DNA of 64,000 nt, from positions 3,782,001-3,846,000 of the forward strand of contig NZ_CP108101.1 in assembly GCF_036195325.1 (NCBI RefSeq). The letters are read 5' to 3'. A program made the translations under genes and the position numbers. Below the pieces are notes generated by a model, which saw nothing but the letters and a program-made list of their open reading frames with translations, had not been told where the DNA came from and searched no databases. Shown here in pieces: positions 1-64,000 of the stretch (the first letter of the stretch is position 1; every line of letters begins with the position of its first letter). Source of the stretch: Streptomyces sp. NBC_00234. Lineage in GTDB: Bacteria; Actinomycetota; Actinomycetes; Streptomycetales; Streptomycetaceae.

Positions 1-52
1 TTAGGCCAACGCATATACGCCTGTCCGGCGAATGAGAACGTAGGCTGCCCCC

Positions 53-2290
53 ATGCCAAAGAAGCGCTCGGGCGGGGGTCTCACGACGACCCAGCAGGCC
101 GCCAAGTTCCTCGGTGTCGCCGCACTATCCGGAGCTGTCCTGGCAGGTATCGCACTGCCGGCCGCCGGAGTGCTCGGCCTCGCGGCCAAGGGGACGGTCG
201 AGGGATTCGACGAAATCCCTTCCAACCTCAAGACACCACCGCTCAGTCAGCGCACCAAGATCCTGGACAGCGACGGCGGGCTCATCGCGACGGACTACTC
301 GCGCGACCGCACCGTCGTCCCGCTCAAGGACATCTCCCCGTACATGCAGGACGCGATCGTCGCGATCGAGGACTCCCGCTTCTACGAGCACGGGGCCGTC
401 GACCTCAAGGGCATCCTGCGTGCGATGAACCGCAACGTGCAGGCAGGCGGGGCCGCGCAGGGCGCGTCGACCCTCACCCAGCAGTACGTGAAGAACGTCT
501 TCGTCGAGGAGGCGGGCGACGACCAGGCGAAGGTCGCCGAGGCCACCCAGCAGACGCTCGGCCGCAAGGTCCGCGAGCTCAAGTACGCGATCCAGGTCGA
601 GGAAGAGCTCGGCAAGAAGAAGATCCTGGAGAACTACCTCAACATCACGTTCTTCGGGCAGCAGGCGTACGGCATCGAAGCCGCGTCCCAGCGCTACTTC
701 TCCAAGCCCGCGAAGAACCTGAAGCTGGCGGAGGCCGCGCTGCTGGCCGGCATCGTCCAGTCGCCCAGCCGCTACGACCCGGTCAACGACGCGCAGGAGG
801 CGACCAAGCGTCGCAACACCGTGCTGCAGCGCATGGCCGCGACGAAGAGCATCACGCAGGCCGAGGCCGACAAGGCCATGGCCACCCCGCTCGGCCTGAA
901 GGTCAGCAAGCCCCGCAGCGGCTGCATCACCGCTGTGGAGGGCGCCGGCTTCTTCTGCAACTACGTCCGCAAGACGGTCCTCTCCGACCGCTCCTTCGGC
1001 AAGACCGAGGCGGACCGGCAGAAGCTGTGGGACCTCGGCGGTCTGACCATCAAGACCACGCTCGACCCCAAGGCGCAGGCCGCGGCCAACAAGGCCGCCA
1101 CCTCCCGCGTCAACAAGGACGACGGCGTCGCCGCCTCGGTCGTCCAGGTCCAGCCCGGCACCGGCAAGATCCTCTCGATGGGGCAGTCGCGGCCGTACGG
1201 GCTCGACGGGACGAAGCACGAGACGGTGATCAACCTCGGTGTCGGCAGCGAGATGGGCGGCACGACGTACGGGTTCCAGGTCGGCTCGACCTTCAAGCCC
1301 ATCACCGCTGCCGCCGCCCTGGAGAAGAGCATCAGCCCCACCACGGTCTTCGACGACCCGTGGAAGATCAACATGGCGAAGAGCGACTACCGGAACTGCT
1401 CCGGCAGCCCGACCGGCTCGGACCAGTGGCCCGTGCAGAACGAGCTGGAGTCCGAGAAGGGCCCCTACGACCTGACCAGCGCGCTGGGCAAGTCCATCAA
1501 CACCTACTTCGCGCGGCTGGAGCAGAAGGTCGGTCTCTGCGAGACCGTCACCATGGCGAAGAGCCTCGGGTACGAGGCCAGCACCGGGCGGAAGCTGGGC
1601 GAGGACCCGTCGGTCACCCTCGGCGTCGCGGAGAACACCCCGCTGGGCATGGCCTCCACGTACGCCGCCTTCGCCAACCGCGGCACGTACTGCTCCCCGG
1701 TCGCGATCGAATCGGTCACCACACGGGACGGCAAGTCCCTGCCCGTGCCGAAGACGGCCTGCAACCGCGCGATGAGCGAGCTCACCGCCGACACGATCAA
1801 CCAGATGCTCAAGGGCGTCGTCGAGGACGGAACGGGCACCCAGGCCGGCCTCACCGACCGCGACAACGCGGGCAAGACCGGTACCACCGACGACCGCAAG
1901 GACGCCTGGTTCGTCGGCTACACCCCGAACCTGTCCACCGCGGTCTGGGTCGGCGACGACGTCGGCGAGAAGCGCGGCATGTACAACATCACCATCGGCG
2001 GCCAGTACTACGACAAGGTCTGCGGTGGCTGCCTTCCCGGCCCGATCTGGCGGACCGCGATGACCGAGGTGCTGAGCGCCGGCGAGACGCCCGCCTTCAA
2101 CTACGTCAAGGTCCCGCGCGGCAACACCAAGCCCGAGAAGGAAGACAAGGGCGACAAGGAAGAGGACGACAAGGGGGGCAGGGGCGACCCCAAGCCCGGC
2201 GACGAGATCACCCTTCCGCCCGGCCTCCTCGGCGGCGCGACCGGCGGTGACGGCGACTGGGGGGACGGCACCGGCGGCGGCCGGAACTGA
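53..2290 (+). CDS. Class A penicillin-binding protein (transglycosylase/transpeptidase)
   Basis: Bifunctional peptidoglycan synthase of 745 aa that should polymerise glycan strands and cross-link peptides at the outer face of the membrane. An N-terminal membrane segment lies at about residues 17-45. The GT51 glycosyltransferase domain follows, with EDSRFYEHGAVD (106-117) and GASTLTQQY (138-146). The transpeptidase domain has all three catalytic boxes: STFK (Ser412), SIN (481-483) and KTGT (608-611). The tail is a Lys/Asp/Gly-rich linker typical of streptomycete PBPs. Length and motifs are normal for the family. Two strong hairpins follow the stop, so it is probably transcribed alone. Confidence 0.95.
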   Translation: MPKKRSGGGLTTTQQAAKFLGVAALSGAVLAGIALPAAGVLGLAAKGTVEGFDEIPSNLKTPPLSQRTKILDSDGGLIATDYSRDRTVVPLKDISPYMQDAIVAIEDSRFYEHGAVDLKGILRAMNRNVQAGGAAQGASTLTQQYVKNVFVEEAGDDQAKVAEATQQTLGRKVRELKYAIQVEEELGKKKILENYLNITFFGQQAYGIEAASQRYFSKPAKNLKLAEAALLAGIVQSPSRYDPVNDAQEATKRRNTVLQRMAATKSITQAEADKAMATPLGLKVSKPRSGCITAVEGAGFFCNYVRKTVLSDRSFGKTEADRQKLWDLGGLTIKTTLDPKAQAAANKAATSRVNKDDGVAASVVQVQPGTGKILSMGQSRPYGLDGTKHETVINLGVGSEMGGTTYGFQVGSTFKPITAAAALEKSISPTTVFDDPWKINMAKSDYRNCSGSPTGSDQWPVQNELESEKGPYDLTSALGKSINTYFARLEQKVGLCETVTMAKSLGYEASTGRKLGEDPSVTLGVAENTPLGMASTYAAFANRGTYCSPVAIESVTTRDGKSLPVPKTACNRAMSELTADTINQMLKGVVEDGTGTQAGLTDRDNAGKTGTTDDRKDAWFVGYTPNLSTAVWVGDDVGEKRGMYNITIGGQYYDKVCGGCLPGPIWRTAMTEVLSAGETPAFNYVKVPRGNTKPEKEDKGDKEEDDKGGRGDPKPGDEITLPPGLLGGATGGDGDWGDGTGGGRN

Positions 2291-2296
2291 CCCGAA

Positions 2297-2330
2297 GGCG
2301 CCCCCGCGGACTCCGGTCCGCGGGGGCGCC
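2297..2330 (+). terminator. Hairpin terminator after the PBP gene
   Basis: Perfect 14-bp GC-rich inverted repeat (2297-2310 with 2317-2330) and a 6-nt loop, 7 nt after the PBP stop codon. No U-tract, as is usual in Streptomyces. Confidence 0.75.
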
Positions 2331-2345
2331 GGTCGCTCAGAAGCA

Positions 2346-2386
2346 CGACGAGGGTGCCCCGGGATGATCCCGGGGCACCCTCGTCG
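2346..2386 (+). terminator. Second hairpin after the PBP gene
   Basis: Perfect 19-bp inverted repeat (2346-2364 with 2368-2386) around a TGA loop, 16 nt after the first hairpin. The pair forms a tandem terminator before the lipoprotein gene. Confidence 0.75.
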
Positions 2387-2398
2387 CGTTTCCGTGAA

Positions 2399-2418
2399 CA
2401 CGTGACGAAGGTCACGTG
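2399..2418. promoter_or_regulatory. Inverted repeat in the 362-bp gap upstream of the PASTA lipoprotein
   Basis: Perfect 8-bp inverted repeat CACGTGAC-gaag-GTCACGTG, a plausible operator half-site pair. The rest of the gap (2419-2652) is relatively AT-rich and contains a TATGAT hexamer at 2577-2582 that could be a -10 element for the lipoprotein gene. No gene was seen in the gap. Confidence 0.35.
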
Positions 2419-2652
2419 ACTCTTCGTGAAAGGCGCGGCTCCCGGCCCGTGCGGCGAATCCATAAATTCCACTCACAAACGACTTTGCGACACCTGGATT
2501 TCACCCAACGCAGTACCGGATGGTCTTGTTCCGATTATCGTGTCCCAGTCCCGCGTTCCAGTCGGCCCCCCACACCTATGATCGAAGAAGTAAAGAGCGG
2601 CGGGCATTTTCCGCTCATTGACGGGCCACGGAAAACGAAGGTGTAAAAACGG

Positions 2653-3255
2653 TTGCGATTTATCGGGACAGCACGAACTCTTGTCTTTCTCCTCGCTTTC
2701 TCTCCCCTTGCGGCGGGCTGCGGATCATCACCCCAGGCATCGCCTCCCGAGGACGTGGCCGGCTTCCGGAACGTGAAGCCGGGGACTCCGCTCGTGGAGG
2801 TCGTGGACGAAGTGACGTCCGCGGGACTCGGGCTCTCGGTCCGGGACGCGACCGCCCTGGGCAGGTACATCCCTCCGGAGATGACCCGGAAGTACGAGGT
2901 GTGCTTCACGGAGGACAAGCCCGATCTCGGCGCAATCGACCTGTTCGTGGTCCCGTCGGCGGAAGTCTGCCCGGCGAAGAGGGGTGCTGCCGCGCCACGG
3001 CCTCCGGTCCCCGACGTCACGGGCAGGACGACCGGTGAAGCGGCGTCACTGATGGCCGAGACCGGCTTCCGGCCCGACCGGATGACGGCTCGGGACGAGG
3101 AGAAGCCGTCCAGGCCGCTCGATGCCAAGGCGGCGAGGAATTGGCGGGTCTGTTCTCAGTCCCCGGCCGCGGGAACCCCGTTCACGGCTGACGGGAAAGT
3201 CCTCATGCTCATCGCGGTCACGTGCGGCACCAGCGAGAAGATTCAGCCTGAATGA
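2653..3255 (+). CDS. PASTA-domain lipoprotein
   Basis: Secreted lipoprotein of 200 aa. The TTG start is chosen because it gives a full lipoprotein signal (hydrophobic run LVFLLAFSPLAAG, then lipobox LAAGC at about residue 23) and GAAGG lies upstream; the GTG at 2641 is followed at once by a stop. A PASTA-like repeat at about 117-190 (VPDVTGRTTGEAASLMAETG, then a CSQSPAAG segment) suggests binding of peptidoglycan or beta-lactam-like ligands. Its place next to a PBP gene fits a cell-wall role, but the ligand is unknown. Confidence 0.8.
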   Translation: MRFIGTARTLVFLLAFSPLAAGCGSSPQASPPEDVAGFRNVKPGTPLVEVVDEVTSAGLGLSVRDATALGRYIPPEMTRKYEVCFTEDKPDLGAIDLFVVPSAEVCPAKRGAAAPRPPVPDVTGRTTGEAASLMAETGFRPDRMTARDEEKPSRPLDAKAARNWRVCSQSPAAGTPFTADGKVLMLIAVTCGTSEKIQPE

Positions 3256-3314
3256 CACAGAGCGCACGGACCGGGTTGTATATCCGACAGCCCCAACCGA
3301 AAGGTCTTTGATAT

Positions 3315-3716
3315 ATGCGTCACGCAATGCGCGCCATAACCATCGCAGCCGCAGTTCTGCTCGCGGGAGGAATCACGGCGTCCTCGGCACAGGCCGACGA
3401 CCCCGCCGTGACCATCTACACCGCTTCCAAGTTGGGCAAGGCCAAGTTCGAGCCCTACGGCGAGCACCTCTACATCACCGACCTGGTCAGTGACGGCAAG
3501 TCGACGGTGGCACGGCTCGTGGTTCACGGGGACACGACGTACTACTACTGGAACCGCACCAAGGCCGGCTCCACGCGCGACGTGAACATGGACCTCCCCG
3601 AGGACCGCCACGTCGCCCTGGTGGCCTACACCGGTGTCTGGGACGGCACCGTGACCGGCGGCATCCACTGGGACAGCTACGACCACATGCTTGAGGCCGT
3701 CACCACCTTCAGCTGA
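3315..3716 (+). CDS. Small secreted protein of unknown function
   Basis: A 133-aa protein with a clear Sec signal peptide (basic MRHAMRA, then a hydrophobic core ending in SSAQA, cleavage near residue 27). The mature part is about 105 aa, rich in Tyr, Asp and Trp, with no cysteines. I do not recognise a named domain. It lies 59 nt after the PASTA lipoprotein on the same strand and may be co-transcribed. Codon use is normal for the genome. Confidence 0.75.
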   Translation: MRHAMRAITIAAAVLLAGGITASSAQADDPAVTIYTASKLGKAKFEPYGEHLYITDLVSDGKSTVARLVVHGDTTYYYWNRTKAGSTRDVNMDLPEDRHVALVAYTGVWDGTVTGGIHWDSYDHMLEAVTTFS

Positions 3717-3730
3717 GTCGCCCACGAACG

Positions 3731-3773
3731 GGACCCTCCGGCGGGAGAGCGATGACTCCCCGCCGGAGGGTCC
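3731..3773. terminator. Bidirectional terminator between convergent genes
   Basis: Perfect 15-bp inverted repeat (3731-3745 with 3759-3773) with a 13-nt loop between the secreted-protein gene and the convergent YqeY gene. Confidence 0.7.
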
Positions 3774-3800
3774 GTCAGTCCGCGTACACCGAAACGGTGA

Positions 3801-4265
3801 TCAGCCCGCGAGGAGCTTCTTCACCGTCGCGGCCACCCGGCCGCCCTCGGCGAGGCCCGCCACCTTCGGGTTCACGATCTTCATGACGGCGCCCATCGCG
3901 CGGGGCCCCTCGGCTCCGGCGGCCTTCGCCTCCTCGACCGCGGCCGAGACGATGCCCGTCAGCTCCTCGTCGCTGAGCTGCTTGGGAAGGTACGCGTCGA
4001 GCAGCTCGCCCTCGGCCTTCTCGCGGTCGGCCTGCTCCTGCCTGCCGCCCTGGGCGAAAGCCTCTGCCGCCTCGCGGCGCTTCTTCGCCTCCCTGGCGAT
4101 CACCTTCTGCACCTCGTCGTCGGAGAGCTCGCGCGCCGTCTTGCCGCTGACCTCTTCCTTGGTGATCGCGGTGAGGGTCAGCCGGAGCGTGGACGAGGTC
4201 AGCTCGTCACGCGCCTTCATGGCCGTGGTGAGGTCTTCCTTGAGCTTGGACTTGAGCGTGGTCAT
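3801..4265 (-). CDS. GatB/YqeY domain-containing protein
   Basis: A 154-aa YqeY-family protein, related to the tail domain of the GatB amidotransferase subunit. The start is placed at MTTLKSKLKEDL, where the family normally begins; the frame stays open upstream without similarity. Features include LTSSTLRLTLTAI near residue 20, a charged helical middle (REAKKRREAAEAFAQGGR), YLPKQLSDEEL and a C-terminal GRVAATVKKLL helix. The family occurs throughout bacteria, often near tRNA or translation genes; its exact role is unsettled. Confidence 0.9.
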   Translation of the reverse strand: MTTLKSKLKEDLTTAMKARDELTSSTLRLTLTAITKEEVSGKTARELSDDEVQKVIAREAKKRREAAEAFAQGGRQEQADREKAEGELLDAYLPKQLSDEELTGIVSAAVEEAKAAGAEGPRAMGAVMKIVNPKVAGLAEGGRVAATVKKLLAG

Positions 4266-4344
4266 GCGGCGATTGTGACAGGTACGGGGCACCCGACGCC
4301 CGCGTGTTTTCCTGTCGCGGCACCGTGTCTGCGACGATGGGCAC

Positions 4345-5283
4345 ATGCGCGCACGCTACGGAGTACCCCTGAAAGTCACGGCTGTCGGCGCTGCGGTCGG
4401 CGTTGCCGGCCTCGCTTACGCCGCCGGATTCGAGGCCCGCTCGTTCCGCCTGCGTCGGATCACGGTCCCCGTACTCCCGCACGGGGCACGCCCGTTGCGC
4501 GTACTCCAGGTGTCCGACATCCACATGGTGTCCGGCCAGCGCAAGAAGCGGGCCTGGCTCCAGTCGCTGGCGGGCCTGCGTCCGGACTTCGTCGTGAACA
4601 CCGGCGACAACCTCTCGGACCCGGACGCCGTTCCGGAGGTGCTCGACGCCCTCGGTCCGCTGATGGAACTCCCCGGGGTCTACGTCTTCGGCTCCAACGA
4701 CTACTACGGGCCCAAGCTCCGTAACCCCGCCCGGTACCTGTTCGAGAAGATGCAGGGCAACCACGGTCTCAACGGCAACGCCCCCGCGGTCGGTGTCGTC
4801 CACAACCCGTGGGAGCCGATGCGGGACGCGTTCGACGAGGCCGGCTGGCTGGGCCTGTCCAACACCCGCGGACGGCTGAAGCTCGACGGCCTGGAGATCG
4901 CGTTCACCGGCCTCGACGATCCGCACATCAAGCGCGACCGGTACGCGGAGGTCGCGGGCGGTCCGGAAACCGGCGCGGACCTCTCCATCGGCGTGGTCCA
5001 CGCCCCGTATCTGCGCTCCCTCGACGCGTTCACGGCCGAGGGCTACCCGCTGGTCCTGGCGGGCCACACCCACGGCGGTCAGCTCTGCATCCCCTTCTAC
5101 GGTGCGCTGGTCACCAACTGCGACCTGGATACGGACCGGGTCAAGGGCCTCTCCACGCACACGGCCGGGGGCCACCGCTCCTACCTCCACGTCTCGGCCG
5201 GCTGCGGCACCAACCGCTACACCCCGGTCCGCTTCGCCTGCCCGCCCGAGGCGACGCTGCTGACCCTCACGCCGCGCGACTGA
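4345..5283 (+). CDS. Membrane-anchored metallophosphoesterase
   Basis: A 312-aa calcineurin-like phosphoesterase. One N-terminal hydrophobic segment (about 8-28) should anchor it in the membrane with the catalytic domain outside. Metal-binding motifs appear in order: SDIH (57-60), GDN (87-89), GSND (116-119), a VVHAPY histidine near 220 and GHTHGGQ (241-247). This resembles the YkuE/YaeI type, some of which act on lipid-linked sugar phosphates, but the substrate cannot be read from sequence. It starts 79 nt from the divergent YqeY gene. Confidence 0.9.
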   Translation: MRARYGVPLKVTAVGAAVGVAGLAYAAGFEARSFRLRRITVPVLPHGARPLRVLQVSDIHMVSGQRKKRAWLQSLAGLRPDFVVNTGDNLSDPDAVPEVLDALGPLMELPGVYVFGSNDYYGPKLRNPARYLFEKMQGNHGLNGNAPAVGVVHNPWEPMRDAFDEAGWLGLSNTRGRLKLDGLEIAFTGLDDPHIKRDRYAEVAGGPETGADLSIGVVHAPYLRSLDAFTAEGYPLVLAGHTHGGQLCIPFYGALVTNCDLDTDRVKGLSTHTAGGHRSYLHVSAGCGTNRYTPVRFACPPEATLLTLTPRD

Positions 5284-5351
5284 CGCACGGACGGCGGGAC
5301 CGGCCCACCGACGAATCGCGGGGTACGGGCTCCCCGCTTACCGTGAAGATC

Positions 5352-6119
5352 ATGACCTCCCCGCGGACCGTCCTGCTCCCCAGCCCGCGGTCCGCGGAGT
5401 CGTTCCCGTACGCGGAACGGTCCCCCAGACCCGTGATCGCGGCCCTGCGCGCCCTCGTGTGCGCGGCGGCGGTCACCGGCCTGGTGATCGACATGGCCAT
5501 CGGGTCGCCGCTCCGGGTCCTGAGCTACTTCACGATCCAGACGAACGTCCTGGTCGCGCTCGCCTTCGGCTGGTCGGCGTACCGCTCCTGGAAGGGCGGC
5601 CCGCCCCTCTCCCCGCGCCTCACCGGCGGGGTACTCCTCTTCGTCACGATCACCGGCCTCGTCTACCACCTGATCCTGGCGAACGGCTCCGGCGACTTCT
5701 CCATGGCGGACGCCCCGGGCCACACGATCACCGGCTGGCGCGCGGTCTCCAACCAGCTCCTCCACACGGTCACGCCCGTGGCGGCGGCCCTGGACTGGCT
5801 CCTCCTGACCACCCCCCGGACGCTGCGCCTGCGCTTCGTCCCGGCGTGGCTGCTCTTCCCCTTGGCGTACCTGGCCTTCGCCCTGACCCGGGGCGCACTC
5901 CTCTCCCCCGGCACGGAGGCCCGCTACCCGTACCCCTTCCTCAATGTGGACGCCTACAGCTACACCGGAGTCCTCATCCACGCCCTGGCCCTCGGCCTGC
6001 CCTTCGCCGCCCTGGCCACGCTGCTGGTCGGCCTGGACCGCATCCGGCCCGGGCTCTGGGGACCGCCCGCCCCGCACAGAAACCGGATTTCGCCTCCGGC
6101 CGCGGGTGGGCTAAAGTAA
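5352..6119 (+). CDS. Pr6Pr family membrane protein
   Basis: Integral membrane protein of 255 aa with about six hydrophobic helices. Family signatures include LSYFTIQTNVLVALAF, the TITGLVYHLILA helix, LLHTVTPVAAALDWLL and PYPFLNVDAYSYTGV, all typical of the Pr6Pr (FAR-17a/AIG1-like) group found widely in actinobacteria. The ATG at 5352 is preferred; GTG 5343 is an alternative. Function is unknown; in eukaryotes related folds include hydrolases of fatty-acid esters of hydroxy fatty acids. It ends just before tRNA-Pro. Confidence 0.8.
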   Translation: MTSPRTVLLPSPRSAESFPYAERSPRPVIAALRALVCAAAVTGLVIDMAIGSPLRVLSYFTIQTNVLVALAFGWSAYRSWKGGPPLSPRLTGGVLLFVTITGLVYHLILANGSGDFSMADAPGHTITGWRAVSNQLLHTVTPVAAALDWLLLTTPRTLRLRFVPAWLLFPLAYLAFALTRGALLSPGTEARYPYPFLNVDAYSYTGVLIHALALGLPFAALATLLVGLDRIRPGLWGPPAPHRNRISPPAAGGLK

Positions 6120-6147
6120 TCGATGTCGCCGGGAGACCGCGTGACAT

Positions 6148-6221
6148 CGGGGTGTAGCGCAGCTTGGCAGCGCGCTTCGTTCGGGACGAAGAGGTCGTGG
6201 GTTCAAATCCCGCCACCCCGA
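6148..6221 (+). tRNA. tRNA-Pro (anticodon CGG)
   Basis: A 74-nt cloverleaf: acceptor stem CGGGGTG/CACCCCG with discriminator A at 6221, D arm GCGCAGCTTGGCAGCGC, anticodon stem CTTCG/CGAAG around loop TTCGGGA (anticodon CGG), and T-arm loop GTTCAAATC. CCA is not encoded. The 3' part from 6180 is duplicated at 12064-12125, so this gene was the attachment site of the element to its right; the intact tRNA is the left copy. Confidence 0.95.
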
Positions 6222-6241
6222 CAGCTGAAACACCAGGTCAA
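6180..6241 (+). repeat. Left attachment repeat (62 bp, within tRNA-Pro)
   Basis: Identical over 62 bp to 12064-12125. It begins in the anticodon loop region, covers the T arm and acceptor 3' strand, and runs about 20 bp beyond the tRNA. The bases just outside the core differ between copies. Confidence 0.9.
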
Positions 6242-6273
6242 AGGCCAGGTCCTAAATTTGGGACCTGGCCTTT
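6240..6273 (+). terminator. Hairpin terminator after tRNA-Pro
   Basis: Perfect 13-bp inverted repeat AAAGGCCAGGTCC with an 8-nt AT-rich loop, 19 nt after the tRNA. It lies on the element side of the left att core, so the element supplies a replacement terminator for the tRNA. Confidence 0.75.
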
Positions 6274-6336
6274 GTCGTACCCCGGGGGCCAAACAGGGGG
6301 CCAAAGCAAGCTGATCCAGCTCCATGAGCAGACGCA

Positions 6337-6876
6337 GTGAGCTTTACTGCTGGCGTGGATCAGGGCATAGCAGGCTTAGTGGGAGCCGCGGTCGGAGGAC
6401 TGATCGGCGTCGTGGGCACCTTGGGGGCCGCTCGACTGACCGGTAAGGACCAGAGACGGAACCAACATGAGCACTGGCGTCGCCAGCAGCGGCGAGATGC
6501 CTACAGTCAGCTTGTGATCCAAGCTTCTGAAGCTCTCAGGCTGGGTAGCAGCGCGCAAGATGCTTTCGAAGCCCGTGACCCGTCCTCCACTGCTCTCTCC
6601 GAACAGTTCAGTGGGGTGGTGCACAGGCTGGGCGAAGCCGAGAGTCTGGTTGCTCTCGAAGGCCCGGAAGAAGCGTCCAACGAAGCTGGTGAGCTCATTA
6701 CAGAGCTATACACATGGGCGAACAGTCTCGACGTCGCCGTAGCAACGAGGGACGGACACGTCACGCTTCCCTCAGACTGGTCGGTCTCCCTAAGCGAGCT
6801 AGTCGATCACAGAGATCGTAGTCACGAAGCCGTGGCTACCTTCACCATGCACTGCCGACGCCTGTTGGACAGCTGA
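6337..6876 (+). CDS. Hypothetical membrane-anchored protein of the element
   Basis: A 179-aa protein starting at GTG. An N-terminal Gly/Ala-rich membrane segment (about 10-32, GLVGAAVGGLIGVVGTLGAA) is followed by a charged soluble domain (KDQRRNQHEHWRRQQRRDAY) that looks all-helical. This layout is common in small streptomycete accessory proteins, but I do not recognise a family. Its codons are less GC-biased than core genes (AAG/GAA/TCT/CTC mixed), consistent with transfer on the element. Confidence 0.65.
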   Translation: MSFTAGVDQGIAGLVGAAVGGLIGVVGTLGAARLTGKDQRRNQHEHWRRQQRRDAYSQLVIQASEALRLGSSAQDAFEARDPSSTALSEQFSGVVHRLGEAESLVALEGPEEASNEAGELITELYTWANSLDVAVATRDGHVTLPSDWSVSLSELVDHRDRSHEAVATFTMHCRRLLDS

Positions 6877-6906
6877 ATCCGAGCGCCCAAGGACTGGTTC
6901 AACCGC

Positions 6907-6946
6907 ATGTCAGTGGCGCGTGTGCTCACGGCCGCGCCACTGACAT
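6907..6946. terminator. Bidirectional terminator between the 6337 gene and the integrase remnant
   Basis: Perfect 14-bp inverted repeat (6907-6920 with 6933-6946) with a 12-nt loop, sited between two convergent reading frames. Confidence 0.7.
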
Positions 6947-6951
6947 CCTTG

Positions 6952-7423
6952 TTACGGATAGAGGTCAACCCTCGCACTTGGTGCTCGGTCGTCGGCGAAG
7001 ATGTCGTCCATCGCTTCGGCACCCTGCGTGATCACGGGTCGGAGCTGCTTACGGTAGACCGCCTCTGTGGTCGCCTGACTGCTGTGACCGACCAAGAGCG
7101 CGATCCGCTCCAAGGGGATGCCGTGGTCGGAGAGCAGGGACACGAAACTGTGCCGGAGCTCCCGCGGCGTCCACTCAGGCTTCAGTCCGGCCTTCTTCAC
7201 GATGGCCTTGAAGTCTCGCCGGACGTTGGCTGCGTCCAGCGGCTCGCCGCTCCGAGTCGTGAAGACACGCCCCGTCGGGCTCCACTCCATCCCTCTCGAT
7301 GCCCGCTCCTGCTTCTGCCATCGCATGTGCTCTTCGAGGACGTCGACTACCTGTCGGTAGAGCGATGGTCCGGCGGCTCTTCCTCGTCTTGGTGTCACCG
7401 TGCTTGCGCACCCGAAGAATGGG
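6952..7423 (-). pseudogene. Tyrosine-recombinase integrase remnant (C-terminal part, frameshifted)
   Basis: The C-terminal catalytic half of a phage/AICE-type integrase is readable: box II with PRELRHSFVSLLSDHGIP and LVGHSSQATTEAVYRKQLRP, giving the R, H-x-x-R/LVGH and catalytic Tyr pattern. The upstream part, KHGDTKTRKSRRTIALP, is in another frame. Restoring the match to QVVDVLEEH needs loss of one base near 7351. The N-terminal half is missing; similarity stops near 7413-7423, where a remnant on the other strand begins. It ends about 0.7 kb from the left att repeat, as expected for an element integrase. Confidence 0.85.
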
Positions 7424-7721
7424 CCACCCTGGCGGGGATCGACCTCACAGGTCTGGCCAGGCAGCTCAACGGAACCCGCGAGACTGGACAGGGCTGCATA
7501 CCCTGCTGGGCGCCGTCCCCGCCGGACGGTGGACCACCTACGGAGACGTAGCTGCAGTGATCGGCAGCCATGCCGTCCCGGTCGGTACCCATCTGGCCAC
7601 CTGCGGCCAATGCCCCAACCCCTGGCGCGTCCTCACCTGCAGCGTTGTCGTCGGTCGCCGACGCTCCGCGTCGACTCCCTCCTCCGCCTTGCAGCTGCCC
7701 ACACCAGACCCCGCTCCCTGA
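7414..7721 (+). pseudogene. MGMT/alkyltransferase-like domain remnant
   Basis: Two frames together resemble the C-terminal DNA-binding module of alkyltransferase-like proteins. EEWATLAGIDLTGLARQLNG (from 7414) continues, after a frame change near 7485, as WTGLHTLLGAVPAGRWTTYGD and then PVGTHLATCGQCPNPWRVL. The match stops after WRVL. No upstream start exists because the integrase remnant abuts it. This looks like a deletion junction that joined two truncated genes tail to head. The family call is from recall of the GRWTTYGD...ATCxQC pattern. Confidence 0.5.
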
Positions 7722-7741
7722 TCCGGCCTGATCCAAACGAA

Positions 7742-7986
7742 AGACCCTTCGCCGACCGGCGCGAACGCTCGGCGAAGTCGAAGACGGAGCCGGTTTCCCC
7801 GGCCCAGTTGAAGTACCTGAACCCTTCTCGCCAGGGCCGTGCGAGCAGTTCGACACCGCGTACAACAAAGCGGTCGAGGCCACCGGCGTCGCTCGGACGG
7901 CACCGAGGGAGAGAACGCAGGCGGTGCTGGGGCGGCTGGGCAAGGCAGCGGCCCGCAGGCTGATCGCCGCACTGGTCTGCCCCTGA
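7742..7986 (+). pseudogene. Fragment of an unrecognised gene
   Basis: Protein-like sequence running to TGA at 7984-7986: a helical C-terminus containing EQFDTAYNKAVEATGVA and RTQAVLGRLGKAAARRLIAA. The preceding LGEVEDGAGF segment is in another frame, and one missing base near 7799 would join them. There is no start with a ribosome binding site. It is probably the tail of a dead gene; the family was not recognised. The rest of 7722-8138 shows nothing else. Confidence 0.35.
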
Positions 7987-8138
7987 GGCCACCTGATGGA
8001 GTAACAGTGTCGCGTGTTCGTCCAACCGTTCGTCCGTCTCCGTCTCCGGGGCGGGCGATCCCGTCCAGTTACGGGACGCTGAGTGTGTCGCCATCGCGGC
8101 CACCGTCCGGACCGAGCAACTGGCCGCCAGTCGAGTTG

Positions 8139-9314
8139 TCACACCTCGTCGGCCCACACCGGCGTGCCGTCGTCCTGCACGTGCAGCGTCGGAGAGTGCT
8201 CCCGATATCCCCACTGTGCTGTGTCATCGGGCACCACCCAGGCCCTGGATTGGAACGCTTGGCCTGACGTCAGCGAAGCGGTACACGCGTTTAGCGGGCT
8301 GGTCTTCGTCGCTTTGGCGGGGACGGTGACCTTCATCAACGCCCCCCACGGGTCCGGGCAGGTCTGCTCCACCGCGGCCTGGACGTAGGCAAGCTTCGCC
8401 TTCACCGTGACCGGCGTGCCCGAGGTGTTCGTTAACTGAACCAGGAAGGACATCGTCCCGTCCGCGGCGAGGAGTGTGCACGGCGTCCACGACACCGCGC
8501 CCGCACTCCGGGGTTTTCCACACCGGTGGTTTCCCTCAACGCTGCCGGACTCGGTTGAGGTGGCAGGACCTGGCTTGGCCACGTCCGCCCCCTGCGCGCT
8601 CGTTGCCGACCCGTCCGGCTTCGTACTCACCGAGGAGGGCTCTTCACCGCCCAGCCACACGAACACTGCGATTGTCCCGGCCACCCCTGCGGCTGTGGCC
8701 GCTCCCGCCCAGATCCGCCCGTTCTTCCCCCTCCGCTTCCCAGTCTTCTGCTCGCCGACCTCGACCGCCTCGGCCGCCCTGGCAGGTTCAACGGGTTCGG
8801 CCGACTTGGCGGCATCGACCGGCTCGGCATGTGCGGCGGGCTTCGCAACCTCGGCCGGCTCGGCGGTCTCGTTTGGTTCAACGGGTTCGGCGGGCTGAGC
8901 GATGACGCTCGTCAGGACCCGGTTCCGCCAGCCCGGTCCACCTGTGTCCTGAAGACTGCGGGCAAGCTCAGCGATCTCCCAGCCAATCTTCGGAAGCCGC
9001 TGGGCGTTCTCTGGCGCCTTCTCCCTTAACGCCCGAGCAATGGCCTCGCAGTCCTCCTTGCTGGGCAGCCGGTTGTGCTTGGTGCCGGGCAACAGTTGGT
9101 TGCGGCCCTTCAACCAGTACGACAGCAGTGCCTCGTCAATCCTTTTGCGGGACTGCCAGACGGGCGTCGCGCGCTCTGTCTCCAGAGCCTTCACCAGAGC
9201 CTTACGCGTCGGCTTCCCCTCCGCCGTCGGCTCCCCCACACACGTCACCCACGCGTCCAGTGCCTGCACCAGACGGTGAGCCAAGTCCGCGAACGACTCC
9301 CCCTGATCCCCCAT
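8139..9314 (-). CDS. Membrane-anchored protein with cytoplasmic helical domain and Ala-Glu-Pro linker
   Basis: A 391-aa protein. The start is taken at MGDQGESFADLAHRL. Residues 1-138 are a helical cytoplasmic domain resembling the regulator-like N-termini of many streptomycete XRE-type proteins. Residues about 140-190 are a repetitive AEPVEP/AEPAEVAKP linker, then comes a basic stretch and one membrane segment (about 201-223), and an external C-terminal domain (about 260-391) with several Cys. The layout suggests signalling across the membrane, but the function is unknown. It diverges from the zinc-finger gene. Confidence 0.7.
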   Translation of the reverse strand: MGDQGESFADLAHRLVQALDAWVTCVGEPTAEGKPTRKALVKALETERATPVWQSRKRIDEALLSYWLKGRNQLLPGTKHNRLPSKEDCEAIARALREKAPENAQRLPKIGWEIAELARSLQDTGGPGWRNRVLTSVIAQPAEPVEPNETAEPAEVAKPAAHAEPVDAAKSAEPVEPARAAEAVEVGEQKTGKRRGKNGRIWAGAATAAGVAGTIAVFVWLGGEEPSSVSTKPDGSATSAQGADVAKPGPATSTESGSVEGNHRCGKPRSAGAVSWTPCTLLAADGTMSFLVQLTNTSGTPVTVKAKLAYVQAAVEQTCPDPWGALMKVTVPAKATKTSPLNACTASLTSGQAFQSRAWVVPDDTAQWGYREHSPTLHVQDDGTPVWADEV

Positions 9315-9497
9315 CAACGGCTCCCCCTGCGAGGCGAATTCTGTTGCGGTGCAACCGAGAAGCAGCAGGTTACGGAGGTGCAAGTTGCGCCGCAAATCCT
9401 CACCCCGCTTGCACTGATGATCTCCCCTTTCGACTGCGGGACATTCGGTTTGGCGGCGCGGAACGCCCCGCCGCCCCCGATGAGAAGAGGACTGACC

Positions 9498-9632
9498 ATG
9501 TGGAACAAGTGCCAGCGCTGTAAGGGCAATGGAAAGTGCACCACCTGTGACGGATCCGGCTCCCGCGGTGTGTGGAAGTGCGACAGCTGCCGGGGCAGCG
9601 GCGACTGCAAGGCATGCGACGGCCGCGGCTGA
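9498..9632 (+). CDS. 44-aa protein with four CxxCxGxG zinc-finger repeats
   Basis: Tiny protein made almost wholly of DnaJ-type cysteine repeats: CQRCKGNG, CTTCDGSG, CDSCRGSG and CKACDGRG, four motifs that would bind two zinc ions as in the DnaJ central domain. GAAGAGGA about 8 nt upstream of the ATG serves as ribosome binding site. No J domain is present. It could assist folding or bind nucleic acid or a partner protein; the role is unknown. It lies in the tRNA-Pro element, 183 bp from the divergent 8139-9314 gene. Confidence 0.75.
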   Translation: MWNKCQRCKGNGKCTTCDGSGSRGVWKCDSCRGSGDCKACDGRG

Positions 9633-9787
9633 CCGCGTGAATGCCGCGGGGTGAGCTGACCCTGCTCTCTCCGCGGCACGAGCCCCCACCCCTTCAGACA
9701 TCGCGGGCGTGGCTGACCCACATCAGCGCGCCCGCCACTCGATCGCCCCCGCCAGATAGGCAGGGGGCGTAAGCAGGAGGATGCGAT

Positions 9788-10909
9788 ATGCGTAAGACGA
9801 TCAGGAAGCTGATGATGCCGGCGGTGGCAGCCGCTGTTGTCAGTGCCGTCGTAGTCGGTGTGGTCCATGAGGGAGAAACGCGCAGCGCCGACGTCCAGCT
9901 CAGCACCTTCGGTGACGACCAGGCACGGGGCGACAGCCACTCTGCCGCCGTCGGGAATGGCGCAACCAGCGGGCACCCGCAACCCGGACTGCGCGGGACG
10001 CCATTGGACAAGCCGTCGTCCAGCGACACCGGGTGGCCTGTCCTCAAGACGGGACAGCACAACGAGAACGTCCGCAGCGCCCAGTTGCTGCTCGCATCAA
10101 GCGGCTATCGCCTCGCCGCTGACGGAAGCTACGGCCCGGCCACCGCCGCCACAACCTCGGCGTTCCAGCGCACGAACGGCCTCACGGTGAACGGCTCCAT
10201 TGACGGACCCACCTGGAACAAACTGCTACGCACGGTCGGCCGCGGGGCATCTGGCCCCGCAGTGAAGGCAGTGCAGGCCCAGCTGAACATGTACCGCAAT
10301 CAGCTCGCCGTCGACGGAGCGTTCGGCCCTGCCACCGCGGCCGCTGTCGCGAAGTTCCAGCAAAATCGCCGCCTGACGGCCGACGGCATCGTGGGGCCGC
10401 TCACTTGGAAGAAGCTCATCAGCGGGACCGCGCTGGCCAAGCGCGGCACCCCCGCCAAGCCTGCCCCGGCGGCGCCGTCCCAGCTCCCAGAGGAGCTCAC
10501 CCACACCCAGGCCATGGCCCTGCTGCGCCCCGCCGGCATCACCACATCGTCGAGCGGCGGCTGCGACAACCGCAACAACAACCGCTGCACGAGCCTGGAC
10601 GACATCCGCAGCGACTCCATCCGCGGCGTCATCGCCTTGCGCAGGGCCAGCGGCTGTCCCCTCGTCATTACGGGCGGCACCGAATACGGAATCCACAACG
10701 AGGAGATCCCGAAGGCCCACACGAAGGGCTACAAGCTCGACCTCCGGATCGACACCTGCATCACCAACTGGATCAAGAACACCCAGCGCAAGGCCGCCCC
10801 TCGCAAGGCCGACCCGCGTTGGCAGGGCAAGTTCAGCAACATTGCGATCGAGTACGTCTACGAGACTCCCACGAACGGTGACGTCCACTGGGACATCACC
10901 TTCAACTAG
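9788..10909 (+). CDS. Secreted peptidase M15-like protein with two peptidoglycan-binding repeats
   Basis: A 373-aa exported protein. An N-terminal signal (basic MRKTIRKL, then a hydrophobic Ala/Val run to about residue 27) precedes two PG_binding_1 repeats (about 95-150 and 155-215, each with GxxGPxT and FQ..N.L motifs). The C-terminal 130 aa resemble the D-Ala-D-Ala carboxypeptidase-like M15 group, with zinc ligands apparent in AHTKGYKLD and VHWDITF. It probably binds and trims cell-wall peptides outside the cell. GGAGG precedes the start. It is the best-preserved cargo gene of the element. Confidence 0.8.
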
Positions 10910-10991
10910 GCCCGCCCTTCGCAGGTCACGGGCACGTGACGGTCGTGGCTGACTCCTCATAGGCGCTGACCCCGCCCTCAGCCGAGGGGCT

Positions 10992-11014
10992 TCCGCCGGG
11001 TGAACCCGGCGGGA
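10992..11014 (+). terminator. Possible terminator after the M15-like gene
   Basis: Ten-base inverted repeat TCCGCCGGGT/ACCCGGCGGGA, 83 nt after the stop. Short loop and no U-tract. Confidence 0.4.
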
Positions 11015-11119
11015 CCCCCTCCCCCTGCCTCCAAGCCCGGTAGCGGTTCGACCGCCAGCCCATGCCGGCCAGATCAACATCCGCCCTCGCCCCTTCAAGA
11101 CCTAGGGAGAACGACCCTC

Positions 11120-11554
11120 ATGTACCTGCTGGCGGGCTTCGTGATCATTCTGGGCCTGGCTGCGCTCGCTCAGGCTGCGGCGGCGCAGAGCGCTCTCGAT
11201 CCTTACAGCGAGGCTTCGAGGTTCATGGCACCCGCTGTTGAGGAGGCGGAGCAGAATGCGGCAGGGCAGATGGTGGTCGCGCAGCTCGGAATGTTCTAGG
11301 GCGCCATCTACGCTGTTCTCGCGCTCGCTCTCGCCGCACGATTCGGCAAGGGAGGCAACGCCCTCCGCATCTGCACAATCGTCCAAGGCGCCTGGCTCTG
11401 CGTGGTCGGCACCTTCACTCTCGGCCTCACGGCCAACATCGCCCCCGCAACCGTCGTCATGCCAGCCTTTGTGGAGTTGGCCGCCGGTGTTCTGCCGATC
11501 GTCGTCATGGTTCAGAAGGACGGCATGGCCTGGTTCAGCCGCCCACGCCACTGA
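11120..11554 (+). pseudogene. Four-helix membrane protein gene with in-frame amber codon
   Basis: One open frame of 145 codons is interrupted only by TAG at 11297-11299 (codon 60). Both halves code for a coherent membrane protein: helix 1 near residues 2-22, a soluble stretch, then helices GAIYAVLALALAARFG, AWLCVVGTFTLGLTANI and FVELAAGVLPIVVMV after the stop. GC bias at third positions persists after the TAG. It is probably a recent point-nonsense pseudogene (from CAG, TGG or similar). The first 59 codons alone would give a single-helix peptide. Family not recognised. Confidence 0.65.
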
Positions 11555-11635
11555 GCTCAGCAGAGACGAGGCCGGCCACACCGGACGGGTGGTGGCCAAG
11601 AAGCATTCAAAGGCAGCCAACTACACCTGGATCAA

Positions 11636-11860
11636 ATGAGGAAGGAGGCCGACCTCGCGCAGGGCACCAACGAGGGCCTGGCCGAGGCCCGCGCCGGCGG
11701 GCGCGCGCCTCGGCCGCCCACCCGGCGATGACGGAGGAGCAGGTACGGCACACCCGGGACCTGCTCACCTGCCCGGAAAGCACCGCCACCCCGAACTGCC
11801 CCCGGCCTGCGCAGTGCTCAAGTCGACCAATGCGGAGAACTTGGCCTGATGGAGCAGCGA
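11636..11860 (+). pseudogene. Serine-recombinase C-terminal fragment (degenerate)
   Basis: Reading GTNEGLAEARAGGRA from the ATG at 11636 and, one frame away, PAMTEEQVRHTRDLLT gives the pattern of the resolvase/invertase hinge and HTH start (typically EGLAAARARGR...PAMTEEQVR.ARDLLT). The HTH itself is destroyed further on. It is a recombinase tail only, with no catalytic domain. It sits next to the right att repeat. From 11861 to 12063 nothing recognisable remains. Confidence 0.5.
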
Positions 11861-12063
11861 AGGAGGAGCAGATCCTTCCGGAGAATGGTCCACGCCGTTG
11901 AGGTCTGCTGGGGCATGCCCCCCCGGTGACGTCCCATGCTGGGAGCCATTTGGAAGCCGATCCGCTCCCCAAGCCCCTTCGAGACCACCCGACACCACCG
12001 CAGCCCAACCCTCTGACCAGGCAGAACGTCAAATCACCAGGTGACGATCGCGACCGGCCCTCA

Positions 12064-12125
12064 TTCGGGACGAAGAGGTCGTGGGTTCAAATCCCGCCAC
12101 CCCGACAGCTGAAACACCAGGTCAA
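12064..12125 (+). repeat. Right attachment repeat (62 bp)
   Basis: Perfect copy of 6180-6241, containing the 3' half of tRNA-Pro (anticodon-stem 3' strand, T arm, acceptor 3' strand). The 5' half of the tRNA is absent here, so it is not a functional tRNA gene. Confidence 0.9.
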
Positions 12126-12157
12126 GGGCTCGATCCGCATCGCGGGTCGGGCCCTTG
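12123..12157 (+). terminator. Original tRNA-Pro terminator, now beyond the right att site
   Basis: 16-bp stem CAAGGGCTCGATCCGC/GCGGGTCGGGCCCTTG with two G-U pairs and a 3-nt loop. Its spacing from the att core equals that of the hairpin after the left copy, so this is probably the ancestral tRNA terminator. Confidence 0.6.
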
Positions 12158-12273
12158 AGTGGTTTCCGGGGGCGTCTTGGGAGCCGTGCTGCGCGCCGGT
12201 GAGACGCGGGGTGCGAACTCGGCCTCCGGCAGATGTTTTCGGCGCGGCACGAAACGGCCTGCGGCACACGTGC

Positions 12274-13539
12274 TCAGGCTTCGCCGTGGGAGGTCGCCTT
12301 GGTGGCGGGGCCGGGGGTGTCGTGTCGGGTGCATGCCCACAGCGCGAGCCCGAGGCAGCTGAACGCGGCGCCCAGTGCGCATACGGCGCCCCAGCCGGCT
12401 ACTGCGTAGAGGGAGGTCGCGGCGATGGCGCCGGTGGCGCTGCCGATCGCGTAGAAGATCATGTATCCGCCGATCAGCCGGCTGCCCGCGTCCGGGTGCA
12501 GCGCGTAGATCAGGGTCTGGTTGGTGACATGGACCGCCTGCACGGCGAGGTCCAGGAGGATCACCCCGACGACCAGGGCCCAGAGCGAGCTGCGGGTGAA
12601 GGCCAGGGGCAGCCACGAGGCGGCGAGCAGTGCCAGGGCGATGCCGGTGGTCCGGCCGGAGAGTCCGCGGTCGTTCAGGCGGCCCGCCACGGTCGCGGCC
12701 AGGGCGCCGGCGACACCGATCAGCCCCAGGGCCCCGATCGCGCTGTGCGGCAGGAAGTACGGGGCCTCGCTCAGCGGCAGTGCGACGCTGCTCCACAGGG
12801 TGCTGAAGGCGGCGAAGACCAGCAGGCCGAACAGGGCCCGGAGCCGCAGCAGTCGTTCCCGTGCGAACAGGGTGACCGTGGAGCGCAGGAGCTGGCCGTA
12901 GCGCAGGGTTGCCGGCGGAGCGGCACCGTGGCGCGGCAGCACTCGGTACAGGACCAGGGCGAGCAGAGCGGTGAGCGCGGCCGAGGCGAGGTAGACGGAG
13001 CGCCAGCCCGCGAGATCGGCCATGAGGCCGGATGCGGTGCGGGCGAGCAGGATTCCGATGACCACTCCGCTGGTGACCAGACCGACGACGCGTCCGCGTA
13101 CGGCGGGAGGGGCCAGCGACGCCGCGAAGGCCACCAGCGTCTGGGTGACGACCGCGAGAAGCCCCAGCGCGGCCATGCCCGCGAGCAGGACCGCCGCCGA
13201 GTGGGCGGTGGCCACCACGGCCAGCGCCACCACCAGGAGCAGCAGCTGCGCCACGACGAGCCGTCTGCGGTCGGCCACGTCGCCCAGCGGCACGAGGAAG
13301 AAGAGTCCCAGCCCGTATCCGACCTGCGTGAGGGTGACCACGCCGCCGACCAGCGCCGGGCTCATGCCGAGGTCGTGGCCCATGGTCACCAGGAGCGGCT
13401 GGGAGAAGTAGACGTTGGCCACCGCAGCCCCGCAGGCGACGGCGAACAGGATGACGACGCCCCGGGAGAGGGCGAACGCCGGACCCTCACCGCTTCGGGC
13501 CTCGGTCCGTCGTGTCGCGGCCTCACCGTTGCCGGGCAT
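12274..13539 (-). CDS. MFS transporter (drug-efflux type)
   Basis: A 421-aa major facilitator protein with 12 predicted helices. The start is ATG 13539 because GGAGGAG lies 5 nt upstream; an in-frame ATG at 13557 has no such site. Family features include NVYFSQPLLVTMGHDLGMSP in helix 1-2, PLGDVADRRR (loop 2-3 motif A) and LAPPAVRGRVVGLVTSG. This is the sugar/drug efflux group common beside HxlR genes. It is divergent from the HxlR regulator with a shared promoter region, and probably exports the small molecule that the regulator senses. Confidence 0.88.
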   Translation of the reverse strand: MPGNGEAATRRTEARSGEGPAFALSRGVVILFAVACGAAVANVYFSQPLLVTMGHDLGMSPALVGGVVTLTQVGYGLGLFFLVPLGDVADRRRLVVAQLLLLVVALAVVATAHSAAVLLAGMAALGLLAVVTQTLVAFAASLAPPAVRGRVVGLVTSGVVIGILLARTASGLMADLAGWRSVYLASAALTALLALVLYRVLPRHGAAPPATLRYGQLLRSTVTLFARERLLRLRALFGLLVFAAFSTLWSSVALPLSEAPYFLPHSAIGALGLIGVAGALAATVAGRLNDRGLSGRTTGIALALLAASWLPLAFTRSSLWALVVGVILLDLAVQAVHVTNQTLIYALHPDAGSRLIGGYMIFYAIGSATGAIAATSLYAVAGWGAVCALGAAFSCLGLALWACTRHDTPGPATKATSHGEA

Positions 13540-13569
13540 CAGCACTCCTCCGCACATCTGGTTTCATCT

Positions 13570-13604
13570 TGCTACCAGAGGTGACGGTAACTTCCTTGGT
13601 AGCA
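13570..13604. promoter_or_regulatory. Inverted repeat operator between MFS and HxlR genes
   Basis: Perfect 8-bp inverted repeat TGCTACCA (13570-13577) and TGGTAGCA (13597-13604) with a 19-bp spacer in the 96-bp divergent intergenic region. Likely HxlR binding site controlling both genes. Confidence 0.55.
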
Positions 13605-13635
13605 TGTTGCAACCGTCGTGAAAGTGAGGGATGGC

Positions 13636-14088
13636 ATGGTGACCAGGACGCGCTTCAACGACAGCGAATGTCCCGTCGCCCGGTCGGTGGACGCGATCGG
13701 CGACTGGTGGTCCCTGCTGATCGTGCGGGACGCCTTCGACGGGAGCCGGCGCTTCGGGGAGTTCCAGCGCAGCCTCGGCGTGGCGAAGAACATCCTCACC
13801 GCGCGCCTGCGCACCCTGGTCGCCGGCGGGGTTCTCGAATCCGTCCCCGCCTCGGACGGCAGCGCCTACCGCGAGTACGTACTGACTCCGAAGGGCAAGG
13901 CACTCTTCCCCGTCATCGTGGCGCTGCGGCAGTGGGGCGAACAGAACTTCTTCGAACCCGGGGAACCTCACTCGCAGTTGGTCGACCGTCGGCAGGAACG
14001 TCGCCTCCGGCCACTGGAAGTGCTGTCCGCGGACGGGCGACGACTGGACCCCGACGACACCACCGTCCACAAGGTCTCCGCCCGGTGA
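13636..14088 (+). CDS. HxlR family transcriptional regulator
   Basis: A 150-aa winged-helix protein. Signatures are SECPVARSVDAIGDWWSLLIVRDAF (first helices with the family Cys), RRFGEFQRSLGVAKNILTARL (recognition helix) and EYVLTPKGKALFPVIVAL (wing and dimer helix). ATG 13636 with GAGGG upstream is preferred over GTG 13618. It is divergent from the MFS gene, so it is probably a local repressor or activator that uses the inverted repeat at 13570-13604. The effector is unknown. Confidence 0.88.
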   Translation: MVTRTRFNDSECPVARSVDAIGDWWSLLIVRDAFDGSRRFGEFQRSLGVAKNILTARLRTLVAGGVLESVPASDGSAYREYVLTPKGKALFPVIVALRQWGEQNFFEPGEPHSQLVDRRQERRLRPLEVLSADGRRLDPDDTTVHKVSAR

Positions 14089-14161
14089 TCCGAGCCGGCG
14101 CACGGCCGCATCCCCGAAGAAACCCCGTGCGCACGGACGGCAGAGTGCTGATAGTTGCTGC

Positions 14162-14866
14162 ATGGAAGCGATTGACGCCGCGCGTGCCGTTGTAGACGAA
14201 CACCACCCTGCCGCTCGGGCCGCGTTCCTGGGAGGCAGCGTCCTGACGGACCGCCGCACGCCGTTGTCGGACCTCGACATCGTGGTGCTCCTCCACGGAT
14301 CCCCGGCCCCGTACCGGTCGAGCCTCCGGTACGGCGCGTGGCCGGTGGAGATGTTCGTACACACCGAAGAGACCTGGCACGCGTACGTCGAGCGGGAAGT
14401 GCGCGAGCGCCGCTCACCGCTGCTCCGGATGTGTGCCGACGGGCTGCTGCTCCTCGACACCGATGGGGTGGGGGCGCAGCTCGCCGCTGAAGCCCGGAAG
14501 CTGACCGCCGCTGGGCCGCCCCCGGTGCCGGCCGAAGGGATCGACGACCGCCGTTACGCGATCACCGACCTCCTGGACGACCTGGCGGGAAGCACCGACC
14601 AAGGTGAGCGGTTGTTCATTGCTACCGAACTGGTCCGCCGGACCGGTGAGTTGGCTCTGATAGTCGGCGGATCGTGGAACGGGAGCGGAAAGTGGCTGGC
14701 ACGCCGTCTCGAGACCACGGCGCCGGGGCTCGGCATGCGCCTGCACGAGGGCGTACGTCACCTGTCGGCGGGGCGGACCGAGCCCCTCGCGGCAGTCGTG
14801 GACGAGGTGCTGGACCAGGCCGGCGGACGGTTGTGGGCCGGATACCGGCGCGGTGGAACGCCATGA
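14162..14866 (+). CDS. Nucleotidyltransferase-fold protein
   Basis: A 234-aa protein with a polymerase-beta-type nucleotidyltransferase core: LGGSVLTDRRTPLSDLDIVVLL (about 21-42) has the GGS and DxD catalytic signature, and a third acidic residue is likely in WPVEMFVH (near 60). The C-terminal half is helical. Related proteins include aminoglycoside nucleotidyltransferases and many uncharacterised streptomycete enzymes that transfer NMP to small substrates. The substrate is not evident. It converges on the minus-strand MFS gene of the ATP-grasp cassette, ending 33 bp away. Confidence 0.75.
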   Translation: MEAIDAARAVVDEHHPAARAAFLGGSVLTDRRTPLSDLDIVVLLHGSPAPYRSSLRYGAWPVEMFVHTEETWHAYVEREVRERRSPLLRMCADGLLLLDTDGVGAQLAAEARKLTAAGPPPVPAEGIDDRRYAITDLLDDLAGSTDQGERLFIATELVRRTGELALIVGGSWNGSGKWLARRLETTAPGLGMRLHEGVRHLSAGRTEPLAAVVDEVLDQAGGRLWAGYRRGGTP

Positions 14867-14899
14867 ACGGGGTCGTCGCCCACCGTTCCTGGAAAGCGG

Positions 14900-16144
14900 T
14901 CACCGCGAGTCCTGGCCTTGGGCTCCACCACGCCGTTCGACGGACTGCCGGCAGCCGCTGCCGACAGGGCTCTCGGCCGCCCGACCGGGCAGGGCATCGC
15001 GCAGCAGCGCGGTGACCAGCAGCGAGAGCACAGCCATCATGGCCATCGCCCAGCCCACCGAGCGCCCACCACCGAACCACTGGGCGATGCCACCGGCCAA
15101 CAGCGCACCCAGCGCCTGGCCCGCCATCACACCGGTTCCGGAGAGGCCGAACGCCTGACCCCGCACGCTTTCATGGGTATGCCGCACCAGCCGCTCCTGC
15201 AACGGCAACGATGCCGAGAAGCCGAAGGCGGAGACCCCGACCAGCGTCGCCTCGACCGGCGCTGACAGCGACAGGGGGAACGCCAGGAACGGCACCGCCA
15301 GCAGCACGCGCAGCGGCACGATCAGCCTGTCGCGCAGACCTTCGGGGACGAATCGTCCCATCACGATGTCGCCCAGGAGCATGCCGACCGCGCCGGCTGC
15401 CAGCAGGTATCCGGCATGGCCGGTGGAGTACGGGATGAACAACGCCTCGCACCCCACGACCAGCCCGTTGGGCACCCACATCATCAGGTAGAGAGGCCGG
15501 ACGACGGGCGAGGTGAGAAGTTCGCGGTTGATACGGCGGCTGCGTTCGACAACCTTCCCCTCCGCTCGTGGCGGACGGTCGGCGAGCCCGATCCTCGCTG
15601 CGATGCCTGCGGTGGCGCTCACCAGGGCGGCGAGCCCGAACAGCCAGGTCGGCGACACCACGGCGAGCAGCAGAGCGCCGGTGGCATTGCCAACGATCTG
15701 CATTCCACCGACGGTGATGTTCATCGTGGCACGGGCCAGCACATACGCGTCCTTCGGCACGATGTCCGACAACAGAGCGACGACTGTGCCCGACGTGGCG
15801 GCCAACGCCACGTACCCGCCGGCGAGGATCAGGAAGCGCATCCACCAGGTCAGGTCAGGGAGCATCTGCAACGTGGCCGTCAGCGCCGCAATGCCCGCCA
15901 TGAAGATCACGGCAGTGCGGGGGCGCAGCAGATCCGAGGAGGCCAGCAGGTAGCGCGCGGTGACGAGCTGCACCAGCGGGCCCCCGAAGAGGGAGATCGC
16001 GGTCAGGAAGGGTGACCTCGTCTCGCGGTACATCACCGTGCCGAGCGCCAGGCCGGAGGCTACGACGCCCAGCATCGCGAACAGGCGTACCACGAAGAGG
16101 ACTCGGAACTCACGGATGCCGAATATCGCGCGATAGGTGGTCAC
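14900..16144 (-). CDS. MFS transporter, last gene of the ATP-grasp cassette
   Basis: A 414-aa major facilitator with about 12 helices (for example FRVLFVVRLFAMLGVVASGLAL, VVALLSDIVPKDAYVLARA). It starts at GTG 16144, whose GTGA overlaps the stop of the 33-aa ORF upstream, so translation is probably coupled; there is no convincing ribosome binding site of its own. As the terminal gene of a minus-strand operon with two ATP-grasp ligases, it is the likely exporter or immunity pump for their product. The C-terminus is hydrophilic. Confidence 0.8.
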   Translation of the reverse strand: MTTYRAIFGIREFRVLFVVRLFAMLGVVASGLALGTVMYRETRSPFLTAISLFGGPLVQLVTARYLLASSDLLRPRTAVIFMAGIAALTATLQMLPDLTWWMRFLILAGGYVALAATSGTVVALLSDIVPKDAYVLARATMNITVGGMQIVGNATGALLLAVVSPTWLFGLAALVSATAGIAARIGLADRPPRAEGKVVERSRRINRELLTSPVVRPLYLMMWVPNGLVVGCEALFIPYSTGHAGYLLAAGAVGMLLGDIVMGRFVPEGLRDRLIVPLRVLLAVPFLAFPLSLSAPVEATLVGVSAFGFSASLPLQERLVRHTHESVRGQAFGLSGTGVMAGQALGALLAGGIAQWFGGGRSVGWAMAMMAVLSLLVTALLRDALPGRAAESPVGSGCRQSVERRGGAQGQDSR

Positions 16145-16242
16145 TTGACGTGTGAGCGATCGATGCGAGCCATCGGCGGGGCGTCACCGCGCCACGAGGC
16201 CGCATGGCCCTCACCGGCCGGCCACCTCTCACTCACTGACAT
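16141..16242 (-). CDS. 33-aa ORF bridging the ATP-grasp and MFS genes
   Basis: Its ATG (16242) lies 14 nt inside the end of the upstream ATP-grasp gene, with GGGAG 9 nt before it. Its TGA (16141-16143) overlaps the GTG of the MFS gene. The peptide begins MSVSERWPAGEGHAASW, is soluble, and has no Cys. About three quarters of its codons end in G or C. It could be a genuine small product, a coupling device for the transporter, or chance. Family not recognised. Confidence 0.4.
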   Translation of the reverse strand: MSVSERWPAGEGHAASWRGDAPPMARIDRSHVK

Positions 16243-17419
16243 CGATCCGAACTCCCGAGGTGACCTTCCGGCATATGTCGATCGCCTGCGCAGCGGTCGG
16301 CGCTGTGGCCAGCACATAGCCAACCCGCGTGCGGGAGTTGCGGATTGCGTGGATCCTGTCTCCGATCTTCACGGGCAGGTGCACCTTCAGGACGCCCGGA
16401 AGACCTTGCCACCGCTGTAGCCCCGTGATGTCGGCGACCCTTCCCGGTGGCGGTGTGAAGAAGCGGATGGCAGCGGCACCAGGATTCACCGGTGCCGTCT
16501 CCTGCGGCCTGGTCCGGTCGATGGCCCACTGGACCACAAGGTCGAGCAGGTCGCATCCGGTGGCTTGCCTGACGAGCACGGGAATCGAGTCTCCGCCGAC
16601 ACGGGTGTGCGTCTCGATGACCTCCGGGCCCGAAGGCGTCAGGCGCAGCTCCGTATGGCTGCAGCCATCGGTCATTCCCATGACGTCGAGGAAATCCGAG
16701 ACGTACTCCTTGATCGCTGCCGCGACCTCCGGTTCGACCTGCGCGGGGACGACATGACCCACCTCCACGAAGGGGTTCGCCGGGTCGTCGTCGTGCGTGA
16801 ACTTCCCCGTGATCGCCACCACGTGGTGATCACCGGCACAGCTGAAGCCCTCGACCGAGAATTCCCGGCCCGGGAGGAACGGCTCGGCAATGTACTCGTC
16901 GGTGGTCGTGGGCGGCAGGACCACCTCGTCGGCCTTCCGGAAGCATGAGACGTTCTCGCTTCCCTGGCCGTGTCGCGGCTTCACCATCACCGGGTATCCG
17001 TGCCTGGCCGCGAAGTTGTGGATGTCTGCGACGTCCCGCACGACCTCACAGGGAACAGTGGAGAACCCCTTGTCCCGCAACCAGGTCCGCATGGCGAGCT
17101 TGTCCCGTGTGCGTGCGACCACTTCTGGCGACAGACCAGGAATCCCGAGGGCCTCGGCGATCCGCGCAGCAGGCATCAATCCCTGCTCCGTAAGTGAAAG
17201 CACCGCACTGAACGGGCTGTCACGGTGGATCGCCTGCACCAGCGGGATCAGCGACGGATCATCGTATTCGGTCAGCACAGTGCGCCTGACAACCGAATTC
17301 AACGCCTGGTCGTACCGTGCCGGTGTTTCGACCAGCGTGATCTCCGCACCGGACAAACGCAGGCGGTCACAGAGTCCAGGACTACTGCCCAGGACAACGA
17401 CCTGTCTCGGGGCTTCCAT
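16229..17419 (-). CDS. ATP-grasp ligase B
   Basis: A 396-aa ATP-grasp enzyme of the carboxylate-amine ligase type. The start at MEAPRQVVVLG is supported by AAAGGA upstream; a GTG three codons earlier is too close to it. An N-terminal Rossmann-like part (VVVLGSSPG) precedes the ATP-binding Lys147 in PVMVKPRHGQGS, AEPFLPGREFSVEG, and the metal-binding segment with Glu257 and VIETHTRVGGD (267-277). Such enzymes join an amino acid to another amine via an acyl phosphate. It lies 46 nt after ligase A in one operon, so the two may act in sequence on one product. Confidence 0.8.
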   Translation of the reverse strand: MEAPRQVVVLGSSPGLCDRLRLSGAEITLVETPARYDQALNSVVRRTVLTEYDDPSLIPLVQAIHRDSPFSAVLSLTEQGLMPAARIAEALGIPGLSPEVVARTRDKLAMRTWLRDKGFSTVPCEVVRDVADIHNFAARHGYPVMVKPRHGQGSENVSCFRKADEVVLPPTTTDEYIAEPFLPGREFSVEGFSCAGDHHVVAITGKFTHDDDPANPFVEVGHVVPAQVEPEVAAAIKEYVSDFLDVMGMTDGCSHTELRLTPSGPEVIETHTRVGGDSIPVLVRQATGCDLLDLVVQWAIDRTRPQETAPVNPGAAAIRFFTPPPGRVADITGLQRWQGLPGVLKVHLPVKIGDRIHAIRNSRTRVGYVLATAPTAAQAIDICRKVTSGVRIDVSE

Positions 17420-17465
17420 GCCCAGCACATCCTTTCACTCGGGGAACACAGGGGCGAGCCAATGC

Positions 17466-18644
17466 CTACAGAGTCCGTATATAGGTGTCCAGATCCCTCA
17501 ACGACTCGCTCCGCAATACGGAATAACCGGTACGCCGGTTCCCCGAGAAGGGTTCCGCTCCGGAAACGAGATGTTCGCCGTCGTGGACGGCTCGCACTAC
17601 ATCGACTCCCGCCGGCCGGGCCGCTTCGGAGCGCTCGTCGAAGTGGAATCGAATCCCGTGCCAGATTCCCCGCGGTTCGTTCACGGGGACCTTCCAGTCG
17701 AGGCCGGCCCTGGCGTAGAGGTACGCCTCCTCCAGGCGCAGCCCGTGCTGCAGTTCGACGATCTCCGTCACATGGCCGCCGACGGGGCGAGCAGCGGCCT
17801 CGATGATGCTGATCCGCTCGGGATTCATCTTGAATTCCATGTGCATCACCCCCCGCACCATGCCCCAGCTCGACGCGATGCGCTCGGCCGTCTCCAACAG
17901 CCCTTGCCGGTGCTGTGCCGGCAGGTCGCTGCCGGAAATATGGCCGACCTCATGACATCCCGGAAGCGATGACACGAACTTCTGTGTCAATGCATGCGCG
18001 AGGATGCTTTCATCCTGCACGACGCATTCAAGACTGAACTCCGGCCCTTCCGCGAACTCTTCGACGAGAGCTCCCACGGTGAATTCGTAGTTGGTGAGCC
18101 GCGCCTTCCTGAAAGCGAACATCTTCGCCAGCGCGGCCTCGACCTCGTCCTGCGAGTCGCACGTGCGCACGAACAGGCTCATGGCCATGTCCAACGGCTT
18201 CACGACCACCGGGAAGGTGACGCTCCCCCAGTCGAACGCGCGGCTTTCCTCCAGCGAGGAAAGCCTGGCGAGCACCCGCGGTTGGGGTACGCCGTACCGG
18301 GCGAAGGCTTCCCGCATGAGCGACTTGTTCCGGGAGGCCCGTATGTTGATGACGTCGTTGTGATACAGACCCAATTCTTTTGCCAGGACGTCTGCCGCAA
18401 TCACCGCGAATTCGTTGCCCGCGGCCACTGCATCGAACCTCCGTGAACCGATTTGAGAAAGTAGTTCCCGAGGGGATTCCGACAGCGCCGGCACCCGAAT
18501 CCATTCGTGCAATCCGGCGGTGTTGTCCCCGACCGTGGAACGCTCAATCGTCACGATCGTCAGCCGCCAGCCCTCGCGTTTGCAGATTTCCGCAACGCGG
18601 TTCAGCGACCATTGCGCAACCGGGTGGAGCAAAAGAATATGCAT
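17466..18644 (-). CDS. ATP-grasp ligase A
   Basis: A 392-aa ATP-grasp enzyme. The start is placed at MHILLLHPVAQW because the fold begins there. Motifs are an N-terminal pre-ATP-grasp domain, Lys149 in FPVVVKPLDMAMS, the EEFAEGPEFSLE strand (195-206), and the catalytic acidic pair in HMEFKM (Glu270) and IIEAAARPVGG (280-290). This resembles dipeptide or amino-acid ligases (BL00235/carnosine-synthase-like), not the MvdD graspetide type. Its GC bias is slightly weaker than in core genes. It lies 44 nt after a 34-aa ORF and just upstream of ligase B. Confidence 0.8.
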   Translation of the reverse strand: MHILLLHPVAQWSLNRVAEICKREGWRLTIVTIERSTVGDNTAGLHEWIRVPALSESPRELLSQIGSRRFDAVAAGNEFAVIAADVLAKELGLYHNDVINIRASRNKSLMREAFARYGVPQPRVLARLSSLEESRAFDWGSVTFPVVVKPLDMAMSLFVRTCDSQDEVEAALAKMFAFRKARLTNYEFTVGALVEEFAEGPEFSLECVVQDESILAHALTQKFVSSLPGCHEVGHISGSDLPAQHRQGLLETAERIASSWGMVRGVMHMEFKMNPERISIIEAAARPVGGHVTEIVELQHGLRLEEAYLYARAGLDWKVPVNEPRGIWHGIRFHFDERSEAARPAGVDVVRAVHDGEHLVSGAEPFSGNRRTGYSVLRSESLRDLDTYIRTL

Positions 18645-18688
18645 GTTCACACGCCTTTGAACCCGTCGGGCAGGAAGTCGGTCACACG

Positions 18689-18793
18689 TCAGGGATTCTG
18701 CATCTGCGGGTCGCACCCGCATTCCGCCCGGTACGCCTCGATGCTCTCCGGCAGGGCAGCACGGAGCTGCCGCGGAGCAGCTCGACGACCCAC
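18689..18793 (-). CDS. 34-aa ORF heading the ATP-grasp operon (possible precursor peptide)
   Basis: GTG start at 18793 with AGGGGGA ending 5 nt upstream, one of the strongest ribosome binding sites in the region. The stop lies 44 nt before ATP-grasp ligase A. The basic N-terminus (MGRRAAPRQLRAALPES) and acidic, Cys-containing C-terminus (AECGCDPQMQNP) look like a leader plus core, but similarity is unknown. About 74% of codons end in G or C. Could be a peptide substrate of the ligases, a regulatory leader ORF, or chance. Confidence 0.4.
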   Translation of the reverse strand: MGRRAAPRQLRAALPESIEAYRAECGCDPQMQNP

Positions 18794-19040
18794 CGAAGTC
18801 CCCCTGGACGCGCGATGTTGCGGTCAGCAGCCCGCACCGGGCGACGCTCTCCGCGTGATCGCGTGGGCAAGCTAACACTCCATCGCCGTGCCCGAAAGAC
18901 AAGATCCGAAGGACAGGGTTGTACCCCCTGCGCTCCGGCGATCTCTCGTGCGTGACCGTTACGCCTGACATGCGACCTTCGTACGCACATGCGAATCTGG
19001 AAGGGCCCCATCGTTCGGGACGCTGACAGGAGGCGTGATC

Positions 19041-19211
19041 GTGGGCAAGAAACAGAGCCGGCAGAACCGTGGTGCTCGTTCAGGTGGCCATGAGCGCAGT
19101 GCCACCGCCGAGACGAAGGAACAGAAGCCGATGGGGGATACTCCCGACGCCGCGCGTGCGATCGGGGAGACCGTTTCCCACAAGAAGGAGCGGAAGTTCG
19201 GCCACAACTGA
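19041..19211 (+). CDS. Small conserved basic protein
   Basis: A 56-aa, highly charged, soluble protein beginning at GTG with AGGAGG 7 nt upstream. It begins with GKKQSRQNRGARSGG and ends KKERKFGHN, an ending I recall from small conserved streptomycete proteins of unknown function. No signal or membrane segment. It is divergent from the ATP-grasp operon (247 bp between starts) and convergent with the next gene. Confidence 0.6.
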   Translation: MGKKQSRQNRGARSGGHERSATAETKEQKPMGDTPDAARAIGETVSHKKERKFGHN

Positions 19212-19299
19212 TCCGCGGCCCTCGGGCAACCGACCTGCGGCCCCGTGGCAATCCGTCCGCGACCGGCATCCAGTACGGAACCTGGGCCGGTCGGGGCCG

Positions 19300-19578
19300 T
19301 CAGTACGCGCGAGGTGACATCAGCCGGGGTTCGGCGTCCGGTGCCTCAAGGAGGCAACTGGGGCTGCCGGGGCCCGGCTTCACGCGCACGGTGGCCGACT
19401 CCGGCGGTTCGGTGGGCAGTTCGATGCCCACGGCGATCGGGTCGTCTCCGCGCGCGGTGACGAATCCGGTCTCCTTGCCGTCGACCAGCACCTCCACCTC
19501 GACGGTGTGGCCCGTCTGAACGGTCACGGTCACCGAGTGGCCCGCGTGGTCGGTGTGGAAATGATGGCGCCGTCTCAT
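19300..19578 (-). CDS. Hypothetical protein (92 aa)
   Basis: Starts at ATG 19578 with GGAAGGTGA upstream. His/Arg-rich N-terminus (RRRHHFHTDHAGH), then a beta-rich segment (SVTVTVQTGHTVEVEVLVDG). No membrane segment, no cysteine-rich motif except one Cys near the end. It lies downstream of kdpC on the same strand with a 173-bp gap. The family was not recognised. Confidence 0.6.
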   Translation of the reverse strand: MRRRHHFHTDHAGHSVTVTVQTGHTVEVEVLVDGKETGFVTARGDDPIAVGIELPTEPPESATVRVKPGPGSPSCLLEAPDAEPRLMSPRAY

Positions 19579-19750
19579 GGAAGTCACCTTCCTGCGGCGC
19601 ACGTTCCGGGTCTGCGTCCGCCTCATCAAGCGTAGCCGCGCCGGGCCCTGCGGGCGCCGCGAGCGGGCCAGGCGGGGACAGCGGGGATGGCGGGGAACGG
19701 GCGGCCCCGGAGTGCCCGGGGCCGCCCGTCTGCCGCACCGACGGCCGTGG

Positions 19751-20416
19751 TCAGTGTCCGGTCAGAGCCCTGAGCGCGACGTTGAGCTGGAGCACGTTCA
19801 CCCGGGGCTCGCCGATGAAACCGAGGACGCGGTCGTCCGTGTGGGCGGCGACGAGTGCGGCGACCCGTCGGGCGTCGAGGTGGTTCTTCTCGGCGACGCG
19901 GTTGACCTGGAGCTTCGCGTATTCGGGGGAGATGTGCGGGTCCAGGCCGGAGCCGGAGGAGGTGACGGCGTCGGCCGGCACGTCGGAGGGATTCACCGGG
20001 TGGCCGGCGGTCGAGTTGTCCTTGACCACGGCGGCCTTGGCGTCCTTGACCCACTGGATCAGCTCCGGGTTGTCGCCCGAGCGGTTGGTCGCGCCGGAAA
20101 GGATCAGCGCGTACTGGGTGTTCACGCCGTTGGTACCGAGGACGTTGGAGGGGCGGGGCTGGAACCACCTGAGGTCCGGGGCCGCCGTCTCCTCCCCGTC
20201 CTTCAGGGGTACGTCGTAGCGCTGCCCGATGAGGGAGGAACCGACGACCCTGCCGCCGGACGTGATCTCGGAGCCGTTGGCCTTGTCGCTGAACAGGGCC
20301 TGGGCGACGCCGGTGACCGCGAGCGGGTAGACCACCCCGCAGATCAGGGTCAGGACGAGCAGGGCGCGCAGACCGGCGCCGAGCATCCGGGCCGTGCTTC
20401 CAAGGGAGTTGTTCAT
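19751..20416 (-). CDS. kdpC: Potassium-transporting ATPase subunit C
   Basis: A 221-aa KdpC. A single N-terminal membrane helix (LRALLVLTLICGVVYPLAVTGVAQ, about 17-40) is followed by a large external domain with the family motifs GSSLIGQ, FQPRPS, SGSGLDPHISPEYA and VNVLQLNVAL. KdpC stabilises the KdpFABC complex and raises ATP affinity. It begins 6 nt after kdpB as the last gene of the operon. No kdpD or kdpE follows. Confidence 0.97.
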   Translation of the reverse strand: MNNSLGSTARMLGAGLRALLVLTLICGVVYPLAVTGVAQALFSDKANGSEITSGGRVVGSSLIGQRYDVPLKDGEETAAPDLRWFQPRPSNVLGTNGVNTQYALILSGATNRSGDNPELIQWVKDAKAAVVKDNSTAGHPVNPSDVPADAVTSSGSGLDPHISPEYAKLQVNRVAEKNHLDARRVAALVAAHTDDRVLGFIGEPRVNVLQLNVALRALTGH

Positions 20417-20422
20417 CGCAGA

Positions 20423-22534
20423 TCAGCCGATTCCGGGGATGGTGGAGATGAGCAGGTCGATGATTTTGATGCCGATGAACGGGGCGACCAGGCCGCCGAG
20501 TCCGTAGATCCCGAGGTTGCGGCGGAGCATCTTGTCCGCGCTGGTGGGCTTGTACCGGACGCCCTTGAGGGCGAGCGGCACCAGCGCGACGATGATCAGC
20601 GCGTTGAAGACGACGGCGGACAGGATCGCCGACTCCGGTGAGGACAGGCCCATGATGTTGAGCTTGTCCAGGCCCGGATAGACGACCGCGAACATCGCGG
20701 GGATGATCGCGAAGTACTTCGCGACGTCGTTGGCGATCGAGAAGGTCGTCAACGCGCCTCGGGTGATGAGGAGTTGCTTGCCGATCTCGACGATCTCGAT
20801 GAGCTTGGTGGGGTTGGAGTCCAGGTCCACCATGTTCCCGGCCTCCTTGGCGGCCGAGGTGCCGGTGTTCATGGCCACCCCGACGTCCGCCTGAGCCAGC
20901 GCCGGCGCGTCGTTCGTACCGTCGCCGGTCATCGCGACGAGCTTGCCGCCCGCCTGCTCCCGCTTGATGAGGGCCATCTTGTCCTCGGGCGTCGCCTCGG
21001 CGAGGAAGTCGTCGACTCCCGCCTCCTCGGCGATGGCCTTCGCGGTCAGCGGGTTGTCGCCCGTGATCATGACCGTCCTGATGCCCATGCGGCGCAGTTC
21101 GTCGAACCGCTCGCGCATGCCCTCCTTCACGACGTCCTTGAGGTGGATGACTCCCAGGACCCGTGCGCCCTCCGCGTCCTCCAGTGCCACCAGCAGCGGC
21201 GTTCCGCCGGCCTCGGAGATCCCGTCGGTCAGCGCCTGGGTGTCCGCGGAGACACTGCCGCCACGCTCCCTGACCCAGGCGACGACCGAACCGGTCGCGC
21301 CCTTGCGCACCTTGCGCCCGTCGACGTCCACACCCGACATCCGGGTCTGGGCGGTGAAGGCCACCCACTCGGCCTGCTCCAGCTCGCCCTGGTGGCGTTC
21401 GCGCAGTCCGTACTTCTCCTTGGCCAGGACCACGATCGAGCGGCCCTCGGGGGTCTCGTCCGCGAGGGAGGAGAGCTGGGCGGCGTCGGCCAGTTCGGCC
21501 TCCGTGGTGCCCCTGACCGGTACGAACTCCGATGCCTGACGGTTGCCGAGGGTGATGGTGCCGGTCTTGTCGAGGAGGAGGGTGGAGACGTCGCCGGCCG
21601 CCTCCACCGCGCGGCCGGACATCGCCAGGACGTTGCGCTGGACCAGGCGGTCCATGCCCGCGATGCCGATCGCTGAGAGCAGCGCGCCGATGGTCGTGGG
21701 GATCAGGCAGACCAGCAGTGCGGTCAGCACGATCATCGACTGCTCGGCGCCCGCGTACGTGGCGAACGGCTGCAGCGTGACGACCGCGAGCAGGAAGACG
21801 ATCGTGAGGGACGCGAGCAGGATGTTGAGCGCGATCTCGTTGGGGGTCTTCTGCCGGGCCGCACCCTCGACCAGGTTGATCATCCGGTCGATGAAGGTCT
21901 CGCCGGGTTTCGTGGTGATCTTGACGACGATCCGGTCGGACAGCACCTTCGTACCGCCGGTGACGGCACTGCGGTCACCGCCCGACTCCCGTATGACCGG
22001 GGCCGATTCACCCGTGATCGCCGACTCGTCGACCGAAGCGACACCCTCGACGACGTCGCCGTCACCGGGGATGATGTCGCCCGCCTCGCAGACCACGAGG
22101 TCGCCGATGCGCAGCTCGGTGCCGGGCACCCGCTCCTCGTCGGAGCCAAGGAGACGGCGGGCGACGGTGTCCGTCTTCGCCTTGCGGAGCGTGTCGGCCT
22201 GCGCCTTGCCGCGGCCCTCGGCCACGGCCTCGGCCAGGTTCGCGAAGACCGTCGTCAGCCACAGCCAGGCGGTGATCGCCCAGCCGAACCAGTCGGTCGG
22301 GTCCTTGACCGCGAAGACCGTGGTCAGCACCGACCCGATCAGCACCACGAACATCACCGGCGACTTGATCATCACCCGGGGGTCGAGCTTGCGCAGCGCG
22401 TCCGGGAGTGCCTTGATCAGCATCCTGGGATCGAACAGACCCCCTCCCACCTTGCCGCTCCCGGGCTTGTGACCGGTGGGGGCGTCCTGGTGGGGCGCCA
22501 GATCGGGGGTGACGGTCGGCGTACTGGTGCTCAT
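20423..22534 (-). CDS. kdpB: Potassium-transporting P-type ATPase subunit B
   Basis: A 703-aa P-type ATPase subunit that energises high-affinity K+ uptake. It has the phosphorylation motif [10 protein letters not shown] (Asp322), the TGES actuator loop, hinge motif [20 protein letters not shown] and the KdpB-specific [18 protein letters not shown]. The N-terminus is about 30 residues longer than in E. coli and Pro/Gly-rich. The start overlaps the kdpA stop by four bases (ATGA), indicating translational coupling. Confidence 0.98.
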
Positions 22535-24225
22535 GACGCGAGCCCTTCGGCGAGCGGTCCCAGCGCGAGCGCCGGGAAGTAGGTCAGACCGGCGACGATC
22601 AGGATCGTGCCGACCAGGAGGCCCGTGAACAGCGGCTTCTGCGTGCGCAGCGTGCCCGCCGTCTCGGGGACCGGGGTCTGCTCGGCCAGCGAGCCGGCCA
22701 GGGCGAGGACGAACACCATGGGCAGGAAGCGGCCCAACAGCATCGCGATGCCGATCGTGCTGTTGAACCACTGGGTGTCGGCGTTCAGACCGGCGAAGGC
22801 CGAGCCGTTGTTGTTGGCGCCCGAGGTGTACGCGTACAGGATCTCGGAGAAGCCGTGCGCACCGGAGTTGGTCATCGAGTGGGACGGGGTGTCCAGGGCC
22901 ATCGCCGCGGCGGTGAAGCAGAGGACCAGCGCCGGGGTGACGAGGATGTAGCAGGCGGCGAACTTGATCTGCCGCGTGCCGATCTTCTTGCCGAGGTACT
23001 CGGGGGTCCTGCCGACCATCAGACCGGCGATGAACACCGCGATGACCGCCATGATCAGCATGCCGTAGAGGCCGGAACCGACCCCGCCGGGGGCGATCTC
23101 GCCGAGCTGCATGCCCAGCATCGTGATGCCGCCGCCGAGGCCGGTGTACGAGGAGTGGAAGGAGTTCACCGCACCGGTGGACGTCAGGGTGGTGGCCACC
23201 GCGAAGATCGACGAGCCGGCGATCCCGAAGCGGGTCTCCTTGCCCTCCATCGCGCCGCCCGCGAGGTCGAAGGCCGGTCCGTTGTGCGCGGACTCGGTCC
23301 ACAGCATCAGGAGACTGAAGCCGATCCAGATCGTGGCCATCGCCGCGAGGATCGCGTACCCCTGCCTGACGCTTCCGACCATGCGCCCGAAGGTGCGGGT
23401 CAGCGCGAACGGGATGACGAGGATCAGGAAGATCTCGAAGAGGTTCGAGAGGGGGGTGGGGTTCTCGAAGGGGTGGGCGGAGTTGGCGTTGAAGTAGCCG
23501 CCACCGTTCGTGCCGAGCTCCTTGATGGCCTCCTGCGAGGCGACCGCGCCGCCGTTCCACTGCTGGGTGCCGCCCGTGAACTGGCCGACCTCGTGGATCC
23601 CGGCGAAGTTCTGGATCGCGCCGCACGCCACCAGCACGATCGCGCCGATCACGGAGATCGGGAGCAGGATGCGGACGGTGCCGCGCACCAGGTCGGACCA
23701 GAAGTTGCCCAGCTCACCGGTGCGGGCGCGGGCGAAGCCCCGTACGAGAGCGACCGCGACCGCCATGCCCACGGCGGCGGACACGAAGTTCTGCACCGCC
23801 AGGCCGCCGGTCTGCACGACGTGGCCCATGGCCTGCTCGCCGTAGTAGGACTGCCAGTTGGTGTTCGCGACGAACGAGGCGGCGGTGTTGAACGCCTGGT
23901 CCGGGTCGATCGAGGAGAAGCCGAGCGAGCCGGGCAGGGAGCCCTGCACGCGCTGCATCAGGTAGAGGAAGAGGACGCTCACCGCCGAGAAGGCGAGGAC
24001 ACCGCGCAGATAGGCGGGCCAGCGCATCTCGGAGGCGGGGTCGGCCCCGATGGCCTTGTAGATCCACTTCTCGACGCGCAGGTGCTTGTCGGAGGAGTAG
24101 GTGCGGGCCATGTAGTCGCCGAGCGGGCGGTACACGAGGCCCAGCGCGGCGATCAGGGCGAGCAGCTGGAGCAATCCGGAGAGGACAGGACTCATGGCCC
24201 CCGGAGCGGCGGCGACTGATGTCAC
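22531..24225 (-). CDS. kdpA: Potassium-transporting ATPase subunit A
   Basis: A 564-aa channel-like subunit with ten membrane helices and four selectivity-filter-like loops (such as [17 protein letters not shown] and [19 protein letters not shown]). The start is GTG 24225: GGAGAGG at the end of kdpF is 8 nt upstream. ATG 24195 (MSPVLSGL), closer to the usual family start, is an alternative. The stop overlaps kdpB by four bases. Confidence 0.95.
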
Positions 24226-24227
24226 AG

Positions 24228-24317
24228 TCAGAACCTCTCCGGCTTGATGAGGGCCAGCACGAGGTAGCCCAGCAGGACGGCGGCCACGACGAGGCCGACG
24301 ACGTTCTCGGCAGTCAC
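24228..24317 (-). CDS. kdpF: Potassium-transporting ATPase subunit F
   Basis: A 29-aa single-helix protein, GTG start, sequence [24 protein letters not shown], the classic KdpF pattern ending in ALIKPERF. It stabilises the Kdp complex. Its stop is next to the kdpA GTG, and its own GTG overlaps the stop of a tiny ORF upstream (GTGA), so the four reading frames are tightly coupled. Confidence 0.9.
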
Positions 24318-24397
24318 AGCTTCGCCACCCCTCTGGCGATGAATGCCACCAGCGCGAAGACCGCGATCGTGGTGACGACGAAGGCCATGTCGGCCAT
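24314..24397 (-). CDS. 27-aa membrane peptide at the head of the kdp operon
   Basis: ATG 24397 with AGGAG about 7 nt upstream. The peptide is one hydrophobic helix ([20 protein letters not shown]) with a short basic tail. Its TGA overlaps the kdpF GTG. It resembles KdpF in size and character but lacks the KPERF end, so it may be an extra Kdp subunit, a regulator, or a leader. The kdp promoter must lie in 24398-24562, where I see no clear element. Confidence 0.6.
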
Positions 24398-24562
24398 CGT
24401 GAGCTCCTGAGTGAAGAACGGATTCTCGGACATTCCGAGGAAACCGCTTCTCAGGCGGGCCGCGGCTCCCGTTAACGGGTCCCATACGAATCGCGGGGCG
24501 CTCTTGACGCTTCTCCTACGGCGCGGGGGCGCGGGGTGTCACAGCCCCGGGTCTGTGCCGCC

Positions 24563-25468
24563 TCAGCCCTCACGGCGGACGTCGTCGAGGGCCTCGTACA
24601 TCGCGCGGCGGCCCATTGCCGCGAGTACGGGATTCGTGACGCGGTAGTAGTGCTCCACCATGAGGCCGAAGCACAGCGCCCAGCCCCGCCCCCGCGCCCA
24701 CGTCGCGTCGTCCACCCCGACCGACTCGCGGAACAGGCCGCGGGTCGGCGGCGACAGCAGGGTCCAGGCGGCCATCGTGTCGCAGGCGGGATCTCCGGTG
24801 CCCAGTCCGCCGAAGTCGATGACGGCGGTGAGCCTCCCCCCGCGAACCAGCACGTTCCCCGGCAGGAGATCGCCGTGGAGCCAGACGGGTTCGCCCTCCC
24901 ACTGCGGGAGCCCGAGGCATTCCTCCCAGGCCGCTGTCGCGGCGTCCCCGTCGACCGTGCCGTCCGCGCCGAGGTCACGGATCGCGGCGCGGACCTGCTC
25001 CTCGCGACCGCTCAGCGGCCCGCCGCGGAACGACGCCGGTCCACCGGTGGCGTCGACCGACCGCAGGGCCGCGACGAAGCCGCCCAGTTCCACGGCCGCG
25101 TGCGGAAGGTCGGTGAGGGGCTCGTCGACGGCGTTCTCACCCTCCAGCCATCGGTAGACCGACCAGGGAAGGCCGTAGCCCTCACCCGGCTCCCCCACCG
25201 CGAGCGGGACCGGCACGGCGAGCGGGAGATGCGGGGCGAGATGCGGCAGCCAGCGCTGTTCCTTGGCGACCTGTCCGGCCGCGCGGGGAACGCGCGGCAG
25301 CCGTACGGCCATGTCGTCGCCCAGCCGGTACATGGCGTTGTCCGTGCCGGCGGAACGGACCGCCGTGACGGGCAGGTGCGCCCAGGCGGGGAACTGCGCC
25401 GCGATCAGCCTGCCGACCAGCGGGGCATCGATGTCGACTTCGTCGGCGTGCATCTTCGTGCCCGTCAT
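24563..25468 (-). CDS. Aminoglycoside phosphotransferase family kinase
   Basis: A 301-aa APH-fold kinase. The start at MTGTKMHADEV has GGAGGAAG upstream. Catalytic loop WLHGDLLPGN (His198, Asp200, Asn205) and metal-binding IDFGGLGTGDPACD (Asp218) are intact; the N-lobe has RSAGTDNAMYRLG and MAVRLPRV (ATP Lys replaced by Arg, common in this subgroup). It resembles the streptomycete APH(6)-like/MrdP group of unknown substrate. Antibiotic resistance is not implied. Monocistronic, convergent with none of its neighbours. Confidence 0.85.
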   Translation of the reverse strand: MTGTKMHADEVDIDAPLVGRLIAAQFPAWAHLPVTAVRSAGTDNAMYRLGDDMAVRLPRVPRAAGQVAKEQRWLPHLAPHLPLAVPVPLAVGEPGEGYGLPWSVYRWLEGENAVDEPLTDLPHAAVELGGFVAALRSVDATGGPASFRGGPLSGREEQVRAAIRDLGADGTVDGDAATAAWEECLGLPQWEGEPVWLHGDLLPGNVLVRGGRLTAVIDFGGLGTGDPACDTMAAWTLLSPPTRGLFRESVGVDDATWARGRGWALCFGLMVEHYYRVTNPVLAAMGRRAMYEALDDVRREG

Positions 25469-25775
25469 ACAGGTCTTCCTCCGGCTGTACGTGGATGTTC
25501 CGTGCGCCGCGTCCATGCGCTCCGCCCGGCGGGGCACCGTACTGACCGCCGCCTCCGACGTTCAAATGATTTACCGCACGGGATGCCCCAACAGCCTTTA
25601 TTTCAGGGGGTCTTCGAGGTTTATCTACGCGCGGAGCTACGAGTCCCGAACGATCATTCGGGCATATCAGACGACTTCTTGCGCAGCCATTACCGGCGAG
25701 TACTCGGAGCTGCTAGAAACTGGGGCGCCCCACCAAATCCCCACTCACCCCCCACACTTCGAAGGGCTGGCAGCC
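25469..25775. other. 307-bp divergent intergenic region
   Basis: Separates the divergent kinase and SGNH-hydrolase genes and is more AT-rich than its surroundings. It holds a perfect 10-bp palindrome CGAGTACTCG at 25697-25706, 70 nt before the lipase start. I see no gene in it. Confidence 0.4.
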
Positions 25776-26570
25776 ATGTCAGTACGAAGAATCTGGGCAT
25801 CCGTCTCCACCCTCGCCCTCGCCGCCGTCGCCGCCCTGGGCGCCGCCACTCCGGCCTCGGCAGCCGCCGGTGGCTACGTCGCTCTCGGCGACTCCTACTC
25901 CTCCGGTGTCGGAGCCGGGAGTTACCTCTCCGACAGCGGCGACTGCCGGCGCAGCACCAACGCCTATCCGTACCTCTGGGCCGCCGCGAACTCCCCGTCC
26001 TCGTTCGCCTTCGTCGCCTGCTCGGGGGCGACGACGAGTTCGGTCGCCAGCAGCCAGCTGGGCGCGCTGAGTTCGTCGACCGCGCTCGTCAGCGTCACCG
26101 CCGGCGGCAATGATGTCGGGTTCGCGACCGTCATGCAGGACTGCGTCCTGTCGAGCGAGGCCACCTGTGTGAACAGCGTGAACGCGGCGATCTCGCAGGT
26201 GGAGAACGTGCTGCCGGGACGCCTGGACTCCCTCTACGGCAACATCCGTTCGCGGGCCCCGCAGGCCCGTGTGGTGGTGCTGGGCTACCCGCGCTTCTAC
26301 AAACTCTCCGGAAGCTGCATCGCCGGGCTCACCGAGACCGAGCGCGGGGCGATCAACAGGGCGTCGGACATCCTGAACGGCGTCATGGCCAAGCGGGCCG
26401 CCGATGCCGGATTCACCTTCTCCAGCGTGGTGGACGAGTTCACCGGGCACGAGCTGTGCTCCGGCGACGCCTGGATCCACAGCGTGTCGATTCCGGTCTA
26501 CAACTCCTACCACCCCAAGGCCACGGGGCAGGCGGGCGGATATCTGCCGGCCTTCCGCTCGGCCGCGTAG
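25776..26570 (+). CDS. Secreted SGNH/GDSL lipase
   Basis: A 264-aa exported esterase. Signal peptide about 1-30 (ALAAVAALGAATPASA). The block I motif GDSYSSG has the nucleophile Ser40; VTAGGNDVGF supplies the oxyanion Gly/Asn; the C-terminal HPKATGQ carries the catalytic His with the Asp three residues before in the family replaced by NSYH. Six cysteines form the disulfides typical of Streptomyces SGNH lipases. It likely hydrolyses lipids or esters outside the cell. A strong terminator follows. Confidence 0.92.
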   Translation: MSVRRIWASVSTLALAAVAALGAATPASAAAGGYVALGDSYSSGVGAGSYLSDSGDCRRSTNAYPYLWAAANSPSSFAFVACSGATTSSVASSQLGALSSSTALVSVTAGGNDVGFATVMQDCVLSSEATCVNSVNAAISQVENVLPGRLDSLYGNIRSRAPQARVVVLGYPRFYKLSGSCIAGLTETERGAINRASDILNGVMAKRAADAGFTFSSVVDEFTGHELCSGDAWIHSVSIPVYNSYHPKATGQAGGYLPAFRSAA

Positions 26571-26602
26571 CACGCGGAGTCCACCCCCACGGGTTCCCCA
26601 CG

Positions 26603-26646
26603 GATGCGGCGGTGCCCCGGAGTCCGCTCCGGGGCACCGCCGCATC
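26603..26646 (+). terminator. Terminator between lipase and methyltransferase genes
   Basis: Perfect 19-bp inverted repeat (26603-26621 with 26628-26646), 6-nt loop, between convergent genes; serves both. Confidence 0.8.
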
Positions 26647-26662
26647 GCCGTGACCCCCGTGA

Positions 26663-27499
26663 TCAGCCGCCGGTCCGGCGCGACGCCTTGATCGAGTACA
26701 TCAGCGGGATACGGGGACGGTCCGCCGGGAACCGGTAGTAGCCGTCACCCTGCCGCTCCAGCGCGCCGAAGCGTGCGAAGAGCGAGGCGTCGTGCTCGTG
26801 GAGCAGCTCGATCCGCAGCCCGGCAGCGGCCAGCGCCGAGACGACCTCACCGATCGGATGCTGCCATTCGACGCTCCGGTTGTGGATCGTCGGAGCGTCG
26901 AAGTCGGTGTACGTGCCCGGGGTTTCGTCCACCCATGCCTCGCGGCTGAAGTAGTCGTAGGTGATCCGGGAGCCCGTCGCGTCGTCCAGCGCGTCGGTCA
27001 GCGGATGGAACTCCGCGAGGTAGAGGAAGCCGCCGGGCGCGACGAGCGAGGCGGCGGTCTCCGCCCAGCGCTCGATGTCGGGAAGCCAGTTCAGGGCGCC
27101 GAGGCCGGTGTAGACGATGTCGTACGAGGAGTCGGGGACGGCCTCCGCCGCGTCGTACACGTCGGCGGCGACGAACGCGGCCCGCTCCGGCGTGAGGCCG
27201 AGGGAGCGGGCGAGGCCGCGGGCGGTCTCCACGGCCGGCTCGGAGAAGTCGAGGCCGACCACGTGCGCGGCGCCGTGCCGGGCCCAGGACAGGGTGTCGA
27301 GTCCGATGTGGCACTGGAGGTGCAGGAGGGACTTTCCGGTGACGTCGCCGACCTCCGCGAGCTCGAAGTCGCGCAGCGCGTCCTTCCCGGCGCGGAACGC
27401 GTCCAGGTCGTAGAAGTCGCTCGCCGCGTGTATCGCCACCCGCTCGTCCCACCGCGCGCGGTTGGCGTCGTGCCAGTCGTCCGGAGTCGCTGCATACAT
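26663..27499 (-). CDS. Class I SAM-dependent methyltransferase
   Basis: A 278-aa Rossmann methyltransferase. SAM motif I appears as SLLHLQCHIGLDTLSWARHGA (about 57-77; HLQCHIGxDT replaces the usual GxGxG), then VVGLDFSEPAVE and SYDIVYTGLGALNWLPDIERW. The HLQCHFGLDTLSLA pattern marks a common actinobacterial group of unknown substrate. It starts about 90 bp from the divergent S9 peptidase gene. Confidence 0.85.
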   Translation of the reverse strand: MYAATPDDWHDANRARWDERVAIHAASDFYDLDAFRAGKDALRDFELAEVGDVTGKSLLHLQCHIGLDTLSWARHGAAHVVGLDFSEPAVETARGLARSLGLTPERAAFVAADVYDAAEAVPDSSYDIVYTGLGALNWLPDIERWAETAASLVAPGGFLYLAEFHPLTDALDDATGSRITYDYFSREAWVDETPGTYTDFDAPTIHNRSVEWQHPIGEVVSALAAAGLRIELLHEHDASLFARFGALERQGDGYYRFPADRPRIPLMYSIKASRRTGG

Positions 27500-27588
27500 G
27501 CCTGCAAGCTACCCACCGGCCGGGGACCGCGGCGAACAGTTATCCACAGGCCACTCGGTCGCGGCGCCCGATCGGGTTGGATGGTGGC

Positions 27589-29424
27589 ATGAGCGACACA
27601 CAGAACGCCTCGTCCGCGCCGGAGTGGGAGCAGCGTTTCCGCGCGCCCCGCGTGTCCCTGCCCGACTGGGCCGAGGACGCGCCCGACCGCTCGCTCTTCG
27701 TCTCCAACGCCACCGGGACGTACGAGCTCTACGCATGGGACCGGGCGAGCGGGCAGCAGCGTCAGGTGACCGACCGGCCCAACGGGACGACCGACGGACT
27801 GCTGACCCCCGACGGCTCGGCGGTCTGGTGGTTCAGCGATACCGACGGTGACGAGTTCGGCGTGTGGATGCGCCAGCCCTTCGACGGCGCCCAGGGCGAG
27901 GACGAGCCCGCCGCCCAGGGGCTCGAAGCCTCCTACCCGGCCGGCCTCGCCATCGGCCGCGACGGCACGGCGGTGATCGGCCGGTCCACCGACGAGGAGG
28001 GCACGACCGTCCACGTCGTACGGCCCTCGGGCGCTCCCGTGGAGATCTACCGGCACCGGGAGTCCGCCGGGGTCGGGGACCTCTCCTACGACGGCACGCT
28101 GGTCGCTCTGGAGCACACCGAGCACGGCGACGCGATGCACTCCGCGCTGCGAGTGGTGCGGCTGCACGGCAGCACCGGCGCCGAAGGCGGGGAAAGCGCC
28201 CCCACGGTCGCCGAGCTGGACGACACCGAAGGCGGCACGAAGGAGCTCGGCCTCGCCGTGCTGGGCTTCGCCCCGGTGGCCGGGGACACCAGGCTCCTCG
28301 TCGGGCACCAGCGCCGCGGTCGCTGGGAGCCGATGATCTGGGACCCGGTCGCGGGCACCGAGACGCACCTCCCGATCGACCTCCCGGGCGACGTGGGCGC
28401 CGAGTGGTATCCGGACGGCTCCGCGCTGCTGATCGAGCACAGCTTCGAGGCCCGCAGCGAGCTGTGGCGCTACGAGCCCGCCACGGAGGAGCTGGTCCGG
28501 GTGGAGACGCCGGCCGGCACGGTGTCGGGCGCGACCGCCCGCCCGGACGGCACCGTGGAGTACCTCTGGTCCTCGGCCGCGCAGCCGCCCGTCGTCCGGT
28601 CCACGACCGGCGCCGTGGTCCTCGACCCGCCCGGCGCGAAGGCACCGGCCTCGGTGCCCGTCGAGGACGCGTGGGTGGAGGGACCCGGCGGCCGGATCCA
28701 CGCCCTCGTCCAGCGGCCCGCCACCGGGGACGGCCCGTTCCCGACCGTCTTCGAGATCCACGGCGGCCCGACCTGGCACGACAGCGATGCCTTCGCGTCC
28801 GGTCCGGCCGCCTGGGTGGACCACGGCTTCGCCGTCGTACGGGTCAACTACCGCGGGTCCACCGGATACGGCCGCGCCTGGACGGACGCGCTCAAGCACC
28901 GGGTCGGGCTGATCGAGCTGGAGGACATCGCGGCCGTCCGCGACTGGGCGGTGAAGTCCGGTCTCGCCGACCCGGCCCGGCTGGTCCTGGCGGGCGGCTC
29001 CTGGGGCGGCTACCTCACGCTGCTCGGTCTCGGTACGCAGCCGGACGCCTGGGCGCTCGGGCTGGCCGCCGTTCCCGTCGCCGACTACGTCACGGCGTAC
29101 CACGACGAGATGGAGGCCCTGAAGGCGATGGACCGCACGCTGCTGGGCGGCACACCGGAGGAGGTGCCCGAGCGCTTCGAGGCGTCCTCCCCGCTCACGT
29201 ACGTCGACGCGGTGCGCGCCCCCGTCTACATCTCGGCCGGCGTCAACGATCCGCGCTGCCCCATCCGTCAGGTGGAGAACTACGTGGACCGGCTGAAGGC
29301 CCGCGACGCGGTGCACGAGGTGTACCGGTACGACGCGGGCCACGGATCGCTCGTCGTGGAGGAGCGGATCAAGCAGGTCCGGCTGGAGCTCGACTTCGCG
29401 CTCAGGCATCTCGGACGGGTGTGA
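27589..29424 (+). CDS. S9 family peptidase (acylaminoacyl/prolyl oligopeptidase type)
   Basis: A 611-aa cytoplasmic serine peptidase: an N-terminal beta-propeller (about 1-360) with TolB-like repeats and a C-terminal alpha/beta hydrolase domain. The catalytic Ser471 is in AGGSWGGYLT; the acid is in SAGVNDPRCP and His in YDAGHGS. HGGPTWHDSDAF supplies the oxyanion site. It would cleave short peptides or N-acylated peptides. ATG 27589 is preferred; ATG 27577 is 4 codons upstream. Confidence 0.92.
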   Translation: MSDTQNASSAPEWEQRFRAPRVSLPDWAEDAPDRSLFVSNATGTYELYAWDRASGQQRQVTDRPNGTTDGLLTPDGSAVWWFSDTDGDEFGVWMRQPFDGAQGEDEPAAQGLEASYPAGLAIGRDGTAVIGRSTDEEGTTVHVVRPSGAPVEIYRHRESAGVGDLSYDGTLVALEHTEHGDAMHSALRVVRLHGSTGAEGGESAPTVAELDDTEGGTKELGLAVLGFAPVAGDTRLLVGHQRRGRWEPMIWDPVAGTETHLPIDLPGDVGAEWYPDGSALLIEHSFEARSELWRYEPATEELVRVETPAGTVSGATARPDGTVEYLWSSAAQPPVVRSTTGAVVLDPPGAKAPASVPVEDAWVEGPGGRIHALVQRPATGDGPFPTVFEIHGGPTWHDSDAFASGPAAWVDHGFAVVRVNYRGSTGYGRAWTDALKHRVGLIELEDIAAVRDWAVKSGLADPARLVLAGGSWGGYLTLLGLGTQPDAWALGLAAVPVADYVTAYHDEMEALKAMDRTLLGGTPEEVPERFEASSPLTYVDAVRAPVYISAGVNDPRCPIRQVENYVDRLKARDAVHEVYRYDAGHGSLVVEERIKQVRLELDFALRHLGRV

Positions 29425-29528
29425 CGTCGAGCCCGTCCGGGCTTCGAGGACGGGACGGTGGCCGCGCCGCACCGTCGACGGACGGCCCCCGCTCCGGACC
29501 CGCGGAGCGGGGACCGTACCGTGGAGGG

Positions 29529-30335
29529 GTGTACCGGTTCCTGCTGACCCCGCGATGGTGGGGGATCAACCTCTTCGTCGTGCTGGCCATCCCGTTCTGC
29601 GTGTTCATGGGCACCTGGCAGCTCGGCCGCTTCGAGGACCGCGTGCAGTCGCACGAGGAGGCCGAGAAGCGGCCCGATCCGAGTACGCGCGCCGCCAAGC
29701 CCCTCGACTCCCTGCTGCCGGTCGACAAGGTGACGTCCGGCAGCCCCGCGACCGCCACCGGGACGTACGCCGAGCAGTTCCTCGTCCCCGGCCGCGAGCT
29801 GGACGACCGCAACGGCTTCTACGTCCTCAACCTGCTCCGTACCGACAGCGGCAAGGCCCTGCCTGTCGTACGCGGCTGGCTGCCCGGCACCGCGGGACGG
29901 ACCGAGGTGCCCGCCGCACCTTCCGGCACCGTCACCGTCACCGGTGATCTCCAGGCGTCCGAGAACGCGGGCACCGACGGTGTGCACTCCGAGGGCGGAC
30001 TGCCCGAGGGCCAGCTCGGCATGATCAGCGCCGCGTCGCTGGTGAACCTCGTCCCGTACGACGTGTACGACGCCTGGGTCACGCTGCAGGAGCCCGAGGC
30101 GGGCGCTGCGGGCGGCACGGCGAAGGGCGCGAACGGCGCGAGTGCGCTGAAGCCGGTGCCCGCGGAGGCGCCGCAGGGCAGCGGGCTCGACCTGAAGGCG
30201 TTCCAGAACCTCGGCTACACCGGCGAGTGGTTCGTCTTCGGCGGCTTCGTGCTCTTCATGTGGTTCCGGCTGCTGCGGCGCGAGGCCGAGGCGGCACGCG
30301 ACGTGGAACTGGGACTCGCGGCCGACGCCGACTGA
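29529..30335 (+). CDS. SURF1 family cytochrome oxidase biogenesis protein
   Basis: A 268-aa membrane protein with the SURF1 layout: helix 1 (WWGINLFVVLAIPFCVFMGTWQLGRF, including the conserved GxWQLGR), an external domain with ASLVNLVPYDVYDAWVTLQE, and a C-terminal helix (GEWFVFGGFVLFMWFRLL). It assists assembly of aa3-type cytochrome c oxidase. GTG start; GGAGG is unusually close to it, so the true start is uncertain by a few codons. Confidence 0.9.
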   Translation: MYRFLLTPRWWGINLFVVLAIPFCVFMGTWQLGRFEDRVQSHEEAEKRPDPSTRAAKPLDSLLPVDKVTSGSPATATGTYAEQFLVPGRELDDRNGFYVLNLLRTDSGKALPVVRGWLPGTAGRTEVPAAPSGTVTVTGDLQASENAGTDGVHSEGGLPEGQLGMISAASLVNLVPYDVYDAWVTLQEPEAGAAGGTAKGANGASALKPVPAEAPQGSGLDLKAFQNLGYTGEWFVFGGFVLFMWFRLLRREAEAARDVELGLAADAD

Positions 30336-30375
30336 GGCACCGGCCTCCGGCGCGGGGGCGGGGCTGTGGAGACGT

Positions 30376-30414
30376 GAGAAGGGGGACGGCCCGGTGCGGG
30401 CCGTCCCCCTTCTC
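30376..30414. terminator. Bidirectional terminator after SURF1
   Basis: Perfect 18-bp inverted repeat (30376-30393 with 30397-30414) around a 3-nt loop, followed by a T-rich CTCGTTCTCGCTTCTC stretch. It lies between convergent genes. Confidence 0.85.
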
Positions 30415-30436
30415 GTTCTCGCTTCTCACATCACGC

Positions 30437-31756
30437 TCACGGAGAGGCGGTGAGCACTCCCGTGCGGTAGATCGTGCCCGCACAGGCATTTTCGATCTTC
30501 GTCTCCGCCGTCGGCGCACCCACCTCCGGGGTGTGCGTCACCGCGATGCTGCCGTCCGCGATCCCGCCGTCCTCGTCGGCGAACTGCGCCTCCGTGTCCG
30601 TCGGGGTCGTGCCCTCGCCCGTGGAGCCGCCGACGCCGTCCGTCGGGGTGGGGCTGGGCGAGGCGCCGTCCGTCGGGCACGTGTCCGAGGGCACCCAGGC
30701 GAACCGCACCTCGTACGCCATGGCCGGCTTCAGCATCACCGTGCCGGGCTCCAGCGAGGGATCGGGCAGCCCGGCCGCCGCGTCCCCCGCGGTGTGCTGC
30801 ACGACCTGGATCTTGAGCGGGTCGGCCGCTCCCATCGCCTGCACACCCACCGAGCCGTCGCTGCTCACCGAGCAGTCGTCGCCGGACACGTTGGAGATCC
30901 GGAAGGTGCCGTACACCGTGCCGTCCGCACCGGCCGCGCCCGACTCGGCCGAGACGACACCCAGCTGGTTCGGCTCACAGCTGGGCATGGCGGCCACTTC
31001 GGAGCGCGGGGTGTCGGCGACGCCGCCGATGACCTTGGGATCGGGGGCGGTGCCGCCGGCCGCCGAGGGGGACGCGGAGTTGCCCGGATCGCCCTTGCCG
31101 CCGTCGGTCACCGTGTCGGCGGGCCCGGGGTCCTCGTCGGTGCCGGGCTCCTCGCCCGCCTCCGAGCCGCTGCCCCCGTGGGCCTCCTCGCCGTGACCGG
31201 CTATGGCGGAGTTCACGCCGGCGCTGCCGTCCGAGGTCGCGACGTGCACGAACGCGGGTACGGCGGTGCCGATCAGCAGGGCCGCCGCGGCGGCCCCGAC
31301 GACGGCCTGCCGCCGCCGCGCCCGCCGGGCGGGCACCGCGCGGTGCAGGTGGTCGAGGGTGCCGTTGGAGGGCTGGAGGTCCTGGACGGCTCCCCGCAAC
31401 AGGCGGCGCAGGGCGACCTCGTCGAGGTCGCCTTCCGCGTCACCGCTGCCGGTCCCGCTCCCCGGCTGTGCGCCGAAGAGACCGGTCAGCACGCTCGCAT
31501 CCGCCGCGGCGGCTTCGTTCTCCGCCGGCTTCCGGGCCTGACGGCCGGCCGGGCCGAGGGTGGGTTCCAGGCCGGGCCGCAGTACGGGCTGCGGGTCCTC
31601 GTCCCGTTCCGGTTCGAACTCCGGTCCCGGTTCCGGCGCCTGGCCGCCTGCGGACTCGGCACCGTCCGAGGGGGCGTTCGGTGTGTTTTCCGACCCGTGG
31701 TTCACAATTCCGTTTCCAGTCCGGTCGTTCTCACGCCTGTGCTCGGGGCCACTCAT
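30437..31756 (-). CDS. Membrane protein partner of the SigE-family sigma factor
   Basis: A 439-aa protein whose start overlaps the sigma-factor stop by four bases (ATGA). The N-terminal region (1-165) is cytoplasmic and Pro/Glu-rich, with an LRRLLRGAVQDLQPSNGTLDHLHRAVPARRARRR segment. One membrane helix follows (about 168-190), then a Gly/Ser-rich linker and an external domain with a Cys-containing beta-rich core (PSCEPNQLG...CTV-like). The topology and coupling suggest an anti-sigma or sensor role, but there is no recognisable ZAS zinc motif. Confidence 0.75.
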   Translation of the reverse strand: MSGPEHRRENDRTGNGIVNHGSENTPNAPSDGAESAGGQAPEPGPEFEPERDEDPQPVLRPGLEPTLGPAGRQARKPAENEAAAADASVLTGLFGAQPGSGTGSGDAEGDLDEVALRRLLRGAVQDLQPSNGTLDHLHRAVPARRARRRQAVVGAAAAALLIGTAVPAFVHVATSDGSAGVNSAIAGHGEEAHGGSGSEAGEEPGTDEDPGPADTVTDGGKGDPGNSASPSAAGGTAPDPKVIGGVADTPRSEVAAMPSCEPNQLGVVSAESGAAGADGTVYGTFRISNVSGDDCSVSSDGSVGVQAMGAADPLKIQVVQHTAGDAAAGLPDPSLEPGTVMLKPAMAYEVRFAWVPSDTCPTDGASPSPTPTDGVGGSTGEGTTPTDTEAQFADEDGGIADGSIAVTHTPEVGAPTAETKIENACAGTIYRTGVLTASP

Positions 31757-32415
31757 GCCTGCGCCTCCATCACGACGCGCAGCGCCGCGATGCCTCGGGA
31801 TCCGTACGCCTTGACCGAGCCCAGCGATATGCCCAGGGTCTCCGCGACCTGGGCCTCCGTCATATCCGCGAAGTAGCGCAGCACCAGCACCTCGCGCTGG
31901 CGTCGCTGCAGCCCCTTCATCGCCTTGATCAGCGCGTCCCGCTCCAGCTGGTCGTACGCCCCCTCCTCCGCGCTCGCCATGTCCGGCATCGGCTTGGAGA
32001 GCAGCTTCAGCCCGAGGATGCGGCGACGCAGTGCGGAGCGGGAGAGGTTGACCACCGTCTGGCGGAGGTACGCGAGCGTCTTCTCCGGGTCACGTACCCG
32101 ATTGCGCGCCGAGTGCACGCGGATGAACGCCTCCTGCACCACGTCCTCACAGGAGGCGGTGTCGTCCAGCAGCAGGGCCGCGAGGCCGAGCAGCGAACGG
32201 TAGTGGGCGCGATAGGTCTCGGTGAGGTGATCGACCGTGGTCCCCGCTGCCACCGTCTCGTCAGCGCCCTCGCGCTGCGAAGGCAGCCGAGTCGAACGCG
32301 CAGCGGGCATGGGCGCAATCACCGGCATACCGCCGGGTGCGCGGGGCCTCCGGAGCGGACGCAAGGAAGCGCCTCGCAACGGGCCCACCACTGTGATGTC
32401 GAGAACCTCTGCCAC
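31753..32415 (-). CDS. RNA polymerase sigma factor, SigE/ECF family
   Basis: A 220-aa ECF sigma factor with sigma-2 (YRAHYRSLLGLAALLLDDTASCEDVVQEAFIRVH, about 66-100) and sigma-4 (LQRRQREVLVLRYFADMTEAQVAETLGISLGSVKAYGSRGIAALR). It has a long Pro/Arg-rich N-terminal extension; the GTG at 32415 lacks a ribosome binding site and ATGs at 32328 or 32310 are possible starts. Coupled to a membrane partner downstream, so it is probably activated by an envelope or redox signal. Confidence 0.88.
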   Translation of the reverse strand: MAEVLDITVVGPLRGASLRPLRRPRAPGGMPVIAPMPAARSTRLPSQREGADETVAAGTTVDHLTETYRAHYRSLLGLAALLLDDTASCEDVVQEAFIRVHSARNRVRDPEKTLAYLRQTVVNLSRSALRRRILGLKLLSKPMPDMASAEEGAYDQLERDALIKAMKGLQRRQREVLVLRYFADMTEAQVAETLGISLGSVKAYGSRGIAALRVVMEAQA

Positions 32416-32685
32416 GCCAGTTGGACACGCTTCCCCCCGTCAGGGTTGTACGCGTGCGCCACCGCGTTTGGCGCTGTGCGACATGCCCTCATACGTACCT
32501 GCTCTTCCCCGAATGCCCCATTCATGCGCCCCGCCACGCAAGAGTGACGGCATAGACGCACCCGCTCGACTCGCGGTTGCAGAAGGCCAGGAGATCATCG
32601 TCGGATACGGCAATGTCCCAGCTCAAGAGGTTCAGACCCGCTACTTGCTCACAAGGAACGCACAGATCCTACAAAACCCGCGCGA

Positions 32686-33750
32686 TCAGGTCCGGGGAAA
32701 TTCGGCCGCCACCGACTCGGCGATCTGGGCGACGTTCAGTGCCGCACCTTTTCGGAGGTTGTCGCCGCAGACGAACATGTCGAGGGCGCGGGGATCGTCC
32801 ATCGACTGCCGCACGCGCCCGACCCAGGTCGGATCCGTGCCCACTACATCGGACGGGGTGGGGAAGTCACCGGCGGCCGGGCTGTCGAAGAGCACGACCC
32901 CGGGGGCGGTCGCCAGGATCTCGTGGGCGCGGTCGACGGTGACCTCGTTCTCGAAGCGCGCGTGGACCGACATCGAGTGCGTCGCGACGACGGGGACGTA
33001 CACACAGGTCGCGGCGACCCGCAGACCCGGCAGGTCCAGGACCTTCCGGCACTCCTCGCGGATCGCGAGCTCCTCGGACGACCAGCCGTTTCCGGCATCG
33101 ACACCCGCCCACGGCACGACGTTCAGCGCCACGGGCGCGGCGAAGGGGCTCGCCTCGCCGTCCCCGAGGGCACGTCGTACGTCCCCGGGGTGCGTGCCGA
33201 GCTCCGTACCGGCCACCAGCGACAGTTCCTCGCGCAGCGCCGCGACGCCCTCGCGGCCCGCGCCGCTCACCGCCTGGTACGAGGAGACGATCAGCTCCTG
33301 GAGCCCGAACTCGGCGTGCAGGGCGCCGACGGCGACGATCAGCGACAGGGTCGTGGCGTGCGGGGACGCGACGATGCCGCGCGGCCGGAGCCGGGCGGCA
33401 TGGGGGTTGATCTCGGGAACGACCAGCGGCACGTCGTCGTCCCTGCGGAAGGCCGCCGAGTCGTCGATGACCACGGTGCCCTTGGACGCGGCGACCGGCC
33501 CCCACTGGGCGGACACCTCGTCCGGCACCAGGAAGAGGGCCACGTCGACGTCGTCGAACACGTCCTCGGTGAGGGCGAGGACCTCGGTCTCCTCACCGCG
33601 GACGACCAGCTTGCGGCCGGCCGAGCGCGGCGAGGAGATCAGCTTCACGTCGCCCCAGACATCCGCGTGCTGCGAGAGGATCTGGAGCATGACGCCGCCG
33701 ATCACCCCGGTCGCACCGACGACCGCGAGCGAAGGGCGGCTGTGCGTCAT
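32686..33750 (-). CDS. asd: Aspartate-semialdehyde dehydrogenase homologue lacking the catalytic cysteine
   Basis: A 354-aa Asd-family protein with an intact NADP-binding start ([18 protein letters not shown]), [17 protein letters not shown], and a histidine box ([18 protein letters not shown]). The active-site motif, normally PNCTT, reads PHATT: the nucleophilic Cys is Ala132 (codon GCC, plus-strand 33355-33357). It should not form the thioacyl intermediate. Its start overlaps the ask stop by four bases, so it keeps the classic ask-asd operon position. It may have a structural or regulatory role, or the true enzyme is encoded elsewhere. Confidence 0.88.
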
Positions 33751-35018
33751 CGTCCGGTGCCTCCGTAGACCACGGCCTCGTCGGAGTCGCTGTCGAGTCC
33801 GAAGGCGGTGTGCACGGCGCGCACTGCCTCGTTGACGTCGTCGGCGCGGGTGACCACCGAGATGCGGATCTCGGATGTCGAGATGAGCTCGATGTTCACA
33901 CCCGCGTCGGAGAGGGCCTCGAAGAAGAGGGCCGTGACGCCGGGGTTGGTCTTCATACCCGCGCCGACCAGGGAGATCTTGGCGATCTGGTCGTCGTAGC
34001 GCAGCGAGTCGAAGCCGATCGCGCCCTTCTGCCGCTCCAGGGCGTCGATGGCCTTGCGGCCCTCGGACTTCGGGAGCGTGAAGGAGATGTCCGTCAGACC
34101 CGTCGACGCGGCGGAGACGTTCTGCACCACCATGTCGATGTTGACTTCCGCGTTCGCGATGGTGCGGAAGATCGCGGCGGCCTCGCCCGGCTTGTCGGGC
34201 ACGCCGACGACCGTGACCTTGGCCTCCGAGACGTCGTGGGCGACTCCGGAGATGATCGCGTGCTCCACCTGCTGGTCCCCTTGCGGCTCGTTGCTGACCC
34301 AGGTGCCGCGCAGTCCGGAGAAGGACGAGCGGACGTGGATCGGAATGTTGTAACGGCGTGCGTACTCGACGCAGCGGTGCAGGAGCACCTTGGAGCCGGA
34401 CGCGGCCAGCTCCAGCATGTCCTCGGAGGAGATCCAGTCGATCTTCCGGGCCTTCTTCACGACCCGCGGGTCGGCGGTGAAGACACCGTCCACATCGGTG
34501 TAGATCTCACAGACCTCGGCGTCCAGCGCCGCCGCGAGTGCGACGGCGGTGGTGTCGGATCCACCGCGGCCGAGGGTGGTGATGTCCTTCTTGTCCTGGG
34601 ACACGCCCTGGAACCCGGCGACGATCGCGATGTTGCCCTCGTCGAGCGCGGTACGAATCCGGCCCGGCGTGACATCGATGATCCGCGCTTTGTTGTGAAC
34701 CGAGTCGGTGATGACGCCGGCCTGACTGCCCGTGAACGACTGGGCCTCGTGGCCCAGGTTTTTGATCGCCATGGCCAGCAGCGCCATGGAGATCCGCTCT
34801 CCCGCGGTCAGCAGCATGTCGAACTCACGCCCGGCAGGAATCGGGGAAACCTGCTCGGCGAGATCGATCAACTCGTCCGTCGTGTCGCCCATCGCTGACA
34901 CCACGACAACCACCTGGTTGCCGTTCTTCTTGGCATCGACGACTCGCTTGGCGACGCGCTTGATGCCCTCGGCATCGGCTACGGAGGAGCCTCCGTACTT
35001 CTGCACGACAAGGCCCAC
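33747..35018 (-). CDS. ask: Aspartate kinase
   Basis: A 423-aa aspartokinase that phosphorylates aspartate, first step to Lys, Thr, Met and diaminopimelate. [13 protein letters not shown] at the N-terminus, [18 protein letters not shown], and two C-terminal ACT domains. GTG start with GAGGAG 5 nt upstream. An in-frame GTG at 34268 (residue 251) has AAGGGG 8 nt upstream and could initiate a separate 173-aa ACT-domain beta subunit, as known for actinobacterial aspartokinases. Confidence 0.97.
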
Positions 35019-35385
35019 GTGCGCTCCTCGCTCAATTCAATAGTGCGGTCGGCTCAGTTTAACGAGCAGCCCGGAATCGCCTCGTCCTTACCAGATGGTG
35101 AGATGTCCCGCCCACCACGTGGTCCGGCGTGTCGACCCGAACTGCCCGTACGAGGTTGCTGCCCGCCGAACGCCGGGCCACGCCCCTTTGTGTCCCAGCC
35201 CACACCGACGAGGGCTCACACCTGCCCCGGGCCGCTGTCCGGTGAGCTCACGTGCGGCCCCCTTTCCGCGCAAGAAACGGGATCACTTCCACGATAGGTC
35301 GATGTGTACCGGATCTCAGGTGCTGCGGCGCACTCCCGCGCCCGTCGGCGGCGTCTCGGCACGGCAACGTCCCCTGAGTAGGCTC
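35019..35385. other. 367-bp divergent intergenic region upstream of ask
   Basis: Contains the ask promoter and leader on the minus strand and the PPOX promoter on the plus strand. No open frame with a ribosome binding site, no obvious riboswitch or attenuator structure seen. Confidence 0.4.
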
Positions 35386-35802
35386 ATGTTCATGCCAGTC
35401 ACTTGGAACGACGCCGTTCGAAGGCTCCTGGACGAGCCCATTCCCGCCGTCCTCGCCACCGTGAACGCCGACGGAAGTCCGCAGACATCGGTGGTGTGGA
35501 TCACCCGGGACCACGACGACATCCTGATCTCCACCGCGGAGGGCCGCCGCAAGGACCGGAACGTGCGCCGCGACCCGCGCGTCAGCCTGACCGTGTACGA
35601 CCCGAAGGACCCGCTCCAGTACGTCGAGATCCGCGGCGTGGCCACGGTCGCCGCCGACCCCGGCCGGGCACTCGCCGTCCGCCTCGCGGAGGAGTACGAG
35701 GGACCGGGAGCCGGCGAGGACTTCCTGTCGCTCCCGCCGGAGGTGATCCGCATCGTGATCCGGATCGCGCCGCAGCACGTGGTGGGGACGGCCACCGAAT
35801 GA
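35386..35802 (+). CDS. PPOX-class flavin/F420-dependent protein
   Basis: A 138-aa split-barrel protein of the pyridoxamine-phosphate-oxidase-like fold. PIPAVLATVNADGSPQTSVVWI (strand 1-2 with the substrate-facing loop), ISTAEGRRKDRNVRRDPRVSLTVYD and YVEIRGVATV are the typical F420-binding family blocks. It is probably an F420H2-dependent reductase or cofactor carrier. ATG 35392, two codons on, is an alternative start. A strong terminator follows. Confidence 0.85.
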   Translation: MFMPVTWNDAVRRLLDEPIPAVLATVNADGSPQTSVVWITRDHDDILISTAEGRRKDRNVRRDPRVSLTVYDPKDPLQYVEIRGVATVAADPGRALAVRLAEEYEGPGAGEDFLSLPPEVIRIVIRIAPQHVVGTATE

Positions 35803-35806
35803 CGAA

Positions 35807-35842
35807 CGCCGGGGTGGTGCCCGTGTGGGCACCACCCCGGCG
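35807..35842 (+). terminator. Terminator after the PPOX gene
   Basis: Perfect 16-bp inverted repeat (35807-35822 with 35827-35842) with GTGT loop, 4 nt after the stop. Confidence 0.8.
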
Positions 35843-35950
35843 GTTTCACGGGGTCCGTCGGTTACCGACCTCATCGGCCGTCACCACGCGGTCACAGACG
35901 CGCGCGTCACCGATCTCGCCCTTCAGCTGTACGGGAGCCCGCGGGCCGGG

Positions 35951-36610
35951 CTACTTCACCGGCCGCAGCCCCAGCGGCCCCGCGATCTCCTGGACCATGA
36001 CGCGGCCGGCTTCCTCGGCCAGGTCCTCGTCGCCCGGGTCCTGGTCCGTGTCCAGGCCGTCGAGTTCTTCGAGGGGCTGGTTCAGGCGGATGTGGGCGAT
36101 GAGGGACTGGAGGGCGCGCAGGGTCGCGGAGGCCGTGGAGCCCCAGTTGGAGAAGTACGAGAACTGCCACCACCACAGCGCCTCGGCGGTGCGGCCCGCC
36201 TCGTAGTGGGCCAGGCCGTGGCCGAGGTCCGTGACCAGGTCGGCCAGGTCGTCGGAGATGCGGTGCGGGACCGGGGCCTTGCGGGGCTCGTACGGGTCGA
36301 AGACCTCGGAGTAGACGTCGATCGGTTCGAGGAGGGCCGCGAAGCGTTCGCGCAGGCCGTCCGCGTCCGGCTCGGGACCGAGGTCCGGCTCGTAGCGCTC
36401 GTCGGGCAGGACGTCCTCGTACGCACCCAGCCTGCCGCCGGCCAGCAGGAGCTGCGAGACCTGGAGGAGCAGTACGGGGACGGCCTCTTCGGGCTCCTCG
36501 ACCTTGGACACCTCGGTGACCGCGACGATGAACGTCTTGATCTGGTCCGCGATCTGGACGGCGAAGTCGTCCGGGTCCTGCGTGACGGAGTTCAGCGTGG
36601 CGTCAGACAT
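35951..36610 (-). CDS. DUF5063 domain-containing protein
   Basis: A 219-aa soluble, acidic protein. Start at MSDATLNSVTQDPDDFAVQ. Conserved blocks VPVLLLQVSQLLLAGGRLGA, YEVFDPYEPRK-like SEVFDPYEPRKAPVP and EALWWWQFSYFSNWGSTASATLRALQSLIAHI match the DUF5063 family, which sits next to recR in Streptomyces. Function unknown. It begins 66 nt after the recR stop, so it is probably co-transcribed with recR and ybaB. Confidence 0.85.
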   Translation of the reverse strand: MSDATLNSVTQDPDDFAVQIADQIKTFIVAVTEVSKVEEPEEAVPVLLLQVSQLLLAGGRLGAYEDVLPDERYEPDLGPEPDADGLRERFAALLEPIDVYSEVFDPYEPRKAPVPHRISDDLADLVTDLGHGLAHYEAGRTAEALWWWQFSYFSNWGSTASATLRALQSLIAHIRLNQPLEELDGLDTDQDPGDEDLAEEAGRVMVQEIAGPLGLRPVK

Positions 36611-36675
36611 CGAGGGGACCTCCCGTAGGCACGGTCTCGAACGGTGATCGGGGCCTGAGAAGCACAGCGCAGGTG

Positions 36676-37275
36676 TCAGACATCCAGGAGTCGCCTGCCT
36701 TCGAACGCGCGGCCCAGGGTGACCTCGTCCGCGTACTCGAGGTCGCCGCCCACGGGCAGGCCGCTGGCCAGCCGGGTCACCCTCAGGCCCATCGGCTTGA
36801 CCATCCGCGCCAGGTACGTCGCGGTGGCCTCGCCCTCCAGGTTGGGGTCCGTCGCCAGGATCAGCTCCGTGATGGAGCCGTCCGCGAGCCGGGCCAGCAG
36901 CTCGCGGATACGCAGATCGTCGGGACCGACGCCCTCGATCGGGCTGATCGCGCCGCCGAGGACGTGGTATCGGCCCCGGAACTCGCGGGTCCGCTCGATC
37001 GCGACGACGTCCTTGGGCTCCTCGACCACGCAGATGACCGTCAGATCGCGGCGGGTGTCCCGGCAGATGTTGCACTGCTCCTGCTGCGCGACGTTGCCGC
37101 ACACCGAACAGAACCGGACCTTGTCCTTGACCTCCAGGAGGGCATGGGCGAGGCGGCGTACGTCGGTGGGCTCGGCCTGCAGGATGTGAAAGGCGATCCG
37201 CTGCGCGCTCTTGGGACCGACGCCGGGCAGCCTGCCCAGTTCGTCGATGAGGTCCTGAACAACGCCTTCGTACAC
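36676..37275 (-). CDS. recR: Recombination protein RecR
   Basis: A 199-aa RecR of the RecFOR gap-repair pathway. N-terminal helix-hairpin-helix ([16 protein letters not shown]), a four-cysteine zinc finger ([16 protein letters not shown], about 57-72) and a TOPRIM domain ([30 protein letters not shown]). Full length, start and stop normal. It follows ybaB by 78 nt, the usual order in many bacteria. Confidence 0.97.
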
Positions 37276-37353
37276 GGAACGCCTCTCTCCTGCTGTGCTG
37301 CTCTGCTCGTACCGTAGTTGGTACGCCTGGGTATCAGTAGGTCTCGGTCCGGG

Positions 37354-37689
37354 TCAGAAGGGGAGACCGGGCATACCGCCGAGACCCTGCGCGAGCGGGC
37401 CCAGCTTCTGCTGCTGGAGCGCCTGCGCGTTCTCGTTCGCTGCCTGGACGGCGGCCACGACGAGGTCGGCGAGCGTCTCGGTGTCCTCCGCGTCCACGGC
37501 CTTGGGGTCGATCACCAGGGCGCGGAGCTCGCCGGAGCCGGTGACCGTGGCCTTCACGAGGCCGCCGCCCGCCTGTCCGTCGACCTCGGTCCTGGCCAGT
37601 TCCTCCTGGGCCGCGGCAAGGTCCTGCTGCATCTTCTGGGCCTGCTGGAGCAGCTGCTGCATATTCGGCTGACCACCACCGGGAATCAC
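37354..37689 (-). CDS. YbaB/EbfC family nucleoid-associated protein
   Basis: A 111-aa DNA-binding protein. The GTG at 37689 ([14 protein letters not shown]) is chosen because AGGAG lies 5 nt upstream; an ATG five codons earlier has no such site. Family pattern: Gln-rich helix ([22 protein letters not shown]), [34 protein letters not shown]. It forms tweezer-like dimers on DNA and is typically encoded with recR. Confidence 0.93.
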
Positions 37690-37999
37690 GGTCACTCCTG
37701 GCATTTCGACGACAAATGTTTCGGTATGCCGAGCCTACGTGCTCACCGGTCGCCGCGCCCCACTCGCCGGGGACCAACTCTTTCGGGTGAGATTTGGAAT
37801 GCGGTATTCACCCTCCTATACCTGATCACAGGCCGTGCGCACGCAGGAATCCTGCGATTTCGACTCCGCGGCCCACCATTCGGCGGTAGGAAGGGCATGC
37901 GTATCAGTACACCCAGGCGCCTCAGCGGTAACGCAGAGTTACCCGGAGCCACCCAGAGAACCCACGTCGTTCCTACGCAGAGTGCAGAGGAGTGCCCCG

Positions 38000-38788
38000 G
38001 TGAGTCAGCCGGAGATGCAGCCCGAGGGGCCGCCCCGCAAGGAGTCCGGCGAGGGAACCGGTGGAGAAACCGGAACTGAGCGCTCCGTTTCAACTCCGGA
38101 GATGGGGGCGCCCAGGGACCTCACGGTCCGGGCCTTCCCGCTCGGAGACTGGGGCGAGCCCGCCGAACGTCTCGACGAGCTCTACCGCTGGGTCGAGGAC
38201 GGTGCCCTGCGCACCGCGGACTGGTATCTGCACGACCGCCTCCGCAAGCGCCGCGCCGCGCGGGCGCTGCGGCTGGGTACGGCGGCCGGGGCGGTCGCCG
38301 GGGCGGCGCTGCCGCTGCTCGATCTGACGGGCGCGCTGGACGGGGCGGCGGGCTGGGGCTATCTGTCGCTGCTGCTGGGTGCCGCGTGCGTGGCGTGCGA
38401 CCGGTACTTCGGACTGACCTCCGGATGGATAAGGAATCTCGCCACCGCGCAGGCCGTGCAGCGGCGGCTCCAGGTGCTCCAGTTCGACTGGGCGTCCGAG
38501 TGCGTCCGGGAGGTGCTGGGGCCGACCGAGGGCACGGCGAGCGAGGCCGCGGAGCGGTGCCTCGGGGTGCTGCGGCGGTTCTCCGAGGACGTCACGGAGC
38601 TCGTACGGTCCGAGACCGCGGACTGGATGGTGGAGTTCCGGGCCGGGCCCGCTCCGCTGGGGATGCAGTCGATGGTGCCGGGGGGTGCGGGGCGGGCGGA
38701 GCCGGGGGGATCGCTCGGGCGGTTCGCGCTGCCGACCGTCGCCCGGCCGAACATGCCTCGGCAGAGGCCGCCGGAGCCGCCGCGGTAG
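38000..38788 (+). CDS. SLATT domain-containing membrane protein
   Basis: A 262-aa protein from GTG 38000 (GAGGAG upstream). A Pro/Glu-rich disordered N-terminus leads to a SLATT core with two adjacent helices (TAAGAVAGAALPLLDLTGAL and GYLSLLLGAACVACDRYFG) and a long C-terminal helix (ATAQAVQRRLQVLQFDWASE). SLATT proteins are thought to be pore-forming effectors or sensors in nucleotide-signalling conflict systems; no such partner is visible here, so a housekeeping role is equally possible. Confidence 0.8.
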   Translation: MSQPEMQPEGPPRKESGEGTGGETGTERSVSTPEMGAPRDLTVRAFPLGDWGEPAERLDELYRWVEDGALRTADWYLHDRLRKRRAARALRLGTAAGAVAGAALPLLDLTGALDGAAGWGYLSLLLGAACVACDRYFGLTSGWIRNLATAQAVQRRLQVLQFDWASECVREVLGPTEGTASEAAERCLGVLRRFSEDVTELVRSETADWMVEFRAGPAPLGMQSMVPGGAGRAEPGGSLGRFALPTVARPNMPRQRPPEPPR

Positions 38789-38802
38789 GGCGGACGGGGT
38801 TA

Positions 38803-38828
38803 CCGGGGCCATCCCGGGACGGCCCCGG
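38803..38828. terminator. Hairpin between convergent genes
   Basis: Two 13-base arms with one mismatch (G-U on the minus strand) and almost no loop, between the SLATT gene and the next convergent gene. Confidence 0.5.
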
Positions 38829-38842
38829 CACGGGCGCGGCGG

Positions 38843-39493
38843 TCAGCTGAAGATGATCATGGAGCCTTGGGCAAGGCTTCTCGTCGCCGCCGCGTGCAGG
38901 CCCAGCCAGACGTGGCGTTCGCGGGCGAACGGGTTGTCGTCGGGGCGCATCGGACCGGCCGGCTCCTCCAGCGTGGTCGGACCGATGGGCGGGAGCGGGG
39001 CGGCCGGCGGGTTGGCCGGGTCGATGCCGATCGACGGGCCCACGAACTCCAGCTCCCGCAGCAGACCGTGCGAGGAGCCCAACGGGCCGCCGCCCTCCAG
39101 CAGTTCGTCGTTGGTGAGCGGGGCGGAGAAGTCCACCGGGACGTACGCCCCCGCGTGGTCGTAGTGCCAGACCAGGTGCGACTGCTGCGCACTCTGCTCG
39201 AACATCTCCAGCAACTGCTCGTAGTCCCCGCCCAGTTCGTCGACGGGAGTCACGGCGAGACCGCTCAGCTGGAGGAGGTAGGCGCGGCGCAGGAAGTGCA
39301 GCGCGTCGTAGTCGAACCCCGCGACCGGGGCGACGTCCCCGGTGAGGCCCGGCATGTAGGCGTAGACGGGGACGGGCGGCAGTCCCGCGTCGCCCAACGC
39401 CTTGTCGTAGGAGGCGATCTCTTCGGCGAACGGGTTGTCGGGGCTGTGGCACAGCACGTCGACGAGGGGGACCAGCCACAGGTCACAGGCCAC
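38843..39493 (-). CDS. Conserved hypothetical protein (actinobacterial)
   Basis: A 216-aa soluble protein, GTG start (VACDLWLVPLVDVLCHS) with GGAGAG 10-16 nt upstream. Distinctive segments: PDNPFAEEIASYDKAL, VAGFDYDALHFLRRAYLLQ, QSHLVWHYDHAGAYVP and GSSHGLLRELEFVGPSIGIDP. I recall this as a widespread streptomycete protein without assigned function. No membrane segment; two Cys at the N-terminus. Confidence 0.75.
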   Translation of the reverse strand: MACDLWLVPLVDVLCHSPDNPFAEEIASYDKALGDAGLPPVPVYAYMPGLTGDVAPVAGFDYDALHFLRRAYLLQLSGLAVTPVDELGGDYEQLLEMFEQSAQQSHLVWHYDHAGAYVPVDFSAPLTNDELLEGGGPLGSSHGLLRELEFVGPSIGIDPANPPAAPLPPIGPTTLEEPAGPMRPDDNPFARERHVWLGLHAAATRSLAQGSMIIFS

Positions 39494-39575
39494 GAATGCT
39501 CGCTCTCCAACGGGTTCGTGCGATGGTCGGGACAGCGTAATGCGGACGGAACGTCCCGCACAGAGCACCTCCCGA

Positions 39576-40313
39576 CTATTCCGCCGGTCCTGCCGTCCCC
39601 GCACCGTGACCCGGGTGCGCCGGGTCCCCGGCCGCGAGCCGGTCCGCCCACTTCAGGCCGTGCTCGTTGTACGCGTCGAGCACCGCGCGTACGGCGTCCG
39701 CGTCCGCGTCCATGATCGCCTCCACCAGTTCCTGGTGGCCGCTCCACAGCCAGTCCAGTACGTCGGCGTCCCCGCGCAGGTACGGCACGGCGAACACCCA
39801 CGCCTGGACCCGCAGGCGGTGCAGGAAGTCGGTGATGTAGGTGTTGGCGACGATCGTGCCGAGCTCACGCCAGAAGCGCAGGTCGTAGCCGATCAGTATG
39901 TCGAGGTCGCCGGAGCGGGCCGCCCGTGCGGCTTCCTCCGCCCGTCGGCGTACGGAGACGAGCGTGTCGCGGTACGGGGCGAGGCGGGCGCGGGCCGGCT
40001 GCGGCCCCTGGAAGACGCCGCGGAACACCCCGTCGATCACGAGCGCGCGGGCTTCCACCATCGACCGGTAGTCGGCCACGCCGAACTGGCGCACATGGAA
40101 ACCGCGGTGCTGGTCCGATTCGAGGAGGCCCTGCGCCGCGAGGTCGAAGAGCGCCTCGCGCACCGGGGTCGCGGAGACCCCGTACTGCTCCGCGATCTGC
40201 TTGACGGTGAACTCCCGGCCCGGCTGCAAGCGCCCTGCCAGCACCTCGTCACGCAGTGCGTCCGCGATCTGCTGCCGCAGCGTATTGCGGGTCACGCCTC
40301 CGCTCGCGCGCAT
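39576..40313 (-). CDS. GntR family regulator (FadR/FCD type)
   Basis: A 245-aa regulator. Winged helix at about 9-75 (RQQIADALRDEVLAGRLQPG, VKQIAEQYGVSATPVREAL), then an FCD ligand-binding domain with the metal-site histidine-rich helix region (DLRFWRELGTIVANTYITDFLHRLR ... SGHQELVEAIMDAD). Usually a repressor of carboxylate catabolism. It lies 105 bp from the aminotransferase gene on the same strand and may regulate it. Confidence 0.9.
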   Translation of the reverse strand: MRASGGVTRNTLRQQIADALRDEVLAGRLQPGREFTVKQIAEQYGVSATPVREALFDLAAQGLLESDQHRGFHVRQFGVADYRSMVEARALVIDGVFRGVFQGPQPARARLAPYRDTLVSVRRRAEEAARAARSGDLDILIGYDLRFWRELGTIVANTYITDFLHRLRVQAWVFAVPYLRGDADVLDWLWSGHQELVEAIMDADADAVRAVLDAYNEHGLKWADRLAAGDPAHPGHGAGTAGPAE

Positions 40314-40417
40314 GGCGCCCCCTCCCCTTCTCGACTTTCGGTCACCTTAAGCCAGGCGCGGCTGCCCGGATCCGGGCAGGTGACACCGTAGAGGGAGGGG
40401 GCGTGGTGCGGAACTCG

Positions 40418-41782
40418 TTACGCGGTGTGCTCGTCGGCGACCGAGAGGGCCGCGTCCAGGGCCGCCAGACCCTCCTTCGCCTCCGCCTCGGTGACGTTGC
40501 AGGCGGGCACGGCGTGGGTGCGGTTCATGTTGATGAAGGGCCAGAGGCCGTTCTTCTTCGCCGCCGCGCCGAAGGCCGCCATGGGGGCGTTGTCCGCGCC
40601 CGCGGCGTTGTACGGGACCAGGGGTTCGCGGGTCTCCCTGTTGCGGACCAGGTCCAGCGCCCAGAACGCGCCGAGGCCACGGACCTCGCCGACGGAGGGG
40701 TGGCGCTCGGCCAGCTCGCGCAGGCCCGGGCCGAGGACGTTCTCACCGATGTGGGCGGCGTTCTCGATGACCTTCTCGTCCTCCATCACCTTGATGGTGG
40801 CGACGGCCGCCGCGCAGGCCAGCGGGTGACCGGAGTAGGTCAGTCCGCCCGGGTAGGGGCGGGTCTCGAAGGTGGCGGCGATCTCGGCGTTGATCGCGAC
40901 TCCGCCGAGCGGGACGTAACCGGAGTTGACGCCCTTGGCGAAGGTCATCAGGTCGGGGACGACGTCGTAGTGGTCGGCGGCGAACCACTTGCCCGTACGG
41001 CCGAAACCGGCCATGACCTCGTCGAGGACGAAGACGATGCCGTACCGGTCGCAGAGCGCGCGGACGCCCGCGAGGTAGCCGGGCGGCGGCGTCATGATGC
41101 CCGCCGTGCCGGGGATCGTCTCCAGGATGATCGCCGCGATGGTGGACGGGCCCTCGAAGGCGAGGGTGTCCTCCAGGTGCTGGAGCGCGCGGGCGCACTC
41201 CTCGGCCTCGGTCTCGGCGTAGAACGGCGAGCGGTAGAGGAACGGCGCCCAGAAGCGGACGACGCCGGCCGAGCCGTTGTCGGACGGCCAGCGGCGCGGG
41301 TCACCGGTGAGGTTGATCGCGGTGGAGGTGGCGCCGTGGTACGAGCGGTACGCGGAGAGCACCTTCGTACGGCCGGTGTGCAGCCGGGCCATGCGGACGG
41401 CGTTCTCGACGGCCTCGGCGCCGCCGTTGGTGAAGAAGATCTTGTCCAGGTCGCCCGGGGTGCGCTCGGCGATGAGGCGTGCGGCCTCGGAGCGCGCCTC
41501 GATCGCGAAGGCGGGGGCGAAGGTGGCGAGCTTGCCGGCCTGCTCCTGGATCGCGGCGACGACGGTGGGGTGCTGGTAGCCGATGTTCGTGTAGACGAGG
41601 CCGCTGGTGAAGTCCAGGTAGCGGTTGCCGTCGTAGTCCCAGAAATACGCCCCCTCGGCGCCGGCGACGGCGAGCGGGTCGATCAGGCCCTGGGCGGACC
41701 AGGAGTGGAACACGTGCGCGCGGTCGGCGGCCTTCACGGCCGCTCCGGCCGCGGAGTCGACATACGGGGCATGAGGGGTCAT
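40418..41782 (-). CDS. Class III aminotransferase (PLP-dependent, aspartate aminotransferase family)
   Basis: A 454-aa fold-type I aminotransferase of the omega-amino acid/4-aminobutyrate type. Motifs: FFTNGGAEAVENAVRMAR, FVLDEVMAGFGRTGKWFA (PLP Asp), TFAKGVNSGYVPLGG with the PLP lysine, and YSGHPLACAAAVA. The start at MTPHAPY is by family length; ATG 41818 with AAGGTGG upstream is an alternative. Substrate unknown, possibly omega-amino acids such as beta-alanine or taurine-like compounds. Confidence 0.9.
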   Translation of the reverse strand: MTPHAPYVDSAAGAAVKAADRAHVFHSWSAQGLIDPLAVAGAEGAYFWDYDGNRYLDFTSGLVYTNIGYQHPTVVAAIQEQAGKLATFAPAFAIEARSEAARLIAERTPGDLDKIFFTNGGAEAVENAVRMARLHTGRTKVLSAYRSYHGATSTAINLTGDPRRWPSDNGSAGVVRFWAPFLYRSPFYAETEAEECARALQHLEDTLAFEGPSTIAAIILETIPGTAGIMTPPPGYLAGVRALCDRYGIVFVLDEVMAGFGRTGKWFAADHYDVVPDLMTFAKGVNSGYVPLGGVAINAEIAATFETRPYPGGLTYSGHPLACAAAVATIKVMEDEKVIENAAHIGENVLGPGLRELAERHPSVGEVRGLGAFWALDLVRNRETREPLVPYNAAGADNAPMAAFGAAAKKNGLWPFINMNRTHAVPACNVTEAEAKEGLAALDAALSVADEHTA

Positions 41783-41957
41783 GCCGCGAGCGTAGGTCCT
41801 GGTGAGGGCGTGCTCCATGGCCACCTTGTATGGAGTGTGGCGTTCGGTTCGGCAGGGTGTCGGGTCCGGTGGCGGGTCCCGTGCGGTCGGTACGGGTCCC
41901 GTACCGCGTGGCGGGTCCCGTACCGACCTCCCATGCGATTGACAGCATGCTGCCTTC

Positions 41958-41975
41958 ATGACAGCCTACTGTCAT
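41958..41975. promoter_or_regulatory. Palindromic operator upstream of the DJ-1/MarR operon
   Basis: Inverted repeat ATGACAG-ccta-CTGTCAT, framed by a second GCATGC pair (41945-41950 and 41979-41984). It is 46 nt upstream of the DJ-1 start in a divergent region, and a likely target of the MarR protein encoded in the operon or of the GntR protein. Confidence 0.5.
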
Positions 41976-42020
41976 AGCGCATGCAGTGAAGGTCCCGCGT
42001 TTCGAGTCCTGGAGGTCGCC

Positions 42021-42614
42021 ATGACCCGCACGACCGTTCATCTGGCCGTCTACGACACCTTCGCCGACTGGGAGACCGGGCACACCACCGCCCATCTCAC
42101 GCAGAACGGCTTCACGGTGCGGACCGTCGGGCTCACGACGGAACCCGTCACCACCATGGGCGGGGTACGCGTCCAGCCCGATCTGGCCCTCGACGAGCTG
42201 CGGCCCGAGGACAGCGCACTGCTCCTCCTGACCGGGGCGAACCTCTGGGACACCGGCGAGGAGCTGGCGCCCTTCGCCCGCACGGCCCGCGCGTTCCTCG
42301 ACGCGGGGGTGCCGGTCGCGGCGATCTGCGGGGCGACGGCCGGACTCGCACGCGAGGGCCTGCTCGACGACCGGGCGCACACGAGCGCCGTCTCCTTCTA
42401 CCTGGCGGCCACGGGGTATGCGGGGGGTGCGCGGTACGTCGACGCGGACGCGGTGACGGACGGCGGCCTCGTCACGGCCGGGCCGACCGAACCGGTGGCG
42501 TTCGCGCGGGAGGTGTTCGGGCTGCTGGGGGTGTACGAGGCGGAGAAGCTGGATGCCTGGTACCGGCTGTTCCACGACTCCGACGCGAGTGCGTACGAGG
42601 TGTTGGCGGGATGA
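42021..42614 (+). CDS. DJ-1/PfpI family protein
   Basis: A 197-aa class I glutamine amidotransferase-like protein. GGAGG precedes ATG 42021. The nucleophile elbow VAAICGATAGLA has the Cys; LLTGANLW and the helix FLDAGVPVAAIC match the family. The usual His follows less clearly. The MarR gene overlaps its stop by four bases, so the pair is an operon, probably a stress- or reactive-carbonyl-response unit. Confidence 0.88.
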   Translation: MTRTTVHLAVYDTFADWETGHTTAHLTQNGFTVRTVGLTTEPVTTMGGVRVQPDLALDELRPEDSALLLLTGANLWDTGEELAPFARTARAFLDAGVPVAAICGATAGLAREGLLDDRAHTSAVSFYLAATGYAGGARYVDADAVTDGGLVTAGPTEPVAFAREVFGLLGVYEAEKLDAWYRLFHDSDASAYEVLAG

Positions 42615-43093
42615 GCGGCTCCGCCGACGACCAGGAGCGGCTGACCCGGACGGCACTCGGGGTGTTCCGGCTGAACGGCCAGTTCCTCGCGGTGTCCGAG
42701 GAGTTGGCCCGGCCCGCCGGGCTCACCGCGGCGTGGTGGCAGGTGCTCGGGGCGGTACTGCGCGAGCCGCTGCCGGTGTCCGGGATCGCGCGGGCCATGG
42801 GGATCACGCGGCAGAGCGTGCAGCGGATCGCGGATCTGCTGGTCGGGAAGGGGCTGGCGGAGTACGTGCAGAATCCCGCCCACCGCCGCGCGAAACTGCT
42901 CCGCCCGACGGAGGAGGGCCGGGCGGCGGTGTCCCGGATCGGCCCCGGCCACGCGGAGTTCGCCGCGCGGCTCGCGAAGGAGCTGGGGGCGGAGGGGTTC
43001 GCGGAGACGGTACGGGTGCTGGAGCGGCTGTCGGCGGCGGTGGACGCGGTGGGCGGCGCGGCCGGGGAGACGTCGGCGCCCCGGTCCGGTTGA
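42611..43093 (+). CDS. MarR family transcriptional regulator
   Basis: A 160-aa winged helix: LTAAWWQVLGAVLREPLPVSGIARAMGITRQSVQRIADLLVGKGLAEYVQNPAHRRAKLLRPTEEG-type arrangement with the recognition helix GITRQSVQRI and wing NPAHRRAKLL. It overlaps the DJ-1 gene by four bases. Likely regulates its own operon through the palindrome at 41958-41975. Confidence 0.9.
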   Translation: MSGSADDQERLTRTALGVFRLNGQFLAVSEELARPAGLTAAWWQVLGAVLREPLPVSGIARAMGITRQSVQRIADLLVGKGLAEYVQNPAHRRAKLLRPTEEGRAAVSRIGPGHAEFAARLAKELGAEGFAETVRVLERLSAAVDAVGGAAGETSAPRSG

Positions 43094-43160
43094 ACGGCTC
43101 CGGCCGGGCCCGTGGCCGGTCGTACGGAACCGGGACCCCGGGCCGCACGTCCCCCGGTAC

Positions 43161-43781
43161 ATGCTGACCATCCTGGGGATACTCTTCGCCGTCGCCCCGG
43201 CCGTCGTCTGGATGACGATCGCCCGCACCCGCGGCATCGGCTTCGCGATCGGCGGCGCGCTCCTGGCCGGAGCGGGCCTGCTGATCGGCGTCCAGCAGGG
43301 CTGGATCGACGCCCCCCGGGCCGACGCGCATCTCGTGTACACGGCCCTCGCTCCCCTGCTCGTCGCCTGCGGCGCGGGTCTGGAGCGCCGGCACGAGAAC
43401 ACCCCTCCGCCGGAGTGGATTCCGCGCCGCAACGGCGCCATCGGCTTCCTGGGCGTGCAGTTCGCCCTCACTCTCGTGGTCGGCCTGCTGTACGCCGTGA
43501 TGCTCAGCGAAGGCTCGGACGCCCCGCCGGCGAGGGCCGTACCCGCGCTCCCGCCCGGCATCACCATGGTCTCCGAAGGCACCGGTTGCGGGTCCGGCGG
43601 CTGTTACCGCCTGGTGGAGGTCGCCAGCGAGGACGGCCTGACCCGCCCGGAGATCATCCGGACACTGGACCTCCAGAAGGAAACCTGCCGCCCCAGCGGC
43701 TGGCTGCTGGACTGGCGCGACGTATGCGTCGGGGCGAACGACAACGGCAGGAACGTCGTCGTCTACGCGGCCTGGAGCTGA
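43161..43781 (+). CDS. Hypothetical membrane protein
   Basis: A 206-aa protein with about four hydrophobic helices in residues 1-115 (ILGILFAVAPAVVWMTIA, GFAIGGALLAGAGLLIG, FLGVQFALTLVVGLLYAVML) and an external C-terminal domain containing GCGSGGCYRLVEVA and two further Cys (likely disulfides). I recall similar streptomycete proteins without assigned function. ATG start without a strong ribosome binding site. Confidence 0.7.
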   Translation: MLTILGILFAVAPAVVWMTIARTRGIGFAIGGALLAGAGLLIGVQQGWIDAPRADAHLVYTALAPLLVACGAGLERRHENTPPPEWIPRRNGAIGFLGVQFALTLVVGLLYAVMLSEGSDAPPARAVPALPPGITMVSEGTGCGSGGCYRLVEVASEDGLTRPEIIRTLDLQKETCRPSGWLLDWRDVCVGANDNGRNVVVYAAWS

Positions 43782-43919
43782 CGGGGCACCACCCCGTCCC
43801 CCCGGGACGCATATTCCGCGGCCACTGTCCGCGCCATGCCATACCCTGCGATCCGGGCCGCACCCCTCTCTCATCTCCGGGTGCCACGCGGCCCACTTAC
43901 CGTGGGGGTAACAGACACT

Positions 43920-45905
43920 GTGCGTACGCGCAGAATTTCGACCGCGACAGCGCTCGCGGTCCTCTTCAGTTCAGTCGTTCTGGCCGGCGGTGCCGCGAGT
44001 CCGGCCGCCGCCGACAGCAGCGCGATCCTGCCGATCATGACGGCGGGGGACATCGTGGTGGACGGCGTCCACCAGAAGATCTTCATCAGCGACCCGTACA
44101 GCGGCACGCTCGTCGCCACCGACTACGCGGGCCGGGTCCTGGCCACCCTGACCGGACTGCCGGGTGTGGACGGGCTGGCCCTGTCCGCCGATTCGGGGCA
44201 GGTGTACGCGGCGGTCCCGGGCGACGACTCCATCGTCTCCATCGAGACGCAGACGGTCACACGGACCGCCCGGTACGCGACCGGCGAGGGGACGGATCCG
44301 GAATCCCTCGCGCTCGCGGGCGGCAAGGTCTGGTTCGGATACGGCTTCGAGGACAAGGGCAACCTCGGCTCGCTGGACCTGTCCGGTCCCGAGCCCGTGG
44401 TGGTCCTGGGCCAGGACGACGCGAGCGGCTGGCGCGGAGCCCCGGAGCTCGCTGCCACACCCGGCGCTCCGAACACCCTGGCAGCCGGGGACGAGACCAC
44501 GTCCTCGGGCCTGCTCGGGATCTTCGACGTCGCCACCGGCACGGCCGTCCGCACCGCCTTCACGGCCGACTCGTACGGCAGCACCAAGGACCTCGCGCTG
44601 ACCCCGGACGGCACTCACCTCGTCACGGCCAACGTGGCCGACCGCCACTTCGTCCGGCAGACCACGGACCTCGCGGAGGTGGGGTCCTACCCCACCGAGC
44701 ACTACGCCAACGGTGTTGCCATCGCGGCCGACGGCACGGTCGCGGCGGGAAGCGACTCCTGGTACGACCCGGACGTGCACGTCTTCAAGCCCGGCGCCTC
44801 GACGCCGGTCAGGCAGTACGACTTCCCCAACACCGGGGACAGCAGTGGTGCGGACACCCTGGCCCAGGGCGGCCTGGCCTGGGAGCCGGGCGGCAGCCGG
44901 CTGTTCGCCGTGTCGGGCAACAGCCGGGGCCAGTTCTCCCTCCGCGTCCTGACCGAGCCCACCAAGTCGGCCACCACCGTCACGGTGAACGCCCCGGCGA
45001 CGGCGACCCGCGCCAAGCAGCTCACCGTCACCGGCAAGGTCGACTCGAACACGCCGTTCCCGGTCGGTGCCAGGATCGCGGTGACCCGCGTCGACATGGA
45101 GTCACCGAAGGGCACGTCGCCGAGCTCGGTCGCCCTGCGCACGGACGGCACCTTCTCGTTCACCAACTCCCCGCCCGCGGGCGGCAAGGTGACGTACAAG
45201 GTGGCGTACGCGGGTGACGCCACGCACTCCGCGTCCTCCGGATACGACTCCGTCGCCGTCTCCCGGGCCGCCACCGGTCTGACGCTGAACCGCAACAAGT
45301 CGGTCTACTCGTACGGCAAGGACGTCACGTTCACGGCGCACCTCGGCACGACGTACAAGAACCGTGTGGTCGAGCTGTGGGTGGACCCCTTCGGTTCCGA
45401 CAAGCCGAAGAAGCTGGTCCGCACGGGCACGGTCAACTCCAGCGGCAATCTGTCCGTCGTCGTCGACATGAAGCGGGACACGGCCGTCACCGCCGTGTTC
45501 CGGGGCGACTCGCGCTACGCGCCGAAGTCCGTGAAGTCGACCGCGTACGCCAGGGTGAAGGTGTCGACCTCCGTCACCAAGGAATACAAGAACGCGAAGA
45601 TCGGCACCAGGTCGTACGCGTACTTCCACAAGTCGACCGACCCGGTCTTCAACACGACCATGAGCTACTACAAGGGCCGCTCGCACAAGCTGTCCCTGGA
45701 GCTCTACTACAAGGGCACCTGGTACGACGTGGGCTGGGACTACTTCAAGCTCTCCACCAGCGGCCGGACCTCCATCACGCTGAACGGCACCCACGACACC
45801 GGTTACAAGATGCGCGTGCGTTCCTCGTACGTGAACGGGTCCTCCGGCGACAGCGTGAACAGCACCACGCACGGCAGCTGGAAGTACTTCATCTTCACGA
45901 AGTGA
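43920..45905 (+). CDS. Secreted beta-propeller and Ig-like repeat protein
   Basis: A 661-aa exported protein. The GTG start gives a good signal peptide (VRTRRIS, hydrophobic core, SPAAADS near 32-35); ATG 43836 in frame would add 28 residues. An N-terminal YVTN-type propeller (about 40-360: SDPYSGTLVATDYAG, SADSGQVYAAVPGDDSIVSI) is followed by Ig-like domains (about 365-550) and a Tyr/Lys/Ser-rich C-terminal beta domain. It probably acts in cell-surface adhesion or wall interaction; ligand unknown. Its stop overlaps the convergent PucR-type gene by 11 bp. Confidence 0.75.
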   Translation: MRTRRISTATALAVLFSSVVLAGGAASPAAADSSAILPIMTAGDIVVDGVHQKIFISDPYSGTLVATDYAGRVLATLTGLPGVDGLALSADSGQVYAAVPGDDSIVSIETQTVTRTARYATGEGTDPESLALAGGKVWFGYGFEDKGNLGSLDLSGPEPVVVLGQDDASGWRGAPELAATPGAPNTLAAGDETTSSGLLGIFDVATGTAVRTAFTADSYGSTKDLALTPDGTHLVTANVADRHFVRQTTDLAEVGSYPTEHYANGVAIAADGTVAAGSDSWYDPDVHVFKPGASTPVRQYDFPNTGDSSGADTLAQGGLAWEPGGSRLFAVSGNSRGQFSLRVLTEPTKSATTVTVNAPATATRAKQLTVTGKVDSNTPFPVGARIAVTRVDMESPKGTSPSSVALRTDGTFSFTNSPPAGGKVTYKVAYAGDATHSASSGYDSVAVSRAATGLTLNRNKSVYSYGKDVTFTAHLGTTYKNRVVELWVDPFGSDKPKKLVRTGTVNSSGNLSVVVDMKRDTAVTAVFRGDSRYAPKSVKSTAYARVKVSTSVTKEYKNAKIGTRSYAYFHKSTDPVFNTTMSYYKGRSHKLSLELYYKGTWYDVGWDYFKLSTSGRTSITLNGTHDTGYKMRVRSSYVNGSSGDSVNSTTHGSWKYFIFTK

Positions 45906-47391
45906 GATCCGCGGCCCGGAACGCCAGCCACAGGTCGTAGCGGGCGCTCGGGGTCCTGAGCAGTGAGCGCTGGAGCGCCGCTTCGAGCCGGGTGAGCCGC
46001 TTGCGGGCACCCGGCACGGAGATGCCCAGTTCCGCCGCCGTGGGACCGAGGCGGCCCTCGCACGCGAGCCAGGTGCGCAGGGTCGCCTCCGCCGTCGCGC
46101 CGGCCGGGTCCAGCGCACGCATCTGCTCCGCCGCCCACGCCTGGAGGGCGGGGCCGGCCAGCAGCCCGTCGAGGTCCGGGGCATCCCCGGGAGCCGGGTC
46201 GCCGGGGTGCGCGGGCCGGTGCCGGGCGGGTGTCGCCCTGACGCGGAGGGCCAGGTCGAGTGCCGCCTGGTCGGCGAGCCGGTCCAGATCCAGGCCGAGC
46301 AGGTCGCCGATCAGCCGCAGCCGGGCGGTCAGCGTGTTGCGGTGGATCTTCAGGTGCTGTGTGGCACCGGAGGAGAACGCGAGCCAGGAGCCGAGGGTCG
46401 CCGCCAGTTCCTGGCTGCCCGGGTCCTGGGAACGCCTCGGCCGGTAGGCCAGCAGCGGGCCGAGCAGGGCGTCGGCCCACCGGGTACCCGCGCTGCCGAC
46501 GACCAGGGCTGGTTCCGGCGAGAGGCCGAAGCAGGAATGACGGCTGGGGAGTCCGCGGGCCACGGCGAGTGCGTGGAACGCCTGCCGGTATCCGGTCGCG
46601 GTGTCGGACAGCGGTACCTCCTCGCTGATCCCGACGACCGAGTCGTCCACGAGAGCGGCGACGGCCAGGTCCAGCGGAGTGCCTTCCGCCTTCTCCCCCG
46701 CGGGCATCACGAGGATCAGATGCCGTGCGTACACGGGACACCGCACGATCCACGACCGGCCGCCCGAGACGTCCGAGCAGACCCGCGCCACCTCGTCGCG
46801 GCTCCCGCCCGAGCACTCGACCACGCACACCTGCACCGGGTCGGGCAGCCTCGGCCGCAGCGCTCCCGCCACCTGGTGCGCGATGGACAACTGACCCGTC
46901 ATCAGGAGGTGCAGGACCGCTTCCCGCCCCCGGGACTCGGCGAGGTCGACGCGGCGGCGCTTGCGTTCGACGGTCTCGGACTCCCAGCACAGGGTCAGGG
47001 GCATCATCACGTCGGCCAGCAGCGTGGCCAGCCCGGCGGGCAGGGGCCGGGGCGCGAGGACGGCGAGGACGGGGACGGACGTGCCCGGCGGTCCGTCGAG
47101 GGGGAACAACAGGCCGGTGTACGTGTCCTTGTCGAAGGAGTACGCGCGAGCGCCCCGGTCCCTCAGCACCCCCACGCCCTCGGCCGCCAGCGCGGCGGCC
47201 TCCCGGAGCACGTCCGGGAGCAACCCCGCCTGCGGCGTGGCCGCGGCGTGCAGCACCGTGCCGTCGGAGTCGAGGAGACCGGCCCAGCCCTCCGCACGCA
47301 GGGCGAGCCACCGCAGCAGCTCCGCCGTCCCGCCGGCGCGGGCCAGGCGGTGCATCCGCAGTACGTTCTCGGCCCGCTCCGGCGCGTGCAC
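45895..47391 (-). CDS. PucR-type regulator with two tandem C-terminal HTH domains
   Basis: A 498-aa transcription factor. The N-terminal GAF-like region binds a ligand (ALRAEGWAGLLDSDGTVLHAAATP). Near residue 330-385 lies one PucR-type HTH (LGSWLAFSSGATQHLKIHRNTLTARLRLIG) and near 425-495 a second (LRTWLACEGRLGPTAAELGISVPGARKRLTRLE). Two such domains in one chain could bind two half-sites. It faces the dnaN paralogue gene; a GTTCG-actgtg-CGAAC repeat at 47444-47459 could be its own operator. Confidence 0.8.
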   Translation of the reverse strand: MHAPERAENVLRMHRLARAGGTAELLRWLALRAEGWAGLLDSDGTVLHAAATPQAGLLPDVLREAAALAAEGVGVLRDRGARAYSFDKDTYTGLLFPLDGPPGTSVPVLAVLAPRPLPAGLATLLADVMMPLTLCWESETVERKRRRVDLAESRGREAVLHLLMTGQLSIAHQVAGALRPRLPDPVQVCVVECSGGSRDEVARVCSDVSGGRSWIVRCPVYARHLILVMPAGEKAEGTPLDLAVAALVDDSVVGISEEVPLSDTATGYRQAFHALAVARGLPSRHSCFGLSPEPALVVGSAGTRWADALLGPLLAYRPRRSQDPGSQELAATLGSWLAFSSGATQHLKIHRNTLTARLRLIGDLLGLDLDRLADQAALDLALRVRATPARHRPAHPGDPAPGDAPDLDGLLAGPALQAWAAEQMRALDPAGATAEATLRTWLACEGRLGPTAAELGISVPGARKRLTRLEAALQRSLLRTPSARYDLWLAFRAADLTS

Positions 47392-47704
47392 CAGGTCCCC
47401 CGTCCGGCTGTCCGTTCCACTGAAATCGGAGCGAAGCGTACCGGTTCGACTGTGCGAACTGATACCCCGCGAGCGCGACGGAGGGCGAAGTGAAGCTCCC
47501 CGTCCGCCGGGCGGACCCCTAGAGTCCGAACGTGTCCCGGCCTTCGGGGGAAGCCGGGCACGCAGGGGGCATCGGAGGGAGCGCGGCGGCGGCGGCCCAC
47601 GGGGGTGGTCGCAGTCGTCGGCTCCCGTCCGGTGGCAGCAGGGGAATTGTCAGTGGCGTCCCCTAGCGTCGGCACTCCGGTGACCGATGAGGAGAAACCC
47701 CACC
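47392..47704. other. 313-bp divergent intergenic region
   Basis: Separates the PucR-type gene from the second beta-clamp gene. It contains the short inverted repeat at 47444-47459 and a GGAGGG at 47501-47506; no convincing small gene. Presumed to hold both promoters. Confidence 0.4.
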
Positions 47705-48820
47705 ATGGAGTTCCGCATTGAACGTGGTGCACTGACCGATGCCGTCGCCTGGGCCGCCCGGGTGCTGCCCACCCGGTCGCCCGTACCCGTCCTGGGCGGG
47801 CTGCTCCTCTCGGCCGAGGACGGCCGACTGCGCATCTCCGGGCTCGACTTCGAGGCTTCGGCCCGCATCGACGTGGAAGCGGAGATTCTGCGGCCCGGCC
47901 GGGTGCTGGTGATGGGGCGCAGGCTCCTCGACATCTGCAAGGTGCTGCCCGAGGGCGCCGTCGAATGTGCGGTGGAGGGCTCGCGTTTCGCGGTCACGGG
48001 GGACGGCGCCCGCTTCGGTCTCTCGGTGCTGCCGCTGGACGACTACCCGGCCCTGCCCGTGCTGCCGGAGGTCCGCGGGGCCGTGGAGGCCGCCGAGTTC
48101 GCCGCCGCGGTCGCCCATGTGACGGTGGCGGCGGGGCGGGACGACACCCTGCCCACGCTCACCGGTATCCGGCTCGCCCTCGACGGGACGACGATGACGC
48201 TGGCGGCCACCGACCGGTACCGCTTCGCGGTGCGCACCCTGCCCTGGAAGGCGGCGGAGCCCGGTGTCACCGCCGATGTCGTGGTGTCGGCCCGCCGACT
48301 GACCGAGATCGCCCGCTCGCTGGGCCGCTCCGGCCTCGTCAGCGTCGCCCTGGACTCCGGCTCCGCCGGCTTCGAGCACGCGGGGATGCGGACGACGGTG
48401 CGTCTGCTGGACGGCCGGCTGCCGCGCCACGACAAGCTGTTCGCGATGGCGGACCCGGCGCTCGCGGTGACCGACCGGGCGGGGCTGGTGGAGGCCGTCA
48501 AGCGGGTGTCGGTGGTGGCGGACGGGGACAGCCCGGTCCAGCTGACCTTCTCGGCCGCCGACGGCACGGTGCTGCTCCAGGCGGGATACGAGGACGACGT
48601 GGCCGCGCAGCGGCTGCCCGCCACGCTGGAGGGCGCCGACGGGATGACGGTGGCGTTCAACCCCTCGTACCTGATGGACGCGTTGGCCTCCTTCGAGGAG
48701 CCGGTGGTCCGGCTGCACCTGCTGGGGCCGGGCCAGCGCGCGATGATCACGGGCGATCCGGTCCCGGCGGGGACCACGCACCAGCATCTGCTGATGTCCG
48801 TGAAGCCGCCGCTGGTGTAG
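47705..48820 (+). CDS. Second DNA polymerase III beta-clamp (DnaN paralogue)
   Basis: A 371-aa sliding-clamp homologue with all three DnaN domains. N-terminal MEFRIERGALTDAVAWAARVLPTRSPVPVL, middle VAAGRDDTLPTLTGIRLALDG and C-terminal VAFNPSYLMDALASF follow the family. The replicative DnaN gene is normally at oriC beside dnaA, so this is an additional clamp. The C-terminus ends LLMSVKPPLV instead of the usual LIMPVRL, which alters part of the partner-binding cleft. Start at ATG 47705 with GAGGAG 10 nt upstream. Could serve a DNA-repair or element-linked polymerase. Confidence 0.88.
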   Translation: MEFRIERGALTDAVAWAARVLPTRSPVPVLGGLLLSAEDGRLRISGLDFEASARIDVEAEILRPGRVLVMGRRLLDICKVLPEGAVECAVEGSRFAVTGDGARFGLSVLPLDDYPALPVLPEVRGAVEAAEFAAAVAHVTVAAGRDDTLPTLTGIRLALDGTTMTLAATDRYRFAVRTLPWKAAEPGVTADVVVSARRLTEIARSLGRSGLVSVALDSGSAGFEHAGMRTTVRLLDGRLPRHDKLFAMADPALAVTDRAGLVEAVKRVSVVADGDSPVQLTFSAADGTVLLQAGYEDDVAAQRLPATLEGADGMTVAFNPSYLMDALASFEEPVVRLHLLGPGQRAMITGDPVPAGTTHQHLLMSVKPPLV

Positions 48821-48841
48821 GTGCGGGTCCGGACACCGGAG

Positions 48842-48880
48842 CGGGGGGCGCGCCCCGGCCTGAGCCGGGCGCACCCCCCG
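48842..48880. terminator. Imperfect hairpin after the beta-clamp gene
   Basis: GC-rich arms of about 17-18 nt (48842-48859 with 48864-48880) with mismatches, between convergent genes. Confidence 0.5.
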
Positions 48881-48899
48881 TCCGGGTGGGGGCCGTCGG

Positions 48900-49784
48900 T
48901 CAGCAGCTCAGGTTCGAGCCGGTGGTGGTGCCGAGGATCTGGGTGAAGGCCCGGTACTTGTCGATACGGCTCTGGACCTGGGCGGGGTTGCCGCCGTTGC
49001 ACTCCAGGCTGCCGTTGATCGAGCGGATCGTCTCGCCGAATCCGGCGCCGTTGACCATGGCGTTGTGGGCCGTCATGGTGCCGGGGCCGTTCTGGGTGTT
49101 CCAGTACCAGAGGCCGGTCTTCCAGGCCACGGAGGCGTTCTGCTCCACCAGGTACGGGTTGCCGAGGAGGTCGATGCCGAGGGCGTCGCCCGCCGCCTTG
49201 TAGTTGAAGTTCCAGCTGAGCTGGATCGGGCCGCGGCCGTAGTACGCGGCCTGGCCGGCCGGGCAGCCGTAGGGCTGGCTGCTGTCGCAGTAGTGGGGGT
49301 AGTTGGCCTGGTTCTGCTCGACGACGTGGACGAGCCCGCCGGTCTCATGGCTGACGTTGGCGAGGAACGCCGCCGCCTCCTGGCGCTTGACCGTGTCGCT
49401 GCCGGTGTTGGCGAAGGCCGGGTAGGCGCTCAGGGCCGCGGTCAGTCCGCTGTAGGTGTAGAAGGAACTCCGGCTCGGGAACATCTGGTTGAACTGCGCC
49501 TCGCTGACGACGAAGCCGGAGGGGTTGGGCTCGCCCGGGTCCGTACCGCCGCAGGTGCCGCTGTCGGCCCAGACGTCGGCGGTGCCCGGGGTCTCGTTCT
49601 GGGTCCACCACTTCGCGGACCAGTTGTGCCCGTTGTAGGAGGCGGTGCCGCCTCCGGTGTAGACGGACGAGGCGTTCCAGGCCGGGGCGCAGGTGGCCGC
49701 GGCGGCCGTCGTGGCGGGGAGGATGACGATCGTCGCGACGACCGCGCCCAGCGCGGTCAGCAGACTCAGGACGCGTCTGATCAA
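48900..49784 (-). CDS. Secreted family 19 chitinase
   Basis: A 294-aa exported chitinase. TTG start at 49784 has AAGGAG 8 nt upstream and gives MIRRVLSLLTALGAVVAT..., a normal signal (cleavage near residue 31). A CBM5/12-like chitin-binding module (CAPAWNASSVYTGGGTASYNGHNWSAKWW, about 32-75) and a short Gly/Pro/Glu linker precede the GH19 domain. Catalytic Glu sits in LANVSHETGG; GRGPIQLSWNFNY is intact. Degrades chitin from fungi or insects outside the cell. A DasR-type operator lies upstream. Confidence 0.93.
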   Translation of the reverse strand: MIRRVLSLLTALGAVVATIVILPATTAAAATCAPAWNASSVYTGGGTASYNGHNWSAKWWTQNETPGTADVWADSGTCGGTDPGEPNPSGFVVSEAQFNQMFPSRSSFYTYSGLTAALSAYPAFANTGSDTVKRQEAAAFLANVSHETGGLVHVVEQNQANYPHYCDSSQPYGCPAGQAAYYGRGPIQLSWNFNYKAAGDALGIDLLGNPYLVEQNASVAWKTGLWYWNTQNGPGTMTAHNAMVNGAGFGETIRSINGSLECNGGNPAQVQSRIDKYRAFTQILGTTTGSNLSC

Positions 49785-49872
49785 TGTGATCACTCCTTCG
49801 GTGCGGCGCAACGGCTGCCCGTGCGCCGCCATGGGGGGTGCCCGACACTCAAGCGGAATGGTCTGTACCTGT

Positions 49873-49888
49873 CAAGGTCTAGACCAAG
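49873..49888. promoter_or_regulatory. DasR-type operator (dre) upstream of the chitinase
   Basis: Perfect 10-bp palindrome GGTCTAGACC (49876-49885) inside CAAGGTCTAGACCAAG, matching the known dre consensus ACTGGTCTAGACCAGT; a degenerate half repeat TGGTCTGTACCT sits at 49859-49870. About 90 nt upstream of the start. Suggests repression by DasR relieved by glucosamine-6-phosphate. Confidence 0.75.
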
Positions 49889-50039
49889 GTTGGCGGATAC
49901 CCCGGCGAACAACCGGCGAACTTCAGTCGACGGGACCTCTCCGCGCCTCCCAACTCCCTTACCGCGCACGTACGGTGGCGCGAAATGATGGCCGCGCCAG
50001 GCGCACGCCCGTGCGCGTCGGGGGGAGTGCGAGAAAGCC

Positions 50040-51569
50040 GTGGAGTGGTTCAGCGCCGAGAACGTCGTGGCCGTCCTCACCGCCGTACTGGGCGTCCTGG
50101 CCTCCGTCGGGGTGCTCTGGTACGAGCGCCGGGTGCCCCGCCGCAAACGCATCGGCTACCGGGTCCAGATGGACACTCCGATAGGCAGCGACGTCAGCCA
50201 GGGGCGGGCCAACGTGCGGCTCGGACTCTTCAACGAGACACCGGACATGGCCGACGCCACGCTCGTCCTGCTGCGCGTCGAGAACGACGGCTCGCAGTCC
50301 ATCGCCGACAGCGACTACACCGGCCGCGAACTGCACGGCCTGACCGTCGAGTTCACCGGCCGCACCGTGCGCGGGATCGCGGTCACGCAGTCACCGAACG
50401 CCGACCACCTGATGGAGCACTTCACCCCGGCGGGCGGGATGCGGCACAGCGGGCCGCTGATCCGGCTGCCCCGCGTACCGCTCAACCGCAACGAGCACTT
50501 CAAGCTGCTCGTCCTGCTCACCGGCGCGAACGTGGGCAGCCCCATCACCGTCACCGGCGGCATCCGGGACGGTGTGGTGGCGCCGAACAAGGCCGCACGC
50601 CCCGACGAGAAGCCGCCCCTCTTCGGCCGGGCCGCCCGGCTGATCACCGTGGCCCTCACCGTCTGCGTCGTCACGCTCGCCTCGATCATCCTCGTACGGG
50701 ACGACAGCCCGCCGCCGATCGGCTGCGCCGGGGGCGAGCTGACGGTCACCGGCTCCACCGCGTTCGCCCCGGTCGTACGCGAACTGGCGGAGAAGTACGA
50801 GAAGGAGTGCGAGGGCTCCACCATCCATGTGGACGCGCACGGTTCCAACGCCGGCATACGGCAGCTCGCCGATCAGGGCGCCAAGGAGGCGAGCTCCGGC
50901 GCCCCCGCCCTGGTCGCCCTCTCCGACGGACCGAAGCCGGACGGCTATCCGCAGCTGCGCGAGACCCGGGTCGCGGTCTCGCTCTTCTCCCTCGTCCTCA
51001 ACGACCGGGTGCAGGTGCGCGACCTCTCCCTGGAGGACATCCGGAGGATCTACCGGGGCGACATCCGTAACTGGAAGGCCCTCGGCGGTCCCGACCTGAA
51101 GGTCCTGCTGGTGAGCCGCGACGCCAACTCCGGCACCCGCGAGGTCTTCCAGCGGCGCGTACTGGGCCGCAACGAGCCCGCGCAGTCCTCCCGCGACTGC
51201 GCCACCAAGGACGACGCGCAGGCCGCGGTCACCCGCTGCGAACTCGACAGCACCGAACAGGTGCTGTCCACCGTGGCCAGGCTCCCCGGAGCCATCGGCT
51301 ACAGCGAACTGCGCGCCGGAACCCCGCTGAACGGACTGCACCAGCTCGCGATCGACGGCACCGCCCCGTCCGTGGACACGATCGGGAGCAGCGACTACCC
51401 GTACCGCGAGATCGAGTACGCCTACAGCTACGGCCAGCCGCCCGCGGACTCGCTGGCCTCCAGCTTCCTCGGCTATCTCAGCCGGGGCAGCGGCCAGGAC
51501 GTCATCCGGACCCACGGACATCTGCCGTGCGCGACCCCCAAGGGCCTGCGGATCTGCGGCGCGGACTGA
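50040..51569 (+). CDS. Membrane-tethered PstS-like substrate-binding protein
   Basis: A 509-aa protein, GTG start. Helix 1 (about 8-28), a soluble domain of unknown fold (about 40-190) and a second helix (about 200-222) precede a PstS/PBP-like domain (235-505) with ELTVTGSTAFAPVVRELAEKY (phosphate-type binding loop), DIRRIYRGDIRNWKALGG and VSRDANSGTREVFQRRVL. Such PBP-like domains bind phosphate or related anions. It is not beside a pst transporter, so it may be a sensor rather than a transporter subunit. A strong terminator follows. Confidence 0.8.
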   Translation: MEWFSAENVVAVLTAVLGVLASVGVLWYERRVPRRKRIGYRVQMDTPIGSDVSQGRANVRLGLFNETPDMADATLVLLRVENDGSQSIADSDYTGRELHGLTVEFTGRTVRGIAVTQSPNADHLMEHFTPAGGMRHSGPLIRLPRVPLNRNEHFKLLVLLTGANVGSPITVTGGIRDGVVAPNKAARPDEKPPLFGRAARLITVALTVCVVTLASIILVRDDSPPPIGCAGGELTVTGSTAFAPVVRELAEKYEKECEGSTIHVDAHGSNAGIRQLADQGAKEASSGAPALVALSDGPKPDGYPQLRETRVAVSLFSLVLNDRVQVRDLSLEDIRRIYRGDIRNWKALGGPDLKVLLVSRDANSGTREVFQRRVLGRNEPAQSSRDCATKDDAQAAVTRCELDSTEQVLSTVARLPGAIGYSELRAGTPLNGLHQLAIDGTAPSVDTIGSSDYPYREIEYAYSYGQPPADSLASSFLGYLSRGSGQDVIRTHGHLPCATPKGLRICGAD

Positions 51570-51583
51570 GGACGCCGGGAAAC

Positions 51584-51621
51584 GCGGGAGGGCCGGGACG
51601 CATGCGTCCCGGCCCTCCCGC
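51584..51621. terminator. Bidirectional terminator between PstS-like gene and purA
   Basis: Perfect 17-bp inverted repeat (51584-51600 with 51605-51621), loop CATG, between convergent genes. Confidence 0.85.
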
Positions 51622-51631
51622 GGCTTCCGGT

Positions 51632-52915
51632 CTAGAGGAAGGAGTTGATCTCGATCGTCTCGGTACGGCCGGGGCCGACACCGATCGCCGAGATCGGAGC
51701 GCCCGACATCTCTTCGAGCGCCTTCACGTAGCCCTGCGCGTTCTTCGGCAGGTCGTCGAAGGTCTTGGCCTTCGTGATGTCCTCGGACCAGCCCGGCAGC
51801 ATCTCGTAGATCGGCTTCGCGTGGTGGAAGTCGGTCTGGTTGTACGGGAGCTCCTCGACGCGCTTGCCGTCGATCTCGTACGCGACGCACACCGGGATCT
51901 GCTCCCAGCCGGTCAGCACGTCCAGCTTCGTCAGGAAGAAGTCGGTGAGACCGTTGACCCGGGTCGCGTAGCGCGCGATCGGGGCGTCGAACCAGCCGCA
52001 GCGACGGTCACGGCCGGTGGTGACACCGCGCTCGCCACCGATGCGGCGCAGCGCCTCGCCGTCCTCGTCGAGCAGTTCCGTCGGGAACGGTCCGGCGCCG
52101 ACGCGCGTGGTGTACGCCTTGAGGATGCCGATGACCCGGCTGATCTTCGTCGGGCCCACGCCGGAACCGGTGCAGGCGCCGCCCGCGGTCGGGTTCGACG
52201 AGGTGACGAAGGGGTACGTGCCGTGGTCGACGTCGAGCAGCGTTCCCTGGCCACCCTCGAAGAGGACGACCTTGCCCTCGTCGATGGCGTTGTTCAGGAT
52301 CAGCGTCGTGTCGGAGACGTACGGCTTGAGCCGGTCCGCGTAGGTGAGCAGCTCTTCGACGATCTTCGCGGATTCGATCGCGCGCCGGTTGTAGAGCTTG
52401 GCGAGGATCTGGTTCTTGAAGTCGAGGGCCGCTTCGACCTTCTGGACGAGGATCGACTCGTCGTAGAGGTCCTGGACCCGGATGCCGACGCGGTTGATCT
52501 TGTCCGCGTACGTCGGTCCGATCCCGCGACCGGTGGTACCGATCTTGCGGGAGCCGAGGAAGCGTTCCGTCACCTTGTCGACGGTGACGTTGTACGGAGT
52601 GATCAAATGAGCGTTACCGCTGATCAGAAGCTTGGACGTGTCGACGCCTCGCTCGTTCAGACCGTTCAGCTCGGAGAACAGCACGGCCGGGTCGACCACG
52701 ACACCGTTACCGATGACCGGGGTACACCCCGGCGACAGGATTCCGGAGGGGAGGAGATGCAGTGCGTACTTCTGGTCGCCCACGACGACCGTGTGGCCGG
52801 CATTGTTGCCGCCCTGGTAGCGCACTACATAGTCCACGGATCCACCGAGGAGGTCGGTGGCCTTCCCCTTGCCCTCGTCACCCCACTGAGCACCGAGCAG
52901 CACAAGTGCGGGCAC
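51632..52915 (-). CDS. purA: Adenylosuccinate synthase
   Basis: A 427-aa enzyme joining IMP and aspartate with GTP in AMP synthesis. P-loop-like GDEGKGK (12-18), active-site [35 protein letters not shown] and [19 protein letters not shown]-type region are intact. ATG start; a palindrome lies in the leader. Convergent with the PstS-like gene and divergent from the DAG-kinase-like gene. Confidence 0.97.
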
Positions 52916-52978
52916 AGGCGTACACCCCTTCCGGGCGGGGCATGTCCAAGGTCAGGGGGCGTACGTAAAGGTGTACCT

Positions 52979-53066
52979 GCCGTACGACGATGTACGGCAA
53001 AGCCTGAGCCGTCGAACCGGGTGCCCCGGAATAGACGAAGCCCCTGGCGCAATAGCGCAAGGGGCT
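52979..53066. promoter_or_regulatory. Inverted repeats between purA and the DAG-kinase-like gene
   Basis: Two hairpins in the 185-bp divergent region: GCCGTAC-gacgat-GTACGGC (52979-52998), 64 nt before purA, and AGCCCCTGGCGC-aata-GCGCAAGGGGCT (53039-53066, one mismatch), 35 nt before the DAG-kinase-like gene. They may be operators or leader structures. Confidence 0.4.
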
Positions 53067-53100
53067 CTTGCACCAAGATGCTACCCGAGGAAGGACCGAG

Positions 53101-53949
53101 GTGTCGGCTGCAGAGCCCCCCGGCGACGGCGACCACCAGCTTCTGGTGCTCATCGACCCGGTTGCCCGCCGGACCGACGGCGAGTCCGTCCGTATCGCGA
53201 AGGACGTGCTGAGCGCCGGCTCGCACGCCAAGATCTGCCTTCCGGACACGCCGGAGGAGTTCGTCCGGGCCCTGTCCAGGCGGGGCGGGAGACGGCCGGT
53301 GGTCGTCGGTGACGACCGGTCGCTGCTGCGCGCCGTGGCCCACCTCCACCGGGAGCGCGAGCTCTCCGAAGGCGCCCTCGCCCTGGTCCCGGTGGGCGCC
53401 GCCCCCGCCCTGGAACTCGCCCATGCCCTCGGCGTGCCCCGGGGCGCGGTGGCCGCCGCCCGTTCGGCGCTCGACGGCACGGTCCGCCGGCTGGACCTGC
53501 TGGTCGACGACAGCGACGGCGTCGTCCTCGGCACGCTGCGCATCCCCGCCCCGCCCCCGTCCTCCGGGACCTCGCACACGGGCGTCACGGCGGTCTGGGA
53601 CACCTGCCGCTCACTGGTGGCCTCACTGGTCCGCCCCGCCCCGGCCGGGGCCCACACGCCGCCGCGTACGCACCGCCTGCGCGTGGAGGCGGACGGAGTC
53701 CTGCTCAACGACCTGGACCGCCCCGTCACGGGCGTCTCGGTGACCGCGCAGGGCGACGGCGGCCTGGCCGACGTGGTGATCCACACCGCACCGGGCCGTA
53801 CGGAGTCCAGGGAGGCGAAGGCCGTCACGGTCTCCGGCGCCGACTTCCGCTACCTGGCCGACATAAACGTCACCGGACCGGTCCGCACCCGGACGTGGAC
53901 GGTGCGGGCCGGGGCGTGGTCGCTGATACTTCCGGCGAGCGCGGAGTAG
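53101..53949 (+). CDS. Diacylglycerol-kinase-like protein without catalytic motifs
   Basis: A 282-aa protein with the DAGK/lipid-kinase fold order but degenerate active-site motifs: the usual GGDGT appears as VVVGDDRSLLRAVA, and the GTGND loop as VPVGAAPALELAHALGVP. GTG start with GAGGAAGG 7 nt upstream. Short compared with intact DAG kinases. It is divergent from purA by 185 bp; this synteny is conserved in Streptomyces, so the gene is probably kept for a non-catalytic role. Confidence 0.75.
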   Translation: MSAAEPPGDGDHQLLVLIDPVARRTDGESVRIAKDVLSAGSHAKICLPDTPEEFVRALSRRGGRRPVVVGDDRSLLRAVAHLHRERELSEGALALVPVGAAPALELAHALGVPRGAVAAARSALDGTVRRLDLLVDDSDGVVLGTLRIPAPPPSSGTSHTGVTAVWDTCRSLVASLVRPAPAGAHTPPRTHRLRVEADGVLLNDLDRPVTGVSVTAQGDGGLADVVIHTAPGRTESREAKAVTVSGADFRYLADINVTGPVRTRTWTVRAGAWSLILPASAE

Positions 53950-53959
53950 GGCGTCCCGT

Positions 53960-54463
53960 TCAGGCGTCCAGGGACGCGCGGTGGGCGCGCCAGCGGTCCA
54001 TCATTCCCACGAGCTCCGACTGCACGAACTCGAAGAAGGCCGCGGTCTCGGCGAGCCGGACCCCGGCAGGGGTGTCCTCGCCGAGGGTGCGGGCGCCCTC
54101 CTTGAGGGTCTCCTCCCAGCGGGTGAGCACGCGGTCCCGGCTCGCGAAGGTGGTGTACCAGATCTCGTTGTGCAGGCGGTAGCGGTCGCGGCGGGAGCCC
54201 GGCTCGCGCTCCCTGCTCACCATGCTGACCTGGGTCAGGTAGCTGACCGCGCCGGAGACGGCGGCCGGGCTGATCTGCAGGGCCAGCGCGAGCTCGGCCG
54301 AGGTCATCGAGCCGTCGTCGTCCGCGAGGAGCGCCGCGAAGACGCGCGAGGCCATGCGCTGCATGCCCGCCTCGGTCATGTCGGCCGCGAACCGCTCGAC
54401 GAACCGCGACACGGCCTCGTCGTCGCGCCCGTCCGCGCTGGATTCACCGGTTTCGCTGGTCAT
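53960..54463 (-). CDS. GbsR/MarR family transcriptional regulator
   Basis: A 167-aa winged helix: RFAADMTEAGMQRMASRVFAALLADDDGSMTSAELALALQISPAAVSGAVSYLTQVSMVSREREPGSRRDRY. The GMQRMASRVFAALL and SPAAVSGAVSYL motifs are GbsR/MarR features often found regulating ABC transporters. Start at ATG 54463 is uncertain because the ribosome binding site is weak. Divergent from the ABC operon by about 100 bp. Confidence 0.88.
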   Translation of the reverse strand: MTSETGESSADGRDDEAVSRFVERFAADMTEAGMQRMASRVFAALLADDDGSMTSAELALALQISPAAVSGAVSYLTQVSMVSREREPGSRRDRYRLHNEIWYTTFASRDRVLTRWEETLKEGARTLGEDTPAGVRLAETAAFFEFVQSELVGMMDRWRAHRASLDA

Positions 54464-54528
54464 CGCCTCATCGTCTCCCCATCGCCCCCGCACTCGATCA
54501 CGCTCTGGATTTTATACGCTTCCTTAAC

Positions 54529-54544
54529 TTCACAACTTTGTGAA
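54529..54544. promoter_or_regulatory. Operator-like inverted repeat upstream of the ABC operon
   Basis: TTCACAA-ct-TTGTGAA, 21 nt before the ABC ATP-binding gene start and between the divergent regulator and exporter genes. Likely target of the GbsR/MarR protein. Confidence 0.6.
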
Positions 54545-54564
54545 AGTAGCGTACGTTCTGAAAC

Positions 54565-55494
54565 ATGACGAAGGCGATCACCGTGGCCGGACTGCACAAG
54601 TCGTTCGGGCGGACACATGCGCTGGACGGCCTCGACCTGAACGTCGAGACCGGTGAGGTCCACGGCTTCCTCGGGCCCAACGGCTCCGGGAAGTCCACCA
54701 CCATCCGGGTCCTGCTGGGGCTGCTGCGGGCCGACTCCGGCGCCGCGCAGGTCCTCGGCCGGGACCCCTGGGACGACGCGGTGGAGGTGCACCGGCGCAT
54801 CGCGTACGTCCCCGGTGACGTCACCCTGTGGCGCAACCTCTCGGGCGGCGAGGTCATCGACCTCTACGGGCGGCTGCGCGGCGGCGGCCTCGACCGGCAG
54901 CGGCGCGCCGACCTCGTCGAGCGGTTCGAGCTGGACCCCACCAAGAAGGGGCGCACCTACTCCAAGGGCAACCGACAGAAGGTCGCCCTCGTCGCCGCAC
55001 TCGCCGCCGACGTCGACGTCGACCTGCTGATCCTCGACGAGCCGACCTCCGGGCTCGACCCGCTCATGGAGGAGGTCTTCACGGAGTGCGTACGGGAGGC
55101 GGCCCGTGAGCGCGGACAGACGGTGCTGCTCTCCTCGCACATCCTGAGCGAGATCGAGACCCTCTGCGACCGGGTCAGCATCATCCGCAAGGGCGTCACC
55201 GTCGAGACGGGATCCCTCGCGGACCTGCGCCATCTGACCCGTACGAGCGTCACCGCGGAACTGGCCACGGAGCCCGACGGGCTCGCCGGACTGCCCGGCG
55301 TCCACGACCTGGACGTGCGGGGCAGGCGCGTACGGCTCCAGGTCGACACGGACAAGCTCGACGCCGTACTGCGCTCGCTCACCGCCTCCGGCGTCCGGAC
55401 GCTGACCAGCACCCCGCCCACCCTGGAGGAACTCTTCCTCCGCCACTACCAGGACACCGCGTCCACGGCGACGGAAGAGGCGATCGCGCGATGA
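54565..55494 (+). CDS. ABC transporter ATP-binding protein
   Basis: A 309-aa exporter ATPase. Walker [10 protein letters not shown] (about 37-45), Q loop, signature [16 protein letters not shown] (the usual SGG is SKGN), Walker [16 protein letters not shown] and H-loop [10 protein letters not shown]-terminal regulatory extension as in drug/antibiotic exporters (DrrA-type). The permease start overlaps its stop by four bases. Confidence 0.93.
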
Positions 55495-57092
55495 CCGCGG
55501 ACCTCGCGGTACGGGGCTCCGGCGGCGCCGGGCAACTCACCGGAACGAGCCCGCTGTTCAGGCTCGCCCTGCGCCGGGACCGCGTCGTGCTCCCGGTCTG
55601 GGTCCTTGTAATCACCCTGATCGTCGTCAGCGGCGGCTCGTCCATCGAGACGCTGTACGACACTCCGGCCGACCGGGCCGAGGCCGCCCGGTCGCTGGCC
55701 GCCAACAGTTCGTTGCGCGCCCTGTACGGACCGGTCTTCGGCGACTCCGTCGGCGCCCTGGTGGCCTGGCGGTTCGCCGTCGTCGCCGCCACGCTGGCCG
55801 CCGTGATGAGCCTGGTCATCGTCGTCCGGCACACCCGGGAGGAAGAGGAGACGGGCCGTCAGGAGATGCTCTCCTCGGCGATGGTGGGGCGACGCGCCCC
55901 GCTGACCTCGGCGCTGCTCACCGCGCTCGTGGCCAACGGACTGGTCGCGCTGTTCGTCACGGTCGGCCTCGCGGGGCAGGGCGGCACGGGAGCACTGGCG
56001 CTCGGGCTCGCGATCGGCGCGACCGGGATGGTCTTCGCCACGGCGGCGGCGATCGTCGCGCAGCTCACCGAGAGCGCCCGGCTCGCCAAGGGGATGGCGG
56101 GCGCGGTCGTCGGCCTCGCCTTCCTGCTGCGGGCGGCCGGTGACTCCGGTTCGGACGGCTCCTCCGCCCTGACCTGGCTCTCACCGATCGGCTGGGCCGA
56201 GAACGTGCGGCCGTACGCGGGCGAACGCTGGTGGGTGCCGCTGCTCTCCGTCACGGCGATCGTCGCCCAGGGCGCGGTGGCGTACACCCTGGCCGGACGC
56301 CGCGACATCGGCATGGGCTTCCTCCCGGCCCGGCCGGGACCGGCCGAGGGCGCGCTCGCCACGGCGGGCGCTCTGGCCCGCCGGCTGCAGCGCGGCACCC
56401 TGGCCGGCTGGACCGCGGGCTTCGCCGTCGCGGGCGTCGTCTTCGGCGGCATGGCCGAGGGCGCGGCCGATCTGGTCGGTGACAACGAACAGGCCCGGGA
56501 GATCTTCGCGCGGATGGGCGGCCAGGAGGCCATGACCCAGGCGTTCCTGGCCGCGATGACCGGGATGCTGGGGATGATGGCCGCGCTGTACGCGGTGGCG
56601 TCGGTCCTCCGCCTCCACGGCGAGGAGACCTCGCAGCGCGCCGAACCGCTCCTCGCGAACCGGCTGGGACGGCTGCGCTGGGCGGCCGGCCACCTGGTGT
56701 TCGCCTTCGGCGGGACGGTCGTCGTCATGCTGGCGGGCGGCCTCGGACTGGCCGTCGGCTACGGCGAAGAGTTCGGCGCGGTGCTCGGCGCGGCCCTGGT
56801 CCAGGTGCCCGCGATCTGGCTCCTCGGCGGCCTCGCGGTGCTGCTGTACGGGCTCCTTCCCAAGGTCGCGCCCGCGGCCTGGGGTGTGGTCGGGGCGTGT
56901 CTGCTGATCGGCTGGATCGGCCCGGCGCTCGACCTGCCCCGGCCGGTGATGAACCTGTCCCCGTTCGGCCACCTGCCGAAGCTGCCGGGCACGGAGATGG
57001 CCTGGACCCCGGTGCTCCTGATGACGCTGGGAGCCGCGGCGCTGGTGGCCGCGGGCCTGGCGGGACTGCGCCGCCGGGACATCCTGACCTGA
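55491..57092 (+). CDS. ABC transporter permease (antibiotic exporter type)
   Basis: A 533-aa integral membrane protein with about 12 hydrophobic helices, beginning [25 protein letters not shown]. Sections such as [28 protein letters not shown] and [21 protein letters not shown] match the 'polyketide antibiotic exporter' permease family. Coupled to the ATPase upstream by ATGA overlap. Likely exports a small molecule or lipid; the regulator gene nearby suggests inducible expression. Confidence 0.9.
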
Positions 57093-57094
57093 GA

Positions 57095-57121
57095 GGGTCC
57101 GGGGGCGACGCCCCCGGACCC
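57095..57121. terminator. Terminator between permease and P450 genes
   Basis: Perfect 13-bp inverted repeat (57095-57107 with 57109-57121) with a minimal loop, serving two convergent genes. Confidence 0.75.
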
Positions 57122-57126
57122 CGGTC

Positions 57127-58332
57127 TCAGAGCTCCACGTTCAGCGCCTTGAGCCCCCGGATCACATAGCCCGGATGCCACTGGGGCTCCTCGACCAGCC
57201 GCATGTCCGGCGCCTTGCGCAGCAACTCACCGAACGAGGCCGCCAGTTCGATACGGGCCAGCGGCGCCCCCAGGCAGTAGTGGATCCCCGCCCCGAAGGT
57301 GATGTGCGGATTGTCCGGCCGGGACAGATCCAGCGTGCCGGGCTCGGCGAACCGCTCCGGGTCCCGGTTGGCCGAGCCGAAGAGCAGCGCGACCTCCGAG
57401 CCACGCGGAATGACCGTGCCGGCGATCTCGATGTCGTCGAGCACCCAGCGCTCGAACATCTGCAACGGGGTGTCGTACCGCAGCAGTTCCTCCACCGCGG
57501 TGGACAGCAGACCGTGATCGGCGCGCAGCGCCGCCAGCTGCTCCGGGTGCCGGAAGAGCGTCCACCAGCCGTTGACCGTGGTGTTGACGGTCGCCTCGTG
57601 CCCCGCGTTCAGGAGCAGCACGCACGTGGAGATCATCTCCTGCTCGCTGAGCCGCTCCCCCTCGTCGTGGGCGGCGATCAGCGCGGAGATCAGGTCCGTA
57701 CCGGGCTCCTTGCGGCGCTCCGCGATCAGCCCCCGCAGATACGCGGAGAAGTCCACCGACGCCCGGACCGCCTCCCGGGCCGTCTCCTCCGACGGGTTCA
57801 GCTCGAACATTCCGCAGATCGCCGAGGACCACGGCCGCAGCAGCGCCCGGTCGGCCTCCGGCACCCCGAGCATCTCCGCGATCACGGCGACGGGCAGGGG
57901 CTCGGCGACCTCCGCCAGCAGATCGCCGCCGCCCGAGGCGACGAACGCGTCGACCAGCTCGGCCGCCAGCCGCTCCACCGTGGGCGCGAGCCGCTCGACC
58001 GTACGTGGCGTGAACGCCTTGGAGACCAGCCGCCGGATGCGGGTGTGGTCGGGGGCCTCCAGATCGAGCAGCCCCTGCCCGTTGAGCGTGTGGAAGGGCT
58101 CGTGGGCGTCCGGCGGAGGGGTGAGACCGAACTCCTCGTGGGTGAACCGGTGCAGATACGTCCGGCCCAGCCGCCGGTCCCGCAGCAGGCCGGACACGTC
58201 GGAGTAGTGCGGGATCAGCCACTGCCGGGTCTGCTCGAAGTAGTGCGCCCGGCCTGCGGCGCGCAGCGCTGTGTAGGCGGGGTACGGATCGGCGACGAAC
58301 GCCGGCGACCAGGGGTCGAAGGACACATGCAT
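57127..58332 (-). CDS. Cytochrome P450 (CYP107-like)
   Basis: A 401-aa bacterial P450. Heme-binding FGAGIHYCLGAPLAR (Cys near residue 351), ExxR in VEELLRYDTP (EELLR), K-helix and FERWVLDDIEIAGTVIPRG meander are intact. The I-helix oxygen-activation motif reads NAGHEATVNT, with Ala where most P450s have Thr, as in P450eryF. CYP107 enzymes oxidise macrolides, fatty acids or terpenes; substrate unknown. No ferredoxin gene adjacent. The gene position matches the conserved CYP107 of Streptomyces. Confidence 0.92.
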   Translation of the reverse strand: MHVSFDPWSPAFVADPYPAYTALRAAGRAHYFEQTRQWLIPHYSDVSGLLRDRRLGRTYLHRFTHEEFGLTPPPDAHEPFHTLNGQGLLDLEAPDHTRIRRLVSKAFTPRTVERLAPTVERLAAELVDAFVASGGGDLLAEVAEPLPVAVIAEMLGVPEADRALLRPWSSAICGMFELNPSEETAREAVRASVDFSAYLRGLIAERRKEPGTDLISALIAAHDEGERLSEQEMISTCVLLLNAGHEATVNTTVNGWWTLFRHPEQLAALRADHGLLSTAVEELLRYDTPLQMFERWVLDDIEIAGTVIPRGSEVALLFGSANRDPERFAEPGTLDLSRPDNPHITFGAGIHYCLGAPLARIELAASFGELLRKAPDMRLVEEPQWHPGYVIRGLKALNVEL

Positions 58333-58460
58333 GACCTGACGCTACCGTCGGCACCGGGGCCGCGCTCAGGGAGCCGAAGCGTTATCCGGCAGCGCTTCAG
58401 TCGGCGTGATCGCGTTGCTACGTTGAGCGCCCTGTCGGGACGGATTCCTCAAGGGCGGCC

Positions 58461-59204
58461 ATGCGAGGCATACGAATGCGAGTCGCCGGTACGGCGGCGG
58501 CGCTGCTGGCCGCGGTACTCACCGGTTGCGCCGAGCCGCGGAGCGCGACGACGGTCGCGGAGAAGCCCGCTCTTCCGCCGTCGCCCGCGGTGAGCGACAG
58601 CCCGACACCCTCCGTCTCCCCGTCCCCCGCCTCTCCGTCCCCGACCGTCACGCGGCCGAGCGCCACCGGAAGCCCGTCGGTCCGGCCGGCCACCCGGCCC
58701 GTCACCACCCCGGAACCGACTGCGCCGAAGCCGACGTTCCTGCGGATGACGGTCGCCGCCGGGGCGGGCCGGCTCGACCTGGTCCGCGGCGGCGCCGCCG
58801 AGGAGTTCACCGTCACCCTGCACAACGGCAACACCCGGGCGTACGGACATCTGCGGCTTGCGTTCCAGATGGAGATCCTCGTCGACGGAACCCCGGCCAA
58901 CGAACGTCCGCCGTCCGACGGCTTCGTACTGGAACGCTGGGACGCCGCGACGGGCGCGTGGCGCGGCGCGGAGCTGCGTATCGCCAATGACGCCCTGCCG
59001 CCCGAGTTCCACGAGGGCGGTGTCCCGCTGGCCCGCGACACGGTGCGCACCGAGCGCTACCGGCTGCGTGCCGGGTCCGCGGGTCCGGTCGGGAGCACGC
59101 CCCTGATGATCGCGCTGATCGACACGGACGCGCCCGCCGGCGCATCGGCCGGCGAGGCGCGCCCGGCCTCCTTCGCCCTGCCCCACACCACCCGGCGGGA
59201 CTGA
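58461..59204 (+). CDS. Hypothetical lipoprotein
   Basis: A 247-aa exported lipoprotein. N-terminal hydrophobic run and lipobox LLAAVLTGC (Cys near residue 23), then a long Pro/Ser/Thr-rich linker (about 30-95, repeated PSP, TRPV), and a C-terminal beta-rich domain (FLRMTVAAGAGRLDLVRGGAAEEFTVTLHNGN) that looks like a cell-surface fold. ATG 58476 five codons on is an alternative start. No assigned function. Confidence 0.75.
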   Translation: MRGIRMRVAGTAAALLAAVLTGCAEPRSATTVAEKPALPPSPAVSDSPTPSVSPSPASPSPTVTRPSATGSPSVRPATRPVTTPEPTAPKPTFLRMTVAAGAGRLDLVRGGAAEEFTVTLHNGNTRAYGHLRLAFQMEILVDGTPANERPPSDGFVLERWDAATGAWRGAELRIANDALPPEFHEGGVPLARDTVRTERYRLRAGSAGPVGSTPLMIALIDTDAPAGASAGEARPASFALPHTTRRD

Positions 59205-59235
59205 CCGGGGTACGTCGTCCCCGGCCGCCGGCCCT

Positions 59236-59898
59236 CTACCCGGGCGTGACGAGGCGTGCCTCGTACGCGAACACCGCCGCCTGCGTACGGTCCCGCAGCC
59301 CCAGCTTCACGAGAATGCGGCTGACATGCGTCTTGATGGTGGACTCGGCGACCACCAGGCGCGAGGCGATCTCCGCGTTCGACAGTCCCTGCGCGATCAG
59401 GACGAGCACCTCCGTCTCCCGCTCCGTGAGATCGCCGATGCGGGCGAGGACGGGAGACCGCGGTGCCTCGGCGAGCTTCGAGAACTCCGTGATCAGCCGC
59501 CGTGTGACGGTCGGCGCGAGCAGTGCCTCGCCGGAGGCGACCACCCTCACACCGTCGGCGAGCTGGCGGGCCGACGCGTCCTTCAGCAGGAAGCCGGAGG
59601 CCCCCGCGCGCAGCGCCTGGTACACGTACTCGTCCAGGTCGAAGGTGGTCAGGACGAGTACCTTGGCGTCCGCGTCGGCGGCGACGATCTCGCGGGTCGC
59701 CTCGATGCCGTTGAGCTCCGGCATCCGGATGTCCATCAGCACGACGTCGGGACGGAGGGCGGCCACCTGCGTGACGGCCTGGCGTCCGTCGACGGCCTCG
59801 CCCACGACCTCGATCCCCGGCATCGCGTTGAGGAGTACGGAGAAGCCCTCGCGGACCATCATCTGGTCGTCGACGATCAGCACCCTGATGCTGTTCAT
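59236..59898 (-). CDS. NarL/LuxR-family response regulator
   Basis: A 220-aa response regulator. Receiver domain with phospho-acceptor Asp56 in VLMDIRMPELNG and conserved Lys near 106 (FLLKDAS); LuxR-type HTH LTERETEVLVLIAQGLSNAEIASRLVVAESTIKTHVSRILVKLGLRDRTQA at about 152-205. Its start overlaps the histidine kinase stop by four bases. Paired with the sensor below it on the minus strand. Confidence 0.95.
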   Translation of the reverse strand: MNSIRVLIVDDQMMVREGFSVLLNAMPGIEVVGEAVDGRQAVTQVAALRPDVVLMDIRMPELNGIEATREIVAADADAKVLVLTTFDLDEYVYQALRAGASGFLLKDASARQLADGVRVVASGEALLAPTVTRRLITEFSKLAEAPRSPVLARIGDLTERETEVLVLIAQGLSNAEIASRLVVAESTIKTHVSRILVKLGLRDRTQAAVFAYEARLVTPG

Positions 59899-61226
59899 CG
59901 GGAGCCGCCCGACAGCGTGCCGTCCGTCGGAGTCCCGTCGTCCGCGGCCTCCTCGCGCACCATCTGCACGGGGATGAAGGCGGCGATCTCGTAGCCGCCG
60001 TCCGCCGTGGACGTCGCGGTCATCTCCCCGTCGAGCATGGCCACCCGCTCGCGCATCCCCGTGATGCCGTGTCCGGCCCCGGGCGACGGCTTGACGAGCC
60101 CGGTCGGCGGCCCGTTGACGACGCGCAGCCCGAGACCGCCGAGCACATAGCCGATCTCCACCTGCGCGGCGGCGCCCGGCGCGTGCCGCAGCGTGTTGCT
60201 CAGGGCTTCCTGGATGATCCGGTACGCCGACAGCTCGACGCCCTGCGGCAGTTCGCGTACCGCACCGGTGACCGTCTTCTCCGTCCGCAGACCCGCTTCC
60301 CCCACATTGGCCAGGAGGCGGTCGAGCTCGGCGAGCGTGGGCTGCGGGGCGTCCGGGGCCTCGTAGTCCTCGGCCCGTACGACACCGAGGACCCGGCGCA
60401 GCTCGGTGAGCGCGGCGACGGCGTTCTCCCGGATGGTGAGGAACGCCTGCTCCAGCTCGGGCGGCGGGTTCTCCACCCGGTAGGGGGCGGCCTCCGCCTG
60501 GATCGCCACGACCGACATGTGGTGGGCGACGACGTCGTGCAGCTCACGGGCGATGGTGGTGCGCTCCTCCAGGAGCGTGCGGCGGTCCCGCTCGACAGCG
60601 GTCACCGTGCGCTGCACGGTCACCTCGCGCTCGGCCTCCTTGCGGACCTGGACGACCGTCACGACGAGAAGCGCCAGGGCGGAGACGACGACCATGGGCA
60701 TGGTCGTGTAGGAGTAGCGCCAGGGCCCGGCGTTCTCCATCAGGGTCCCGAGCAGCACGGTGAGCGTCCACATCCAGGCGGCCGTACGCGGCCTGGTCCT
60801 GGCCGCGACGACCACCAGGACCACCATGTGGGCGAAGAAGGTGCTGGGACCCCACGGCGAGTCGTTCCCCAGCAGGCTGACGACGACGGTGGCCGCCATC
60901 GAGGCCCAGAACGCGGCGACGGGCCTGACCAGGGTCATCGCGACAGCGATCGCGGGCAGCACACCCACGACGAACTGGCCGTGCCCCATCCCCACCCCGA
61001 TGAGCAACGTGATCACCGCGGCGAACAGCACCAGGGCGTGCCGGACCCAGACGGCCTGCGCGGCGACCCGCCGCGGCAGCCGCCGGATCAGCCGGCCGTC
61101 CCGGGGCAGCGGATCCAGCGGACGGTAGGCGAACACATCACGGAAGAGGTCCTGTCGCAGGCCGCCTATCGCCCCTGCGGCCACCCGGATCTCCGGGCTT
61201 CTGGTCTTGGTCTGGGTCTCGGTCAC
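59895..61226 (-). CDS. Sensor histidine kinase (NarL-type partner)
   Basis: A 443-aa membrane sensor. Several N-terminal membrane helices (about 45-165), a HisKA_3 dimerisation helix with ERTTIARELHDVVAHHMSVVAIQAEA (phospho-His), and a HATPase with NTLRHAP and GHGITGMRERVAMLDG. The type resembles DesK/NarX family kinases, controlling membrane or antibiotic stress. Signal unknown. Confidence 0.93.
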   Translation of the reverse strand: MTETQTKTRSPEIRVAAGAIGGLRQDLFRDVFAYRPLDPLPRDGRLIRRLPRRVAAQAVWVRHALVLFAAVITLLIGVGMGHGQFVVGVLPAIAVAMTLVRPVAAFWASMAATVVVSLLGNDSPWGPSTFFAHMVVLVVVAARTRPRTAAWMWTLTVLLGTLMENAGPWRYSYTTMPMVVVSALALLVVTVVQVRKEAEREVTVQRTVTAVERDRRTLLEERTTIARELHDVVAHHMSVVAIQAEAAPYRVENPPPELEQAFLTIRENAVAALTELRRVLGVVRAEDYEAPDAPQPTLAELDRLLANVGEAGLRTEKTVTGAVRELPQGVELSAYRIIQEALSNTLRHAPGAAAQVEIGYVLGGLGLRVVNGPPTGLVKPSPGAGHGITGMRERVAMLDGEMTATSTADGGYEIAAFIPVQMVREEAADDGTPTDGTLSGGSR

Positions 61227-61322
61227 GCTTCCACGGTAGGCGGCGGCGCGGCGCAGGTCGTCAGCAGTGATGCGGATCCCGCACCGTCCGTCGCAAGTAC
61301 TACACAGGGGCCCCGGGTGCCC

Positions 61323-62198
61323 TCACCACGCCAGCTGGGCCAGCTCCTCCGCGACCACGGCGCAGGCGTCCGCCGACGGATCGATGAGCGGGAAGTGCCC
61401 GACACCCTCCAGCAGCGTCAGCCCCACCATCTCCCCCGCCTTGGCCGCCGCGTCGACGAACGCCTCCGGCACCGCCTGGGGCACGGTCAGGTCGCAGGTG
61501 CCCTGCACCACAGCCGTCGCGATACCGGTGGGGAGCAGGACCGCCGGGTCGGCGAAGGCGCTCCTCTCCGCGAACTCCCCTTCTCCGCCGAGGAGTTGAT
61601 GCACGGCGCCGGAGCAGACGTCCAGCTCGACGGCGGTGGCGAAGTCGGCGACCGGTGCCAGCGCGACGACGCCGCGCAGCGGCGGCGGCGAGGACAGCCG
61701 CCACGGCGAGCCCTCCGGGAGTACGTGCCGGGCTGCCGCCCACAGGGCCAGCTGACCGCCCGCCGAGTGCCCGGTGACCACGGTCCGCCGCACATCGGCC
61801 TCCGGCAGCTCCCGCCCGGCCAGCACCGGCATCGCGTCCATCGCCGCGGCGACGTCGTCGAAGGTCTCGGGCCAGCGGCCGGCGGCCGGACCGGAGCCGC
61901 GCTGCTGCGGGATCTCGCTGCCGCGCCGGTACTCCACGTTGGCGACGGCGAAACCGCGCCGGGCCAGGAAGTCCGCGAGCGGCGACACATGGTGCCGGTC
62001 GTACGGGGCACGCCACGCCCCGCCGTGCAGCAGGACGACGAGGGGCGCCCCGGTCCTGCCGTCCCGGGGAGCGTAGAAGTCGATCACCTGATCGGGGTGG
62101 CTGCCGTAGGCCGCGGACCGGTCGGGGGCGACCACCGGATGGGCGAACGCCGACTCCTCCTCGGCGGCATCACGATCACGCGCGGCAGAATCCGACAT
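61323..62198 (-). CDS. Alpha/beta hydrolase, probable kynurenine formamidase
   Basis: A 291-aa hydrolase. HGGAW (oxyanion; formamidase-like) near 77, nucleophile Ser in TGHSAGGQLALWA, Asp in GTCDLTVPQ and His in GVGHFPLID. Position after kynU and tryptophan dioxygenase, with the HGGxW motif, suggests N-formylkynurenine hydrolysis to kynurenine (kynB-like), completing the Trp-to-anthranilate route. General esterase activity cannot be excluded. Confidence 0.8.
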   Translation of the reverse strand: MSDSAARDRDAAEEESAFAHPVVAPDRSAAYGSHPDQVIDFYAPRDGRTGAPLVVLLHGGAWRAPYDRHHVSPLADFLARRGFAVANVEYRRGSEIPQQRGSGPAAGRWPETFDDVAAAMDAMPVLAGRELPEADVRRTVVTGHSAGGQLALWAAARHVLPEGSPWRLSSPPPLRGVVALAPVADFATAVELDVCSGAVHQLLGGEGEFAERSAFADPAVLLPTGIATAVVQGTCDLTVPQAVPEAFVDAAAKAGEMVGLTLLEGVGHFPLIDPSADACAVVAEELAQLAW

Positions 62199-62278
62199 GC
62201 TGCTCCAACCGTCCTACGAATATGCCCAACTGGCTTGACCTGCGGGGACGGTATCAGCACCGGGGCCCCATGACGGAC

Positions 62279-62316
62279 GGGGCCGATCCTCCCGGCTCAG
62301 CGGAAGAATCGACCCC
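62279..62316 (-). terminator. Hairpin between kynU and the hydrolase gene
   Basis: 15-bp stem with three G-U pairs on the minus strand (arms 62279-62293 and 62302-62316), 26 nt downstream of kynU. It may reduce read-through into the formamidase-like gene. Confidence 0.5.
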
Positions 62317-62341
62317 GTCGGGCACTCACGGGTACGGCGGA

Positions 62342-63532
62342 CTAGCCCGCCAGCACGTCCGCGAGGATGCGGGCCGCCCGCTCCGCGTCCGCGAAGCCCA
62401 CGTACAGGGGAGTGAACCCGAACCGCAGCACGTCCGGGCGCCGCAGGTCCCCGACGACTCCCCGCTCGATGAGCGCGCGCATCACCGGCTCGGCGTCCTC
62501 GCACCGCAAGGCGACCTGGCTGCCGCGTTCCGCGTGCGCGGCCGGGGTGACCGAGGTGACCCGGCCCTCCGGCACGTACGCGGCGACGCACTCCAGGAAG
62601 AAGTCCGTCAGCGCGAGGGACTTGGCCCGCACGGCGGCGACGTCCACCCCGTCCCACACGTCCAGCGAGGCTTCGAGCGCCAGCATGGACAGGATGTCGG
62701 GGGTGCCGACCCTGCCCCGTACCGCGCCCTCCGCAGGGGCGTATCCCGGTGTCATCGCGAACGGGTCGGCGTGCGACGTCCACCCCGGCAGGGGGGAGTC
62801 GAAGGCCGCCTGGTGGCGCTCGGCGACGTACAGATAGGCGGGGGAACCGGGGCCGCCGTTGAGGTACTTGTACGTGCAGCCGACGGCCAGGTCCACACCG
62901 TGCTCGTCGAGGCCGACGGGCAGGGCGCCCGCGCTGTGGCACAGGTCCCAGACGGCCACCGCGCCCGCCGCGTGGACGGCGGCGGTGAGACCGGGCAGGT
63001 CGTGGAGCCTGCCCGTGCGGTAGTCGACGTGGTTGAGCAGGACGACCGCCGTACGGGGGCCGAGCGCGCCCCGCACATCGGCGGGCGCGACCGGCACGAT
63101 CCGGTGGCCCGTCATCCGGGCGGCGGACTCGGCGATGTACCCGTCCGTGGGAAAGGTCGTCGCGTCGACCAGGATCTCGTCGCGTCCGTCCGCCGCGAGC
63201 CGGCTGGCGGCGACGACGGCCTTGAAGACGTTCACGCTCGTCGAGTCGCCCACCACGATCTGGCCGGCGGCGGCACCGACGAGCGGCGCGATCCGGTCGC
63301 CGATCCGCTCGGGCGCGGTCCACCAGCCGCTCTCGTCCCAGGACCGGATGCGCAGCTCGCCCCACTCGCGGGTGAGGACCTCCTGGATCCGCGCGGGCAC
63401 GTGACGGGGCAGCGCTCCCAGCGAGTTCCCGTCGAGGTAGACGGTGTCGTCGAGGGTGAACAGCTCACGGAGCTTGGCCAGTTCGTCGGCGGCGTCGAGC
63501 GCCGCTGCCTTGTCGGCGAAGGTCTCAGACAT
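62342..63532 (-). CDS. kynU: Kynureninase
   Basis: A 396-aa PLP enzyme cleaving kynurenine to anthranilate and alanine. Start at MSETFADKAAAL by family. Key parts: FPTDGYIAESAAR, ALGPRTAVVLLNHVDYRTG, WDLCHSAGALPV, and TYKYLNGGPGSPAYLYV with the PLP lysine. Its start overlaps the tryptophan 2,3-dioxygenase stop by 8 bp, so the two are co-translated. Anthranilate can feed Trp or antibiotic synthesis. Confidence 0.96.
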   Translation of the reverse strand: MSETFADKAAALDAADELAKLRELFTLDDTVYLDGNSLGALPRHVPARIQEVLTREWGELRIRSWDESGWWTAPERIGDRIAPLVGAAAGQIVVGDSTSVNVFKAVVAASRLAADGRDEILVDATTFPTDGYIAESAARMTGHRIVPVAPADVRGALGPRTAVVLLNHVDYRTGRLHDLPGLTAAVHAAGAVAVWDLCHSAGALPVGLDEHGVDLAVGCTYKYLNGGPGSPAYLYVAERHQAAFDSPLPGWTSHADPFAMTPGYAPAEGAVRGRVGTPDILSMLALEASLDVWDGVDVAAVRAKSLALTDFFLECVAAYVPEGRVTSVTPAAHAERGSQVALRCEDAEPVMRALIERGVVGDLRRPDVLRFGFTPLYVGFADAERAARILADVLAG

Positions 63533-64000
63533 GGCTGCGGGCCGTCCACAGCTCGGGGAAGACGTTCTTCGTGGCCCGCTTCTCCAGCCACGCGACCCCG
63601 GCCGAACCGCCGGTCCCGGTCTTCGAACCCATCGCACGCCGGGTGGCGACCAGGTGGTCGTTGCGCCAGCGCCAGACCAGTTCGCCGACATCCGTGAGCG
63701 CCTCGCCGAGGCGGACGAGCTCGTCGTGCTGGTCGGGATTGGCGTAGATCTGCGCCCAGACGGCCTCGACCTCGGCGGACGGCTCGTACTTCTTGGACAG
63801 GTCCCGGCCGAGCACCGACTGCGGCACCGCGTGCCCGCGCCGCGCGAGCAGGGTCAGCGCCTCGTCGTACAGGCTGGGCTCCTGGAGCGCCTTCTCCAGC
63901 TCGGCGTACACGCGGGGCGCGCCCCGGTGCGGGACGAGCATGGAGGCGGACTTGTCCCCGAGCAGGAACTCCATCCGCCGGTACATCGCCGACTGGAATC
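63525..64000 (-). CDS. Tryptophan 2,3-dioxygenase (C-terminal part; gene cut by window edge)
   Basis: C-terminal about 158 residues of a TDO, the heme enzyme that opens the indole ring of Trp. FQSAMYRRMEFLLGDKSASM, VAWRWRNDHL-like VWRWRNDHLVATRRAMGSKTGTGGSAGVAWL (substrate carboxylate and heme-propionate region) are intact. The start lies beyond 64000. Stop overlaps kynU start by 8 bp, beginning the kynurenine operon. Confidence 0.95.
   Translation of the reverse strand, partial: FQSAMYRRMEFLLGDKSASMLVPHRGAPRVYAELEKALQEPSLYDEALTLLARRGHAVPQSVLGRDLSKKYEPSAEVEAVWAQIYANPDQHDELVRLGEALTDVGELVWRWRNDHLVATRRAMGSKTGTGGSAGVAWLEKRATKNVFPELWTARSHV

Follow-up and report, generated by a model that had tools for sequence, protein, structure and literature searches.

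An ATP-grasp ligase and exporter cassette of Streptomyces sp. NBC_00234 as the likely surviving core of a larger arginine-related actinobacterial cluster

The window, by which we mean the whole stretch of 64,000 nucleotides of Streptomyces sp. NBC_00234 that was analysed, carries on its minus strand a compact cassette composed of two ATP-grasp ligases, an MFS exporter and two very small open reading frames. Its features, in window coordinates and in the order in which they are read, are:

18794..18900, minus strand: probable leader (5' region) of a lost LuxR-family regulator gene, from local alignment upstream of L004:1786
18793-18689, minus strand: 34-aa ORF, GTG start; matches the first 22 codons of a LuxR/GerE regulator gene, followed by unmatched sequence
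18645..18688, minus strand: rest of the PhyH-to-ligase-A intergenic stretch, from alignment to the sequence directly upstream of L004 ligase A
18644-17466, minus strand: ligase A, ATP-grasp, amino-acid-ligase type, 392 aa, ATG start
17428-16229, minus strand: ligase B, ATP-grasp with LAL_C2, 399 aa, GTG start (396 aa if read from the ATG at 17419)
16242-16141, minus strand: 33-aa ORF, ATG start; its 3' end matches an argH2 end and overlaps the MFS start
16144-14900, minus strand: MFS exporter, 414 aa, GTG start, PF07690

All five ORFs lie where they were originally described and with the described spacing, that is, gaps of 44 and 46 nt (the latter with the ATG of ligase B) and then overlaps of 14 and 4 nt, and the cassette is indeed placed between tRNA-Pro (6148-6222) and kdp (KdpC at 19751-20416). 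The three large reading frames, of ligase A, ligase B and the MFS exporter, are intact, and all three are genuine genes; the pump matches PF07690 (MFS_1) at 1.4e-15 and is 71-78% identical to four MFS rows of the alignment of its relatives. A second MFS gene (minus strand) adjoins an HxlR-type regulator gene (plus strand) beside the cassette (12274-14088), and a protein with peptidoglycan-binding domains and endolysin-family matches is encoded at 9788-10909. Close to tRNA-Pro, a minus-strand, 148-aa fragment of a phage-type integrase (6148-7398) suggests the remnant of an integrated element in this accessory stretch.

Both ligases are of the L-amino-acid-ligase kind, as had been proposed from the sequence. 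Ligase A matches the ATP-grasp family PF13535 (6e-20) in Pfam, where LAL_C2 is not listed for it at the cut-off used, and ligase B matches LAL_C2 (3.6e-24; 85 bits, cut-off 29.4) and ATP-grasp_4 (6e-14). The closest solved structure is in both cases BL00235 (E 7.5e-18 for ligase A and 6e-32 for ligase B), followed by BacD for ligase A and by another L-amino-acid ligase (30vh) and RizA for ligase B. Glu270, Glu282 and Arg286 of ligase A, and Glu257, Glu269 and Arg273 of ligase B, are invariant in all eight aligned rows and align with residues of BL00235; we take these two glutamates and the arginine to be the catalytic set of the ATP-grasp family. A Foldseek search with a predicted model of ligase B of moderate quality (pLDDT 68.6), used beside the sequence evidence only, returned 3vot as the best match; the AlphaFold model of ligase A, made from eight sequences, was poor (mean pLDDT 46.9). 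Distant relatives of ligase A also occur in 216 records of a plasmid collection, all below 60% identity (24.6-32.9% for the 20 listed). L-amino-acid ligases convert a free amino acid to an acyl phosphate, which is then passed to the amine of another amino acid. With the ligases adjoining an MFS exporter, the idea that the cassette makes and exports a short amino-acid conjugate is plausible; judged from the family to which they belong, the ligases most likely couple free amino acids to a product that the pump exports and that needs no ribosomal peptide.

Neither small ORF matches any Pfam family. In NCBIfam the two give a single match, that of the 34-aa ORF with a model of bacteriocin precursors, which is sub-threshold (13 bits, cut-off 26, E 0.088) and is no support for a peptide role. 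Since 34 ORFs of 30-40 aa are found on the minus strand of the window, and since GC3 is lower in the two small ORFs (0.71 and 0.74) than in the three large genes (0.77, 0.79 and 0.86), they are, as ORFs, not beyond chance.

To place the cassette in its evolutionary setting, we collected related loci. A scan of genome contigs yielded five, four of them close (69-76% best-segment identity), in Streptomyces guryensis (L004), S. albus NRRL F-4971 (L005), S. cupreus (L006) and Micromonospora sp. ALFpr18c (L007); the fifth (23%) was left out. Genome searches at E 1e-60 found a match in 1 of 392 genomes of the genus draw, 2 of 100 relatives, 4 of 391 of the order draw, 2 of 394 of the class draw, 1 of 14 of the family of G402 and 1 of 396 of the phylum draw, where the draws overlap and the window's own genome is counted in each tally except that for the family of G402. 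They added three genomes (G402, G436 and G621, with loci L016, L017 and L018) to a total of seven relatives, and with so few matching genomes per draw the cluster is rare and patchy.

That the unit is self-contained, as first thought, is not supported: in six of the seven relatives the ligase pair belongs to a full or near-full set that numbers eight or nine genes. By best tblastn hits, the order argG, argF, argH1, PhyH, ligase A, ligase B, argH2, MFS, desaturase is found in L005, L006, L007, L017 and L018, and the same order without MFS in L016, argH2 being argininosuccinate-lyase-like and PhyH a dioxygenase. Of these genes, the S. guryensis locus has argH1, PhyH, ligase A, ligase B and MFS and no others; a LuxR-type regulator gene and an opposite-strand ubiA gene lie ahead of them, and the latter encodes a UbiA-family prenyltransferase and lies between the regulator and argH1 (L004:2524-3465). 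Two loci encode an additional ATP-grasp protein near the full cluster, with 27-28% identity to ligase B, on the argG side in one (L016:16053-17108) and just beyond the desaturase in the other (L017:2587-3570).

Conservation of the small ORFs wherever the ligase pair occurs had been proposed as a check; in none of the seven relatives is there a separate small ORF in those places, the outcome that had been set beforehand as speaking against the small-peptide reading. PhyH stands directly ahead of ligase A in all seven, at distances of 34, 85, 2, 1, 20, 80 and 3 nt in L004, L005, L006, L007, L016, L017 and L018, respectively, which is too short a stretch to accommodate an ORF of 105 nt. The space separating ligase B from MFS is taken up by argH2 in the relatives that have both, except in S. 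guryensis, where nothing intervenes and the two genes overlap. There, ligase B runs directly into the MFS start and its last residues are unlike other ligase B ends (L004:8380-8440), from which argH2 seems to have been lost at another junction than in the window. Searches of the seven loci with the small ORFs (tblastn, composition correction off) gave scattered weak hits, for the 33-aa ORF in L004 (E 0.001, within the ubiA gene but out of frame), L018 (E 0.009) and L006 (E 0.012) and for the 34-aa ORF in L017 (E 0.005), none of which is a separate ORF in the relevant places; one weak, nine-residue hit in L006 is the expected end of argH2. By the same comparison, no conserved precursor gene, as expected for a ribosomal peptide, lies beside the ligases in the seven relatives.

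What had been taken for working parts of the system are best read, in one case, as the cut start of a regulator gene and, in the other, as an ORF whose tail matches the end of argH2. In blastn, the window and L004 share three long homologous pieces, namely the ligases, the pump and a 79-nt regulator piece, besides a short, chance-like one (32 nt, E 0.004). The regulator piece aligns the region of the 34-aa ORF with the regulator start (L004:1771-1849) at 78.5% over 79 nt (E 1.3e-7), and in tblastn the ORF is 59% identical to that start over 22 aa. In S. guryensis the ends of the ligase piece (L004:5972) and of the regulator piece (L004:1849) are about 4.1 kb from each other, but in the window 57 nt separate them. 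Local alignments to L004 exceed the best of 200 shuffles throughout, both for the 34-aa ORF (score 60, maximum 41 in dinucleotide shuffles) and for the leader ahead of it (18794..18900; 40, maximum 26 in dinucleotide shuffles) and the stretch before ligase A (18645..18688; 31, maximum 23), while no match was found for the last 39 nt of the ORF. The regulator's start codon is kept, and the 15 differences from L004 in the first 22 codons are spread 5/5/5 over the codon positions, as expected without coding constraint, although these 66 nt are a small sample. From these alignments we conclude with high confidence that the 34-aa ORF represents the leader and first 22 codons of the regulator gene, truncated when about 4.1 kb, judged against S. 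guryensis, were deleted.

The case of the 33-aa ORF is less uniform. The last 33 nt before its stop match the end of the S. cupreus argH2 in register at 22 of 33 positions, a value reached at none of 1207 slid positions and in none of 5000 shuffles, and the argH2 of L017 at 21 of 33 with an offset of one codon (none of 1207 slid positions as good; 8 of 33 unshifted). In register, the tail further matches argH2 at 15 of 33 positions in L007 (18 of 1207 slid positions as good), 13 in L018, 11 in L016 and 8 in L005, so that the in-register match is weak or absent in four of the six relatives, all but L006 and L017. A gapped search with the last 36 nt of the ORF fell short of significance (38 of 500 shuffles as good), no match was found for its middle, and local alignment gave no significant match to argH2 over the whole length of the ORF (162 of 200 shuffles as good). 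The 33-aa ORF shares four bases with the MFS start, an overlap that the stop of argH2 also has in S. cupreus. We regard the 33-aa ORF, with moderate confidence, as a probable scar, with a tail derived from the 3' end of argH2 and the overlap with the pump gene retained; at most, it may hand translation on to that gene.

Queries with argG, argF, argH2, PhyH and the desaturase found no close copy in the window's genome (best identities 43% for argH2, 39% for argG, 34% for argF and 28% for PhyH, and no hit for the desaturase); for comparison, ArgH1 and argH2 of S. cupreus are 48% identical. This raises the question of whether the trio of ligase A, ligase B and MFS, deprived of its tailoring enzymes, still makes anything useful or drifts towards pseudogenes. 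The latter would agree with the loss of most pathway genes, with the cut regulator and with the intermediate state of S. guryensis, which has only argH1, PhyH, both ligases and MFS, and in whose genome no close copy of argF, argG or the desaturase was found. However, all three reading frames of the trio are intact, and in a codon model fitted in Python on a fixed tree the omega of the window branch is as low as elsewhere (0.086 and 0.090 for ligase A, 0.153 and 0.106 for ligase B, 0.107 and 0.101 for MFS), with twice the log-likelihood difference at 0.03, 2.11 and 0.04, respectively, and thus greatest for ligase B; these values span the whole branch and cannot show that selection persisted after the deletions. 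The window pairs with S. guryensis in the joint tree (0.997) and in those of ligase A (0.985) and MFS (0.982), not in that of ligase B, a discord that counts against the reading as a surviving core. The branches of the two are equal in length (0.159 and 0.149), which speaks against decay. We thus consider a dying remnant unlikely; by these codon estimates, the trio is under purifying selection and has been kept functional for most of its branch.

In all six cluster ArgF proteins we find the motifs SLRTR, PMN and HNLP, whereas three of three housekeeping ornithine carbamoyltransferases (OTCs) have STRTR, SMG and HCLP, of which the last two are the ornithine-binding motifs. In S. cupreus, ArgF falls below both NCBIfam ornithine carbamoyltransferase cut-offs, while ArgG, ArgH1 (446.7 bits) and ArgH2 (596 bits; argH cut-off 279.5) score above those of their enzymes. 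The closest solved structure to PhyH is the leucine hydroxylase 5nch (E 1.3e-7), and the best NCBIfam match of the desaturase-like protein is the arginine hydroxylase GntB (46 bits, cut-off 380). With the housekeeping motifs missing from the cluster ArgF, an unusual amino acid of the ureido or guanidino type is the probable product of the parent pathway, to be joined into a short peptide. The extra argG, argF and argH genes could instead be resistance duplicates that protect the producer from its own inhibitor of arginine synthesis, built by the ligases, and the S. cupreus argG, argH1 and argH2 products do pass the cut-offs for their enzymes; yet the cluster argF product, deviating in six of six cases and scoring below both OTC cut-offs, is probably no replacement for the housekeeping enzyme, and two argH copies are ill-suited to a target copy, which makes resistance a poor explanation that we rate as quite improbable.

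On the ribosomal-peptide reading, one of the two small ORFs would supply a precursor for the ligases to modify or extend and for the pump to export. This would accord with the proper placement of both ORFs, overlapping or abutting genes, with the regulator's start codon, through which the 34-aa ORF may be translated, and with the weak bacteriocin-precursor match of the latter (13 bits, cut-off 26), but it is highly improbable given seven relatives without a separate small ORF in the same places, deletion as an explanation of how the 34-aa ORF and the tail of the 33-aa ORF arose, the 5/5/5 spread of changes in the 34-aa ORF and ligases that resemble enzymes acting on free amino acids.

Taken together, the cassette is likely the surviving core of a larger, arginine-related actinobacterial cluster, of which the window keeps ligase A, ligase B, the MFS exporter and two scars, and whose small ORFs are not substrates. 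In the parent pathway, as we picture it, 1) a carbamoyltransferase of altered specificity would carbamoylate an amine other than that of ornithine, 2) this enzyme together with ArgG and the ArgH proteins would convert the amine to a guanidine, 3) the PhyH and desaturase-like enzymes would oxidise the amino acid, 4) the two ATP-grasp ligases would form acyl phosphates from carboxylates and couple free amino acids to a di- or tripeptide, and 5) the pump would export it. In the window, the trio without the tailoring enzymes would join amino acids of general metabolism and export a simpler peptide. More tentatively still, it is possible that the full clusters encode a new guanidine-building pathway, in which a carbamoyltransferase retuned from ornithine works with its own ArgG and two ArgH proteins towards a new arginine-like amino acid, which undergoes two oxidations and is coupled by the two ligases, and that the window holds a still-selected ligase-ligase-pump core making a different, simpler peptide, with one scar ORF relaying translation to the pump.

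These results correct a tempting reading, as tiny ORFs packed beside peptide ligases can be deletion scars, as comparison with a few relatives brings out. The small-peptide idea is not supported, and the larger cluster is the more interesting object; it is conserved in Streptomyces, in Micromonospora and in two further genomes from outside the window's genus, and carries an arginine-like route whose first enzyme lacks the ornithine motifs. Should this route yield a new guanidino amino acid, the full clusters would be well worth mining for their products, and with a full and a reduced form at hand one could ask what the bare ligase core makes.

We found no description of this cluster in the open-licence papers searched; kasichelin, with one ATP-grasp protein (PMC12305651), was considered and set aside as apparently unrelated. 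Several known systems nevertheless share parts of it. The BL00235-type L-amino acid ligases (3vot) and the LAL_C2 family share the ATP-grasp fold, the LAL_C2 domain of ligase B and the best solved match of both ligases, but the window has two divergent ligases side by side, of which ligase A has no LAL_C2 match at the cut-off. PRK02186, an ATP-grasp protein fused to argininosuccinate lyase, scores highest among NCBIfam models for ligase B (171 bits) as well as for ligase A (104 bits), and the two ArgH proteins match it too, so that the neighbours ligase B and argH2 resemble its two halves; unlike in PRK02186, the genes are separate here, and the scores lie far under its cut-off of 625. GntB, from guanitoxin synthesis, is the best match of the desaturase-like enzyme, yet at 46 of the required 380 bits, and the desaturase gene is absent from the window's genome. 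In bacilysin, a dipeptide ligase is paired with an MFS pump, as in the window, and among solved structures BacD is related to each of the ligases (E 9e-14 for ligase A and 5e-15 for ligase B); in contrast, anticapsin genes are missing, the parent cluster has arginine-type enzymes, and the NCBIfam BacD score is 38 against a cut-off of 850. The rhizocticin ligase RizA (4wd3), although without a sequence match to ligase A at E 0.001 and although phosphonate genes were not seen in the loci, is matched by ligase B at E 6.3e-16 and by fold, and is reported to make arginyl dipeptides (PMC9321006), which fits an arginine-like substrate for the cluster.
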